A stretch of DNA of 64,000 nucleotides from Diplolepis rosae. Its lineage: Eukaryota > Arthropoda > Insecta > Hymenoptera > Diplolepididae. The notes beneath the pieces are model-generated. The model searched no databases and had not been told where the DNA came from. It was given only the letters and a program-made list of their open reading frames with translations. Position 1 is the first letter of the stretch; each line of letters starts with the position of its first letter. Below, one piece after another: positions 1 to 64,000 of the stretch. The stretch spans positions 3,100,001 through 3,164,000 of the forward strand of contig JAPYXD010000581.1 of assembly GCA_030998225.1 (NCBI GenBank). The letters are read 5' to 3'. The position numbers and the translations under genes were made by a program.

Positions 1-113
1 TTAGCAGACCAACATTTGCAGTATACTTTTCTAATATTTCATGTTATCATCTTATTTTATAATATGATAGAAAAAATCTTTTATTATTTTATAATTTCAT
101 AATTAAATATTAC
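1..113 (+). repeat. Left arm of a 113-bp inverted repeat pair
   Basis: This stretch reappears in reverse orientation at 7633-7745 with only about four to five mismatches over 113 bp. It starts with ttagcagac and ends with aattaaatattac. The window begins inside or at the edge of the repeat, so the outer boundary and any target duplication cannot be seen. The pair could be the terminal inverted repeats of a 7.7-kb unit or two copies of a MITE in opposite orientation. Confidence 0.8.
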
Positions 114-426
114 TCAGCGAAACGCTTAGTATTAATGCAAATTACCAGAATGTTCCTGGGTTGATTTTATGTTCACAAATCTCACTCGAGCGCGCTCCTC
201 GCTTGTTCTTTAGTATCATCTATATCTCTTGCCCAGTTACGACGTTGTCACTTACTTGGTTCATCGATTTCGTGCACTCATTTTTATCAACTTTGGGACT
301 GAACAATTCGAAAAAAAATAAGACAAATTCTTTGAATTTTTTTACAAGTACGTCTGACGAGGTAATTATTGCGCCATAAAAATTTCATCGCGATCTTAAT
401 TCGTCTGTACTTTTCTACCAAATTAC
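114..426. other. Non-coding AT-rich spacer
   Basis: No gene recognised. The short open frame at 161-379 shows no familiar motif and has the composition of chance ORFs. Confidence 0.6.
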
Positions 427-797
427 TGTTACGTCAGAAGTGCGTAAATACTTACTTTGATCGAAGATTCCTCGTTTTAAGTTAGGATCGAGTGATCCTC
501 GCTTAGGGATGAGGATAAGTCAATGAAAAGACACAATGATTATTAAATAATACAAATTAAATTTATTAAAATAATTATAAATTGGAAATTATAACTAGTT
601 TTACCCTTGGCGGCGTGTCCTTTTTATATTATATTTTTTGGTGACGTCACGCATTGCGCAGTCTTCCGCTGTGTGTGACGTAATTATACCTCTCTTTTCA
701 ATAGGTGGTTTTGTCTCTCTTTTAGTCATTTCCCCAGATTTTTCTCTAGACCTAGCCTGTGCCTATAGTACATTCAAATACGTCGCGGGACGTGATA
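427..797 (+). repeat. LTR-like repeat, copy A (internally deleted)
   Basis: Copy A is related to the longer copy B at 982-2133. Both begin with TGTTA, share the segment near 465-570 (tcctcgttttaagtta and a following acaatgattattaaata region), and end in a block reading gtcgcgggacgtga. The ends have the inverted look of LTRs (TGT..ACGTC to GACGTGAYA). Copy A is about 570 bp shorter than copy B after subtracting the foldback element from B. No PBS, polypurine tract or retroviral-type ORF lies between the copies, so these look like solo LTRs. Confidence 0.5.
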
Positions 798-1294
798 TTA
801 CCTTGTCAAATTCAAGGTGCATCCTATCCCTCCCGAGTAAAATAAGGTGTTTTTCAAAATTAAAGTCTTTGAAACTAATGACAAATGCATTCAAAATTTA
901 CGAGATTATGTACTTAAACTTCATTACGATCTCCTGAAATTTCAACGACTTCATGATTAATCGACTTATGGGAAGTACTACTGTTATTTCACAATTACGT
1001 GAATACTTACTTTAATTGAAGGTTCCTCGTTTTAAGTTACGATCGAATGATCTTCGCTTTATGGATGAAGTTAAGTCAATAAAAGACACAATTATTATGA
1101 AAATAATACAAATTGAGTTTATTTAAATAATTAAATTTGATCATAAGTGTTGAATTAATTACATCGTTAATACAATAAATTGGCGAATGAGGGCACAGGC
1201 TAGTTGGTACATGAGTAAAAAAGAGACAGAAAAATAGAAAGAGAGAATTATTCAATGTACTTTTTTCGTCCGAGAATCATATGATTAATAAATA

Positions 1295-1506
1295 GGTGGA
1301 GACAACGTCTTCGGACAATCAAAAAACATATGTCAGTTGATGAATTTTTAATTAAAGAAACGAATCTTGTTACATTATATCATGCTCCTGAAGAGGAAGT
1401 CAGTTTGACTTCGAAACGTCGAGTATTGTAACAAGATTCGTTTCTTTGATTAAAAATTCATCCACTGACATATGTTTTTTGATTGTCCGAAGACGTTGTC
1501 TCCACC
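1295..1506. mobile_element. 212-bp foldback MITE inside LTR-like copy B
   Basis: The two arms (about 80 bp each) are almost perfectly complementary, starting GGTGGAGACAACGTC and ending GACGTTGTCTCCACC. TA dinucleotides flank both ends (1293-1294, 1507-1508), consistent with TA target duplication. The loop holds a second hairpin described in the next feature. It has no coding capacity. Confidence 0.8.
1388..1420 (+). ncRNA. Hammerhead-ribozyme-like core (degenerate)
   Basis: The order CTGAAGA, then a perfect 7-bp hairpin (GAAGTCA/TGACTTC with a GTT loop), then GAAAC, then GTC matches the order of the conserved hammerhead core (CUGANGA, stem II, GAAA, cleavage-site UH). One extra G between the first box and stem II departs from the canonical layout. 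Such motifs are known in Penelope-like elements and retrozymes. Activity is not implied; this may be a chance or decayed match. Confidence 0.3.
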
Positions 1507-2133
1507 TACTTAGAAAGAGAGAAGTTCGGTACCTTTATAATTTCTTAAGCTGGATTAAGGGTTAATCCACACGGCGGTTAATGCGTAGTACCAAGAATCC
1601 CCACAGGTGCGGCAGCGATGAAATGATTGCTCCCACAAGGTGTGAGAAAGGGACGGAGATATATTTCGCACAGGTATGTTCCGTAAAGGCAGCGATCCTT
1701 ATTTATTGCATAGTCCAAAGATCTTTACAAAGATCTGTAACGAGTCCACGATGACTTTTACGACTCTCGAACTTGGATTTGAAATTGTCCCGGTCGAATT
1801 TTACGATCCCAAACTAAGAGATTCTCGAAGTTTAGATTGAAGAAACTGCACTGTACTATTGTCGCGAAACAGGTGATAATTTAGAAGGAAAATTCTAGAG
1901 ACGAATTAGACGAAGAATTAACTGACGGCTTGCTCTTGGTGTGGGCCTTTTTTGTATTTTTCTTTACAAATTGACAGTCAGCGTTTATCGTGACGTAGTC
2001 ATATTTGCCTAGAAGAGAAGGGCCCCTTTACTTCTCCCTACTCCTGGGTCCCCTTTATTGATTTTCTCATAGATTTTTAATAAGCCTAGCCTGTGTGTAT
2101 AAAATACATTTGAATATGTCGCGGGACGTGACA

Positions 2134-2548
2134 CATGTAAACATCGTAGATTTTTTTTAGGATTTATCTCACTGTTTTCAACGGTGAAATTTGTTTCTTT
2201 AAAAAAAAAGCAACATATGTTCGTTTTTTATATGAGACCACTCATACATATATTCTGTGAGGTATACTTTTTCCACTCAGGAATTTATAAAAAATATAAA
2301 TAAATTTTTCGTACTACCAAATCCGAGATTGCTACAAGAATACATCACAAAATCCCATCAGGGCGAGATCGGGACTGAAGAGCAGCCCGGAAAATATTTT
2401 TGAAACCATTTCACAAGCAATTAATTACTAAAAACCGTCTGTAATTACTAAAAGCCAATCTGGATTCTCTTTGATTACCCGGTGACTTAATTCGGCCCTG
2501 AATGTCATAAACATTAAATCACTTCTATCTATGATTTTTTGTTTGCAG
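2134..2548. other. Probable intron or upstream region of the protease homologue
   Basis: No exon recognised. The region ends in a pyrimidine-rich stretch and the acceptor tttgtttgcag at 2538-2548. An upstream exon with the start codon and any signal peptide is expected, but I could not identify it. Confidence 0.5.
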
Positions 2549-3629
2549 GCCAACACCAAGAACCCTTGAAAACAACGTATAGTATTATAATACATAAACA
2601 GATATTTTCACGTAATGAATACTTCAGCGCAGTCTTAATTACCTATTACGACGCGTTATGTCTTGCAAGCAGTGTTGTAAATGCAAAATACCTTCCGAAC
2701 TGGAAACTGTTGGTTGCTCCACAGTCAGACAATCCTAAAGAATGGAAAATTAAACAAATAATCGTATATGATGGTTATTATACTGACGAAAAAAGTAATG
2801 ATATTGCAATAATAAAAGTGAGTGGTTTCATAGTGAAGTCCTTAAGAGGTCATTGAATATATTTCATTACAAAATTTTATTTATTTACTGCAGTTAAAAG
2901 AACGAGTAAACTCTGAAACGATACAACTCAATTTTCCTAATAATATGATAAATCTATTGAATCAAGATATTTCACGAGATACGAGAATTATGTTATATCA
3001 TCGGGAGGATAAATCAATTGAAGGCAAGTTTTAATATGTAAATATGAACGGTATCCCAAATCCCATATAGGAAATTACAGTAAAGTAGAACATCGAAAAA
3101 TATATTATATTGGCTTCAAATAATTTATTTTCTCTTTAGTCAATACTGAAGCTATGACAGTTGGCATTATGCAACATCCTGGTAGAGTAAAACTGTTTTA
3201 TGCAAATGGAGTTACAGATACGCATCAAGTAAGTATATTCATCTACCATTATAATATGTATGAAAGAAATATAGAAACAAGCAGAATATATTTCCCTAAG
3301 ATTGTTTTTCAAAAATCAAAATAGAAATCTACAAAAAAAATCAGGTATTATATTTTGATTCTAATGTAGAATTTATGTTCAACACTAGAATCCATTGATA
3401 TTATTATTATTATTGTAAAGTACGTTGAAAATTAAACTTCTCCATGTTTTAGGGATTTGAAGGAGTTCCTGCATACAATACAGAAAGCATGATAGTTGTG
3501 GGAATTTGTAAACTCGAAAATTGGTCTAATTTTGTTTTATGCATAAAAATTAGTCCCTTTGTGGAGATTTTCATCTCCCAACATATCACGCCGATTACAA
3601 ATGAAGAACCATCCGATACACGTAAATAA
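2549..3629 (+). CDS. Serine protease homologue (catalytically dead), 5'-partial, four exons
   Basis: Exons at 2549-2817, 2894-3023, 3140-3228 and 3453-3629 join in frame to about 220 residues of a chymotrypsin-fold domain. Acceptors are cag/tag; donors are GTGAGT, GCAAGT (a GC-AG intron) and GTAAGT. The catalytic histidine block appears as CLASSVV, so His is lost. The Asp block survives as NDIAIIKV. The block that should hold the catalytic Ser reads GFEGVPAYN, so Ser is lost. The C-terminal helix region (SPFVEIFISQHITPI) fits the family ending. Such homologues act outside the cell as regulators in immune cascades or as venom and salivary components; which applies here is unknown. The first exon with a signal peptide was not found, so the start is open. 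It may be functional: no stop interrupts the spliced frame. Confidence 0.7.
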
Positions 3630-6092
3630 TAAGAAGGAAAAGCTGCACAGAGAAAAATAGCACCTGGTCATAATGACTAGAAATAATGTAGTTGGAAAGA
3701 AATAGTGACTGCAACGAGGGAGACTTGTTGTTGCTACTTACCCATGGCTACAGAAACATGATTTGTAACCATGCACGGAAAAAAATTTGGTAAAGATGCT
3801 GTGCTACCTCTGGTGCTCCTTCGTTACTACACTGGAGGGCAACTGCAGCGCTCTTCATAGGTTAGCAGGTTTACTTTTTTGTGGACTAACTGATCTCCCA
3901 CAATTGCGGGAGCTGCTGCTCCACAGCAGGGAATGCTGCGGCGGGTCATATAAACTGAGATTTGACTATACTTTTCAATGGATAATTCGATTGTTTTGAT
4001 ATTTCTGAAATCGTCTTTAATTATTATATATCTTTTGAAGAATTTGTTTAATTTCTTAAAATGATGTGAAATTACTTAAAACCTTAACATTGAGGTTAGG
4101 TTATTTGTAAACAGATCGTAATAAACCAAAAAGTACAGAAAACACCATTTCAATGAGCACTTTCATCTAAATCGTAATAAACTTAAAAGTTGTACATTCG
4201 CGTGCTTTCGCCTTTGCCTCACAATGTGGTGCAACTACACTCCCTACCGAAAGGAGCGCTGTGTTCCTTCAACGTAAATCAACTGTTCCCAAAAAAGGGG
4301 TATAGCTGCTCACCCACAGAGGGAACGCAGCATACCCAAGTGCATAGTCGCACAACTCTCCTCCTTTAAACACAACAGCTCTACCGCTAGGGGCAGCATC
4401 TGTGCCAAATTTTTTTCCGTGTGGTAGCCATATTCTGAATACCGTCTCGTGGCGACTAGTTTACACCGTTGAAATTGTTCTTCACTCTTAAGGTAGTACT
4501 GTCGTAAATGGAAATACCGTTCAGATATTGATAAAATTGAAATCACTAGTGAAAATTAAGCCAGAAATAAGTCAGTTAAATTTTTGTGGACCTAGGGTAC
4601 AATGGAGGGGAGTAATTAGTAATTGCATTTTGAGACAATTGACACCTAACCTTATGGAAAACCGAGTTCATTTACAAATCTTGCTATAACAACCGTTCAG
4701 ATTTCAATAAAAATGACTGGTGCATTGATTGATAATATAGGCATCATTTTGCAAGTTAAAACATCTCAATTGGATACATGTAAGCGTAGCAAAATCCAAT
4801 TAGGTAAACAAAAATATAATTTTTTTCCAGTAACCGACGGCGATTAAATAGATGTGGCAACATCGCAGAATAAGTGAAAGCGCGCGCCATTCACGTACCG
4901 TAAGAAGTCATCTGCTATACACACATGTATAGTCGCTTTCTTATGCGACGTTGACAAATTTAGATACTACGCGAAGCAAATGAGAAAAAGTACTCATTTG
5001 ATTAGCTACGTACCGACAGTACTATCTTAAACCTCGATGAGAATTTGAAACGTTGGGTTCGCATGGCTAGAATAATGTAGTCGCTATAACCAGTGCAGCA
5101 AACTTCACACTCGTTGAATCCGTTGTGTACTGTTTCGAGTAATGTATATTATTTTTCATAGCAACTGATTTTGAACTTTAATTTTTGATTCAGTCAACGA
5201 ATTAATGAAATAATTTTGTAAGATCAACCAAACATTTTTTTAAAATATAATATTAATTGTATAAGAATTAGTCTCTATATATATTCTTTTTACGTTGAAC
5301 ATTTTATTTTATTTATGTCTCCATACCCAGGAAAAAAAAACCGATAGAACGCGCGTCTCTTTGAATTGTGTATCTGTCATTTGCATATTCAGGAAATAAA
5401 AATTCAATCGGATGGTGACACTTGGAATTTGCCATTTGTGCGCAATGTTTTAAATCTGCCATTCGACATTGGTTAAATCGTTAAGTAAATAGGGTTGAAT
5501 AAGACTGATTAACCTCAAATAATTTCTAATGGCAATGTACGATTCATTGATGTTCGCATGAATCGGTTGAAATTCCAAATGAAGTGGAAGTCTTAAAAGG
5601 TCACTCTGAATAAGAGAAATACAATAAAAACAGAATACGAATTGTATTGTAAACGATTGTTCACTTTAAATACATTATTTTCTATCGGAAATATTGGTTT
5701 TCAATCTGTTAATGCTGAAATTCCAGTGACAGATACGCAATTCAGAACACCTCAAAGCCCATTCAAATTTAACGCAAGTGAATGGTTTTTTGTTTCCTGG
5801 GTACGAAGACAATACGCGTATGAAGTAAATGAATTTTCTTCGAAATATCAATGACTATTCGCGTCTTATCAAATATGTTTGTAAATTTAATGTAACAAAA
5901 AAAATTTAAATAAATATTTTAAAAAATAAAAAAATGCTCACTTCTAGCAGAAAAGATTATTTATATTTGTTATATCTCTTTAAATTTCTAAAATACCTTA
6001 TTTATCGCTTTCCGTTTATTCAATACATTTCACAATTAAACTCAGGATCACAGAAAAAAAGTGTTACATTTACCCGGAGTTTGGTGTTTATA
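3630..6092. other. Intergenic region, no gene recognised
   Basis: There are only short unfamiliar open frames, for example 5642-5854 (70 codons) and 3787-3999. The latter overlaps a locally GC-richer patch (3780-3960). I saw no transposase motif, TIR pair or tRNA. The 3' end (poly-A signal) of the protease homologue should lie just downstream of 3629 but is not distinctive. Confidence 0.5.
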
Positions 6093-6831
6093 AAGGGTTT
6101 CCCAATAGGGGTGATATGATTTTGAATGTCCCTATCGGGCTGATTTGAACTGAAATTTTTGACGTCTGCTGTCAGTTGTCATCAGTAAGGTTTGCCATTT
6201 AATCATGAGTAGTTTCACGCTTCCACAACGTTTGGAAATTGTCCAATTATTTTATCAAAATTCGAGAAGTTTTGTCGGTGTTCAAAGAGCATATCGTGCA
6301 AAATATGGTCGTCATTCTGCTCCATCCGCGCTCTCAATTCGTCGAATAATCGATAAGTTGGAGAGTGAATTTACTCTATTGGATACTAAGCCTAAAAATC
6401 GTATGCGTACCGCACGTTCTACACAGAATATAGCCGCCGTACCGTGAATTGTCCGTGCCACGCCGATCTCAGGAATTGGGCCTGTCCAGGATGACTACCT
6501 GGCGTATTTTGCGATTGGATCTTGGCCTGCATCCCTATAAGATGATTCTGGCCCAAGAACTGAAGCCTAATCACCATCGTTTGGGTCGGGAGTTCGCGGA
6601 TTGGGCTCTGGAATCAATTGAAAATGATCCCAATTTTCATCAAAAAATCATCTTTTCTGATGAGGCGCATTTTTGGCTCAAGTCTCGGGGGACATTTGGC
6701 CGATATATTGTTTAAATCATAAATGGCATAGAATATCCAATATAATAAAAAAGATTTCGATCAATTCCGAATGAATATTCAGTGTTTTTTTTCAATTTCA
6801 AAACATATCACCCTTATTGGGAAACCCTTTT
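6093..6831 (+). mobile_element. Internally deleted mariner-like element (DUF4817 type)
   Basis: The terminal inverted repeats read AAGGGTTTCCCAATA at the left and the complement (tattgggaaaccctt) at the right, followed inward by gggtgatatg. The element is about 740 bp, well short of an autonomous copy. It holds the N-terminal DNA-binding part and the last residues of a transposase, so most of the catalytic domain is gone. Exact outer ends are uncertain by a few bases. Confidence 0.8.
6205..6714 (+). pseudogene. Mariner-like transposase remnant with N-terminal HTH (DUF4817)
   Basis: The frame starting MSSFTLPQRLEIV carries the helix-turn-helix typical of DUF4817 transposases in its first ~60 residues. 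It breaks near 6447; a second frame (6449-6715) continues with a second HTH-like stretch and reaches the first catalytic aspartate block (IIFSDEAHFWL, about 6646-6678). Immediately after, the sequence jumps to the C-terminal end. Dropping one base there gives HLADILFKS and a stop, the usual family ending. The second and third catalytic acids are deleted, so it is inactive. The related copy at 17840-18912 keeps different parts. Confidence 0.85.
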
Positions 6832-7344
6832 TGTCCGGAGTCAATCTGGTTTTATTTCCTAACTTAAAAAAAAATAAGTTATATGTTACTCACCCCAATT
6901 CAGGATTTTATATCTATATTTCTATATTCTAGTGTGAAATCTATATTTCACACCCAATCCCGAGTAAGCTTAATACCAGACTCCAGGTAAATATAAGTCG
7001 TTTTTCTTTATCTGACAAATTTTCCAGTAATGCCGACACAAATTTTATTTTTTTATTTTTAAAGTTTTAGTATTTCTGTGAAATCGAATTCTTGTTATAC
7101 ACTCAAAGTAAAATTTTTATTTAAAGGAATGTTTAAATTAAATAAATTTTTGCATTACAATGAAGATTAGAGTAAGCTTTTTATATTTATAACTTTTTGG
7201 TTTAAAAAATTATTTTTCGAATTTTAGAAAATCATTCCTGTTAAAAAAATTAAGAATTATACTGGACTCGCGCTAAGGCGATGCAGATAAAACCGAGTGT
7301 TCGCATGTAAACAGAGTCACGTTGGTAACTCATGGTTCGTGGTG

Positions 7345-7440
7345 CGGGTAAAAGAAAAGCAATGCCCGACGCCTTATCGGGAACTTTGCCACCGCCTTAG
7401 CGGGAATGTCGCCTTAGCGAAGTTCGCCTTAGGGCAAGTC
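7345..7440 (+). repeat. Short GC-rich cluster of CGCCTTAGCG-type repeats
   Basis: The motif cgccttagcg and close variants occur four times within about 80 bp (cgccttatcg, cgccttagcg, cgccttagcg, cgccttaggg), separated by ggaa or gaagtt spacers. The patch is GC-rich compared with its surroundings. No coding function is evident. Confidence 0.6.
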
Positions 7441-7632
7441 GGGTGTATGATAAATATTGTTTTTAAATTGAAGAATCCATAATGAAACTTAAACTTTTAT
7501 TTTGCGCTGATTTGAATTATGATACTGTGCCCGAGGAAATTGAACTAGTATTATTTATTCCCGATCTCATAAGTTTTTTGGGCTAACAAACGCTTGTTAT
7601 TAAATGAACAAATGAAAATTTCATAATTAAAT

Positions 7633-7745
7633 GTAATATTTAATTATGAAATTATAAAATAATAAAAGATTTTTTCTATCATATTATAAAAAAAGATGAT
7701 AACATGAAATATTATAAAAGTAGACTGCAAATGTTCGTCTGCTAA
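7633..7745 (-). repeat. Right arm of the 113-bp inverted repeat pair
   Basis: This is the reverse complement of 1-113 with about 96% identity. Just inside it a local palindrome (7619-7652, arms atttcataattaaat / atttaattatgaaat) adds further fold-back potential. See 1-113. Confidence 0.8.
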
Positions 7746-7903
7746 TATTTACCACTCAAACCAAAGATCATATCCTTTCGATGACATTAAAAATTGATAG
7801 GGCCACAATAGAAGTTGATGCTCAATGAAACAAATCACTAATGTATGTCTGTTGCCTCATCAAAAAAATCTGAATGGAGCATAAGAAAAAAGATACCCGT
7901 ATA

Positions 7904-8243
7904 CAGTAAAACCTCATTTATCGGGACACTCATTTATCGGGATCTTCACTTATCGGGATCTCGCAACCTCATTTATCGGGACATTTTGTTTCTCCTCCAG
8001 CCACCACTCCTTCTACATAGTGACATAGTTTGCAGATGTTTCATTTGCAGGAGTTTTATTATGTCAATTTTTTTACATACCTTCGTATAATATATACCTT
8101 CGTTACCATTACTACATGTCAACATACAACAAGAGTCATGGCAACCCACCATGAGACTGTAGGTGGTAGTGGGGAGCCCCTCAAAATCCCGATAAACGAG
8201 GTGTTTACATTTCAAGGGCGTCCCAATAAATGAGGTTTTACTG
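7904..8243. mobile_element. pogo/Tigger-like MITE, 340 bp
   Basis: The ends read CAGTAAAACCTCATTTAT and, at the right, the complement ataaatgaggttttactg. TA flanks both ends (7902-7903, 8244-8245). The short TIR beginning CAG and the TA target fit pogo-type Tc1/mariner elements. The motif ttatcggga repeats four times near the left end, a likely cluster of binding sites. It has no transposase. Confidence 0.75.
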
Positions 8244-8325
8244 TAATATTGAGTACTTGAAATAATTTTTTGGTTTTTTTTTTGTTCAAAAGAGCGTTTA
8301 TTTCAAACAAAAATGAAGAAAAATG

Positions 8326-8524
8326 TTATTGAAAGTATTGGCCATCGCTAGGTATAACCTTTTTCCACTTTTCTGTTAATTTACGGATTCCGTTGCAAAA
8401 AAACTTTTCATCTTTTGAGGCTATCCACGAATCGACCCATTTTGTGATGTCCTCAAAAGACTGGAAACGCTTCTTGGTCAGAACTTGAGACATCAACTGA
8501 AACAAATAATAGTCGGACGGCGCA
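8326..8524 (-). pseudogene. Mariner transposase, C-terminal fragment
   Basis: The minus strand reads APSDYYLF at the start, which is the third catalytic aspartate block, then WVDSWIASKDEKFF and the terminal SDGQYFQ stop. That is the last ~65 residues of a mariner transposase. The upstream two thirds are missing, with an abrupt break near 8524. The 3' TIR was not delimited. It is related to the C-terminus at 46.3-46.5 kb and less so to 40.2 kb. Confidence 0.8.
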
Positions 8525-8920
8525 CTAATTCAAATAACGTCCAATACATTTTTGGAACACGTTTTTTCAAAAATTACTATTTAATAAACCTTTGTAAATA
8601 ATTTTCTGTTTCCTCGAACCCTTTTAAATTTATTTTCGGTACGAATAAATAGTAATAATTTCAGTTTGAAGCGTAATTAATTTTAGGCAAGTTTCATATA
8701 AAATTGACTCCAATTTAAATAAACTGTGTTTTCAAGGATCATTTTAAAAATTTTTGTTGTATAGCTTACTAGATATTCTTTTCAGCCATTTTCTTCACGT
8801 CAAAATAACATTTAATGAAATCCGATTAAGGTTGAATGTATGTTGAAACTTGGTTCGGAATCGAAAGGAATGGCGTATCGTCGATAATGATTCCTATGTA
8901 GCCAAGAATGAGGTAAGGTA
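8525..8920. other. AT-rich spacer
   Basis: Nothing recognised between the mariner C-terminal scrap and the next mariner. Confidence 0.6.
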
Positions 8921-10021
8921 ACACATCACTTAATAAGTTTCCGGTCTGACATATAGATGGCACCACTGTTCTTAAATCCATTTGATTTCTGGATAGTACC
9001 AACGTTCAAACGTTTAGTGTCAAAATTTCATGACAATCTGACGTTTAGTTCAAAAGTTACAGAGGTTTTCGTGAAGAAACTTTTGTCATTTTCAAAACAA
9101 TGAATGAAAAAAAGTTTCCAGTTTTAAACAAACATTGCTTTTTAATGGGAAAAAATACTGTTGAAGCAAGGCAGTGACTCGATAAGTGTTACGGAGACTC
9201 TTCACCAGGGAAATCAAGAATCATTGACTGGCATGCCGAATTTAAACGCGGTCGTACAAACACCAATGACGCTGAACGCTCTGGTCGCCCAAAATCAGCA
9301 ATTGTTCCGGAAAACATGACAAAAATTCACAAAATAGTTTTGGGCGATCGTAAATTAAAATTATGTGAGATAGCTGACAACTTAAAGATACCAGAAGGTA
9401 GTGTGTTTACAATTATGCACGAATCTTTGGGGATGCGTAAGTTGTTTTCGAAGTGGGTGCCGCGTTTGCTCATACCCGACCAAAAACAACAACGCGTCGA
9501 GGATTCATAGCGCTGTTAGAAGCTGTTTATCGACTATCTTGAGAAAGGTAAAACCATTAACAGCGACTATTACATGGTATTACTGGATCGATTGAGCACA
9601 GAAATCAAGAAAAAACGGCTTCACATGCAAAAGAAAAGAGTGCTGTTCCATCAAGACAATGCACCGTGCCACAAGTCAATGAAAATGATGGTCAAATTAA
9701 ATGAATGAAGCTTCAAATTGCTTTCTTAACCACCATATTCTCCAGATCTGGCCCCCAGCGACTTCTGGCTCTTTGCTGATCTGAAAAAAATGCTCCAGGG
9801 AATGAGATTTGACTCCAATGAAGAAATGATTGCCGAAACTGAGGCCTATTTTGAGAGCAAAGACGAATCATTATACAAAAGAGGCATCGAAAAGTTAGAG
9901 AAGCGTTGAAATGAATGTACTCGTATTACGCTTGAAGGAACCTATGTTGATAAATAAAGTCGAATTTCTCCAAAAAACTGTCTTTTTCTTAGTTAGATCA
10001 GAAACTTATTGAGTGTTGTGT
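8921..10021 (+). mobile_element. Mariner element, internally deleted, with both TIRs
   Basis: The ends match as inverted repeats: acacatcacttaataagttt at the left, and the complement of acacaacactcaataagttt at the right. TA target duplications lie at 8919-8920 and 10022-10023. The length of 1.1 kb is shorter than the ~1.3 kb of an intact mariner, in agreement with the coding deletion. The transposase resembles the honeybee/irritans side of the mariner family (inference from motifs). Confidence 0.85.
9100..9957 (+). pseudogene. Mariner transposase with internal deletion and stops
   Basis: From the ATG at 9100 the frame shows the N-terminal HTH region, SGRPKSAI, LCEIADNLKI and VEDS. A deletion then joins directly to FIDYLEKGKTINSDYY, so the block with the first catalytic aspartate is missing. 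The second aspartate block is present (VLFHQDNAPCHKS), as is the third (YSPDLAPSDFWLF). The ending GTYVDK precedes the stop at 9957. Several in-frame stops are also present. It is clearly dead but could still be mobilised through its TIRs. Confidence 0.9.
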
Positions 10022-10149
10022 TAAATTACCGACATGAAAATGTTTTCTTCAGTTGGAAATCCAATAGACGGCGCTCTTCGTAAACGTCAAATTTATGATG
10101 TAAGCATGATGTAAGGAGCAATATCCTTATTTTTTATTTTTCTAAATTA

Positions 10150-10684
10150 CTATACAGCATAACCTTCGCAGCGTGAATATTCATCCGAGCCGACGACGTA
10201 GAAGCATGACCGGGCAGTACCCATGACTTTCTTCTCTTTGGGTTGCTGTAATGAATCCATTTTTCATCACCCGCCACGATGCGATGGAGAAAACCCTTCC
10301 TTTTTGCCGCTGAAGCAGTTGTTCACAGGCGAAGAAACGACGCTCAAAGTCCCTTGGCTTCAAATCATAAGGAACCAAAGTTCCTTGTTTTTGAATCGTT
10401 CCCAATGCATGCAATCGCTTGGAATTGGCTTGACGGGTAACTCCTCATGCTGAAGCAAGCTCTTCTTGCGTTTGGCACGGATCTTTATCGAGAAATGCCT
10501 CCAATTCATCGTCTTCGAAGGTTTTTGGCCTTACTTCACGCAGACGGTCGTCAACATCGAAATCACCGTCTTTGAAGCGACGGAAGCCGTTCGAATAAAA
10601 GAAGAAAATCAACACTTCCCGCAAATGACGATTATTTGGCACAAAATCAGCCATTTGCACACAAACAAAAGTATATGACGCCAA
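10150..10684 (-). pseudogene. Mariner transposase, N-terminal half
   Basis: Minus-strand frames contain MADFVPNNRHLREVLIFF, then the conserved FRRFKDGDFDVDDR, FEDDELEAFLDKDPCQTQEELA and LKPRDFERRF blocks. A frameshift near 10430 separates the first two frames. Near the lower end, in another frame, KSWVLPGHASTSSAR and NIHAAKVML are readable, which lead to the middle of the catalytic domain. The rest is missing. It is the same family as 45.96-46.6 kb and a cousin of the better copy at 40.2-41.3 kb. Confidence 0.85.
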
Positions 10685-10828
10685 AACAAAATCACTAATG
10701 TGTCAAAACGGTTTTATTACCATATGTCTAAGCTTGGTTAATGACGTTTTGGATTAGTCAAAATCGACCAGCACTTACTGCTGGAGTCATCTATTGACAA
10801 ACAGCGGGAACTTAGTTCTGCACCTAAT
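10150..10828 (-). mobile_element. Mariner element truncated at its 3' half
   Basis: The 5' end lies on the right: read on the minus strand it begins TTAGGTGCAGAACTAAG, next to TA at 10829-10830. The matching end of the same family closes the copy at 45.96-46.6 kb. The transposase N-terminal half follows (see pseudogene), and the homology stops near 10150, so the 3' half and its TIR are absent. Confidence 0.8.
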
Positions 10829-11097
10829 AGATTAAACCAGTCTTAGTCATTTATTATCGGTAATTGTGTCAATTTGAGGAAATGGAGTAGATTTGGGGAG
10901 TTGTCAAACTGCGTGTTGCACACCTACGTGGTATTGACGTAGTTGCCTCGTACTCGTTACTTCATATTAAGATAATCAGTATTAGTTGCCTGGCTATAGG
11001 CCCTTCTGCACCTATACGCCTGTCGTCAACAGCGAGTGTACCACTATCCTCACACAATCCAGGTCCTGTCTATTTAGCCTAATTTAAAGAGGTTGCA
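10829..11097. other. Spacer before the BEL/Pao remnant
   Basis: No ORF. It could contain the 5' LTR and leader of the retrotransposon that follows, but no matching direct repeat was identified downstream. Confidence 0.4.
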
Positions 11098-12030
11098 ATG
11101 ACGCTTGAAGCTTTGAAGAGGTTAGCGACCTTACAGAATGCGCACAAGTCGAAGATAACCCTGATGAGTATGTGATTAAGAGATGAACCGATAAACACGC
11201 TCAATAAACATATTATTCAGTCGCGAATAGATGCGCTACATGAGATTTCGTTGAAAGCGCGCATAACGCACGCCGAAGTCTTAGCGAGAGAAGGCGCTGA
11301 AACCGACCCTTATATTAGCGATGGCGTATTCATGCGTGTGCAAGGCTTATTTGAAGACTCGCTCGATCAATTTTTGACCTTACTGACCGATTTCGAAGCA
11401 GTTGGCGGTGCTATTTTCTCCGTTGTCTTCAGAGATAACAGTTCGTTGGTGACGAATGAGTTTCTAATGACCCTGTCCTTCTTCCCACACATCCGTACCA
11501 AAACGAGAGCAATTCCCCAAAGAAAATTGATCCGGATGGATCTATCAAAACTCTCGGGGTGTATTGGAACACATCTCATGACGAGTTTAACTTCAGAGAG
11601 TTCCGAACGAGCGATTTGACAGGAGGACTAACAAAATTGGCCGTACTTCCAAACATTACATGCTTATTTGAACCCCTTGGATGGCTAGCCCAGAACACGA
11701 TATCGGCAAAAATCCTAATGCTGGACCTCTGGATACTCAAATGTGATTGGGACTCCATCTTATCGTCTGAAATTCGTAAACGGTGGCTTGATTCCTGCAA
11801 TACGCTTTCGTTACTTCTTAGCTTATCATTATCAATAAGTATACTAAATGGCCTTTCGGTCGCGTTATTGAAGTCCATCCTGGTCCGGATGGCCACAGGA
11901 GGGGGGAGGCGGCTACGCAACCGTTGATTGAAGTCGTTCGTCCATAAGACGAAGGCGGACGGAATGTTCGTGCGCATAGTTCTGGTCACGGTATCTAAAC
12001 CCCTTTTTTTTTAATTGTTAGCGGGGCAAG
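11098..12030 (+). pseudogene. Collapsed BEL/Pao LTR retrotransposon: gag, RT and integrase pieces
   Basis: Three separate pieces of one polyprotein lie in the right order. A gag-like N-terminus starts at the ATG 11098 (MTLEALKRLATLQ..., then an in-frame TGA, then ALHEISLKARITHAE to about 11400). From about 11516 the frame IKTLGVYWNTSHDEFNF ... LFEPLGWLAQNTISAKILM ... LKCDWD matches the end of the BEL/Pao reverse transcriptase and connection region. From about 11852 GRVIEVHPGPDG matches the integrase tail. Large deletions remove protease, most RT, RNase H and most integrase. LTRs were not delimited; 12030-12490 may hold the 3' LTR. Confidence 0.7.
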
Positions 12031-12490
12031 TTGAATTGTTGTTGGATTGCAGTGTTTTTGTTATGCTTGGAGGGCTAGGCGTTAATGGCATGGGCGGCGT
12101 TCTTAACGTGCCTGCGATATGCTCTTCCATATCGAAAGCACATCTTGTTACCTTTCCCACTCAGAAGAGTGAAGTCAAGTCAAATCAAGAATTGAGGAAG
12201 GCAGTGGATACTTTAGTTCCCACCTCTTAGCTGCCAGGACAAAGTTGTGTGACTCACTTGTGTTGGAGACAGCTGCGTGCCAACTGATAGTGTTTTTTCT
12301 TTTCGTTTCTGGCTTGTGCTTTTGTGAGTGAGTTATTGAGCTGGTTGAGTTACCAACTGTTCTCGGAGACGAAGATCCCCGCATCTTCTCTGAGATGCAC
12401 TATTGGCGGCTCGATATAGGACCATTGGCTGTGAAGTGGCAAGGACTGTACCCGTTGCCGAGACAATAGTCTTCTCGTAACGTACCCCAT
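12031..12490. other. Possible 3' LTR or downstream region of the BEL/Pao remnant
   Basis: The stretch begins immediately after the integrase-tail piece and is GC-richer than the surroundings. No second copy exists in the window to prove LTR identity. Confidence 0.3.
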
Positions 12491-12839
12491 ATACAGGGTG
12501 AGGCACATAAAGTGTTACAGAGCGAAAGCACTCAAACTATTGATCATATCCAAACATGTTTCAAACAAAAGTTTCACTGTTCGAGAAGGCCGTCGTACTG
12601 GACCACCCTATTTTTTTATCGGTGGAGACGCTGAAGCTACGTCAAGGTCAAATCCACTTTTTGAAATGGAACTATGTATTTGTTTTCGATGAAATTATTA
12701 ACGATTTTAAGACGAATTCAGTGATCTATAACACAAGGTCATTCTAGTCACGCAAAGTATAAAAATAGTCGATAAATCGAAACATATCGGAATAATCACT
12801 TTCAAAGGATCCACTAACCTTGGTTTGGGTCTACATCTA

Positions 12840-13310
12840 TCTTGGGGAGTATTCACATTTCACAAAATTTTTGCGATTATTTACTTGTTACCTGAAAAAC
12901 TCGTTGATCTAATATAAGACGAAGGTCATCTAGGTATTAAAAACACATCTTTCTGAGACAATTTTAGATTGCACAGAACTTTTATGATTATTTATTTGTT
13001 ATCTAAAAACCTTGTCCTCCTTACATTAAAAGCGGGCTGTCTGAATATTAAAAAAACATTTTATGATCATTTATTTGTTATTTTTTATTATTTATTTGTT
13101 ACTTATTGTTATTTGTTATGAAAGAAGGTCATCTTGGTATCAAAAAAACTAATCTCTCTCAGCGAATTTTGGATTCCACGGAACTCTTTTGATAATTCAT
13201 TTGTTATCTAGAAGCCTTGTCCCCCTGACATTGAACGCGGGCAATATTAGTACCCCGCGAAATTTTGGATTCCACGAAACTCATGTGATTGTTTATTTGT
13301 TACCTGGAAA
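12840..13310 (+). repeat. Degenerate tandem repeat (about 100-200 bp units)
   Basis: At least four related units share a block like ttggattccacggaactc followed by tgattatttatttgttacct and, in three, ccttgtccccctgacatt with cgcgggc. Examples start near 12860, 12965, 13165 and 13255. Spacing is uneven, so units have suffered indels. No coding sequence. Confidence 0.6.
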
Positions 13311-14870
13311 ATTCGGTTGAAAATCGCAGTTTCAATGCGATTTACAGGTACCGGAACTCAGATTTCGAAAAGATGCGCTATGAGGATATTTATTGATGTA
13401 ATATACATTGTGGCCACGAGTAGGTCAAAAGCTCTATGGAGTGTTCATCTGTTCTCAAATCTTAATAATTATTATCATATGCTCTCTTATTATCATTTTC
13501 TCATACCCATTGTTCAATAATATACAGATTGCTACGTGTTCACGCAAATAAGGATAATATTATCTACAAAACTGAGAAAAATAGTAATATAAAATTCAAT
13601 AAATACTGCATATTTAAAAAATGTATCTCTCTATTCAAAATCTAGATTTTAATGAGAAGGAAAATGTGCTCAAATTTTTTGAAGCACTGATTTTTATTAT
13701 TTTATATATATTTTGAACTGCCATATTTGATCCCTCTATTCGTAAATACGCAAATACTTTTGCAATTTCAAGGTGGACTTTAATTTCAGTTATATAAACA
13801 TTTGATCAAAATAATTCTAGTCGCAATGTCAAAGTTAAAAAAATCCCAAATGACGTTAACCATTCTTATGCTTTAAGATATAGACTAGAAGTATGTGCAC
13901 CATTAGATTCCTCTTGATTTGCTATATCGATTTAAAAAAAACGTGAAATTTGGTTGATTAGAAGCCGAGATATGTGTAAGTGTCAGTGAAGAGCGCGCAA
14001 CGATTTTGAACGCGCCGAATCAAGTTTTTTTTTCAAAAATATATCAAAAGTAAATTGATAAAGCTACACGACTGGGTCTTTTCAGATTTGGAATTTATCA
14101 AAAAACCGCGGAGTTATTCGTTTTGCAATTAATGTAAAAATTACAACCCCCTTTTAAAACATCGTTTGGATGTGTTAAAATATAAAAACCACTCATCTAA
14201 TCATTGCATATGATAGATTTATACTTGCAGTATGTGTAAAAAATCATGCTATGTGTGGAAAAATTTTCCTGGTGTATATGTTAATTCTGAAAAGTTATGT
14301 TATTTTGAAAATTCTTAATAAACAATTACATTACTTGGTAACTGAAAGACATATTGAACTCGGGTTTTGGGCATTCGAAAGTTAAAGAATTAAATATTTT
14401 AAAGGCAAAACAACCATTTAGATGTATTAATATTTTCAATTTTAAATGCTCGTGCAAAAAATAGCTGTTTTTCGGCTATTTTTTATTTATTGTTCGGCCG
14501 CTGTGGCGGAGGAAAATTAAATCTTTCAACTTCAAACTACAGCATTTTATAACAAATTTTGTGCTGTACAACTTTGCTCTAATACAATTTCATCATAAAA
14601 ACTGATATTTTAAGAGTAAAATGAGAAAATGTATTTAAAAAATGGCCTATTTTCGCACTTTTTGGCTTTGAACATTTGTTTTGCAAAACGCACAAGGGAA
14701 TTCGAGGCGCAAAACATCGTACGTCAATTACTAAGATATTTTTGAGCGATTCCAATAAAAATCTCGGATCTTGCTCTCACATTCATCTTGAATTCTAATT
14801 CGATTGGACTATAAGCATTGACATACGCAATACGTTTAATACCGCAAGATGGAAGAACTGCATCGAGGCG
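13311..14870. other. AT-rich intergenic region
   Basis: No gene, TIR pair or tandem repeat recognised. The small open frame at 13317-13520 has no familiar motif. Confidence 0.5.
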
Positions 14871-15118
14871 ATGACCCGAAAAAAGGTTCTAGACTACCGT
14901 TTACGGATGATAGACGCACTTGTCGTGTGTACCGCTGAAGACGTCGGAATCCTGGAGCTGAGGATCAATGGGAGTGTGTGGCGGGCAAAGCGTTGGTTGG
15001 ATAGCAGAGGCCTGAAAATGGCTCCTGAAAAGACCGAGGCTTTTCTGGTTACGGACAGGAGATTCTTTCAGTACCCAAAGATTGCTCTCGGGGAACACGA
15101 ATTCGTGTGGAAAAGAGT
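14871..15118 (+). pseudogene. R1-like non-LTR reverse transcriptase fragment
   Basis: The frame LVVCTAEDVGILE, AKRWLDSRGLKMAPEKTEAFLV and PKIALGEHEF matches the region just after the YADD motif in R1/TRAS-type LINEs. The YADD box itself lies at about 14905-14920 but is scrambled by an indel (read as MIDALVV). Homology ends near 15115, where a tandem repeat begins. Only ~80 residues of a ~1,000-residue polymerase remain. Confidence 0.75.
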
Positions 15119-15500
15119 AATTCGGACATCTCTGGGTGAAACCGTCCGCGCACCCACATCGACACCGACAGATCACCCGGAGATGTCGCGTCGAACACCG
15201 ACCGATGGGTTCCCCCAAGGCTGGCTTTCGACATGTGTGAGGGCTCAGCGTCAGGTTCCCCTGGCTGACCCTCATTCAGACATCTCTGTGTGAGACCCAA
15301 CGACACCGGTTTTCCTGGTTCAGTCGCATTGAGCGTCGACCGATGGGTTCCCCCATTGTCGACTCTCGGTGGGAGCTGGCACCTAGCGTCAGGTTCCCCT
15401 GACTGGATGCGGCTCAGTCTGCACCAGGACAACACAGATGACGTTTCCATCCTACTCAACCATACCCAACCATACCCAACCGTACCCAACCGCATACAAA
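15119..15500 (+). repeat. GC-rich tandem repeat, 138-bp unit, plus (CATACCCAAC)n
   Basis: CGACCGATGGG starts at 15199 and again at 15337; AGCGTCAGGTTCCCCTG starts at 15247 and again at 15385. Both give a 138-bp period. A more diverged unit begins near 15121 (ttcggacatctctg against ttcagacatctctg at 15275, 154 bp apart). From about 15460 a 10-bp motif close to cataccCaac is repeated about four times. The open frames over this stretch on both strands are by-products of GC richness. Confidence 0.75.
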
Positions 15501-17587
15501 ATACCGGCAAACCAGCTCGTCCCTTGACCAATGGCTGTAGCCATTGACCATGGGACGTGGGGGCGATGCGTGGCGTCAGGCGCACCTGATCACGCCTCGC
15601 CCGGTTCTCACCGAGGCATCGTAAAGCGGACCATCTCACCGGACGAATATACCGACCGACCGACACACCAGGACCCTCGGCCCTCTAGATACCGCCATGG
15701 CCGAGGCACCGAGGGTGAGGCGCCAACGCTCAGATACCGCACACACACATACACGGTAAATTCCTGCACTGACACCGGCACACAATCCATTGCTGTATTC
15801 TTTATTCACACTCACAAATACACACCGATTCAATTATTTCTTTTGTATTTTTAAAACATTTCACCTCTCTTTAATAAATCCTTTTTAAAAATTATATGTA
15901 AAATTCCGTCTACGATTTCTTTATCACCTACCTCCCACTTACCGAACCCTGGCTGACTCAAGCGTCTAGCAACCAGGGGGAAAGTAGGGATGTTACACAT
16001 TGAAAAATTTTAATTTAGCACAATATCGAGCGCGCAGAAAGGAATTTTCAGTTAAAAGATGATTTTGAAAATTAACTGTTTTCGTCCCCGATTAAAATAT
16101 TTACAAAGCAACACAATTTTAGGAGAGACCACTTTATTATAATGCTGTTAAAAAAAATCTGTATAAATAATGTTTATTATTACTATAATGATTAGTATTG
16201 CCGCAATTTAAATTTTTATTATTATACAATTTTCAATCTTCATAATGATAATTATTAAGATTTAAAACATAATATTTATTACTATAAATGTTTGAAGAAA
16301 TTTATGGTTAAGTCAGTAAATACAAATTTAAGGTGATAATTCAAATGTTCGAAGTGGTTGATCCAATATGGCAACCAAACATTTTGAAAAATTCAACGAT
16401 TTGGTGGGTTCGGATGAAAAATGGTAGTATAGAGATCTTTGAATTCCCAAAAACGAATATGGGGCCAAATTTCAAAAATTCACCAAAATTTGGAAAACTC
16501 TAAAGAATTGGCGGATTTTAACGAGAGTCGGAACCAAGGGTTTTTTCGGTTCACTTAAATCGAATCTGATGTCGATATTTAAAAATTCATTATGCATTGT
16601 GTAGAATCTTACCGTATGCTTTTACGTGGCTTACTTTGAGCTTGTGAGCGAATGTTCAGAACATTCACGAGTTAAATACGGAGATGAAAAATGTTTTTCC
16701 TGTCACATTTTGTATCAGCTATCTTTAATTTTTTAATTCCGATCTGGAATTCATATTTACTTTTACAAATCTTAGATGTACATTTTGAAACATTACTCTA
16801 CATTCTTAAAGTTTGCCCGACTGTGATGTGTTCTTTAACATTTGATACGTCACAAACTATTACAATGATATTGAATAATCTCCAACTTGTCTATATGTCC
16901 CAATTTAGCTTAAAAAATTAAATGCAATATCTTGAACTATTTTTCTCCGTGTAGATAATAACTACATTAATTGTTATATTGCATTTGATAAAAATATAGG
17001 ATTAATTAATCATTAACCGTCAATTCAGTTGTTCATTGTTATTAACTTATATCACGATCAACAATAACATTAACGATGTGCCTGTGATATATGAGGGCCA
17101 TTACATTATGAAACACAATTCATGTAATTGAGCTGCTGCTTAAAAAAAGGACACGTGAACTTATTTCGCTAGGAGTAAGAAGGTTCCTTGCCAATTAAAA
17201 ATAAAGCTACAAATTCGAATTTTTAAAAAATATATTCTGATATAGAATTTCATTGCGCATACGTATAACGTGAGTCTCTAAACTTTTATTTTTGATACAA
17301 TTTATCGTCGCCAAAGATAAAAATTATAAATAAAAATTATTAAATAATATATATTTTTTGTATGTACAATAAAATGGGTCCATTTTCGTAAGGAACAAAA
17401 AAAAACATGTAATCGTTGAGATTCACCAAACCAAATTACTAACTCCTGAAATTTTCCATTGTTTTAAATGCACGTGCAGTTTGTAGAATAAAAAGTTTAG
17501 AAGAAAACACATTTTTTGATAAAACACTTATTTTGAATGGAAGTTCGGGATTTTTTTTATTGATATATAATGAAGAATGTGTACAGT
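15501..17587. other. Intergenic; GC-rich to about 15840, then AT-rich
   Basis: 15501-15840 continues the GC-rich character with no recognisable protein. From 15850 on the DNA is AT-rich with no gene, TIR or tandem repeat I could support. Confidence 0.5.
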
Positions 17588-17832
17588 TTATGAATGAAAA
17601 ATAATATCGGACAAACCTCCACCTTGACCACGTTTACTTTTTGCAGCGATGTTCAATAGCTTTCATTATATCCTGTTTATAGTGAGAACCGTTATTGATT
17701 TTGTCCATCGCAAAAACGGTTGTGTGAACTGGTCCATTGTCTTGATAAAACGAAACTTATTTTTGCCAAATGTGGCCGTTTTTTCTTGATTCTATCCCTC
17801 AAACGCTGTAATAACTTTACACAATACTCGCA
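17588..17832 (-). pseudogene. Mariner-like transposase fragment, C-terminal part
   Basis: The minus strand reads YCVKLLQRLRDRIKKKRPH, then in a shifted frame RFYQDNGPVHTTVFAMDKI with the second catalytic aspartate block, and ends GGLSDIIFHS stop (17588). The ending is shared with DUF4817-type elements, so a deletion has joined two parts. It abuts the element at 17840-18912; the minus-strand motif FQRDGATCH at about 18934-18966, on the far side of that element, may be a further piece of an older copy. Confidence 0.65.
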
Positions 17833-17839
17833 ATAAATA

Positions 17840-18912
17840 CAGAGTGGGCCATCTAACATTTGGAATTTGAACTACCGATTATTTTGAGTTTGAAAGGTAT
17901 AATGACATTCACGAATTGATAGAAAATTAGTTTAATGTTTGACATTTACGAAATGGGACACTTTACGCTTGAAAAAAACTGGGAAATATTGAAAACTTAC
18001 TTACACAGTGGTGAGTCTTCTACCCAGAATGTAGAAATTTGCGAAAAAAATTTGACAAAAAAGAAGTGCCTTCATTGCAGTTTGTGGATCAATTTGTGAA
18101 GCAAGCTCGTGAAACTGGATCGTTATCGGACAAAACAACCAGTTCACGTTTTCGTCCAGTGCACTCAGCCGAAAACATTGCTGCTGTTGCCCAGAGCATG
18201 CTTGAACATCCATCAACATCAACTCTTCATCGTTCTCAGGAACTGAACAGTGGGCTGAAGATCGCTTGGTCGAAGATAAGCATTTTTACCGAAAAATCAT
18301 CTTTTCAGATGAAGTCCATTTCCACATTGGAGGTTATGTCAATAAGCAAAATTGTCGCATTTGGGGCTCAGAAAATCCAGACGTCATTATTGAGAAGCCG
18401 ATGCATCCACAACGAGTGACTATTTGGTGCGGATTTTGGTACGGTAGCATTATTGGGCCATTTTTCTTCAAAAATGAGCAAGGAGCCGCCGTTACGGTCA
18501 ATGGCGAGCATTACTGAGCCATCCTCAACGAATTTTTCTTTCCAAAAATTGAAGAGGATGACATGGACGACATTTGGTTTCAACAGGACATGGCCATTTG
18601 CCACACAGCCAGAGTGAAAATCGATCTTTTGAGCACCGTTTTTAAAAATCGAACAATCAGCCGAATGGGATTCATTCATGCATTCATGGGATTGAAGCCA
18701 ATTGAAGCCCAAACAATCGAAAATGTACTGAAAAATTGGGTTGATCAAATGGGGTACTTTAAGACCAGCCGTGGCAGTCATTTGAATAATCTTGTGTTTC
18801 ATTCTTAAATGGAAAGGTTCATTTATTCTAATAAAACCATACTTTTGAAAAATATCCATAAGGTTTTTTTTAATAGCCGATTCAAGTTCCAAATCTCAGA
18901 TGTCCTACCCTG
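17840..18912 (+). mobile_element. Mariner-like element (DUF4817 family), deleted, with TIRs
   Basis: The left end cagagtgggccatcta pairs with the complement of the right end cagggtaggacatctg; TA is present at 17838-17839 and 18913-18914. A second matching block (tttggaatttgaa / tttggaacttgaa) lies inside. The length is 1.07 kb. The coding region is damaged by a frameshift and two deletions. Confidence 0.8.
17953..18808 (+). pseudogene. Mariner-like transposase with two deletions
   Basis: Translation starts near 17953 (MGHFTLEKNWEILKTYLHSG), shifts frame about 18040, and continues VPSLQFVDQFVKQARETGSL. After HRSQELN a deletion removes the second HTH part. The first catalytic aspartate block is intact (RKIIFSDEVHFHIGGYVNKQ, frame 18266-18517), followed by IWCGFWYGSIIGPFFF. 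The second block is IWFQQDMAICHTARV at about 18573. The third catalytic block is deleted; the frame jumps to QTIENVLKNWVDQMG and ends LVFHS stop at 18808. An additional stop lies at 18517. Confidence 0.85.
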
Positions 18913-18914
18913 TA

Positions 18915-19059
18915 CTTCCCAATAAATTCAATGATTTATATGGCATGTAGCGCCATCCCGTTGAAATCACATATGACTCGAATTTATATAATCAATTATA
19001 GGCAAAAAAAAATTTGTCAACGTATCCCGATAACGCGATCTATTGACAGTAAAAGCTTT
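18915..19059. other. Short spacer with a possible transposase scrap
   Basis: On the minus strand about 18934-18966 reads FQRDGATCHIN, resembling the second catalytic block of DUF4817-type transposases. It is too short to call a gene. Confidence 0.4.
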
Positions 19060-19632
19060 CCCTAGCGAACTGGCTGAACGGTAGCTATACGCTGTAGCGT
19101 AAAGCTATCGTGAAGCTATCGTAAAGTAGCATTATAACTCATGAATTAGGCAAAATAAACATTCAAAATGTCTTTATCCTTATTTTACGTTAAAAATAAC
19201 GTCAACTGGTAATTGAAATATGCAATAATTTTATTTATTTACACTAAAAATTAAGAAAACATAATACCTGTCAATGAAGGGAGTGCAGTGGTTCATCACT
19301 TTCCATGTCTTCACCGTCAGGATTGACTATTTGTTAGAGTGAGATGAAAGTATAGTTGTGACTCACTCCAACCAATGGTCAACTTTAACGGAGACGTTCC
19401 ACAAAAGGTGAACCACTGCACTGCCTTCAATGACAGGTATTACGTTTTTTTAATTTTTAGCGTAAATAAATAAAATATTGCATATTTCAATTACCAGTTA
19501 ACGTTATTTTTAACGTAGAATAAGGATAAAAACATTTTGAATATTTATTTTGCCTCATTCATGAGTTATAATGCTACTTTACGATAGCTTTACGCTACAG
19601 CGTAAAGCTACCGTTCAGCCAGTTCGCTAGGG
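19060..19632. mobile_element. Foldback element with ~250-bp inverted arms, 573 bp
   Basis: The left arm begins ccctagcgaactggctgaac and the right arm ends with its exact complement. Arms stay complementary for about 250 bp, through the tacctgtcaatgaaggcagt region, leaving a loop of about 80-100 bp. Subterminal short repeats agctatcgtaaagta and gcgtaaagctat occur in each arm. A 3-bp ttt flanks both ends but is weak evidence for a target duplication. No coding capacity. Confidence 0.8.
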
Positions 19633-20377
19633 TTTCTAGCCTAATTTTCATAAAATACGATCTAATCAATATTTTTAGCTGAACGATTCGGACGAACATG
19701 TAAAATTTTTGGTGTTACGTGCCGAGAACTAGAAGACTCAAATTTATTCACAAAATTCTTAATAGCGGTCCAAGAAAGACGATTATAACGACTGCAAAAC
19801 ATCCGAAAATTTGCGATGTCTAATTGGTACATATCCACCACTTTCGTTCGAAATTGTAGCCCTTCTATTTGACATATGTCATGAAACAGAATGATAAAAC
19901 TGTCACCACATGGAAAATTACCTCTATTTAAAAAAAGTCCCTGTTGAAAAGCCCTGTATATAAGTAGTAAAAATCAAACAATTATCATCCAATTTGAATT
20001 TCTTTTCAAATGTGCAGAATTGAATTTCAAAATTATTTTCTGAATAGAATAAAAAAATAGCCACACGTTTTTTGTTCACTAGTAAGATTTAAATAAGTCA
20101 CGAATTTTCAAAAACTCAATTTTTTATGTATAAATGACTGAAATTATTTCAAAATGTAATATTTTTTTGTGAAATTTTTTTTAAAAAACATACAGACTTA
20201 GAAGCGATTTTGTTATATTTTTCAATCTGAAAGTCGTTCAGCATTTTCAAGGAAAATAATAACATTTTTTCTTATTTCTGTGCTGTTTTGAGATTTTATA
20301 CTATCCCTATTATTTATGAAACATTGTTTAGTAAAGCGTGTTATTTAAAATTTTATATCAATTGTTTTGTTACAGTT
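19633..20377. other. AT-rich spacer
   Basis: No gene, TIR or repeat recognised. It may be upstream or intronic sequence of the candidate gene that follows. Confidence 0.5.
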
Positions 20378-21176
20378 ATACAATCAGTTGATGGAAATCC
20401 TAGCAGTAAAGAAAAAGGTTCAAAGTTCAAAAGGGGAATTATAAGGGTACAATAACACATATCTTACATTTAACTGTTAAGATAATAGTTTGCCTAAACA
20501 TTACTACCTTACCAGCATTACAAAAATTGTAATAATTATATACATTTATGTCCAGAAGACCTATTTTAGTGCATTTTATTTATACAGGAACTGTAATTCT
20601 GGTAAGGTAAAATTTTTTGGGTGATCCATGGCCTCAAGAGACATTTTTGAATAGTTTATACAAAGTTTTTAAATTCTAAATAATTATGATATAAATAGTG
20701 TTTTTTATAATCCAAAATAACAGCCTTCAGAAATATTGAAAAATGAAATAACACATTCTCAACACATATATTTTTTTTTGTAGTTCTTTAGACGGGATAA
20801 ATGTGAGAAGACAAATTCTGATCAGCCCGAACTTGAATATACTGAGCACCTTGAACATCCGGGTGATAAAACATATTGTATGGATCCAAAAGACTTTGAA
20901 AAATTAAAAAAGAATGGCAATGATGGTTCATATAATTATTTTCTAAACCAACGTTATCCATATAATCCAAATCAAGGTTATTCATATATTGAAAACCAAG
21001 GTGATTCATATATTGAAAACCAAGGTGATCCAAATGCAGGAACTTCAGAGGCCGAATTTACATTCAACGGAGCACCAGTGAATACTTTGACCCCTATTAG
21101 TCAAGTTAAACAATCTAACCCATGTTTCAAAAAGTGTCTTAAACCATGCCCCAAAGCTTCAGTTTTATGTACCGGC
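20378..21176 (+). CDS. Possible two-exon fragment of an unknown repetitive protein
   Basis: The better exon is 20784-21176: acceptor tttttttttgtag, open in one frame for 131 codons, donor GGC|GTAAGT in phase 0. It is hydrophilic and rich in Asn, Gly, Tyr and Pro, with two perfect-length 24-bp repeats (20976-20999 and 21000-21023) encoding YIENQGDS-type units, and a cysteine cluster PCFKKCLKPCPK near its end. A weaker exon at 20378-20446 (acceptor tttgttacag, donor GTACAA) could join in phase 0. No start codon with a signal peptide and no following exon were found. The family is not recognised; a secreted protein is possible but unproven. The open frame with good splice signals argues against chance. 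Confidence 0.4.
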
Positions 21177-21689
21177 GTAAGTTTTTTTAAAGTGCACCGT
21201 TAGAAATTTCTATCGTATTTTCCGAAACACGTGACTGGAGTTTTATTCAGTTACAGTTTCGTAAAATTAAGATAGAATTTCAGAAAATTCAGTTACTTTT
21301 TAGTAAATTTAAGAAACAATTTTTTAATTTTTAGTTACAAAGTGTTGAATATTCTGATACTTGTTCTGAAAATTCTAATACTTGTAACAGGAATAATTTT
21401 ACATTTTAGGTAACTTAAGTTTTATGCAGTTACATGTAATTGAAAATTTTGTCGCAGTTTGGTAGTTTCAAGATACATATTATGAAAATTCACTCAAGTT
21501 TCATAATATTATGTAAAATGTCCGAAATTTCAGTACATTTTTTACAATTTTAAGATACCCTTACTCAAAAATATTAAATATCTTCAAATTTTACGTTACC
21601 TTTGTAGCATAAAAATTTTGTAAATTTCCAAATATTTCTATAACAGAGTATTTACCACAAAATAAGAATACATGAAAAGTGGTCTCTCT

Positions 21690-22375
21690 CACGCAAAGAA
21701 AACTTACTGAATAACATGTTTATAATAATTTTGCATCTTAACGTTTTTTTTCGTATGTTTTTTGTTTGATGTTTTGTTTAAATAATGGAATTTTTGGATT
21801 TAAATCGAATTTTTTGAGATTAAAATGAAAAATATACGTTTTACCAGAAACTATTTCAGACATGATTTGTAAATCTTATTGAAACAAACAATTTTGAAAA
21901 CTGACGTTTTTTCGTGTTCAACATATTATTGATAAAAAATTAAATTTTGGTTTTTCAATAGTAATTTTTTAAATTAAAAAGAAGAATATACATCTCATGA
22001 AAAAATGTTGCGATTCAAACTTGTAGATCTTTATGTAGTAAACAATTTTGTATCATAACTTTTTTTTCGTATTTCGTAAAATTTAACTGAAAAATGGAAT
22101 TTAAATATTATCTTTTTTCAAGTTTCAACACACTGTAACTTTTCTAATTTTAGTTTAATCGAAAAGAACAAAAAATGCTTCTATTTTAACAATTTTTGTC
22201 AGATGTTGCTGGTTAACGAACTTGTCCTTAATTTTTCGGCTCCGATAAAGTATGCCAAAGCTCAATTCAATCTGATAATTTTATCGAGAGTTATCGAGTA
22301 TACGACCTACTACTACTACAGACAGAACCTTTTGTAAAAACCGTTTATTCTGACTCAGAGGGTGTCAAACAGAAC
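21690..22375 (+). repeat. Third, diverged copy of the ~155-bp-unit dispersed repeat
   Basis: The copy shares with 48838-50095 and 62533-63797 the blocks acttgtagatcttt, tttttttcgtat, cttgtccttaatttttcggc, gctcaattcaatctgata and the closing ctgactcagagggtgtcaaa. The (AGAC)n part is reduced to one or two units. It is more diverged and shorter than the other copies. Confidence 0.65.
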
Positions 22376-24110
22376 TCTAATCTTATAAATACTATTGTTT
22401 TTACAGTACTGCAGTATATGTTGTTTTTGTATGATGAAGAAATGGATAATGGGTCCTCTATATAGTATGTATCACAAACCTAGTTCCTGCGAGAAGCTCA
22501 GTACAAAGGTTTCTGAATAATTATTTCTCTATCATCTTATTTATTCTTGCTGTATGCAACCATGCACAATTCTATTCTAAACTTATATGTATTTTGTTGG
22601 TTGGGAGCAAAAAGGTACCTATCCAGAACGGTATATTGTGTAATAAGTGAGGTAAGCATACAATTACAGACAAGTGTGATATTTGCATGATTTCCTTATA
22701 TGTAAGAAATATGCCACATATCGTGCTTGTAGAGAAAGCAGAAAGTGGTTCGTCAACAAATTATTTTTGGTTTATTGTTGTCAAAGTTTATTCGATAAAT
22801 CAAATCAAATACCAATTGTTTCACTTAACTAAAATGACCCAAATTTGGAGTTTATCATCGGGGGTGGGGAAGGTCATAGGAAATTTGATGTTTTATTTGA
22901 ATTGCGCATGCGTGACACTGGTGAGGATTAGTTTCCCGCACCAATCTGAATTTGGAAATTTTCGGCACGCTCTGCATCTTCAAAAAGCGGCATATTTCAT
23001 GCACGTGTTCTGATAGTTAATGTTCGGTACCCCATTTTAAATTGATAGAAGTGAAAATATTTTTTCAAAAAATTTACGAAGTGAATTTGAGTCTAAGTAT
23101 GTAAATTCAAAAACTTGACCTTCAAAAATTTTAATGAAACCAATTATCATTGACCAAATTCAGACCAAACGATGGGTTATTATTGAGTTTATTATTTAAA
23201 CATTTGAAAGATTTTTTTTTCTAAGAATATTAAATTAAATCTCTATATAAATAATTTCTGAACAGGTACCTTATTGCTCTCGAGCGACGATATATTACGA
23301 TCATGTGTTTTAAATGTTATAAATAAATACTTAATTCATAAACAATTTATTTGATTTGAGAGGTTTCATCACCTTTGCATTTAAAAAAAATAATTTTTAT
23401 TGCATAAAAAGGTCCCTTAGGGTCCTAAGAATAATGCCTAATAGGTTTTTCGTGGGGGCGGGGCATAACAGATTAGAGGTATATCAAAATTATAGTACTT
23501 TTTCAAGTTATTAGAACTTTAAACGCGTTTTTCTCGAAACTGACTTCTTTAAATCGGCAAGACATGCTATTCCAACAATTTTCAAATGCCGTTCTTGCAA
23601 AAATGAATATTTTTTTATAATCGTGGGTACTTCAGTGGGCAATCTTATAAACATTAGAAAAAACTTTGTTTTTTTGTTCCAGGTGCAAATCTCAATTTTT
23701 AAAATGTCTTGCCGCGGACGACCTCTGATAATAATTTGTTTGTCGCCATATACCAAAAGTTAGCCTTATCGCTATCGTTTTTCGTGCGGAAAGTTTATTT
23801 TAGCGCACTAGTGCGGGAAAAATCAACTTTCCGCACGCGAAACGACACCGACTCGCCTAACAATCGGTATACCGTGAACAAAAAAAAATCGTTCGTATCA
23901 ATCACGTGCGGAAAGGCGTATAAATATTCTATTTTTGGACACGGCAATACTCAGCCGAGATTTTGTGTTTCTTAAAAAAAAAAATTTTGTTATAAATTTA
24001 ATATATTATTTTATAAACCCTATAAATTTTAATTGCTTCACGTTTTGTTATCTGTCTGAAAATAAATCATAAATATGACACTATTTTTGGAGGCTCGAAG
24101 GTGATGAAAC
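22376..24110. other. Intergenic AT-rich region
   Basis: No gene recognised. A local nested palindrome at 23781-23841 (arms ttcgtgcggaaagtt / aactttccgcacgcgaa around gcactagtgc) stands out. The open frame 22687-23013 shows no known motif. Confidence 0.5.
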
Positions 24111-24124
24111 CCGTAAAGAATAGT

Positions 24125-24510
24125 ACATTGTTAACCAAGTGGGGTTCAAGGAGATTCCCATCTTGCGCGGCAACTTTAAGCTCCTTGAGAATCGACTAGT
24201 ACCCCACTCGATTAACATATTATTTTCTCTTCATACCGCGAAGGGGAATGCGATTTTTGGGCCTGGCGCGAAACAGCAGAAATGATTGGTTCCTCAATCG
24301 ACTGATGCAACCATGACATCAACAAGAACGTAGTATTTCTCCTACGCGGACCACGCTAACCTAATAATTAAAGTTGGAATTCAAATATTTCCAAACTTTC
24401 CCGTCACTGATGTGGAAAAGTAAGTTATATCACATGGACTCATCATCAATCGTGAAATCAATCATTTTTTCTGTTTCGCGCCAGGGCCTCAAAATCGCAT
24501 TTCCCGCGCA
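24125..24510. repeat. Two adjacent inverted repeats (hairpins)
   Basis: The first hairpin pairs gtggggttcaaggag (24140-24154) with ctccttgagaa and taccccac to about 24212. In the second, about 75 bp near 24245-24325 (gcctggcgcgaaacag, then atgattg) pair with 24432-24510 (ctgtttcgcgccagggc). No TA or 8-bp target duplication was resolved. Confidence 0.5.
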
Positions 24511-24896
24511 GGTACCAATGAAAACGTTTTTCTTGGATGTATCGAAATATTTACTTCATCGAAAAAAATGTTTGATTGCATAAAATGTTGATTAATTTAA
24601 CAAAAATTTTTGGTTAAAACAACCAAGGATCTGGTTGATCAAATCAAACTTTTGTTAAATCAAACAATATTTTCCGAGTATTATAATTATTTTTCTCTCA
24701 TTCTAAAGTACATTTAAGGGCATTATTTTATATTATATTTTTAAAATAGAATATTAAATATAAATTATGAATATACAAAAAATATAAAAATAATATAAAA
24801 AAGTTGCATTCTATATTGTGTTCAAATAAATATTATTTACAAATTTTGTTTGTTAAGGTTTTAACTGTGTGTTATCAATTATGTTTGTGTGCATTG

Positions 24897-24897
<1 letters not shown>

Positions 24898-24930
<33 letters not shown>
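24898..24930. repeat. (AT)n microsatellite
   Basis: An uninterrupted AT dinucleotide run of about 32 bp. Confidence 0.95.
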
Positions 24931-24932
<2 letters not shown>

Positions 24933-25667
24933 ATTGAAGTCTGAAATTCTTGTTTTTTCTAAAAATCATCCTTTTCCTATCTTTTAGAACTTATTGGATC
25001 TAGAGTACTATTCTGCACTCAAACGGGAGGGGATTCGCCCTGATCAGTCTCTTTACTAATTGGAAATCGAAAGTGTTTATATTTAGTTTCAGTATTATTG
25101 GTATCAGCTTTATCTAATTTGCTCTCCGCTTGAAATAATGGATAACCCATTTATACTCATGACTCATAATAGATGACGTACGCGGAAGAAGAGGAGCTTC
25201 GTCTGCAAAAATCTATTGTCGAGTTTTCATGGTTTCCGATAGTTTAGAAGTTGCTCTTCCCAGCTCAAAAATCGAAAAAAATATCACGCCGTGTCAGTAG
25301 ACTGGTTCGCTATCTGCAACTGTTTTCTTCGTCTCTGGTGCGATTATCTATTCTTTGAAGGCAGAGGTCGTCAGCGACTTATTAGGCGAAAACGAAGCAG
25401 CATTTGTCCGTCCATACAGTTAAAAATTCACGAAAATAACAAATTTACTATAAAAACAGGAAAAAATGTAAAAGCGTTCTATAAATGACTACTCAAAACA
25501 CTGCCAATGTTTCTAAATAATACACTACAAGTGTTTCAGAAAACGATTAAATGTTTTTCATAATTAATTAACTTTAAAAACCTGTCATGTCTCGAATTTC
25601 ACCAATATTTGGAAAGAAAAGAAAATATCAATTTGTTAAAAAAAAAATAGGAAGTTCTGAGGAGTAT
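24931..25667. other. Intergenic spacer
   Basis: No gene or repeat recognised. Confidence 0.5.
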
Positions 25668-25699
25668 ACGAGGTCTGTCCGGAAAGTATCGGGCCTACC

Positions 25700-25935
25700 T
25701 TTATATCTCCGCACTGACGCTATTCTTCATCATCGGGCAGGTGGCATTCTTCAAAGTAATCCCCACTTGACTGAATAACACGGTTCCAGCGATGTTTCCA
25801 CTTCTCGATACAGTCCTGGAATTCACTTTCAGGGGTGGCCTTGATAACGCTCGTCGCATTTTTTTCAACCGTCGTTTTGTCATCGAATCGCTGCGCGCTC
25901 CGTGCATTCTCACGCGACACACGACTTTGAAATAG
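25700..25935 (-). pseudogene. Mariner transposase C-terminus
   Basis: The minus-strand frame reads NATSVIKATPESEFQDC, IEKWKHRWNRVIQSSGDYFE, the usual mariner C-terminal block, followed by ECHLPDDEE and a stop. It lies just inside the left TIR, as expected for the 3' end of the gene. Confidence 0.85.
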
Positions 25936-26315
25936 TACAGTTTTTTTTCTTTTTGATATTTTGAGCTGAACTTTTCCCAAAAACTTCTTTATGTATTATA
26001 TTTTAATACTCAATAATTAGTTATTGGAAATTCGAAACTTCGTCACTCAACTTTTGCGATTGTATGACAAAATTCGGAATTCGTAGTAGTACACATTTGA
26101 AAATTCACCGAGCGAGTAATAATTGACGCAGAATTATCGGAGTAGGCTTGTTATTTAGCTCTTTAGTTGCATAGTAATCAAAGAAATTTTCATGAACATA
26201 TATTAATAATCGTCTGAAATATAGCGAGAGTAACATTGAAAAACCTAAAATTAATTTTTTTCAATTTTCCGCTAAATTATCGTTTTTTTCAATGTTCCAC
26301 CTATTTTATCGAAAA

Positions 26316-26560
26316 AAACATCCCCAACTCGATTTATTAATAAAGTTAGTACACCAGAATTATAAGAAATAATATTTTGATAATAAATAATTAAACAATA
26401 AGAAACTAACCCTAACCCATCCGAACCTAAAATTATTCTTAATATTCTTGGACTAATAATCAAAAATATTATTGAAATAACAAATAAAATTAAAATAATA
26501 ATAAAATATTTATTATTTAAATCATTAATTATATACTCTTTACTATACATTACAACTATC
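26316..26560 (-). pseudogene. nad5: Nuclear mitochondrial insertion (NUMT): nad5 fragment
   Basis: The minus strand encodes about 80 residues of NADH dehydrogenase subunit 5, including SDGLGLVSYCLIIYYQN and LINRVGDVFF, the most conserved part of the protein. Two AGA codons stand where serine is expected (SPRILRIILG); AGA is serine in the invertebrate mitochondrial code, which argues for a mitochondrial origin and an arthropod host. The tryptophan usually before DGLG is replaced by a serine codon (TCG). Homology starts near 26560 and stops near 26316. The fragment sits inside the mariner at 25673-29147. Confidence 0.92.
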
Positions 26561-26675
26561 GAAGAAGTTTTTTTGCTCTGCACTGAGCAATTTCGGAATG
26601 AACTTCGCACACACGCGTGTCATTTGTAAATTTGAGTTTAAAATTTCACAAATTATAGTTTTTGGTATTCCAAGG
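26560..26675 (-). pseudogene. Mariner transposase middle fragment
   Basis: The minus strand reads GIPKTIICEILNSNLQMTRVC and on to AKKLLR before the NUMT begins. It continues the HTH-to-linker part of the transposase that is cut at the other side of the hAT-like element (ELEEDLG at about 28790). Confidence 0.7.
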
Positions 26676-28773
26676 CAGTGTGCTCAGATTGCAAACCGGG
26701 GTACCTACAGACAAGATTGCACGCCGTGTCCGTGTGAAGCGAGTAGGGAGAGACGACGGGGAGCGCTGCTTTTGTTTCTTCCTCGTCGTTCTTGCGTGCG
26801 AGAACAGCACCTCCAACTTCTCCTTATTCTCCTCGGTTCCTCCTTGCAATGCTATCTGTTAGAGAGTCGAAATTGAGAATTGTATTTTTCTCGAATCCGT
26901 GCAAAAGGAGCGGGAAGCAGACGACAATTTCGAATTTACGAAATATGAAGTTATAGAATTAATACTTCTTTTTTCAATATTTTTGAAAAAATCTGCTTGA
27001 TTTGAACATCTGAAATCTCCTACAAAATTGTATAAGGATTTTATAACACTTGAAAAATACAAAATTTAATACCAATCAATATTTACAATTTTAACCAATA
27101 TAAAAATTGAATAGAATTTTAAGTTTTCAAATTAAATCTTAAATCATGAATTTCGGATTTCTATTCATTCATTAAATAAATTTAATCAGTGAATTATTTT
27201 CTATTAAAAAGAATGTCTTAATAGAAAATTAAAATTTCTATTCAAGTTCAAAATCGATATATTCAATTATACAGTAAAATTATTTTAATCTTAATTTTTT
27301 TAGCCTAAGCATACATTTTGAGTTTAAAATATAAAAATATAATTTATTTATGTACTTCTATTAGAAATTTTTTCCTTTAGGTAGAGTATTTCATTTTTTG
27401 TTAAAAAAATGTAAGATGAAAATATTTCTAACCTGAAATTGAGTATACCAATTTTAAGCTTGAATAGAAATTTAAATTTTCTATTAAGAAATTGTTTTTA
27501 ATAGAAAATAATTCTCTGATTAAAATTTTTTTAAATGTACGGGTAATATGAATGGAAATCCGAAATTCATGATTTAAGATTTAATTTGAAAACCTAAAAT
27601 TCTATTCAATTTTTATATTGGTTAAAATTGTAAATATTGATTGGTATTAAATTTTTTATTTTTCAAGTGTTAAAATCCTTATACTATTTTGTAGGAGATT
27701 TCAGATGTTCAATTCAAGCAGATTTTTTTTTAAATATTGAAGCAGAGATTTTTATTTAAAAAATTAAATGCTGTACGAAAAAGAGAATTTTTTCATATAA
27801 AGTAATTGTCTTAAAATGTAAAGAACTTTTAAATTAATATATTGACGTGAAATTTTAAACATTTTTTGACTTTTTATTTTACTAGTTAATTATATTTCGA
27901 GTTTTTAAATCTCCTATTAGTTTTACAAGATCTTCCAACAGTTTAATTCAGGCAAGTATTTTTCAAGTACAAAATCGATATATTCAATTCTATATTAAAA
28001 TTATTTTTATCTTAATTTTTTTTAGCCTATGCATACATTTTGAGTTTAAAATATAAAAATATATTTTATGTACTTCTATTAGAAATTTTTTCCTTTACGT
28101 AGAGTATTTCATTTTTTGTTAAAAAAATGTAAGATGAAAATATTTCTAACCTAAAATTGAGTATATCAATTTTAAGCTTGAATAGAAATTTAAATTTGCT
28201 ATTAAGACATTCTTTTTAATAGAAAATAATTCTCTAATTAAATTTTTTTTAAATGTACGGGTAAGATGAATGGAAATCCGAAATTCATGATTCAAGATTT
28301 AATTTGAAAACCTAAAATTCTATTCAATTTCTATATTGGTTAAAATTGTAAATATTGATTGGTATTAAATTTTTTATTTTTCAAGTGTTAAAATCCTTAT
28401 ACAATTTTGTAGGAGATTTCAGATGTTCAAATCAAGCAGATTTTTCAAATATATTGAAAAAAGAAGTATTAATTATATAACTACATATTTTGTAAATTCG
28501 AAATTGTCGTCTGCTTCCCGCCTCTTTTGCACGGAGTCGAGAAAAATACAATTCTCAATTTCGACTCTCTAACAGACAGCATGAAATCTAAAAATAGCAT
28601 TGCAAGGAGGAACCGAGGAGAATAAGGAGAAGTTGTAGGTGCCGTTCTCGCACGCAAGAACGACGAGGAAGAAACAAAAGCAGCGCGCCCCGTCGTCACT
28701 CCCTACTCGCTTCACACGGACACGGCGTGCAATCGCGTCTGTAGGTACCCCTGTTTGCAATCTGAGCACACTG
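26676..28773. mobile_element. hAT-like foldback element, 2.1 kb
   Basis: Terminal inverted repeats start cagtgtgctcagattgcaaa on both strands. The flanking 8-mers ttccaagg (26668-26675) and ttcccagg (28774-28781) match at 7 of 8 positions, the target size of hAT elements. Arms are complementary for several hundred bp (26676-27250 with 28210-28773). Inside, about 430 bp are duplicated in direct orientation (27295-27730 and 28010-28445). No transposase is present. Confidence 0.75.
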
Positions 28774-28784
28774 TTCCCAGGTCT

Positions 28785-28959
28785 TCTTCTAGTTCCCGCA
28801 CAGTCATACGACGATCTTGTTCGATCGCAAGTCGCACCCGCTCAATATTATACACTCATTCCCAAAGGCCTTCTGCATCATCTGAATAGTTTCCGAACTC
28901 GTTTTTCCGAGTTGAAAACAAAATATGATGCAAATTCGTTGATCTTGCTTTTCAGTCAT
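28785..28959 (-). pseudogene. Mariner transposase N-terminus
   Basis: The minus strand starts MTEKQDQRICIIFCFQLGK and runs through TIQMMQKAFGNE. A deletion of roughly 60 codons and a frame change lead to ERVRLAIEQDRRMTVRELEEDL, where the hAT-like element begins. This is the 5' end of the mariner gene, inside the right TIR. Confidence 0.8.
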
Positions 28960-29149
28960 TTTTAACAATCACAAAATCCCTCGAACTCAAAAATAGCTTT
29001 GTAAACAAGGACACGCTGCGCAGATGTCAGCAAGCAACCGATAGCGATAGTCTCTTGAGGCTTTACTGTTGCCGTTCATGCCCCGCAGAGGTCGCTCGAA
29101 CACTATGGCGCGTAGATATAAAGGTAGGCCTGATACTTTCCGGACAGAT

Positions 29150-29997
29150 AATATTACTATATTGTTTAAATAAAATTTTGATCTCGAAATAGTTATTTGT
29201 ATTATAATTAATTATAATATTATCTATTGTTATTTGTGTAATTTATTCATGTATAATCAACTTCTAAAAAACGCGCCAAATTGGGCTATGAGTGGGGGGA
29301 ACTTAATGGTGGGAGGAAGTATGGAGGGTGGTGTCCTTCTTTTCCTATCAAGCCATCTGATCACCCTAATGATTCTCAATATATATAAATCAATATATAT
29401 CAATGTATGAGCACAGGTTTCACTATGATCGGCCATTGAATTTTGATAAAGTAAAAAAAAAATTACAAAATTGTTAGTTTTTAATTGTTTATTTAAAAAC
29501 AATTTTAATTCTTGTTTTTGAACGTGAAGGACATCATCATTTTTCAATGTTTTTTAAAATGATTTTTAAAGTTCAAAACTCCCGACGCGTCATTTTGAGC
29601 CTCTGACTCGAGCGGTTGGGTGCACCCAGAATAGTATTGAAAAGTGATGAAAATGATACTTAGAGACATTTGTAGGTATGAAGGGTTTTATTATTACTTC
29701 CAGTCATTATAAATTCTACACTGAGGTTTACTTTCAAAGAGGTTATATCCTTTGAATTATGTAGTTGGAATGGACGCCTGGGGTTTTCTCTGACCTGAAG
29801 TACTTTTAGATAAGCTTTTCTTGCAATTCGGAAATTAGGATTTTCAATTTCTTTTGATTGGTTGAATAAGTACGAATCCTGAAAGATTACGTTTTCGTTT
29901 TCGAACTGTAGGACAAATCTTTCGATTGGTCACAGCTTTACTGTTGAAGACAATGGAACGTTTAGTGGTAATCCATACATGGAAGTGATAAAAGTAC
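29150..29997. other. Intergenic spacer
   Basis: No gene or repeat recognised. The open frame 29257-29547 (minus) is not convincing. Confidence 0.5.
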
Positions 29998-30646
29998 GGG
30001 AGATGTACCAGATACGGGACGGGTTTTGTTTTTCGGCCATATCTTTTGACTGAGTTAAGATTTTGAGTTCATATAAGGATCAAATTAAAGCTAATGTATT
30101 TGCGCAACTTTTATCTGCAGATAGTATATTGATATCATAAACAGAAATAAAATTATGACCATTTTCGTAAAGTGATGTTTTTCGGACCAAAACATTTTTG
30201 GCACCAGGTACGGGACACCTAGAAAAATCCGCTAAAAATCGGAAAATATGAAGTAAAAACACGGTAAATAAAGAAAATGTCAATTTTTATTAATTCTGAA
30301 AGATTTCAGTGGCAAAAAGGAATATAAAAAATGGTGTTTTTTCATTATTTCAATCTAATTGACAAATGGACAAAACCAAATCAAAATATCAATTTATATG
30401 CAAAACACTCACCTTGTTCGGTTAAATAACTTGGATTAACAGCACTTTGAAAATAATTCGATAAAACTTTTTAAAATGGTTTTCGCACACGATGTCTTGA
30501 GCTAGCACAAGGAATGCGACTATTCACATCGGTGTTTTACTAAAAATTAGCTACTGTCATTAGAAACATTTGAAACTACTTTAATTGGCCATATTGGTAT
30601 TTTAACATTGAAAGAATCAGCTGTCCCGCAACTGGTACATCTCCCC
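29998..30646. mobile_element. Non-coding TIR element, 649 bp
   Basis: gggagatgtaccagatacgg at the left pairs with the complement gggagatgtaccagttgcgg at the right (21 of 23 bp match over the full arm). No target duplication is certain. It has no coding capacity. It ends about 40 bp before the transposase-like gene and might be an upstream neighbour or part of the same composite. Confidence 0.6.
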
Positions 30647-31016
30647 TCCTTTATTATACCTTCAGTTTTTTAAATTGAACTAAATGCCAAATCAGAAGAT
30701 TGGTTGCAATCCTTTCAAGTTGAGGAACCATACGTGGATTAGAAAAGGTGTTGTAAAAGCTCCTTCGGCATTTAAAGGAAAGTTTCCTGAGCTCAGAAAG
30801 TACGTTTGCATCAGCTTCAGATTTCACATTTCCTATAATACCATACTATAAAATAAGGTAAGTGTTTCTGTAAATGATAATAATAATACATCTTTTGAAG
30901 AAGATTCTGCTGAAGAACCTTCCGATCATTAAGAAGATCCTTCTTCGCCTGATTTGCCGAGTAGCGACAAGGAATATGTTGAAGGAGATACGGGATTTGA
31001 AATGATAAATTCAGTA

Positions 31017-32363
31017 GGGGAGAAGCGGCGAAATTGGCGCGTCGTCTAAATTGGCGCACCCTATTTTTCAGAAAATGATAACATAACAAAAAATAAAAAT
31101 AGTTCTATCGTGTGCATTCTTGTATGATATGTATTTGATAGAAAAAATTATAAAAATCTAATTGCTTAATACAGTTTTATTGCGATTAATCGTTTTTTGG
31201 CATAATGGTTATGTTCGAAGCCACTGAGTTAAATCGTTAAATAATAGTAATTCAAGGTGAATTAGATTAATGCAACGATTTTATAACCTTTGATATTTAA
31301 TCATACGATTAGGATAGAATATTTGTATGAAAAAATAAGCATTTTACGTAAAAAGTATTTAATTAATGAACGATACACTTGCGGCAAAATTGGCGCATAC
31401 GAGATTCAAATCAGAGGCGAAGTTGGCACACGTGTTGTGTTTCTGGAAACCGGTGACTGAAGTCAAGTGCTCGGATGTTTATGATTGAAAATATAAAGAA
31501 GATAGTAAGTACACAATTATTAATATATAGATATATACATTTGAATGTTGCTGGACTTTTCTGCTAATCTTTTTCTTACGATTTTTTGTGACATGGGATG
31601 TAATGTGGTTCGCAAAACTGATGTAACGACTTTGTAAGGTTATATTCATTTGAACAATCAGTAGTTAAATTTTTTTTTAAGTTTGAGGTATTAAGGCATT
31701 TTAAAAGCGATTTTTAATAATTAATTTGCAGTCTGACAGTGTTTTGAAAGTTTTCTCGATTTTAAGATGTCAAAGCAATGTAAGAAAAAAATTGTATTTT
31801 TGATTGATTGTTTCTATTATTTATAAGTCTTCTAAAGTTAATAATTGTATATACTTCTGATTACAAATTCAAATAATTCTCTATAAAAATGATTTCAATT
31901 TGAATATTCACTTAAATATCCACAATTGGCAGTATTTTATTGTACAAATATAAAATATATTTTAACTTTGGCTGGTTTATGTGAATAAAGGTATAAAAAA
32001 CTTCACATATCTTGATATACTATCTCAAATTTAATTTCAAATTATAACTACCTCTTTTCATCAACCTTTGCTACTGAAATGTAATTCTAAATCTATGAAA
32101 ATATAACTAATACGTGGCAAGAGAAGATTATAATATTAGTGCGTCAATTTACCCGACATGGCGGGTAAATTGACGCAGGTGCAGTCCTTCGGAAATCTGA
32201 ATAAAAACCTGCTTTAATAATTTTCAATGCAATCTTTATCCATTGGAAAGTATAGAAAAGATATCCAGCTATTAAATAAATATTTTTTCATAATTTTTAG
32301 TCATATACTTTCTTTTTAAACTCGCACTTTCTATTAGGTGCGCCAATTTCGCCGCTTCTCCCC
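31017..32363. mobile_element. TIR element inserted in the transposase-like gene, 1,347 bp
   Basis: Ends are exact inverted repeats beginning GGGGAGAAGCGGCGAAATTG, flanked by TA at 31015-31016 and 32364-32365. Removing the element with one TA restores a GTA codon and the frame continues INSV-KEKF. The interior repeats the aaattggcgca motif and has a palindrome near 32152 (gtcaatttacccg / cgggtaaattgac). No transposase ORF is visible. Confidence 0.85.
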
Positions 32364-32677
32364 TAAAAGAAAAGTTTCTGAAAGCACATAATTTTCGAAA
32401 TAAAATTTTCTGATTAAGTGTAATTTCGCAGAGTGGGACTGTACGACATTTGCAAAAAGAATTTAATATCACCTTTAAATTGGCTCAAAAGGCTAAACAA
32501 ATACAAATGAAATATGGATTTAGTTCATATGCACCGCCAAGAAAATCTGTATTCTTTCCGAAACTGATTATTCTTATTCCTAGACAAAAATATTGCGTAT
32601 TGGTAAAACAAGCTGATGGTAAGAGAGTAAAAATTCAAAAACGGTTAATATTATGCAAACTAAAAGAAGCATACGTA

Positions 32678-33968
32678 CACTACCGTCGGAAATTGTGCGC
32701 ACGGTGCTTGTGATCGCTATTAAAAATCACTGCTGACTTTGAACCACGATATCTCGGTGAAAAAAAGAGATAGTGCATTTTTAAAAATACAGTTGAAAAG
32801 CTTATGAAATTCCATGTCTAGTGATGCTCAATAAATATTTTTTTGACTTTTTGAAAATAATACAGCACGTGAGGAATTAAAAAAAAAAATTCAAGATTTT
32901 TTCAAATTCTCTACCTCAACTTCAACTTTTTGCATGGCCTAGGAAAAATTTTTCCAAAATCTGAAAATTTTAAGACATAAAGTCTAAAATCTTATCTTTA
33001 ATTTAAGCCAAGAAAACTTGAAAAATATTCATGGGTACCCGAGATACGATTAAAAATGTTCAATCGTATCTGAGTTGAATTTTAATCGACGATCACGATT
33101 CTCGGCCGGTTTGTTGCTCGCCTACTTCGTTGAGGCAGGAACGAATAGGCCACGCACAAAGGTGGCGCTTCAGTGGAGCTCTCTTATATGTTCTTTGATC
33201 CAAGAACGTGTTTCCTTTATTTCCTTTCCATTCATTCTTAGTTAATATTTACAATGACTATTAAAATTTTTATTAATGTTCTAGTTTATAAGAATTTTAA
33301 GAAATAAAAAATGTTTACATATCATTGTTCTATTCGTTAATATGGGGATAATATTGGATTTAAATAATTTTTAATAATCACAAACTAACAATAAATATTT
33401 TTTTAAATTTGGAATAATTAGAAATAAAAATTACTAATGAACAGAATCAAAAATACATATAAGAGGGCTCCACTTAAACGCCACCTTTGTGCGTGGCCAT
33501 TTCGGTCCCGCTTCAACGAAGGAGGCGAGCAACAAACCGTCCGAAAATCGTGATCGTCGATTAAAATTCAACTCAGATACGATTGAACATTTTTAATCGT
33601 ATCTCGGGTACCCATGAATATTTTTCAAGTTTTCTTGGCTTAAATTAAAGATAAGATTTTAGACTTTATGTCTTAAAATTTTCAGATTTTGGAAAAATTT
33701 TTCCTAGGCCATGCAAAAAGTTGAAGTTGAGGTAAAGAATTTGAAAAAATCTTGAATTTTTTTTTTTAATTCCTCACGTGCTGTATTATTTTCAAAAAGT
33801 CAAAAAAATATTTGTTGAGCATCACTGAACGTGAAATTTCATAAGCTTTCCAACTGTATTTTTAAAAATGCCCTATCCCTTTTTGTCACCGAGATATCGT
33901 GGTTCAAAGTCAGCAGTGATTTTCAATAGCGATCACGAGCACCGTGCGCACAATTTCGGACGGTAGTG
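32678..33968. mobile_element. Long-arm palindromic Tc1/mariner-type element, 1,291 bp
   Basis: The ends CACTACCGTCGGAAATTGTG (left) and the near-complement at right flank arms of about 510 bp each around a ~260-bp centre. TA lies at 32676-32677 and 33969-33970. With one TA the host frame reads EAY-V-HFKTLYP without interruption. The CACTACCGT start and TA target fit Tc1-like elements. No transposase is present; the short open frames are chance. Confidence 0.9.
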
Positions 33969-35188
33969 TACATTTCAAAACCTTGTATCCTCATATGAAA
34001 CTTGGATTTACTAAATTTCCTTTACTGTGGCCCAAAGACTGCATTTTGGCTGATGTCAATGAAACACACACCGTATGTGTTTGTAAAATTCATCAAAATT
34101 TTAAATTATTGATAAATAGTTCAAAATGTGTTTCGGACAAACTTTCATTTAGTACTTACTTGTATGAAGATGTATTAAACGATATGGTGTGTGAAAATCT
34201 CACTTCTGATTGTCAGCTTCAAAAATGCAATCTTTGTCCAGGCTTTGAAGACATTGGTACTGAATTAGAAGAAGTAGTTAAACAAAATATTATTACTAAC
34301 ATAACTCACTTACAATTGACTCATGTTGATCGTTCTGCCTTAGAAACGCTCACGAAAGATACGGAAACGTTCATTAATACGCTGAGAAATGAAGCATTCA
34401 TTCTTCAAACGCACAACTTTATTACCAAAAGTCAAAGTAAATTTTTAAAAGCATTTAAACTTGAATTAAAGGAAGAAGTATTTGTAATAACAGGTGATTT
34501 TCCAGAAAATTATGTTTTCTTAATCCAAAACACGATTCAGAATCAATATTGGAACAACAATCAATATACAATACATCGATTTGTTATTTATGGTTCAGTG
34601 CGGGATGAAAATGGTCAACCAAAGTTCGATAGTTTTGTTCTTATTTCAGAGTGTACTAATCATGACACTTTTTCCATTCACCTCTTTCAAAAGAAATTAA
34701 TTAATTGGTTTGTTGAAAAAAAAGGTTAAGAGAATGTTAAAAAAATTTATTACTTTTCTGATGGTGCAGTTTCTCAGTATACAAATAAGAAAAATGGCAT
34801 TAATTTAACTCATCAATTTGAAGATTTTAATATAGAAGTCGAATGGAACTTCTTTGCTACATCGCATGGAAAAAATGACTGTGATGGAATTGGTGGAACT
34901 GTTATAAGATTTATAAGATGCGAAAGTTTAAGACGGCCTGATATAAAACTGATTGCAACACCCAAAGCTTTATTTTATTCAGTGAAACAAAAGTTTGACA
35001 CAATTCACTTTAACTTTCGTACTAATAAAGAGCATCAGAAGGAAGAAAACTTGTTACAAAATCGATTTAGTGCAGCTATTACAATCGAAGGAACACGGAG
35101 TTCTCACTCCTATGTACCCGTAGGGGAACATGAGATGAAATGTAAAATTGTCTTTAATTTCGATGACTCTATCAGAAATGTTTAAAAT

Positions 35189-36690
35189 TATGTAATTTCG
35201 TTTTCATGAAGTATACAAACTGCGTACAATTGAAATAAAATAAAAACAATAAAATACTGCGTATTTTAGTTGGTAGGGAGGTGAGGTTAGGTTATTTTTT
35301 TTGCCTGAAATTGAAATTGAATACTCGACCGAATGATAGGTTACACCAGTTATTTATTAACAAGTAATTTTATGCACAAAGTTCGGGATAACGCATTTAC
35401 CCCCGGAAACCTAACCCGACCACATATAATTTCACGAACTTGATATAAAGCTGGGCTGCTATTACATTGTTGAGCGCCAGGTTATAGTACGTCGAAATAA
35501 CCAAAGTTACTATTTAATGAACTCGCTATTGATAGACCAGCCCGCTCATGTCGGGTTACCCTGTACCGCGGAGAGCGCGGGATAAGGAGAAGCATTTAAG
35601 GCCGCCTTGCGGGTAAGCGACACTGTTATTCGCGTAAATCCGATGCATACCGCGGTCACTGACTCGAACTTTAATTTTTAACGCACGGAATGGCCCAGAG
35701 TCTGTCACCTCGAAATCTCCGTAGCGAGATGCTATTGTCGCGCACCACACAATTAAACCAAATTAAATTAAATGAATCAGAACCAAAGGAGACACTCAAC
35801 GTTACCTGATATCTTACGGCGTTCTCGCCAGCTTCCTCGATTCGACATCCTCAATTTGTCCAGATGTTGGACAGAAAGTTAGTTATGGAACACAGATTGT
35901 AATGACTTTCACTTTTAAACCTTTAGGATAGTAAAGGCAGATCTTTCTCAAATAAAAATAGTGAGGTTTTTTTGCTTTAGTTGTAAATTATAAAGTTTGT
36001 CGGCATTCCATAAGTAGTCTGTCTCCGAAAAGAGCACTCTCCATTAAATGCCCTCATAAACCCTCCGAGATACCTGCCTTCGCCTCGACTTTAGTTTAGC
36101 ACCCTTACTAAGTTACCAAAATGTGACATCGTCTCATGACCACTTGTACAACGTTGCCATTCATCATCAGTTATGTATTTAAATTCAATAACTAGAAAGG
36201 ACTGACAACGTCGAATTCCTAAAGGCTTGGGGTGGAGACCTTTGGTGAGGACCAGGGCGTCGGCAGTAGCTTGAGAGGTGCGAGGCGGTCAATAGCATTA
36301 TTGTCGTCGTCGATACTTGAAATTTATTTGTCACCCTCTGATTCGAGTCACAATCTATTAATGTACCCAGAATTTAGATGTTTCTAATTATTAAATACAT
36401 TTATTAATAAGTACATTTGCAGTGGTCATTTTTTAGCTGAACCCAAACTTTTAACAAAAGCACGCATCAAATTATTTGTGTTTACAAACACAATTTGATA
36501 AACGAAATTCCCGTCTCTCTATCTGGTACTTCAGCCACCACAGACGTCGAATAGAGAATGAATAGAAAACATGGGCGAATTGTAAAGAAACACGACCCAC
36601 TTACTAGCTGGAAACCGTGATGGCTTAAACGAGCAAAATGCGGCAATAGAACTGTCATTTAATGAAAAAAATATGTCGTGAGAATCAGTG
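35189..36690. other. Intergenic; partly GC-richer
   Basis: No gene recognised. 35530-35750 is GC-richer and has a 64-codon minus-strand frame without familiar motifs. It may be the 3' flank of the preceding transposon, but no matching terminal repeat was found. Confidence 0.5.
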
Positions 36691-37072
36691 GATACTGAAT
36701 CTTGTTGTTCCTCTACACGTCGACGAATCTATAGATTCAGATGAAGAGGATATTGCCGAGCTTGACTAAATTTTGCTAAAACTTAAATCCATTGGCGTTA
36801 AAATAAAGAGCGTCGCGAACAATCGAGCTAAAGTTATAAATACGGTTAAGAAGAATTCTCAAAAGATATTTGACTTAAAGCGAAATACGGCGAAACAATT
36901 GAATGAATTTACAGGTTTAATTGCCGATAGGAAGGATAGTTGCGAACAAATGCACAAGGCGGAATGCGAATTTAAGGATTTAGAATTGGAAAAGAATGTC
37001 AAACAGGTAGAAGCAAAAGTAAATGTTTCAAGCGAGGCTTCTGAAGAGCTTCACTGCTCAAGTGGACTATGA
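36690..37072 (+). pseudogene. Unknown coiled-coil protein fragment with an in-frame stop
   Basis: In one frame an acidic start (ESIDSDEEDIAELD, about 36723-36766) is followed by TAA at 36767-36769 and then by a 99-codon Lys/Glu-rich stretch (SIGVKIKSVANNRAKVINTV ... ELEKNVKQVEAKVN) of coiled-coil character. The family is not recognised; it could be a gag-like or host fragment. The continuity of character across the stop suggests a decayed gene. Confidence 0.3.
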
Positions 37073-37213
37073 ATACGCTCTTCTGCAGCTGGCTGTTCTA
37101 CAATAGGTATTTGCTCTTCGATCACATTATTTTCTACTACTCTTAGTTCAACTTCTATTGCATTTTCAGGATTAGATTCTTCGAAATAGTAGATTGTGTA
37201 CCAAGGGTGGCAT
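37051..37213 (-). CDS. Unknown Glu-rich reading frame, antisense overlap
   Basis: The minus strand is open for about 50 codons (YYFEESNPENAIEVE, VIEEQIPIVEQPAAEERIH) and stops at 37051. Codon use and the acidic, repetitive Glu/Ile/Val pattern look coding-like. Its end overlaps the end of the plus-strand frame by 22 bp. Identity unknown. Confidence 0.25.
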
Positions 37214-37709
37214 GGTGGCGATTGTGATGAGTGCGAAGTGTACCCGCGCGAGCGTAGCGAGGGCGGTATTCACACGAGTCACATCGCTACCATGTCGCTC
37301 GAGGTGCACACGACGTTTTGTGTCCAAATTGGTGGAAAAAGTCGCGTTGCGTGCGAATGCGTAGTTAGTCGCGGGCAGTCAAGTTTCGGGCGGTATGAAT
37401 ATTTTGCCCGTTGAAGCGGGCGGTATGAACATTTCGCCCGATTGTTACGCCGAAGCACAATTGACTCCATGCCGCCCTACGCACAAGCATGCAATGCGAC
37501 TTTTTCCGCCCGTTTAGACACAAAAGTTATTTTCGCCAAGTTCTTGTATTTCGTCCTTATCTGTTTATTGTTCTTCTGAATTTTGGTCCTCGTCAGTCTC
37601 CTTTTGAGAGAGCAAAAATCGTTTTTCTTGACTCAGGGGGTCTCAAAAACAACCCAATAAAAAAATGTCAAAAAATTCCAAAAATGTGAAAAGCCCTTGT
37701 GTATGACAA
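37214..37709. other. GC-rich patch without a recognised gene
   Basis: Includes repeated gcgggcggtatgaa blocks (37387 and 37427) and, at about 37620-37660, a short match to the dispersed repeat (cttgactcagggggtctcaa). Confidence 0.5.
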
Positions 37710-38420
37710 TAGGGATCCCGGAGTCGAGTCTGATTCCTCGGAGGAATCGATTTCTAGCGTTAGAGAATCGATTCTTTGAAATCGATTCCGCTTGGTGGAA
37801 TCGACAGCAGAATCGATTCTTAAGCGTCGGATTCGACGTCGATTCTCTCCTTTTACGTTGTTTCGATCTCAGTATTCCCAGTGCGGCCGGTCGCATATTG
37901 CGCCAGATTTTTACTTTCATCCATTTGTATCCACGTCTTTGACTTTTGTTTGTGCTAAAATCATCTTCAATTTTATTTCTTTTTATTTTTGGCGCGTGGC
38001 ATGCCACCGCCAAGTGAAGTGTGGTTGCACTTCAAAAAAACCGGTGATAAAGTGCGTCGTTCTCACTCTCACGTTGAACTTAGTTTTTGCAACAGCACCT
38101 CTTCAATGAAAAAACATTTGCAAAAAGTACATAAGTGAGAGTAAAATTCTGTGAAAAGAAAGAGAAGTACTAATTCGCGTCCAAATTCAACTCGTCCTGA
38201 CTCCAACGAGGGTGTGGCTGGTCCTGCGACCAGGCCCGATGCGGTAATAGGTACTGATTAGATAGATACTGATTTTAAATAATAGCGGGTTTTTTTAAAC
38301 GGAAGGGAATCATTAGAATCAGAACCTAGAATAGACTTTTTATCGTCGATTCCCAGAATCGACATTTTTTTCGAATCGAAGAATCGAGAATCGATTCTCA
38401 CCGTCGATTCTGGAACCCTA
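37710..38420 (+). mobile_element. hAT-type element, 711 bp, with decayed BED finger
   Basis: The ends tagggatcccggagtcga and (complement of right) tagggttccagaatcga are inverted repeats. Flanking 8-mers tatgacaa and catggcaa match at 6 of 8 positions. Subterminal regions are dense in tcgattc, typical of clustered transposase sites. A short coding remnant is inside (38001-38138). Confidence 0.75.
38001..38138 (+). pseudogene. BED-type zinc finger remnant of a hAT transposase
   Basis: The 45-codon frame MPPPSEVWLHFKKTG ... LSFCNSTSSMKKHLQKVHK fits a BED finger: the WxHF start, the STSSMKKHL helix and the HxxxxH end are present. The Cys pair that should follow (CxxC) is replaced by RSHSH, so zinc binding is lost. 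The frame ends at TGA 38138; the rest of the transposase is absent. A Ser/Asn/Pro-rich stretch follows in another frame to about 38250. Confidence 0.7.
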
Positions 38421-39641
38421 CATGGCAACTTATCTATGTAACTTTAAAACTTACGCTGCTATGCATATAAATGAACCGCTTAAACTTCCCAAATATCACG
38501 AAGAAACTGTAGCTGCAATTGACCTAATCAAGACAAAATAAAAGTAGCAATATACAGCGCAATATAGGAATCAAATCTATTAATATATTATTATATTGAA
38601 TTACTTACTTACATATCTTTCTAGAAGAAAATAAAAGAACTCCGCATACACAGCAGTCGAGTAGCACGTTGTGGCGTATAAGGAAACTGGGAACGCGGGA
38701 AGGAGAGTCAAGATTGTGAGACAATCAAGTTACGTAAAAATTGCGGTAAAATTTAAAGTAATTTTAATGATACCTATTAGCCAATCAAGAAGGAGAGTTT
38801 AATTCAGAACAAAGATTTCAAATTTCAGGGGAGAAGATATTGTTGATCATTTACTGGCTGCCAGCAAAGTACACCATTACGGCTTTTAAAAAGTTGCATC
38901 AGGCATGTAGAAGCCTTTCTTTCACGTCAATTTATGAAAAAGTTTATCTTAATCCCAAGATAAAAACAATCCTGCTTTGTAAGTATAGACACATTTTCAC
39001 AGAAAGAAAATTAAATCAGTTTTTTGATCGCCTAAAACTTATCATATGTTCTTAACCTCAATTTAAGGAAGCATCGTTTCCTTTCTTTTGTTTCACTATA
39101 CACAGTTTTGTTCGAATAAAAGAATTTGGTTTTACAGTATGATGTATCGAAATGAAAGAGGGTCGAGTTCCACGAGCTTGGTGTTTAAATACTAATTGGC
39201 TGTAAAAATACCATTTGGGTATGAACAACTATCCTTATCAATTCTGATTTTTGTCTTTTTCTTATGAAATAGAATAAAAGCCGCTATTCAAAAAAAAGTT
39301 TTTTATATAATAAAAAATTTTTACTTTTTCTGAACAATGCATTTCATTACGTTCTGGAGCTAACTATACAATATACTATCTTTGTTTAGGTATATGAACA
39401 AATATATTCATTTAGAAATATAAAGAAGATTAAAAAATTATCGCTTCGAAAAGTAGCAGCTAGTTTTAGCTTCATGACATTTTTGCACATAATTTAAAAT
39501 CATTTTGTTTAGTATTTGTGTTATAAAAGTTATGATAGATTTCAATTTAGTGGAACTGATTACTTCAAAAATGTGGTTAGTGAAATATTTCAGAATATGG
39601 AGCATTCGCAGCAGGTTCGACGAGAATAGACGCATGCTGTT
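38421..39641. other. Intergenic AT-rich region
   Basis: No gene supported. The open frame 38840-39055 has no known motif. Confidence 0.5.
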
Positions 39642-39851
39642 TAGAGGTGTGCAAAAAGATTCGATTCGATTTCCGATCCGATACGAACGGCTGATCGAAT
39701 GTCGAAAATCCGTCATCCGAAGAAGCGCGCTTCGGATGTCGAATATTCGACATTCGACGGGCGGCCGATCGAATCGAAAAATTCCGATCCAACAAATAAG
39801 GCGAATCGAATCGAATTTGCGACATTCGATCCGACAGAAAGCACACGCCTA
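39642..39851. mobile_element. hAT MITE, 210 bp, with perfect 8-bp target duplication
   Basis: TIRs tagaggtgtgc / gcacacgccta; the 8-mer atgctgtt is repeated exactly at 39634-39641 and 39852-39859. The interior is packed with attcga and tcgaat. Non-coding; the short open frames over it are artefacts of the repeat. Confidence 0.92.
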
Positions 39852-40147
39852 ATGCTGTTGTGCAATTCGTTCAAGAAGAACAGAGTGAATAAAATGTCGT
39901 TGACCTGATTCCCTTAAATTGGCTGAACGAGAATAGAAACTCTTGTTCCTACCCGAACACAAAGTAATATAAACATCTGAAGAAGTGGGTTCGCCAATGC
40001 ACAAATTTGGAAGTCTCTTGGCTTCAGGGCCAACAAATATTTATAATCAAAAAGTACGGTGGATATTCAGGCTGGCAGATAATCAACGGACTGTCTTAAA
40101 AATAATGTACGTATATTATCCAAATCATGTTATTATATTGGATCTAT

Positions 40148-41424
40148 AACTTAATTCGTGCATTTTTTTTCAAAATTTGAACGTTTATTTAAGAAAAACA
40201 TGTACAATAGTATTATTCAAAGTATTGCCCATCTGAAGCTATGATTTTTTCCCATATTTCTGGCAATTTGTGGATTCCATCCCAAAAGAACTGTGCCGGC
40301 TTGGCGGCCAAGAATGAATCAAGCCAATTTTTGATACCCTGTACTGGTGTGAACCGTATTCCAGTGAGGGCGTTCTGCATCGACCGGAACAAATGGTAGT
40401 CAGAAGGGGCAAGGTCTGGGCTATAAGGCGGGTGGGGTAAAACTTCCCATCCACTGTTTTCCAAATAGTTCTTAACCGGAATAGCAACATGGGGCCGAGT
40501 GTTGTCATGATGGAAAATTATTGCCTCGTGTCTGGTCGCATATTCAGGGCGTTTTACGGCTATTGCTCTCTTCAAACGGATTAATTGTCTTCGGTAGCGT
40601 TCTCCATTGATGGTTTCACCCGGTTTTAGCAGCTCATAATACAGCACACCCTTCTGATCCCACCAAATACAGAGAATTACCTCCGCGCCATGGATATTCG
40701 GTTTCGCCGTTGATTTGGCTGGTTGGCCGGGTTTCACATATGATTTTTTGCGCTTGGGGTTGTCGTAATGGATCCATTTTTCATCACCAGTAACAATCTG
40801 ATGCAAAATATGATGTAACAAATCTTCTTTTTGTGGCGTTCCAGCAGCATTTCGGACATGCAAAACCGCCTTTCAACGTCTCTCGGCTTGAGTTCATGTG
40901 GAACCCAATTTCCTTGCTTTTGAATGTATCCGGCTGCTTTTAAACGTTTTGAAATGGCTGCTTGAGTGACTCCCAAAGATTCTGCGAGCTCTTCTTGTGC
41001 TTGGCAACAATCTTCATCGATTAATGCTTCCAGTTCTTCATCTTCAAACTTTTTTGGCTGCCCAGGACGTTCTTCGACTTCCAAGCCAAAATCACCACTT
41101 TTAAATCGTGCAAACCACTTTTGGCACGTTCGCTCAGCTAGAGCATGTTCACCATAAACTTCCACAAAAATACGATGACTTTCGGCATCAGTTTCCTTCA
41201 TATTAAAGTAATGAAGAAGAACTCCCCGCAAAAACACTTTTTCAGGCACAAAGTTTGACATATTTGAGTGAAAAAAAATTATTGTTGTTTACGCTTCAAA
41301 TGAATGACATATACTGAAAAAGACGCACAATGACAGTAGCTTTCCAACGCATGTTCGGAATATTGGAACGATGGAATAATAATCAAGTTACGCCATCTCT
41401 TAGCAACCCGCACGAATTAAGTTA
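40148..41424 (-). mobile_element. Full-length mariner element, 1,277 bp
   Basis: Both ends carry taacttaattcgtgc as inverted repeats, with TA at 40146-40147 and 41425-41426. Length is normal for mariner. The transposase runs right to left with a single frameshift, so this is the youngest-looking mariner of the window. Confidence 0.92.
40213..41261 (-). pseudogene. Mariner transposase, near-intact, one frameshift
   Basis: The first frame (41261 to about 40830) starts MSNFVPEKVFLRGVLLHYF and has the HTH parts (CQKWFARFKSGDFGLEVEER, VTQAAISKRLKAAGY). Near 40825 the frame shifts at the run after LLERHKK; the second frame continues to 40213. It holds the three catalytic aspartates: IVTGDEKWIHYDN, IIFHHDNTRPHVA and YSPDLAPSDYHLF (a DD34D layout). 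It ends SDGQYFE stop. Only the frameshift prevents a ~345-residue product; an assembly error in the A-rich tract is possible. Confidence 0.93.
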
Positions 41425-41457
41425 TAGATGCAATACATAATTCGCTTTATTTTATAG

Positions 41458-43658
41458 CATCTTATGAAAAAGGATTAAAACGCCTAGAGCGATATTTGAG
41501 GACTCTAGATCCTGGCAGCACAACTGCAACTGAAGGATTGTCTAACGGGGATGCTCTAACAATGCAATGCGTGTCCAATATTCTTCGACGAAAAACAACT
41601 GCAGATGCAAGTCAAAGTGGTAAATTTAATAAGGACATATCAAACACTTTTTGAATAAATAAAAGTTTTTGGATGCTAGCTTCTTACATTAAAGTAATAT
41701 AAGGTCTACGCCTTACCACACGGTCAACTTGTGCAGAGAGTACACTTATAATAATGATTTTTTGTAACAAAATGAATTGATTCTATTTTTTATTAAGTAG
41801 GTAGATGATCAATTTTTTTAAACTGAGAATCTAGCTTTTCAAAAAAATTAAAATCAAAAGCATAGTAATATTAGGCTTTGAGCAAAAATTTATTTTACTA
41901 AATATTTAGAAATAATTAATTATCATATTCAAACGAAAATCTTTCATTATTTAAAAAGTTTATTGCCATAAAATTCCCGGTCGTAAATTATTCTATGAAT
42001 GCAATATTTTTTAGTACCACGGTAAAATTGTAATAATAAAAGAAGAAGGGAGAGCAATAACGAACAAGGTACTGTTATTGGTAGCATTGGAGTTTACACT
42101 ATTCTTTAAATTACAAACTACAAAATACTTATACTTAATTTAAAATAATTGAATAGTTTGAAGCATTGGTAATTTTTATTGTAGAATCTGCTGTAATTAA
42201 GGCAGCCTTAATGCAGTACTATGAGACTACAATGGTGGAAATAGAAAAGGTACAAGAAAGCATTGAGTACGACAAAGAGCTGATACTACAAGAGACTGAA
42301 ACTAAACTCCTTTTGAACTTGGGTCGCCCACTAGGAAAAGGGCTGAGCGAAGACCTGCGGAAATTGGAAATCACTTTGCCCATAGTAGATCACACCAATT
42401 GGAAAATATTTGATAATGCTTTGGCGACAAATTCTGTTAAAACAATGGCCTTGGTATGCTGAATACCTGACACAAGATAATAAAAAAAAAGTTTAAACTT
42501 TCTCTGGTTATATAACATGCCTAACCTAATGCTCACTTTTTATGTGGGATTGAAAATTAAAAATATATTTAGTTCATATTTTTCAACTACTTGAGAACTC
42601 GCTATCGCAAAGAATTTTCCGTCATTCACTTTAAAATGTATTTTTTGCAGAAGAACGCAATACGATCATATGGGAGGACAAAAGATAAGGTTGCGGAAAT
42701 TGTGCGAGCAATTTTACCAAAAATTATTGGCCAACAAGTTCAACTTCTTTACTTTGGGAAGGGGGAAAGAAGCAGTAGCCTACATGCTAAAAGAAATTTT
42801 AGCGCAACCAACACACTCGCATGTCAGGTACCATAATAGGTCCCAGTTTTAATAACCTTCTAAAAATTCTTAAGCCTCTACAGAATCCTCTATAATCTTT
42901 CAGGATCTTCCAAAATCTACAAAAGACAATCAAAATTTTCCAAAATTTCTGTAGATTCTTCAAACCTTGATGAGTTAATTGAGAGTCTCTTTTGGGTTCT
43001 TTATTAATCTTTTACAATCTTTTGAATTCACGCATAATCTTCTTTTAAAAGAATCTTCCAAAATTCTTGAATATTTATCCCAAACGAGGCTGTTTCCGTA
43101 TATTCTAGAATAATCAGTAATTTTCTGAACTCTTCCAAAATCTATCAAAATCGTTTGTACTCTCTGAGAACTGTTTAGACACTTTTCAAAATTTTATTAA
43201 AAACTTAGAATCTTTGAAAGACATCTAAAATAACTTATAGAAAAGAACTAGTTAGTAGCAGTTTATGATAGAAAAAAATCTGGAAGATTCTCAAAGGTGT
43301 TGAGAAAATTTATACGATTAAACAAGTATGAAAAGAATATACTTTTTTGTACGTATTTGAATTTGTTACTTTCATAATTTTGAACGCCTTTGAAAGTTTT
43401 GGACCTTCCGAAGCAACTCTGTTTTTCTTCAATTGAAGAAAAAGACTTAATTGTAGTACAAACTTCGATTACGGTCGCATATTTCAAAACATAATAAATC
43501 TATTTACAGAGGTTATCAACAACTTATTAGGAAATTCAGTCACTGACAAAGAAATTTGCCACATAACAGGAAAATGGCTCAAGGGAGCTTCAAACAGAAA
43601 TGGGGGTCTTCAGGCTCGGAGCATTACTGTTAACGTGTTTAACGTGACGCGAAGATGA
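41458..43658 (+). CDS. Multi-exon gene candidate resembling DUF4806 proteins, with a frameshift
   Basis: Likely exons are 41458-41619 (YEKGLKRLERYLRTLD, donor GTAAAT), 42185-42453 (phase-compatible join; KVQESIEYDKELILQETE, LGKGLSEDLRKLEITLPIVD), 42651-42827 (AIRSYGRTKDKVAEIVRAIL) and 43510-43658 (EICHITGKWLKGASNRNGG, stop). The order of an L-x-x-LE helix region, a VxxIL helix and a terminal KWLKGAxxRNGG block matches DUF4806-bearing insect proteins of unknown function (from memory of the family; moderate). In the third exon a five-G run (42761-42765) appears to hold one extra G: dropping it gives KEAVAYMLKEIL. Without that, the join to the last exon is out of phase, so the gene is either broken, mis-assembled or lacks a further exon. 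The 5' exon with the start is not identified. Confidence 0.5.
42840..43500. repeat. Degenerate short repeats in the last intron of the DUF4806-like gene
   Basis: Variants of tcttccaaaatct, cttttcaaaatttt and ttctagaat recur roughly every 15-40 bp from 42860 to about 43240. Low complexity rather than a regular tandem array. Confidence 0.5.
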
Positions 43659-43921
43659 AAAATAGTAAAAAGAGTGATGACATCACAATAAAAAAACGAA
43701 TCGCATGCAACTTTGAGTGATTAAAATTTTCTTTATTTTGAACGTTTTCAATTAAGTGATTTTAATTTACTGTATGCTCTGAGAAAAGACAAATAAATAA
43801 AATATTGAAAAATGTTTTGTTATTTAAAGAATATAAACATCAAAGTATCTTTATTTAATAAAATGTTACTCTTCTACATTTTTGTACATATTTTTTGAAC
43901 CCTGCTAAATGTGTAATAAAC

Positions 43922-45098
43922 TTACAATGTAAGATCTTTTGCCAAGATTTTTTCTGATTTGATTGGTTCTTCAAAAACGCTTTCAACTTTGGAGATAACG
44001 AAGCCTTCCATAAAAAAATTGTTCAAATCTGATTCATCGGTACGAGAAACAATCCTAGTAACTTGGAAAAATTGTCCATTGTTTAATTGAACAAGATTAT
44101 TAGGATATATCGAACCAACTTGAAACTTTTTTGTTTCGACTCTTGTGTAAGAGATCTCATTATTGTAGGAATGCTCTTTGGTTTTGTTTGCATTGTTGAT
44201 GAGAGGATAATACATGATTATTTCACTACCTGCTGCTTCTATTTCAGATGAAAATCGGAAAACTTGCGCCACGACTTTCTTTCCTGAGCGTATACCTGAG
44301 ATTTTATTTTCTGTAAAAAGTTTTCGAACGGAAAGGCAGATTAGTCTGATAACGGTGCTTGCATGTACCTAACGTCGTCTGCTGCATGAATTAAATTGTG
44401 GATGTTCATCACTACAGATGATTCCCCATACAGCAGTAGCATTTTGGAAACAAACTCCCGTAAGAAATCTTCTGCTTCGTTTACCCGTTTGACGGCGAAT
44501 TCCCGGTTGAATAAAATTCTGCAGGTGCCGTGTAAGAGAAGAAAGTGTTGATAGTAGTTTGGCGGTAAAACTTTACAAAAAATTAGAGGACCGGTGTACA
44601 ACAGAATGAATATGTACTGAGTAGCTTTCCAATTCGCTAAACCTTGCAAAGGAAAACAACTCCGCTGAAATTCATCTGGTACAGAAGCAGACAACTGATC
44701 CAAGAGTTGAGACAGTAATTTTCGATCTTCTCGGCTGAGCTTACTCCTGTTTTTTCCAAAAAGCAATTTCTGCAGAAGTAATTTCATCGCACCTTCAGCA
44801 AGCAGATGCATATTGTTAATAGCACATATTTCACTGGATTGAACTTGTGAATACGAAGAAGTGGTGACGTTTCGTCATCATGATGATGTTCCGGTTGAGA
44901 TTTATTCTTGAAAGATTTTTTGGTTCGTCGAGGACAGTCGATGTCTGGATAAACTCTCACTTGACTTTTAGGATTATCTTTGGTTGTTCTAAACGTTTCT
45001 CCTTTTATAATGCACCTTTCACAAGCGTGGAATCCGGTGTGTCCTTTAGTACACTTAACAAAAGCTCGCGCCGGTGTATCACAAACAAAAGCTTTCAA
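43922..45098 (-). pseudogene. CACTA/EnSpm-like transposase remnant
   Basis: Minus-strand frames in order: 45098-44820 (FVCDTPARAFVKCTKGHTGF with HACERC, then TSPLLRIHKF), a frameshift near 44820, 44811-44341 (MHLLAEGAMKLLL, WKATQYIFILLYTGPLIF, MNIHNLIHAADDVRYM) and, after an in-frame TAA at 44341-44343, SAFPFENFLQKI in the same frame. A third frame (44272-43922) carries the C-terminal VQLNNGQFFQVTRIV region. This block order is that of insect CACTA-like transposases with a DUF4218-type domain (family assignment from memory, moderate). The N-terminal catalytic part upstream of 45098 is missing. Confidence 0.65.
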
Positions 45099-45159
45099 AT
45101 CGAAATCATATTTTTTTTAATCGATTTCAACTCCGTGTTTTTTTACAATTCATATTTAA

Positions 45160-45434
45160 CCCTTTCACTGTAACCTGGGTCAATTAGACCCAGGCTAAAA
45201 TTTGTGATTTTTCTACTAAAAAAAACTGTTTTTCATGACTTTATTCCGTTATTGTTATTTATGTAGTAAATTTAACAAATCAAAGAACCTTACATTTCGA
45301 ATCGTAATCATAAAGTAGAAATTTCAAGCATTATACATGAATTTTTCCACATTTTTAAAGTATTTTCAAGCTGCGGGTCTATTAGACCCACGTTACACTT
45401 AAGTATTACAAATAATAGCGTTACAGTGAAAGGG
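45160..45434. mobile_element. piggyBac-like MITE, 275 bp
   Basis: TIRs ccctttcactgtaac / gttacagtgaaaggg, flanked by TTAA at 45156-45159 and 45435-45438. The TTAA target and CCC start fit piggyBac. Inside each end is a palindrome of the type gggtctattagaccc. Non-coding. Confidence 0.88.
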
Positions 45435-45959
45435 TTAATAATTTATGGTGTAACAATAAAGTCTTTGATAATTTGTTAAATTATCTCTTAGTACTTGTAT
45501 AAATATTTAATGAAATTGTTTTGTAAAATTAAGAGAATGACATTATTGTAATTTTAGTTATTTTTTATGCAAAAAAACACTTTATTTATTCAAAATGACA
45601 AAAAAATTAATCCAGTCCCATTGTGAATAATAAAAAAACCAGGAGTGATTGTTACGAGCAGCTTACGTTAGAGTTGCGCGAACGACGATGATTGGCTGAT
45701 TCTTCGTGGCGTTAACTCTTAAAAGAGACCAGGAATTTGAAATTTTAAAATAAATAAACACAGGCTGTGCTAAATAAGAATTTAATAAAAAGAGTTCAAT
45801 TACTCGTGGTTAAGCCTGGACACTTACACACAAGAACCGATTTAAATTAAAGATAAATACCGATTATACAAGTTTCTACAAGTTCGACGAGAGAACTTGT
45901 GGCTGCTTCCAGACTAAACCTTCCAATCCTTAAATTAATGTACTTATCATAAACATAAA

Positions 45960-46598
45960 ATTTTGATTTTGTCCCAAATAATCATCATTTGCACATGGAG
46001 AGCTCCAAAAAGTTTACGATGATGCTGCTCTAAGTGAAACAATGTGCCGTGATTGGTTCCGTCGCTTCAAAGATGGTGATTTCGATGTTGACGACCGTCC
46101 GTGTGAATTGGTGTATTTGGTAGGACCAAGTCGGTGTTATTTATTATAAGCTGTTGAAACCGAACGAAACCATTACTGGGGAATGGTATCGAACGCAATT
46201 GATGCATGAAAAAGTGATTATACAGCATGACAACGCTCGGCCTCACGTTGCCAAACCCGTTATAACCTACTTGGAAATGCTTAAATGGAAAGTCCTACCC
46301 CATTCGCCGTATTCCCCAGATATTGTGCCGTCCGATTATTTCTTGTTCCGGTTGATGGCACATGGTCTGGCTTATCAGCAATTCCGCTCATATGAAGATT
46401 TCGAAAAATGTCTTGATTCATGGATAGCCTCAAAAGATGAACACTTTTACCGTAACGGTATTCGAGCTCTACCAGAAAGAAGGGCAAACGTTGTAGCTAA
46501 CGATGTGCAATACTTTGAATGATTCATTAGTAACCATTTTTTTACAATAAAGTTGCATTTTCAGCAAAAAAATAGCGGGAACTTAGTTGGGGACCTAA
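45960..46598 (+). mobile_element. Internally deleted mariner element
   Basis: The right end reads gcgggaacttagttgg ... acctaa, then TA at 46599-46600; the complement ttaggt...aactaagttcccgc is shared with the 5' end of the copy at 10.15-10.83 kb. The left TIR is not visible, so the left boundary (about 45960) is approximate. Coding scraps are described next. Confidence 0.7.
45999..46522 (+). pseudogene. Mariner transposase with central deletion
   Basis: The N-terminal piece (about 45999-46100) reads YDDAALSETMCRDWF and RRFKDGDFDVDDRP. It is joined directly to IYYKLLKPNETITGEWYRTQL, so the middle with the first catalytic aspartate is gone. The remainder is intact: HEKVIIQHDNARPHVAKP, YSPDIVPSDYFLFRLM and the end NDVQYFE stop at 46522. 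The frame changes between the parts. Confidence 0.88.
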
Positions 46599-46600
46599 TA

Positions 46601-47302
46601 CATATAATAATTATATATTAATTTATCAAAATTCAAATTTTAAAAAACAAAACAGTTTTTATTTTTTCTTACATTTTCCGGGGTCGCTGCAGGTAACGGA
46701 ATTTATACATCAGCAGGGATAATCAAGTAAAACTTAAAACAGATAGGGGATTTTATTTTTTCAACAAATTATAATTTAACCATAATAATTATAAAATTTA
46801 ACAAATAAATTCCTTTATTAACTCCTACTGATTCAAAGTAATTCCAATTTAAATAAAAAAATGTAAGATTTCCATACAATAATTTCCACCTGCCCTATCC
46901 GATGGCTAGATACATTTTGGTTCCCTTAGTGATGCCAGATGGAAACTAATCTGTGAGGCAGCGCCACCTCTGTCCTCTCCTATAAAGGTATTGTTTTACA
47001 TGGTGTTCATAAACGAATTTAAACAATTATCAGGAAAATAGAAATATTTCGTGATTTCAAGTCGTTGTTTTTATTATTATTGAAATTTAGTGTTTTTAGG
47101 GCATATTAATTCAATCATAATTTTTTATTAGATCATTAATAATTGACTGCTTGAATTAATTATATTTATTAATTTACTCCATTAATTAATACTAATAATT
47201 TATTAAAGCAACTATATCAGATCAAATGATAAGGTCTTGTTACTCAATGCAATGCATAATATTTTGTATTATCAACATAAAATAAGGCAATTATGCGGAT
47301 TA
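46601..47302. other. AT-rich spacer
   Basis: No gene or repeat recognised. Confidence 0.5.
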
Positions 47303-47462
47303 TGGTGCATTTATACCTCTGCCTGACCGATGCGGACAGAAAATACATAAGAGTAAAGGAGACAGACAGTGTAAAATTGGACAAAAAGAAAACGTCTGTC
47401 TTTTTTGCTCTTATGTATTTTCTGTCCGCACCGGTCAGTCAGACAAAGGTATAAATGCACCA
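47303..47462. mobile_element. Harbinger-like foldback MITE, 160 bp
   Basis: tggtgcatttatacct at the left pairs with the complement at right; pairing continues through gcggacagaaaatacataag on each arm, leaving a short loop. TTA flanks both ends (47300-47302, 47463-47465), the target type of PIF/Harbinger elements. The reading frames on both strands here are by-products. Confidence 0.75.
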
Positions 47463-47465
47463 TTA

Positions 47466-48609
47466 GTTCCAAGCAATTGAAAGTCACATCATTAACGGAC
47501 GACGGGTTCAATGGTGAAAAAAGCCGTCGTCGGATAGGGCTGATTTCCACAATAATACTTTTAACTAAATCTCTAAAACATAACCTATAATATATACCCT
47601 TTTAGTTCTCGTTTTTCACATTCTTCAGCACTAATAAAATGCACATAAGAGGTTTCAGAGATAATTTCATATTCCAGTATTAATTAATTTTCATTGTTTA
47701 ACACGTTTAATAAGCCAAAATAACAAAATTCTGATAAATTCTGAAAGAATTTATCTGCCGGTTATATTCTTTGTAATATTCTCATTTTCTTTACTGTTCT
47801 CGAAGTAATATAACCGACTCAGAACTCTATTCATGCATAAGGGATTGGTCTCCTTATGTCTATTCTCCATGATCAGCCCCCTATATCTTGATTAGAGTTC
47901 TAAAGAGTTTATGTGACCGAGAATATGTCTGGGAGCACGGGAATATGACTGAGAATTTCTCTGATGAATGTGCTCTTCGAGAATTTATGAGAATTTAAAA
48001 ATATTTTTCCGTAACGGTTCAAGCTTTCAATTGTTTTTGATAAATGCTTTGTTCTGGAAGTTCATGTAAAGTGCGCAATAAAAATGGAAAAAAAAAGAAT
48101 ATAGTTTGGAATTTTTTTTTTAAATTATTGATAAACAAAATAAAGCTTCTTTCAAGTGCAAATACTGTGATCAGATGTACAGAAAGCATGCCACTCGACA
48201 AATACAGCACTTAAAAAAGTGCATAAACTGTTCCAAAACTGTCAAACAATTATTTAAATCAAAGCGTAATTTGTGCGAAGAAAACTTGAATCACTTTTGT
48301 TCTTTATGTTTGAATTTAATATAATGGCTATAAAAAATTTTTTTTTGATATTGAATTCAGATAAAACTTGCCATTCTTCGTAGTTTATTTATATGAAACC
48401 TTCACTATTGCAATTCATAGTGTTTGGAAATAAATTTACAATATTATAAGGTTTAATGATAAAGAAAATATTGGTGAAGGTATGGTAAAATTCCCTTAAA
48501 TTCTCTGTAAATTCTCAAGTTATCTTAAAATGACGGTCACAGTCACGAGAACGTGACCGGATTTTAAATGTCCGAGAAATTTAGAACTCTAATCTTGATA
48601 CCAAATGCA
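47466..48609. other. Intergenic AT-rich region
   Basis: No gene recognised. Confidence 0.5.
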
Positions 48610-48619
48610 TAACAAAAAA

Positions 48620-48830
48620 ATCTGCCCGCTTCGCGGGCACATTCTCATCGCGCGCTTCGCGCGCAGCTCACTTCGCTCGCAAGTTTGAGCGCGCCTAGGG
48701 CGCGCGATTCGATCGTCGCGCTCCGTAATACTCGATCGTCGCGCTGCGCGCTCCGGAATTTTTGAACGTCGCGCTTCGCGCTCCGTTCTTTCTGAACCTC
48801 GCGCTTCGCGCTCGGTCTTGTGCTCTTCGC
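48620..48830. repeat. CG-rich array of short palindromes (CGCGCTTCGCGC type)
   Basis: The block tcgcgcttcgcgctc or a close variant occurs about five to six times, separated by gaac, gtt or gatcg spacers. CpG density is extreme for this AT-rich window. A single related block (gcgctcgcgcttcgcgctc) occurs near the start of each full copy of the following repeat (49014 and 62709), so the array may be an expansion of part of that repeat. The 63-codon minus-strand frame over it is a by-product. Confidence 0.8.
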
Positions 48831-48837
48831 ATACATT

Positions 48838-50095
48838 TAAGTTTATTTCTTATATTTTGATACTGAAGCTCAAACCAATTTTATAATAATATTACAGATG
48901 ATGTGAATTACACATTTTCTCAAAGTCACTGAATTCCTTTTTGAATTTAAGTGAAACAGGAAATTCAATTTACTTAAGGCTCTATCGGCCTTAAGGAACA
49001 CATTCTCATCATGGCGCTCGCGCTTCGCGCTCGATTTTCTGTATACATTTCAGTATAACTTTTTAATAAATTACATGATTAAAATAATTTATTTTCTTCC
49101 GAATATCTCAAAAAGGAAAAACAATCGTAGACTTTATTTAAGGAAACAATTTTTCAGAAAAACGCTTATTTCGTATCTCACATATTTTGGTGAAAAAAAT
49201 CGATTTTTTTCAATATTAAAAATCAAAACATAAAATATACATCCTGTCGAGAAATTTCTTAATAAGAATGTGTAGACATCATTTAGGCAAATAATTTTTC
49301 ATCTAAACGTTTTTTATGTATCTCATATATTTTGTCTAAAAAATTGAATTCTTGAATTTCAATCATATTTTTTGGAATTGAAACAAAAAATATATGCTTT
49401 TTCATAAACTGTGTGAGACAAAACTTGTAGATCTTTTTGAAACCAACAACTTTGTATTCCTTCGTTTTTTTCGTATTTCACATATTATTGTTCAAAAATT
49501 GAATTTTGGATTTTCAATATTTTTTTTTTAAATTACAAAGAAAAATATGCATTTTATGAAAAAATGTTACAATTCAAATTTGTAGGTCTTTATGTAGAAA
49601 ATAATATTGTATCATAACGTTTTTTCGTATCTCGTATAATTTAACTGGAAAATGGAATTTTGATATTGACTTTTTTCGAATTTGAATATGCTGTAACATT
49701 TCTAATTTTGATTTAATCAAAAAATGTTATTAGGATCATTTGTAGAGATTTATGAGCACTATCAAAAACCAGGATTGGAATTTTTGATTTTTCCAAAAAA
49801 TTATTTTCAAAAACACAAAAGTAGTGCTCAATCCCTCAATTTTGATTGGATGTGGCTGGTTAACGAACTTGTCCTTACTTTTTCGGCTCCGATAAAGTGT
49901 ACCAAAGCTCAATTCAATCTGATAATTCTATCGAGAGTTATGCCGCACACGACCTACAGACAGACAGACAGACAGACAGACACTTTCGTAAAAACCATTT
50001 TTTCTGACTCAGGGGGTCTCAAAACGTAAAGATTTGATGAAAATTTCGAAAGTCATTTTTCACATAAAACCAATACCTTCTCATCCATGAAGAGA
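48838..50095 (+). repeat. Dispersed repeat, copy 1: ~155-bp internal units with (AGAC)n near the end
   Basis: The copy matches 62533-63797 throughout (for example gatactgaagctcaaaccaa, ctctatcggccttaag, gcgctcgcgcttcgcgct). From about 49080 to 49700 four related units of about 150-155 bp can be seen, each with a block like acttgtagatctttt, then cgttttttcgtatctcacat, then a T-rich stretch. The end holds ggatgtggctgg, (agac)n at 49957-49982 and ctgactcagggggtctcaaa. No protein and no TIR; family not recognised. Confidence 0.8.
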
Positions 50096-51213
50096 ATGTA
50101 AAAATTACGTGAAAGCTGACTGCTGCCGGTGGCGGCGTTGACCGTTCATAGGCCCTAGATTCAAATAAATGCATATGGGAAAAAGCATAAAAGTTTAATT
50201 TTCTCCTAATAAAAACTATTTTATCGCATTTTCTTATACATGATAATAATCTAATGAGATCTTCATATTTTTTACAAAAATTTATTCTCTTCGAAAAGGT
50301 TAAGAAATTCACTTTAGGCAAAAATCTAATTTCCAAATTCTGCCGGAAATGGCATTATTTATGTCATGTTCTTTATTTTATAATTTTTTTATAATTATTT
50401 AAATATTAATACCAACAATTAATGTCGTTACTATAAAATTTGATTATTTTTCATATTATATAACATATTACAATAAATACAATATAGAGTATACACTATA
50501 TATTAGTACTGTAATTAAATCAAACTTTTTTTAAAATAAAAACATTTCAAAAATACTGTTTGGAATTTGAACTAATAATTTGTTAATATCATATTATGAA
50601 ATAAATTATTAATTAATGAAATATATCAATAATATATTATTATTATATATTATAGTTCAAAGCAGTGAAATAGTTGAGGTCTTTCATAAGTGCTCTGAAA
50701 AAATGTCTTTATCTGCAAATATACTTTACTTATTTTTCTATTTATGTATTTATAACATATTTAATTAATTTTTGGCATTCATTAATTTTTTTATTTACTT
50801 CTTTTTTATTTATCTGCGTTGTATTATTTTATTTTGAAATTCATGTATCGTAAAATTATGAATTTAAGTTTCTAATTTCTATTACCTTAGGAATTCTATG
50901 TAATTCGTTAAAACTATAAGCATTAAAAAGTAAGGAATCTAAATTAACAAAAAATCTGAACTTATATTTTTTTTTAGAGTCCAAAACTTTATTATAATAA
51001 CAAAATTGTTAGAAATCAGACATTTTTTCCACTTCAAGACAATCCAATTTTAACAAGCTCATATTAACTTCAATTCAGAATTTAAAAAAATATTCTTTCT
51101 CATCTCTTTTTTATTTCAGTCACTTTCATTTATCTATTTTTTAACTTCTATCAGACAAAATGTTTGCAACTGAATTTATTTGCGATAAGTATTTGAGAGA
51201 CTTTTATTGCGGT
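50096..51213. other. AT-rich spacer
   Basis: No gene or repeat recognised; very low GC. Confidence 0.5.
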
Positions 51214-51226
51214 GCAAAAGAAATTC
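51214..51226. repeat. LINE target site duplication, left copy
   Basis: gcaaaagaaattc, identical to 57395-57407. Confidence 0.9.
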
Positions 51227-51250
51227 TTTCTTTCTTTCTTTCTTTCTTTG
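51227..51250 (-). repeat. (GAAA)n 3' tail of the LINE
   Basis: Six tandem tttc units on the plus strand directly next to the target duplication; this is the tail instead of poly-A. Confidence 0.9.
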
Positions 51251-51542
51251 TCACTCCCAATTGAAAGCAGGGAGGAGAAGTGATAGCCTAGGTCCGGAGA
51301 GTGTACAATCTCCTTGCTGAGAATAAGCGACCTATTTGGCCATGTCTATTAGAGATGGAGCCTCAGGGTTGGTTAACTTTTCACAAGATATTTGAAAAGG
51401 AATGTCTATAGGCGTTTCTTAATTTTAACGCCAGGCGGGCCAAGTAGGTGGATCTGTGTTTAAAAGAGAATGCAAACTGCAAATACAATATAAAACGAAG
51501 GATACAAGTATGAATATGACTGAATACGAAACTAATAATTGT

Positions 51543-54500
51543 TTATATGAGTAACTTGTTCTCCTTAAAAAATCTTAAGATATAGGAGACGGGTTTACTT
51601 GCAGGATTATATAAAAAAGGTTCTATAGAGTACGGCGGGAAACATTTGATTTTTATTAAGGAGGCCTCTAAGACTTTACGAGAGTCGGAGTAATTAGGGC
51701 AAGCCCACAAGACATGATTAATGTCCTCACCGGGGAATCCACAATGGGGACACTCATCAGATTCAATAAAATTTTTTCTTGCCAAACTGGCCGCTAGACT
51801 ATAATGGTTAGCTCGTAATCTAGAAATAGTAACAATGAAACTCCTGTCCAGGTTTAATTTAGAAAACCATAGTTTATTTGATTTATCTGGATTAAAAAAA
51901 TTTTTAAAATAATAGCGACCCACACTCCTGGTCTCAGATACCTCAAGCCATTTACCTACAGTTGAGTTATGTTGAAGCAAATGCGTGGAGGACCAAACAT
52001 CTGTGTGTGCGAGAGAAAATTCCATGATTTGGCCATCAATAGTTGCATTTTTAGCCAGAGAGTCTACAACTTCATTACCATCTATTCCTATATGACCAGG
52101 AATCCAAATCAACGAAATATTGAGTTTGTTCTGGTTTGCTAAGTATAAAAGATTACGGATTTTGAAAATTAAATGAGAAGTGAGAGAGGAGGGGTTAGAT
52201 CTAAAGGTCGCCTCCAAAACACTTCTAGAGTCGGAGCATATTAATGAGTTTGAAATGTTATGATCTAGAATGTACTGTATTGCCTCTCCTATAGCTATAG
52301 CCTCCGCAGAATAAATAGAGGCGTGTTCCGATAATTTAAATTGAATTTCAAGACTTAAATGTGGGGAGTATAATGCGGCTCCTGCTCGAGAATCTGGCTG
52401 TTTAGATCCATCAGTAAAAAAGAGAATATGATTAGGAAATTCGTTAGTGATAAAATTGTTAAAAGTAAAGTTAGGGGATCTACTATTTTGAAAAATGAGA
52501 CCAGAGGATAGATCAATTGTGGGTTGGAAAAATTTCACTTCATAGGGACAGAGATAATATATAGGAATAGTAGAGCTAAGAACCTTTTCCCGAAATCCCT
52601 TTAGCTTAAAAAAGGACTTAAGCAAAAGGAACCCTTTATCTAAATTATATTGTGTTTGATTGTATTTAGTAGTGTAATACAGTTGTTCTAAAGTATTGAA
52701 GACTGGGTGATTTGAAACACAGAAACATTTGATCAGGAATTTATCGGAAAGTAATTGGAATCTGTCTATGAGTGGCAACTCCCCCAATTCCGCCTGCATA
52801 ACCACTATGGGAGTAGAGATTCTAAAACCCAAGATGGTTCGCAAGAATTTATTGTGTAGTTTTGTAAGTTTAGTAAAAAGTTTGTCTTCTTTGAAAATAG
52901 ATAATGCATGACAGCCATACTCCAGAAAGCTTCTTGCCAATGAGCGAAACAGTAACGACAAGATACGAGGGTGAGACCCCCACCAAGTACCACATAAGTA
53001 TTTAATTATATTGAGGACTTGTTGGCCTCGAGAAATTAAGTTCGAAAAGTGTGAGTTCCAAGATAAAGTACAATGAAAGTAGAGACCTAGGAATTTTGTG
53101 TCTTCTGATGGATAAATAAATTGATCATCTATAGTGATCACAAGATCATCCGGCAGCTCATTGAATGCAACCGGGAAAACAACTAGTTTAGACTTCGAAG
53201 GAGAAATTGAAAGACCTATCTGCCTGAAGAAATCATTTTGATTCGCCAGGTTTCTCTGAAGAGTGGAAATACATTCCTGAATTTTGTCACCTGAAAAATA
53301 AATGCCAATGTCATCAGCAAATTCTAAAATTTTACAGCCAAGGGAAAGCACCGAATGTGCATTACGTGTGTAAATCGTATAAAGAACAGGGCTAAGGATG
53401 CATCCCTGCGGAAGACCCTTTCTCAGACAGAAAGGACCTTTATTGTGTCCATTAATTCTAAAGGAAATATATCGTTCGCTTGTGAGATTATGAATAAATT
53501 TACAGATTTTTGGAGGTAAGCCGAGGTGGAGGAGGTCCTGAACCAGGATTGAAGGAATGACATTGTCATAGGCAGCGCTTACATCCAGGAAAAGAGCTGC
53601 TGTAATACGGTTAGTTGCGAGAGATAGATGTAAATCAGAAGAAAGAATACCCAAATTATCGGCACAAGACCTGTTTTTCCTAAAGCCATATTGGAAAGGG
53701 GAAAGAATGTTATTATTCTCTATCCAATGGTTCAATCTGTACAAGATGAGTTTTTCTAAAATCTTTAAAAAACAAGAAGCTAGGGCTATAGGTCTAAATT
53801 TCCTGCGGGTGGTTTTAGGTAGGAGAAATATAAGAAAATTCTTCCAAGAATCAGGAAAGAGATGTCCCTCAAAGATAGCATTCAGTATAAGCAGTAAGCG
53901 ACTCAAGGATGATTACGGGAGGTGAAGAATCACCTCAAAGTTCACCCTGTCCATGCCTGGTGAAGATTTAGGTTTGACATTACGTAAAGTGTATTTTAGT
54001 TCATCCAAAGTGAAGGGGGGATAAAAAAGGTCATGAGCATGGTCAGAATTAGAGACGACAGGAGGTAAACGTACAGGGGAGTTGAGGAGATCATCAACAT
54101 TTGTTTCTGTAAGAGAAGGAATATCCAAGCCGGAAAAGTCATTAGACATTTCCAGGAAGCTGTGAATGTAAGCATCCATGTCCTCCAAGACTTCCTGATT
54201 AAGAGGGCACGTTGTGATCGAAGGTGGATTAAGTAATCTATGTCTGAACCCCTGGATCTTGTTCCAAACGTTAGTTAACGGAGAATTAAAGGAAAGAGAT
54301 TCGCAAAAGGCTTTGAAACTTGAACGCTTAATGATTTTGAGCCTTTTAGTGGTTTGTGCACTAAATTTTTGGTAATCAATAAAACTTTCATAATCAGATT
54401 TAGCCAGGTAATGTTTCAGCTTAGCCAATCTAATCCTAACCAACCTGTCGCACTCCTGGTTCCACCAGGGGGGGGGGGGGAAGAGGGGTAAAATTTTTTC

Positions 54501-55390
54501 CTAGATGGTTTCCTGTCTAATCTGGGGTCAGCCTTATGAAGGGCATCATCAATGTCCTTAACAAATTTCTGATAGGCATCCAAGATGCTCAAGGAATTAG
54601 ATAAGAGGGGAAGCTCGTTCTCCTCATGAACAGCCAACAGTTCACTCCTGAAGACCCTCCAATCTACCCTATTCAAATTATATTTATGAGAGAAAAATTG
54701 ATAGAAAATAAATGGAATTCCAATATTAATTGAAATGGGAGAATGATCACTACCCATTCGATCAACTAAAGTTGACCAAGATGAGAGTGGTCTTAAGTTA
54801 AAAGAAACCAATGTAAGGTCGATTGCTGTATTTGATTGACCTGGACGAGGAGTTAAAGTGGGTTTGCCATTATTTAATATATTAAGGTTAGAATTTGAAA
54901 TGGCATCTGAAAGGGCGATCCCTGAAGGGCAAGCATGATCACAACCCCAAGACTGATGATGAGAGTTGAGGTCACCCCCAATGAGAATGTAGGAAAAGGT
55001 TGACAGAGAGTCAAAGAAGAAAGACCAATCAATGTCATGGGCAGGGGTACGAGGATTTCTATAAACATTAATGACCAATATTTGACCAAGTTCTGTCGGA
55101 ATAGTTATTGCTAGCAATTCAAGTTTATCGTTAAAGTTTGTGTTTAGGTCCACTTGCTTGAAGGGGATGTCGTTCCTCAATGCAATCAGCAGTCCTCCTC
55201 CCTGTCGAGATAGTCGGTCCTTCCTAATAATGTTGAAATTACGAAGATGAAATTTTGAATGAGGTTTCAACCAAGTTTCATTTAACAGAATAATGTCAAA
55301 GCCATTGGAAATTTTTTCTAGAGGGCCCCTTTTATTGTTGACACTGCGACAATTCCACTGTAGAATATTTAAATATTTTCCTCTTGCCAT
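51543..55390 (-). pseudogene. LINE ORF2: endonuclease, reverse transcriptase, RNase H
   Basis: ORF2 starts at ATG 55390 (MARGKYLNILQWNCRSV). Endonuclease residues are seen in LQWNCRS, LNETWL, GGDLNSHHQSWG and SDHSPI (55390 to about 54720). A 13-G run (54468-54480) breaks the frame just before WWNQECDRLVRIRLAKLK. After an in-frame TAA at 53913-53915 the frame goes on unbroken to 51543. The reverse transcriptase has LFLDVSAAYDNV, KGLPQGCILSPVLY and FADDIGIY; RNase H has FFTDGSK, SAEAIAIGEA, CSDSRSVLEA and WIPGHIGIDGNEVVD, so all four acidic residues are present. It ends with a CPHCGFPGEDINHVLWACP knuckle. Apart from the homopolymer shift and one stop (about 1,280 codons in all) it is complete. 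Confidence 0.93.
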
Positions 55391-55510
55391 AATAAGGGTT
55401 TTAAAGGTATATATGGATAAGAAGGACAAGATTCAAAGAACAGGGGGCAAAACAGCAGGTCAAATGGGTAATGTGACAGGATTCTGTCAAAATGGAAATG
55501 AAGTTCAAAT

Positions 55511-57181
55511 TCAAATTGTGGGATTATATTGGCCGACCATAGATAGCAATGGGGTAAGTTGATTTAAGAGATGCATCATTAATGACATTATTTGTGAAAA
55601 GGATTGAGCCAATTGAGGGGTGAGAGACTTATGGTTATCATGCAACGAAGAGGAAGGGGGTTCAGTATCTCTAGAGAATGAAGGACGGGTGTGATTCTGA
55701 TTCGAGTTAGTTAAGGGATGAGGATTACGGTGCAAGATTCCTGAATTGGGCTGAGAAACAGTGTTGAGGGACAAATTTTGTAGTTCAAGATTTGGTGGTT
55801 GTAAAGGGAGTCCGCCAGAAGTAAAACCAAGCCGTTGACGGGTTTTTTGTATTGTAGCACGTGAATTGTGATTTTGTTTATGAGGGGATTTCATGGGGGA
55901 TTTGGGATTGGAAGAAGCCATACCGGCATATGATGGCACATTTGGAAGGCAAGGATTTCCCAATGGGGAGTCAAGATCGACCTCCCCCAGACCAGGAAAG
56001 TTAGAATAATCAAATCTAGGAGAAGGCTGAGCTGAGCTGTTATACAGGATAGGTTTTTTATTATACAGATAGTTGGGTTCAAATGGGGTATTGTTGGTCC
56101 CAGACTGCCTTTTTTCTTGATGGAATAACTGAGAAGCCTCTTTAATAGGAATGTTCCTAAAGGCCGCCATTTTTCTAATAGTGGATTGCTCTTTAAAGAC
56201 CGGGCAGTTTTTATCTGAAACAAGATGAGAGCCTTTACAATTCAAACAAGTATATGGTCCATTAATTTGTGGACAAACCTGATCCTTCTCATGGGGAGGC
56301 GATCCACAGAAGCGGCAGCGAGGGTTTTTGCATTGGTTTGCCACGTGACCAAACCTAGAACAAGAATAACATAGTTTAGGTTGTGTAATGTATGGGTCTA
56401 CCTTGATTCTCATATGAAAAAGATCGATGAAATCTGGAATCTCCTGTCCTTCAAATTTTATTTGAACTGTAGTGGAAGGGACTTTTTCTCCTTTTTCATC
56501 TTTGTGAACAAAACGTCGTGCTTCCATGATAGGGCATTTGAGGCTTGTAGCTGCGAATCTGATAATATCTTCCGTGGATATGTCAAGTGGAATATTGCGG
56601 ATAATCCCCTCACGGGATACCCGAAAATTAGGAATAAAAGCTTCTAGGTTGAACTTAGAGAGAACGTCTTTAGAGGTAACAATTTTATTAGCTGACTTAC
56701 CATCAAAACATTCCACTGTGACTCTTGCTCTATCTGATTTTTCAATTTTTTTTATGAGACCAGGGAAGGTGGAATGGAGAATTTTCCCCATCGATAAAGC
56801 ATGTTTACATGCACCGCCGTTGGTAGCCTGGACAGAAATGACATATGGTCCTTTATTATGAACCGAGTACCGATTATTTAGTAGGTTATCGTGAGCAGCA
56901 TCGATAAAGGCCTCTCTAATATTAGGGAGTTTATTAGGTTTCGAACTGGAAGGGTCAGAAATATGTGAAGCACCTCTCTTTCTATTTGTGGATTCCAGGT
57001 TAGGATTGGGTACGAGGTTAGGATTACGAGGGTGAGGGACGGAATCTAGGGAGGTTTGAGAGAGGAAACCCGTCTCTTTACTAAAATTTGAGAGAGTCTC
57101 TTTTATGATCTCTGCATCCAAAGGATAAGAAGGATACGAGTCCATAACTTCTTCGTCGCAGCGAATTTCTTGTTGAGCCAT
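55511..57181 (-). CDS. LINE ORF1 (gag-like RNA-binding protein), intact
   Basis: From ATG 57181 (MAQQEIRCDEEVMDSY) the frame is open for 556 codons. The N-terminal third is Ser/Pro/Asn-rich, a globular part follows (about residues 90-260: GPYVISVQATNGGACKHAL and later), and then CCHC-type zinc knuckles: CYSCSRFGHVANQC, CRFCGSPPHEKDQVC and CLNCKGSHLVSDKNC. The C-terminus is Pro/Ser/Asn-rich. Its role is to coat the LINE RNA. It ends 120 bp before the ORF2 start, so the two are separate cistrons. The first ATG of the longest frame was preferred over upstream non-ATG codons. Confidence 0.93.
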   Translation of the reverse strand: MAQQEIRCDEEVMDSYPSYPLDAEIIKETLSNFSKETGFLSQTSLDSVPHPRNPNLVPNPNLESTNRKRGASHISDPSSSKPNKLPNIREAFIDAAHDNLLNNRYSVHNKGPYVISVQATNGGACKHALSMGKILHSTFPGLIKKIEKSDRARVTVECFDGKSANKIVTSKDVLSKFNLEAFIPNFRVSREGIIRNIPLDISTEDIIRFAATSLKCPIMEARRFVHKDEKGEKVPSTTVQIKFEGQEIPDFIDLFHMRIKVDPYITQPKLCYSCSRFGHVANQCKNPRCRFCGSPPHEKDQVCPQINGPYTCLNCKGSHLVSDKNCPVFKEQSTIRKMAAFRNIPIKEASQLFHQEKRQSGTNNTPFEPNYLYNKKPILYNSSAQPSPRFDYSNFPGLGEVDLDSPLGNPCLPNVPSYAGMASSNPKSPMKSPHKQNHNSRATIQKTRQRLGFTSGGLPLQPPNLELQNLSLNTVSQPNSGILHRNPHPLTNSNQNHTRPSFSRDTEPPSSSLHDNHKSLTPQLAQSFSQIMSLMMHLLNQLTPLLSMVGQYNPTI

Positions 57182-57394
57182 AATTGGCAAATATGGCCTA
57201 GAAGGCCTTAATTATCACCTACTTGGCCTTATTAGACACCAGTAAACTCACACTTCAATTAAAAACAAAACAGAAGACAAAAGGTAAAACTCTTTTAAAG
57301 TGAAACACTCCTGAGCTACCTATTATTCAGGATAAAGGTTCAAGAAATCTCGGTCGTCTGGCACGTGCTTACTTCGTTTTCCAGTCTGAAAGTC

Positions 57395-57407
57395 GCAAAA
57401 GAAATTC
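57395..57407. repeat. LINE target site duplication, right copy
   Basis: gcaaaagaaattc, identical to 51214-51226. Confidence 0.9.
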
Positions 57408-58015
57408 ATTGCACCAAAGATATTATAAACCTACATGCGGCGAGTGGCCTCGGAGTGGGAGAACGATATATATAGAACATCACTCTTTCTTGGGTATCGA
57501 GGTGCTGCCCTCTTCACAACTTTCAGCCGTTTCCATGGCGACGCGTGTTTCTCGCAGTGTCTTCTGAATTCGAAAACACGGAGATGCTCGAAAATCTTCT
57601 GGAGACTTCGGCTCTCTCCTTATTTCGTATATATTTAGCATATACGAAATAAAGTAAAAGCAAGCGCAGTGTCTCCAGAACGTGGGATTTTTCGGCCCCC
57701 ACCACGTTCCCATCTGGGAGAAACACATGCAAACGTGGCGTGTCAGTGTGTCGGCTCTGCTACACGCTACGGTCACCAGCTTCGTATAAAGCCGAAGGTG
57801 CACGAAGACGGACTTCGTTACAATGCTTGAGTTTTCAAGTTATTTTTAGATTTCACGCTTTCGTTTATCGAGTCGAAATTAAGAATTGTATTTTTCTCGA
57901 GTACGTGCAAAAGAGGCGCGAAGCAGACGACGAATTTGAATTTACGAAGTATATAGTTCAAGAAATAACACTTTTCTTCAATTTCTTGAAGAAAGTCTGC
58001 ATGAAATAAACATCA
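57408..58015. repeat. Region related to the arms of the hAT-like foldback element
   Basis: 57860-57960 matches the arm at about 26865-26950 (gagtcgaaatt.agaattgta, tttttctcga, cgtgcaaaag, gcagacgac.aattt). The first half (57430-57830) is GC-richer, with a hairpin tatttcgtatat / atatacgaaata at 57630-57652. No TIR of its own was found, so the relation may be a truncated copy. Confidence 0.5.
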
Positions 58016-59928
58016 GTATGATCTTGGAAAATTTCATGAGGATTTCAACACTTCAAAAATAAACTTTCAGTGAAATTTAGTGACAATAAATGTATAAAAT
58101 TTGAATCAATATATAATTTTCCATTCAAATTTATATACTTCTTACTAATTTTGTACATTTAACAATTTTTCAATTAGAACAATATTTTCTATCAAGATAA
58201 AATGAACATAAAATTCAAGTTCATAATTTATATTTTCAGTTATATGTTAGAAATATTTTCATCTCACATTTTTGTAGCCTAAGCACAAACTTTTCATTCC
58301 AAAACTTAAAATCTCTACGGAAATGGAAAATTGTCTAATAGCAGTAGATAAATTAAAAAGCTAAAATATGTGTTTATTGGTATTTCCATATTAACATATA
58401 AATATCAATCAACTTTAAATTTTACATAAAAATGTTCGTTCGAAGTGTTCAAATCTTGTTACAATTTGACAAAATTTTATGGAGGAGTGCAATCTTTTGG
58501 ATGAAATATTTTGTAGTTCTTAATTTGTCTGTCCGTCTGAGATCGTAGTAAGATTTGAACAGTAAACAAAAAATTTTCCAATAGAATTCAGGATCAATAA
58601 TAATTGATTCAGGAAATACTTCAACTCTGTAGAGCATTTTTGTATTTCGAATTCAAAATGTGTGCTTAAGCCACAAAAAAGTAAGCTGAAAATGTAGATA
58701 TGAAACTAATTATGTCATGTTTATGTCTTCTTAATGGAAAATACTTTGCATATAATTCTCTAATTCGATATTTTTTTAATGTATGAACATTCAAGAAATT
58801 GATAAATATTCCATCTTTTTATAGGAACTAAAAATTTCCGGATAATGCTTTGATTGAGAAAGCTAAAAATTTGTCAAATATTGATATAAATTGCAATTTT
58901 ACAATTGCATTATTTTTCAAATATTTTAACATCTCTTCAATCTCGATAATTCTTACAGAAGTTTATTTTATGTGAGTGACTTTTTCTTTTTCTAATGAAA
59001 GATTTCGTAATTCTAAATTCGGCCCAATTCGTAACATTGTAAAAAGATTTTAAAACTTCATAAAATTTTTTTTTCTGTTTTATTCAAAGTCAATAAATAT
59101 TCAATGTTTGGAATCGAAATATTAAGTAAATGATTTTTAATTTCTGGGAATAAACTGCTTTAATAAGACAATATTTCTTCTTTGTGAGAAATCTCAATTT
59201 TAAAATTAAAATTCTACGCATAGGATACAAAAACATAATATGAAAACACTTTTATTACAGAATTTTGAAACATACAAGTTGACCAATTTTTAATCGAGTA
59301 AATCGGCTACTTTAAGCAAAAAATTATGTTAAAAATATTTTATCAAAATAAAATTTGTCACATTAAATTACGGTTTAAAATCCACATTCATAGATTGATG
59401 GTAAAAGCAGTTTAAAGTTTTTTAATCTTACGTTTTAGTGACGTATGCACAGACTTTTAATCAGATAAATGAAATGCTTTATAGAAAGTCAAAATTTTCT
59501 TATTACTGCATTTAATCAAATTTATAAAGTAAAAATATTTTTTAATTGATGCTTTCACTCAATTCTTTAAACATTCATTAATTGAAAATTGTACTCAAAA
59601 TTTAATCTTGCAGCGTTCCAATATTCCCACAATGTTACAAAATCTTATTAATCATTATTTTAGTCGAATTATTTTCAAAATATTTAAAAAATAAATGTAA
59701 ATATTTTGATTAAATACTCTGTCAAATTTTGCATTTGACTGATCTTGCAAAATTGTTGAAAGTTTTGAATACCGATAGAAGAAACTTTAAATGAAATTTT
59801 ATGTCCATAAATGCTTAAAGTTCTATATAGAAATATCAACTACAACATTCTCAAATTTTATAAATAAACTACTAAATTCAAAAAGTTTCGGATTTTTTTA
59901 AAAACTGTACAAATTTCAAATATGAATC
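58016..59928. other. AT-rich intergenic region
   Basis: No gene, TIR or tandem repeat supported over 1.9 kb. Confidence 0.5.
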
Positions 59929-60130
59929 AGTCAAAATCTACTGATTATCAGTGAAATTTGACTGATTTAAATAACTAAAAACAGGTTACTGTGAATCAGT
60001 CAAATTTCAGTGATTACTTCAGTGAAAAGTAACTGATTTAACAGTGAAAAATATTGTTTACACTGATGATTCAGTGAAAAGGCAAATCACTGATTCAATC
60101 AGTGAAAATTTGACTGATTCAGATTTAGAG
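59929..60130. repeat. Self-complementary array of CAGTCAAATTTCACTGATT-type motifs
   Basis: About ten copies of gaatcagt, cagtgaaa, tgactgatt and their complements occur in 200 bp, in both orientations, for example tcagtgaaatttgactgatt and aatcagtcaaatttcagtga. The array can fold in many registers. Non-coding. Confidence 0.75.
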
Positions 60131-60425
60131 TGTATACAAATTTCAAATATAAAGTGTACTCTGTACATTAATCAAACAAATTTAGAAGATGAATATTTTA
60201 ATAAATATTCCTAAATATTATTGGAATATGATACATATCGATTTAGAAAAACTTCTTCAAAGTACTCAGACATTTTTCTTATTTTACGACATTTTTGCAC
60301 CATGTTTGACCTTTGGGTAGGATTCAAGAAAACAATTGTAGACATACTTTCATTACTTAGTAAAATACTATGAAGACTTGCTTTTTAAATTAAAGCGAAA
60401 ACTTTTAAAACCTTTAACAATCGGT
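60131..60425. other. AT-rich spacer
   Basis: Nothing recognised. Confidence 0.5.
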
Positions 60426-61522
60426 TGCATAGATTCTGCTCTAATCTTGGACGCAATTAGAGAAATAGGTTTTTTGCTTTTTTTAGATCTAGTTTTTGCC
60501 TTAAACATAAAAGAAAGAAAACACATTTGAAATATTAAAATAAAAAAGCTGGTTCATTCTTAGAGAATCCCAAATATTCTGAAATAAAACTCCTTTCCAC
60601 ACCACCACGGAGGTAGAGTTTAAGGCTCGTTTTTTTTACGTGGTATCCCCTGTAGCCCTAGTCCACGGCCTACGATACGAAAAGGGTTTTTGCTTTCAAG
60701 CAAAAAGAAAAAAAGGAAAAAAATGAAGCAAAGTGGTAAAAAACGCTACAAATGTAGCCCGTACTTCAGGCTTGCCTCTATCAAATGCCAGTATACGTCG
60801 AACAAAAATGTTTTGTTTTAAATCAAATAATGAAGAAGTTTGATTAATTCGGGATGATTTGGGGTGCTTGATTATTGTGAGTCCCCTTGCCTCTCACTTA
60901 TGCCCAAAGCGTGATATTACTCAATTTCAGTATGTTTTCTTACTCACAAAATAATAATTAAAACTAAACAATTTCCATACCCGAGGCACGCGAAGAAAGG
61001 AATAAAGGACGTATCTCTGATATAAGAAATAAAATGTCATTATTTTGTGAGTAAGAAAGGGGTTTGAAATTGATTAACGCCATGCCTTGGCCATTAGAAT
61101 TAATCCTCTCCTTCGTGAGCGAAGAGCGACAAACCACTTTCCCTATCACTTTCTGCCATCTCATATAGATTTTCGGTCATTAATTGCAAATGCTTCGAAG
61201 TGATGCTCGTTGTTCTGGCTGTTTCAGCTCTCGCCTTTAGGGCTGCTCGAGTAACACAAATTGAATTGACCGTCCTGTTTCCTAAGCGATTTCTTTTGCG
61301 ACTTTTCGCGTCCGTGAGCATGGAGAAACTCGACCTCCGTGGTGGTGTGGAAAGGAGTTTTATTTCAGAATATTTGGGATTCTCTAAGAATGAACCAGCT
61401 TTTTTATTTTAATATTTCAAATGTGTTTTCTTTCTTTTATGTTTAAGGCAAAAACTAGATCTAAAAAAAGCAAAAAAACCTATTTCTCTAATTGCGTCCA
61501 AGATTAGAGCAGAATCTATGCA
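60426..61522. mobile_element. Foldback element with ~190-bp inverted arms, 1,097 bp
   Basis: tgcatagattctgctctaat at the left pairs with the complement at right; pairing is nearly perfect through ccaccaccacggaggt at the inner end (60426-60620 with 61334-61522). The interior (about 715 bp) has a smaller inverted pair (ttactcacaaaataat / attattttgtgagtaa, near 60938 and 61040) and a GC-richer stretch with minus-strand frames at 61100-61321 (MLTDAKSRKRNRLGNRTVN...) and 60964-61164 that match no known family. No target duplication recognised. Confidence 0.75.
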
Positions 61523-62532
61523 TGAATAAATTATTATCAAATTCAGCAATTTGTTTATAAAAATTTCGTTTTGGAAAATGTTTTTTTATTGGTTTCAGCC
61601 ATTAAAGAATTTATTTTTAAAAATCAGAAACTGTGAAGTTGTGGGAAATCTTTTCTCTGAAAAAATGATTCATGATTTATTAGAATCGCATAATTTTTTA
61701 AAATTTGATAAGAAGCGATAAGAAAAAAAGTTGGGTCCAAAATAAAATTTATTAATAAAATTATTTTTCTGTATTTCAAATTTTTTTCATGTAAATTAAT
61801 CTTTTCTCTTCCAAAATAGCCCTTCAATAATAATATTGTTATTCTTGAAAGCAAAATTATCAATTTTTTGCCTGAGGTTTACTTTTCGATGATGAAAACT
61901 ACCTTATTGAGACAAAATTTTTTTGATTCAAACAAAACATCTTTGGACCAAATAAATATTTGTTTGAATCAAATAAATTTCTGCCTTCAATCAAACAATT
62001 TATATCTTTGACCATATATCATTGAATTAATTTCTTTGTTTTGAAGAAAAATTAATTTGATTCAAACAAATATTTATTTCGTTTAAAGACATTTTGTTTG
62101 AATTAAACAAATTTTATTTCATTTAAACAAATTATTTCTTTAAATCAAATAAAGTCGTTCAAAGAAATCATTTTCTTTGATTAAATCAAATCTTTTTTCT
62201 GAGTGCACTTATTTTGATTTAGAGAGTGAAATAAAGCGTATACTTACCAGAGGTGATCCTGATTTATATAAGAATTCCCAGTAAAATTGTGAGAAAAGGA
62301 AATTCTAACAATATCCTCAAAAGAGGGTACAAAAAGTAATCGTTTCATTTGAAATATTTCATTAAATTCAATTTATTTATTTATACATCTTATTCTAAAT
62401 GTTTATAAATCAATTCATTTGAGTTTTTGAAAAACATTGATCTATTTTGAATTTTTCAAAAAAAGCATAGCGCCGAGACGTAAAGAAAATTAACACTGAC
62501 GTCTGTGCACTATTATTTTTTTGAAAAATAGA
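61523..62532. other. AT-rich spacer with TTTGATT/AATCAAA-rich patch
   Basis: From 61900 to 62195 the motifs tttgattcaaacaaa, tttgtttgaat and ctttgattaaatcaaa recur in both orientations; a similar but smaller cluster lies at 24590-24670. No gene. Confidence 0.5.
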
Positions 62533-63797
62533 TTTAAATTTATTTCTTATAATTTGATACTGAAGCTCAAACCAATTTTATATTAATATTACAGATGATG
62601 TGAATTACACATTTTCTCAGTCACTCAATTTCTTTTTGAATTTAAGTGAAACAGGAAATTCAATTTACTTAAGACTCTATCGGCCTTAAGGAACACATTC
62701 TCATCATGACGCTCGCGCTTCGCGCTTGCTTTTCTGTATACATTTCAGTAACTTTTTAATAAATTACATGATTAAAATAATTTATTTATTTTATTCCAAA
62801 TATCTCAAAAAGAAAAAACAATCGTAGACTTTATTTAAGGAAACGATTTTGCAGAACAACGCTTATTTCGTATCTCACATATTTTGGTTAAAAAAATCAA
62901 ATTTTTTTAGTATTAAAAATCGAAACATAAAATATACATCCTGTCCTGAAATGTCTAAATGAGAATTTGTAGACTTCATTCAGGCAAACAATTTTCCATC
63001 CAAACGTTTTTTTTGTATCTCACATATTTTGTCTAAAAAAAGAAATTTTTGAATTTTTATCGTATTTTTTGGAATTGAAACAAAAAATATATGTTCTTTC
63101 ATAAACTGTTTGAGACAAAACTTGTAGATCTTTTTGAAACGAACAACTTTGTATTCTTACGTTTTTTTCGTATTCCACATATTATTGTTAAAAAATTGAA
63201 TTTTGTATTTTCAATATTTTTTTTTAAATTACAAAGAAAAATATGCATTATATGAAAAAATGTTACAATTCAAATTTGTAGGTCTTTATGTAAAAAATAA
63301 TATTGTATCATAACGTTTTTTCGTATCTCGTATAATTTAACTGGAAAATGGAATTTTGATATTGACTTTTTTCGAATTTGAATATGCTGTAACATTTCTA
63401 ATTTTGATTTAATCAATAAATGTTATCAGGATAATTTGTAGAGATTTATGAGCACTATCAAAAACCAGTATTGAAATTTTTGATTTTTTCAAAAAGTTAT
63501 TTTCAAAAACACAAAAGTAGTGCTCAATCCCTCAATTTTGATTGGATGTGGCTGGCTAACGAACTTGTCCTTACTTTTTCGGCTCCGATAAAATGTGTCA
63601 AAGCTCAATTCAATCTGATAATTCTATCGAGAGTTATGCCGCACACGACCTACTACAGACAGACAGACAGACAGACAGACACTTTCGTAAAAACCGTTTT
63701 TTTTTTAGTCCGGGGGTCTCAAAACGTAAAGATTTGATGAAAATTTCGAACGTCATTTTTCACCTCAAACCAATACCTTCTCATCCAGGATGTGAAT
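62533..63797 (+). repeat. Dispersed repeat, copy 2 (same family as 48838-50095)
   Basis: It is about 90% or more similar to copy 1 along its whole length, in the same orientation 13.7 kb away, including the gcgctcgcgcttcgcgct block, the ~155-bp units, ggatgtggctggc, (agac)n at 63656-63680 and the gggggtctcaaaacgtaaag end. It diverges from copy 1 after about 63790. The short open frames at its end are by-products. Confidence 0.82.
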
Positions 63798-64000
63798 GTA
63801 AAAAAAAGAATTAAAAATACGAATATAAGAAATTAAAATTTTTAAAAATAAGAAACTAATTCTCTTTCTATTGCATACATGTTCAAATTATAATAATTAA
63901 ATATTGGTTTTTCATTCATGTACTTATCTTTCACTGACAGAAAGTTAATTTAGCAATGCATGTTCACTGTAACCTATTTCAATATCAAAATGATACTATA

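What the first reader, a model, noticed from the sequence alone, without database searches (positions are those of the whole stretch)
30684..35188. An unnamed transposase-like gene split by two TA-flanked elements whose removal restores the frame
Four plus-strand pieces read as one protein when 31017-32363 and 32678-33968 are each removed with one TA. The junctions become INSV-KEKF and EAY-V-HFKTLYP. The gene shows a CNPF start, SDGAVSQYTNKKN and GTRSSHSYVP blocks but no family I can name with certainty. Two independent precise insertions in one gene give an internal clock and clean element boundaries.
Basis: partly seen in the sequence, partly recalled or inferred. Interest (0 to 1): 0.75.

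Follow-up and report, generated by a model that had tools for sequence, protein, structure and literature searches.

The report
Dead transposon copy hit three times
This is the broken remains of a common cut-and-paste jumping gene in an unnamed, probably insect, genome, into which three smaller jumping elements later inserted; it is ordinary genome debris whose layers can be put in a rough time order.

Summary
31017-32363 and 32678-33968 are precise TA-flanked insertions: four paralogous copies in the same genome read straight through the first site, and three of these through the second (the fourth has a deletion there). A third TA insertion (29997-30646) in the same element was missed. With the inserts set aside the pieces share one frame, but four in-frame stops remain.

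The "gene" is a transposase relic of a large multi-copy family (150 of 1407 candidates scored), not a host gene. Relatives are 3.5-kb elements with ~494-bp inverted ends and 4-bp target duplications (7 of 14 perfect). No library gives it a convincing name. The 4-bp duplication and papers on wasp Sola2 point to Sola, probably Sola2, but no Sola2 reference could be compared.

Close relatives of inserts 1, 2 and 3 are 98-99%, 96-99% and 91-96% identical, against 80-89% for most host-element paralogs, so these are later nested hits. Ordinary; interest low.

The parts
29434..35268 (+). Host element: degraded copy of a DDE/D-type DNA transposon (probable Sola), both outer ends missing; contains three nested inserts
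   Evidence: Homology to paralogs over 29434-29997, 30649-31015, 32366-32677 and 33968-35268, pieced together from L018-L026; left match starts at 29434, right match stops at 35268 in the longest matches, bar L021 at 35275
29562..29678 (+). Conserved part of the left terminal inverted repeat; no matching right-hand repeat in the window
   Evidence: Aligned in inverted orientation to the right ends of L018, L019, L022 and L025; no second copy in the window
29997..30646 (.). Insert 3: non-autonomous element, ends NGGGAGATGTACC...; TA target (right TA mutated to TC); boundaries set by eye
   Evidence: Inverted repeat I2; empty site in L024 and L025; 40 of 207 candidates scored; 4 of 4 relatives with both ends located have TA on both sides by eye, right end of L062 not located
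30684..31016 (+). Transposase relic, piece 1 (CNPF N-terminus), in-frame stops at 30849 and 30930
   Evidence: only weak tblastn matches, P0071 at E 0.029 and P0098 at E 0.22
31017..32363 (.). Insert 1: 1347-bp non-autonomous element, ends GGGGAGAAGCGGCGAAATTGGCGC, TA duplication
   Evidence: 40 of 1188 candidates scored, 32 other full-length copies, 28 of them at 98-99% and 4 at 95-97%; 6 of 6 copies inspected (window included) flanked by TA
32366..32677 (+). Transposase relic, piece 2, in-frame stop at 32411 and a small deletion relative to paralogs
   Evidence: tblastn E 7.8e-12 to P0042; alignment lengths
32678..33968 (.). Insert 2: 1291-bp foldback-type non-autonomous element, ends CACTACCGTC...GACGGTAGTG, TA duplication
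   Evidence: searched with its first 583 bases: 40 of 2003 candidates scored, 39 others at 96-99% (the two arms may both count among the candidates); 6 of 6 copies inspected (window included) flanked by TA
33971..34726 (+). Transposase relic, piece 3: cysteine cluster and first Asp (codon 34496, DFPENY)
34730..35185 (+). Transposase relic, piece 4: second and third Asp (codons 34760 SDG and 34883 CDG), then stop; separated from piece 3 by TAA at 34727

Best explanation
The locus is a dead copy of a cut-and-paste DNA transposon whose gene coded a transposase of roughly 650 residues: an N-terminal Cys-containing segment, a helical part with weak helix-turn-helix likeness, a cysteine cluster and an RNase-H-like catalytic domain with a D-D-D triad. 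In intact relatives the transposase would bind the ~0.5-kb terminal inverted repeats, cut the element out and insert it with a 4-bp staggered cut (the 4-bp duplication is shown in relatives; binding, cutting and the role of the triad are inferred). After this copy had inserted and its family had diverged, three non-autonomous elements that use TA targets landed in it; they were probably moved by Tc1/mariner-type transposases supplied in trans (inferred from the TA targets). Filing: a DDD/E transposon with 4-bp duplications, probably of the Sola superfamily (Sola2 about 0.7).
Confidence: 0.9

Rival explanations
1. The gene belongs to a DDD transposon superfamily other than Sola (an unnamed lineage or another named one).
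For: Pfam gave only weak matches (best below the cut-off for the five proteins; best E 2e-4, OGG_N in 10 of 57 members) and NCBIfam none for four proteins; most homologues are unnamed; no Sola2 reference compared.
Against: piggyBac and Kolobok use TTAA (PMC9587614, passage); the seven perfect duplications here are TGCT, TCCA, AAAT three times, ATAT, TATG. 4-bp duplications fit Sola2 as described in PMC3627910 (passages). Sola2 elements are reported abundant in Cotesia congregata (PMC7822920, passage), and a Cotesia glomerata homologue of this family exists (P0101). Ginger and the other superfamilies were not tested.
Confidence: 0.25
2. A single-copy host gene with introns at the two points.
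For: Many homologues are called uncharacterized proteins.
Against: Multi-copy; paralogs continuous at the sites; the inserts are dispersed repeats with TA duplications; relatives are bounded by terminal inverted repeats.
Confidence: 0.01
3. The transposase was domesticated as a host protein and this copy is a pseudogene of it.
For: Conserved across many insect homologues with invariant acidic residues.
Against: Dispersed copies, relatives with terminal repeats, and an internally deleted derivative (L020) with further matches that begin near 34695 look like a transposon family.
Confidence: 0.03

Closest known systems
Sola2 DNA transposons (Repbase Sola superfamily)
   Same: 4-bp target duplications (PMC3627910, passages); MITE derivatives reported in a wasp (PMC7822920, passage); DDD/E transposase (Sola is listed among DDD/E superfamilies in PMC9587614, passage). 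Ends beginning GRG are recalled for Sola, from no call.
   Different: Terminal repeats are ~0.5 kb in the relatives here, against 12-21 bp in the amoebozoan Sola2 of PMC3627910; proteins here are about 490-800 aa in the list, against 888 aa for one there. No direct sequence comparison made.
Retroviral integrase core / Mos1 mariner catalytic domain
   Same: RNase-H-like fold with an acidic triad (triad position inferred)
   Different: No sequence match in the PDB for the alignment (0 at E <= 1); 4-bp duplication, not the TA of mariner
Tc1/mariner-type MITEs (for the three inserts)
   Same: TA targets and terminal inverted repeats; the CACTACCGT-type ends of insert 2 resemble Tc1-like ends (recalled)
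   Different: Autonomous partners not sought

Membership tests
DDE/D cut-and-paste DNA transposons | RNase-H-like catalytic domain with acidic triad | tested here: met
   on an intact homologue; catalysis itself not tested
DDE/D cut-and-paste DNA transposons | Terminal inverted repeats and a fixed-length target duplication | tested here: met
   In relatives: 7 of 14 elements perfect at 4 bp; in the window copy both outer ends are lost
Sola (Sola2) | 4-bp target duplication | tested here: met
   description in PMC3627910. Only 4 of 7 are pure A/T as in the Sola2 described there
Sola (Sola2) | Transposase homologous to reference Sola2 transposases | not testable with these tools
   No Sola2 reference sequence held; the original Sola paper is not held
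Sola (Sola2) | Ends beginning 5'-GRG (recalled) | tested here: inconclusive
   GAG in L009-L012; G-rich starts in L020, L025, L022 by eye; the criterion comes from recall
piggyBac / Kolobok | TTAA target | tested here: not met
   0 of 7 perfect duplications are TTAA
TA-target MITEs (inserts 1 and 2) | Terminal inverted repeats flanked by TA, dispersed similar copies | tested here: met
TA-target MITEs (insert 3) | TA on both sides | tested here: inconclusive
   Window: left TA, right TC; empty site shows a single TA; 4 of 4 relatives with both ends located have TA on both sides by eye

The most novel reading that the evidence does not exclude
The family is not Sola2 but an unnamed superfamily of DDD transposons, widespread in insects, with a CNP(F) head, a central Cys cluster and an HGKG-CDG catalytic block, that protein-family libraries have so far missed.
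Probability: 0.12. Interest if true: 0.4.

Novelty: new member of a known kind. Interest (0 to 1): 0.12.

Why it matters
It shows a layered transposon graveyard: one older host element and three later families of different similarity, with empty sites in paralogs. It also flags a common insect transposase family for which Pfam and NCBIfam gave no convincing name here, so its copies enter databases as uncharacterized proteins.

Tried and rejected
Host gene with introns: rejected by empty sites and copy number. Arm divergence of insert 2 as a clock: rejected, the six copies examined show 91-95% arms. Relatives in viral contigs: 80 stretches matched a pattern, none encoded a relative. Pfam on three window pieces and two relatives: only matches below cut-off, best E 5.8e-4, a helix-turn-helix family. 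Pfam on 57 homologues: 36 families at E <= 0.1, first 25 shown, best E 2e-4; cut-offs were shown for the first member only. NCBIfam on four homologues: none. PDB by sequence: one chain at E 0.55 for a relative, none for the alignment. Foldseek: no match at E <= 0.001. Looking for Sola2 references: seven paper searches; passages were seen in nine papers, two more held none of the terms, and the original Sola paper and the DDE-superfamily paper are not held; 'Cc8L18.2' occurs in no held paper. Right terminal repeat of the window copy: not found in the window; from 35265 on, the sequence matches other dispersed repeats. Not fetched: further element pairs seen, such as those at C95:3412-3419 kb, whose ends are interrupted. 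Whether three hits in one copy is unusual was not tested; with 207, 1188 and 2003 first-look candidates for the three insert families nested hits are expected somewhere.

Full report
What was checked. The window is G000:C296:3100001-3164000 of a 757.7-Mb genome. The flanking pieces are in one frame across both gaps.

The sites are real insertions. Of 13 loci from the same genome compared with the window, four span site 1: L018, L023, L024 and L025 run from 31015 directly to 32366. Three span site 2: L018, L023 and L025 run from 32677-32679 directly to 33967-33969, while L024 has a deletion there. The other nine loci lack these stretches. The short empty sites were read; at site 1 the paralogs have TG instead of TA. 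A third insert, 29997-30646, was not in the finding: L024 and L025 run from 29997 straight to 30649. So the element carries three nested TA-target insertions.

The pieces no longer code a working protein. Stops stand at 30849, 30930, 32411 and 34727, and piece 2 is shorter than in three paralogs by about 42-50 bp. Homology to the element starts at 29434 on the left, although three other copies extend further out to a common end, and it stops at about 35268 on the right, where other dispersed repeats begin. No right-hand terminal repeat was found in the window.

What it is. A protein search of the genome with piece 4 gave 150 matches, from 150 of 1407 candidates scored. A DNA search with 33971-35250 gave 51 matches from 40 of 90 candidates scored; of the 11 other matches of 500 bases or more, 10 lie at 80-89% identity and one at 72%. 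A related family (about 47% protein identity to piece 4) has copies L009-L012 of about 3.51 kb, 98.7-99.3% alike in the four pairs compared, ending in inverted repeats of about 494 bp. With ten further element pairs chosen and read at their ends, 7 of 14 have a perfect 4-bp target duplication (TGCT, TCCA, AAAT three times, ATAT, TATG), against 6 of 182 mismatched flank pairs; 2 bp gave 2, 3 bp gave 1 and 5 to 9 bp gave 0 of 14. Against this: one pair lacks its left end, two elements share a left flank, and L012 has no matching duplication. The window's own subfamily ends in a G-rich start followed by TTCATATGAAAGGCAA-like sequence in three copies. An internally deleted derivative joins the left end to the point matching 34695 (L020), and several matches begin at that point.

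Order of events. Insert 1: 40 of 1188 candidates scored; 28 of 32 other full-length copies are 98-99% identical to it, 4 are 95-97%, and the window copy differs from the majority of six at 9 of 1348 columns. Insert 2: searched with its first 583 bases, 40 of 2003 scored, 39 others at 96-99%; 15 of 1291 columns differ from the majority of six. Insert 3: 40 of 207 scored; 37 of 39 others match its first ~400 bases at 91-96%, and the two that match nearly the whole are at 84 and 87%. Host-element paralogs are mostly 80-89%. This suggests the order host element, insert 3, then inserts 2 and 1; it rests on family identities, not on a calibrated rate, and insert 3's rank is the weakest since few full-length relatives were seen. 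The arms of insert 2 differ by 5-9% in the six copies examined, so that is an inherited feature.

Comparison with the known. PMC3627910 (passages)-bp AT-rich duplications consistent with Sola2; 4 of the 7 here are pure A/T. [quoted passage not shown] A Cotesia homologue of the present family is P0101, and an ant homologue (P0049) is called Cc8L18.2-like in UniRef; whether that name has to do with BV26 was not established. No Sola2 reference sequence could be compared, and Pfam and NCBIfam gave no convincing family. I therefore file it as a DDE/D transposon with 4-bp duplications, probably Sola2, at about 0.7.

Verdict. A correct and well-read observation of an ordinary thing: a dead DNA transposon with nested MITEs.

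Noticed in passing
   Followed up: yes
L027:3699-4767 and 5212-6280 (also L028:4346-4758 and 5073-5485): Foldback derivatives in which part of the transposase gene is repeated in inverted orientation (97-99% arms), a few hundred bases apart; a similar pair of matches is listed at C426:11431344 and 11432186.
   Followed up: partly
L020:4114-5190: Internally deleted derivative joining the element's left end to the point matching window 34695; several other genome matches also begin near that point, suggesting a recurrent short derivative.
   Followed up: partly
window 31025-32176: Insert 1 carries five copies (81-100% alike) of a 16-nt motif around GCGGCGAAATTGGCGC, possibly an array of transposase-binding sites.
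   Followed up: no
L012:2403-5908: A relative sits inside a stretch with Gypsy-like gag/pol reading frames (by eye) and is the only one of L009-L012 without a matching 4-bp duplication.
   Followed up: no
window 35265-36300: The right flank is made of other dispersed repeats, with a break near 35855.
   Followed up: partly
window 37183-37282: A 100-bp stretch is 95% identical to L026:8293-8391; another dispersed repeat.
   Followed up: no
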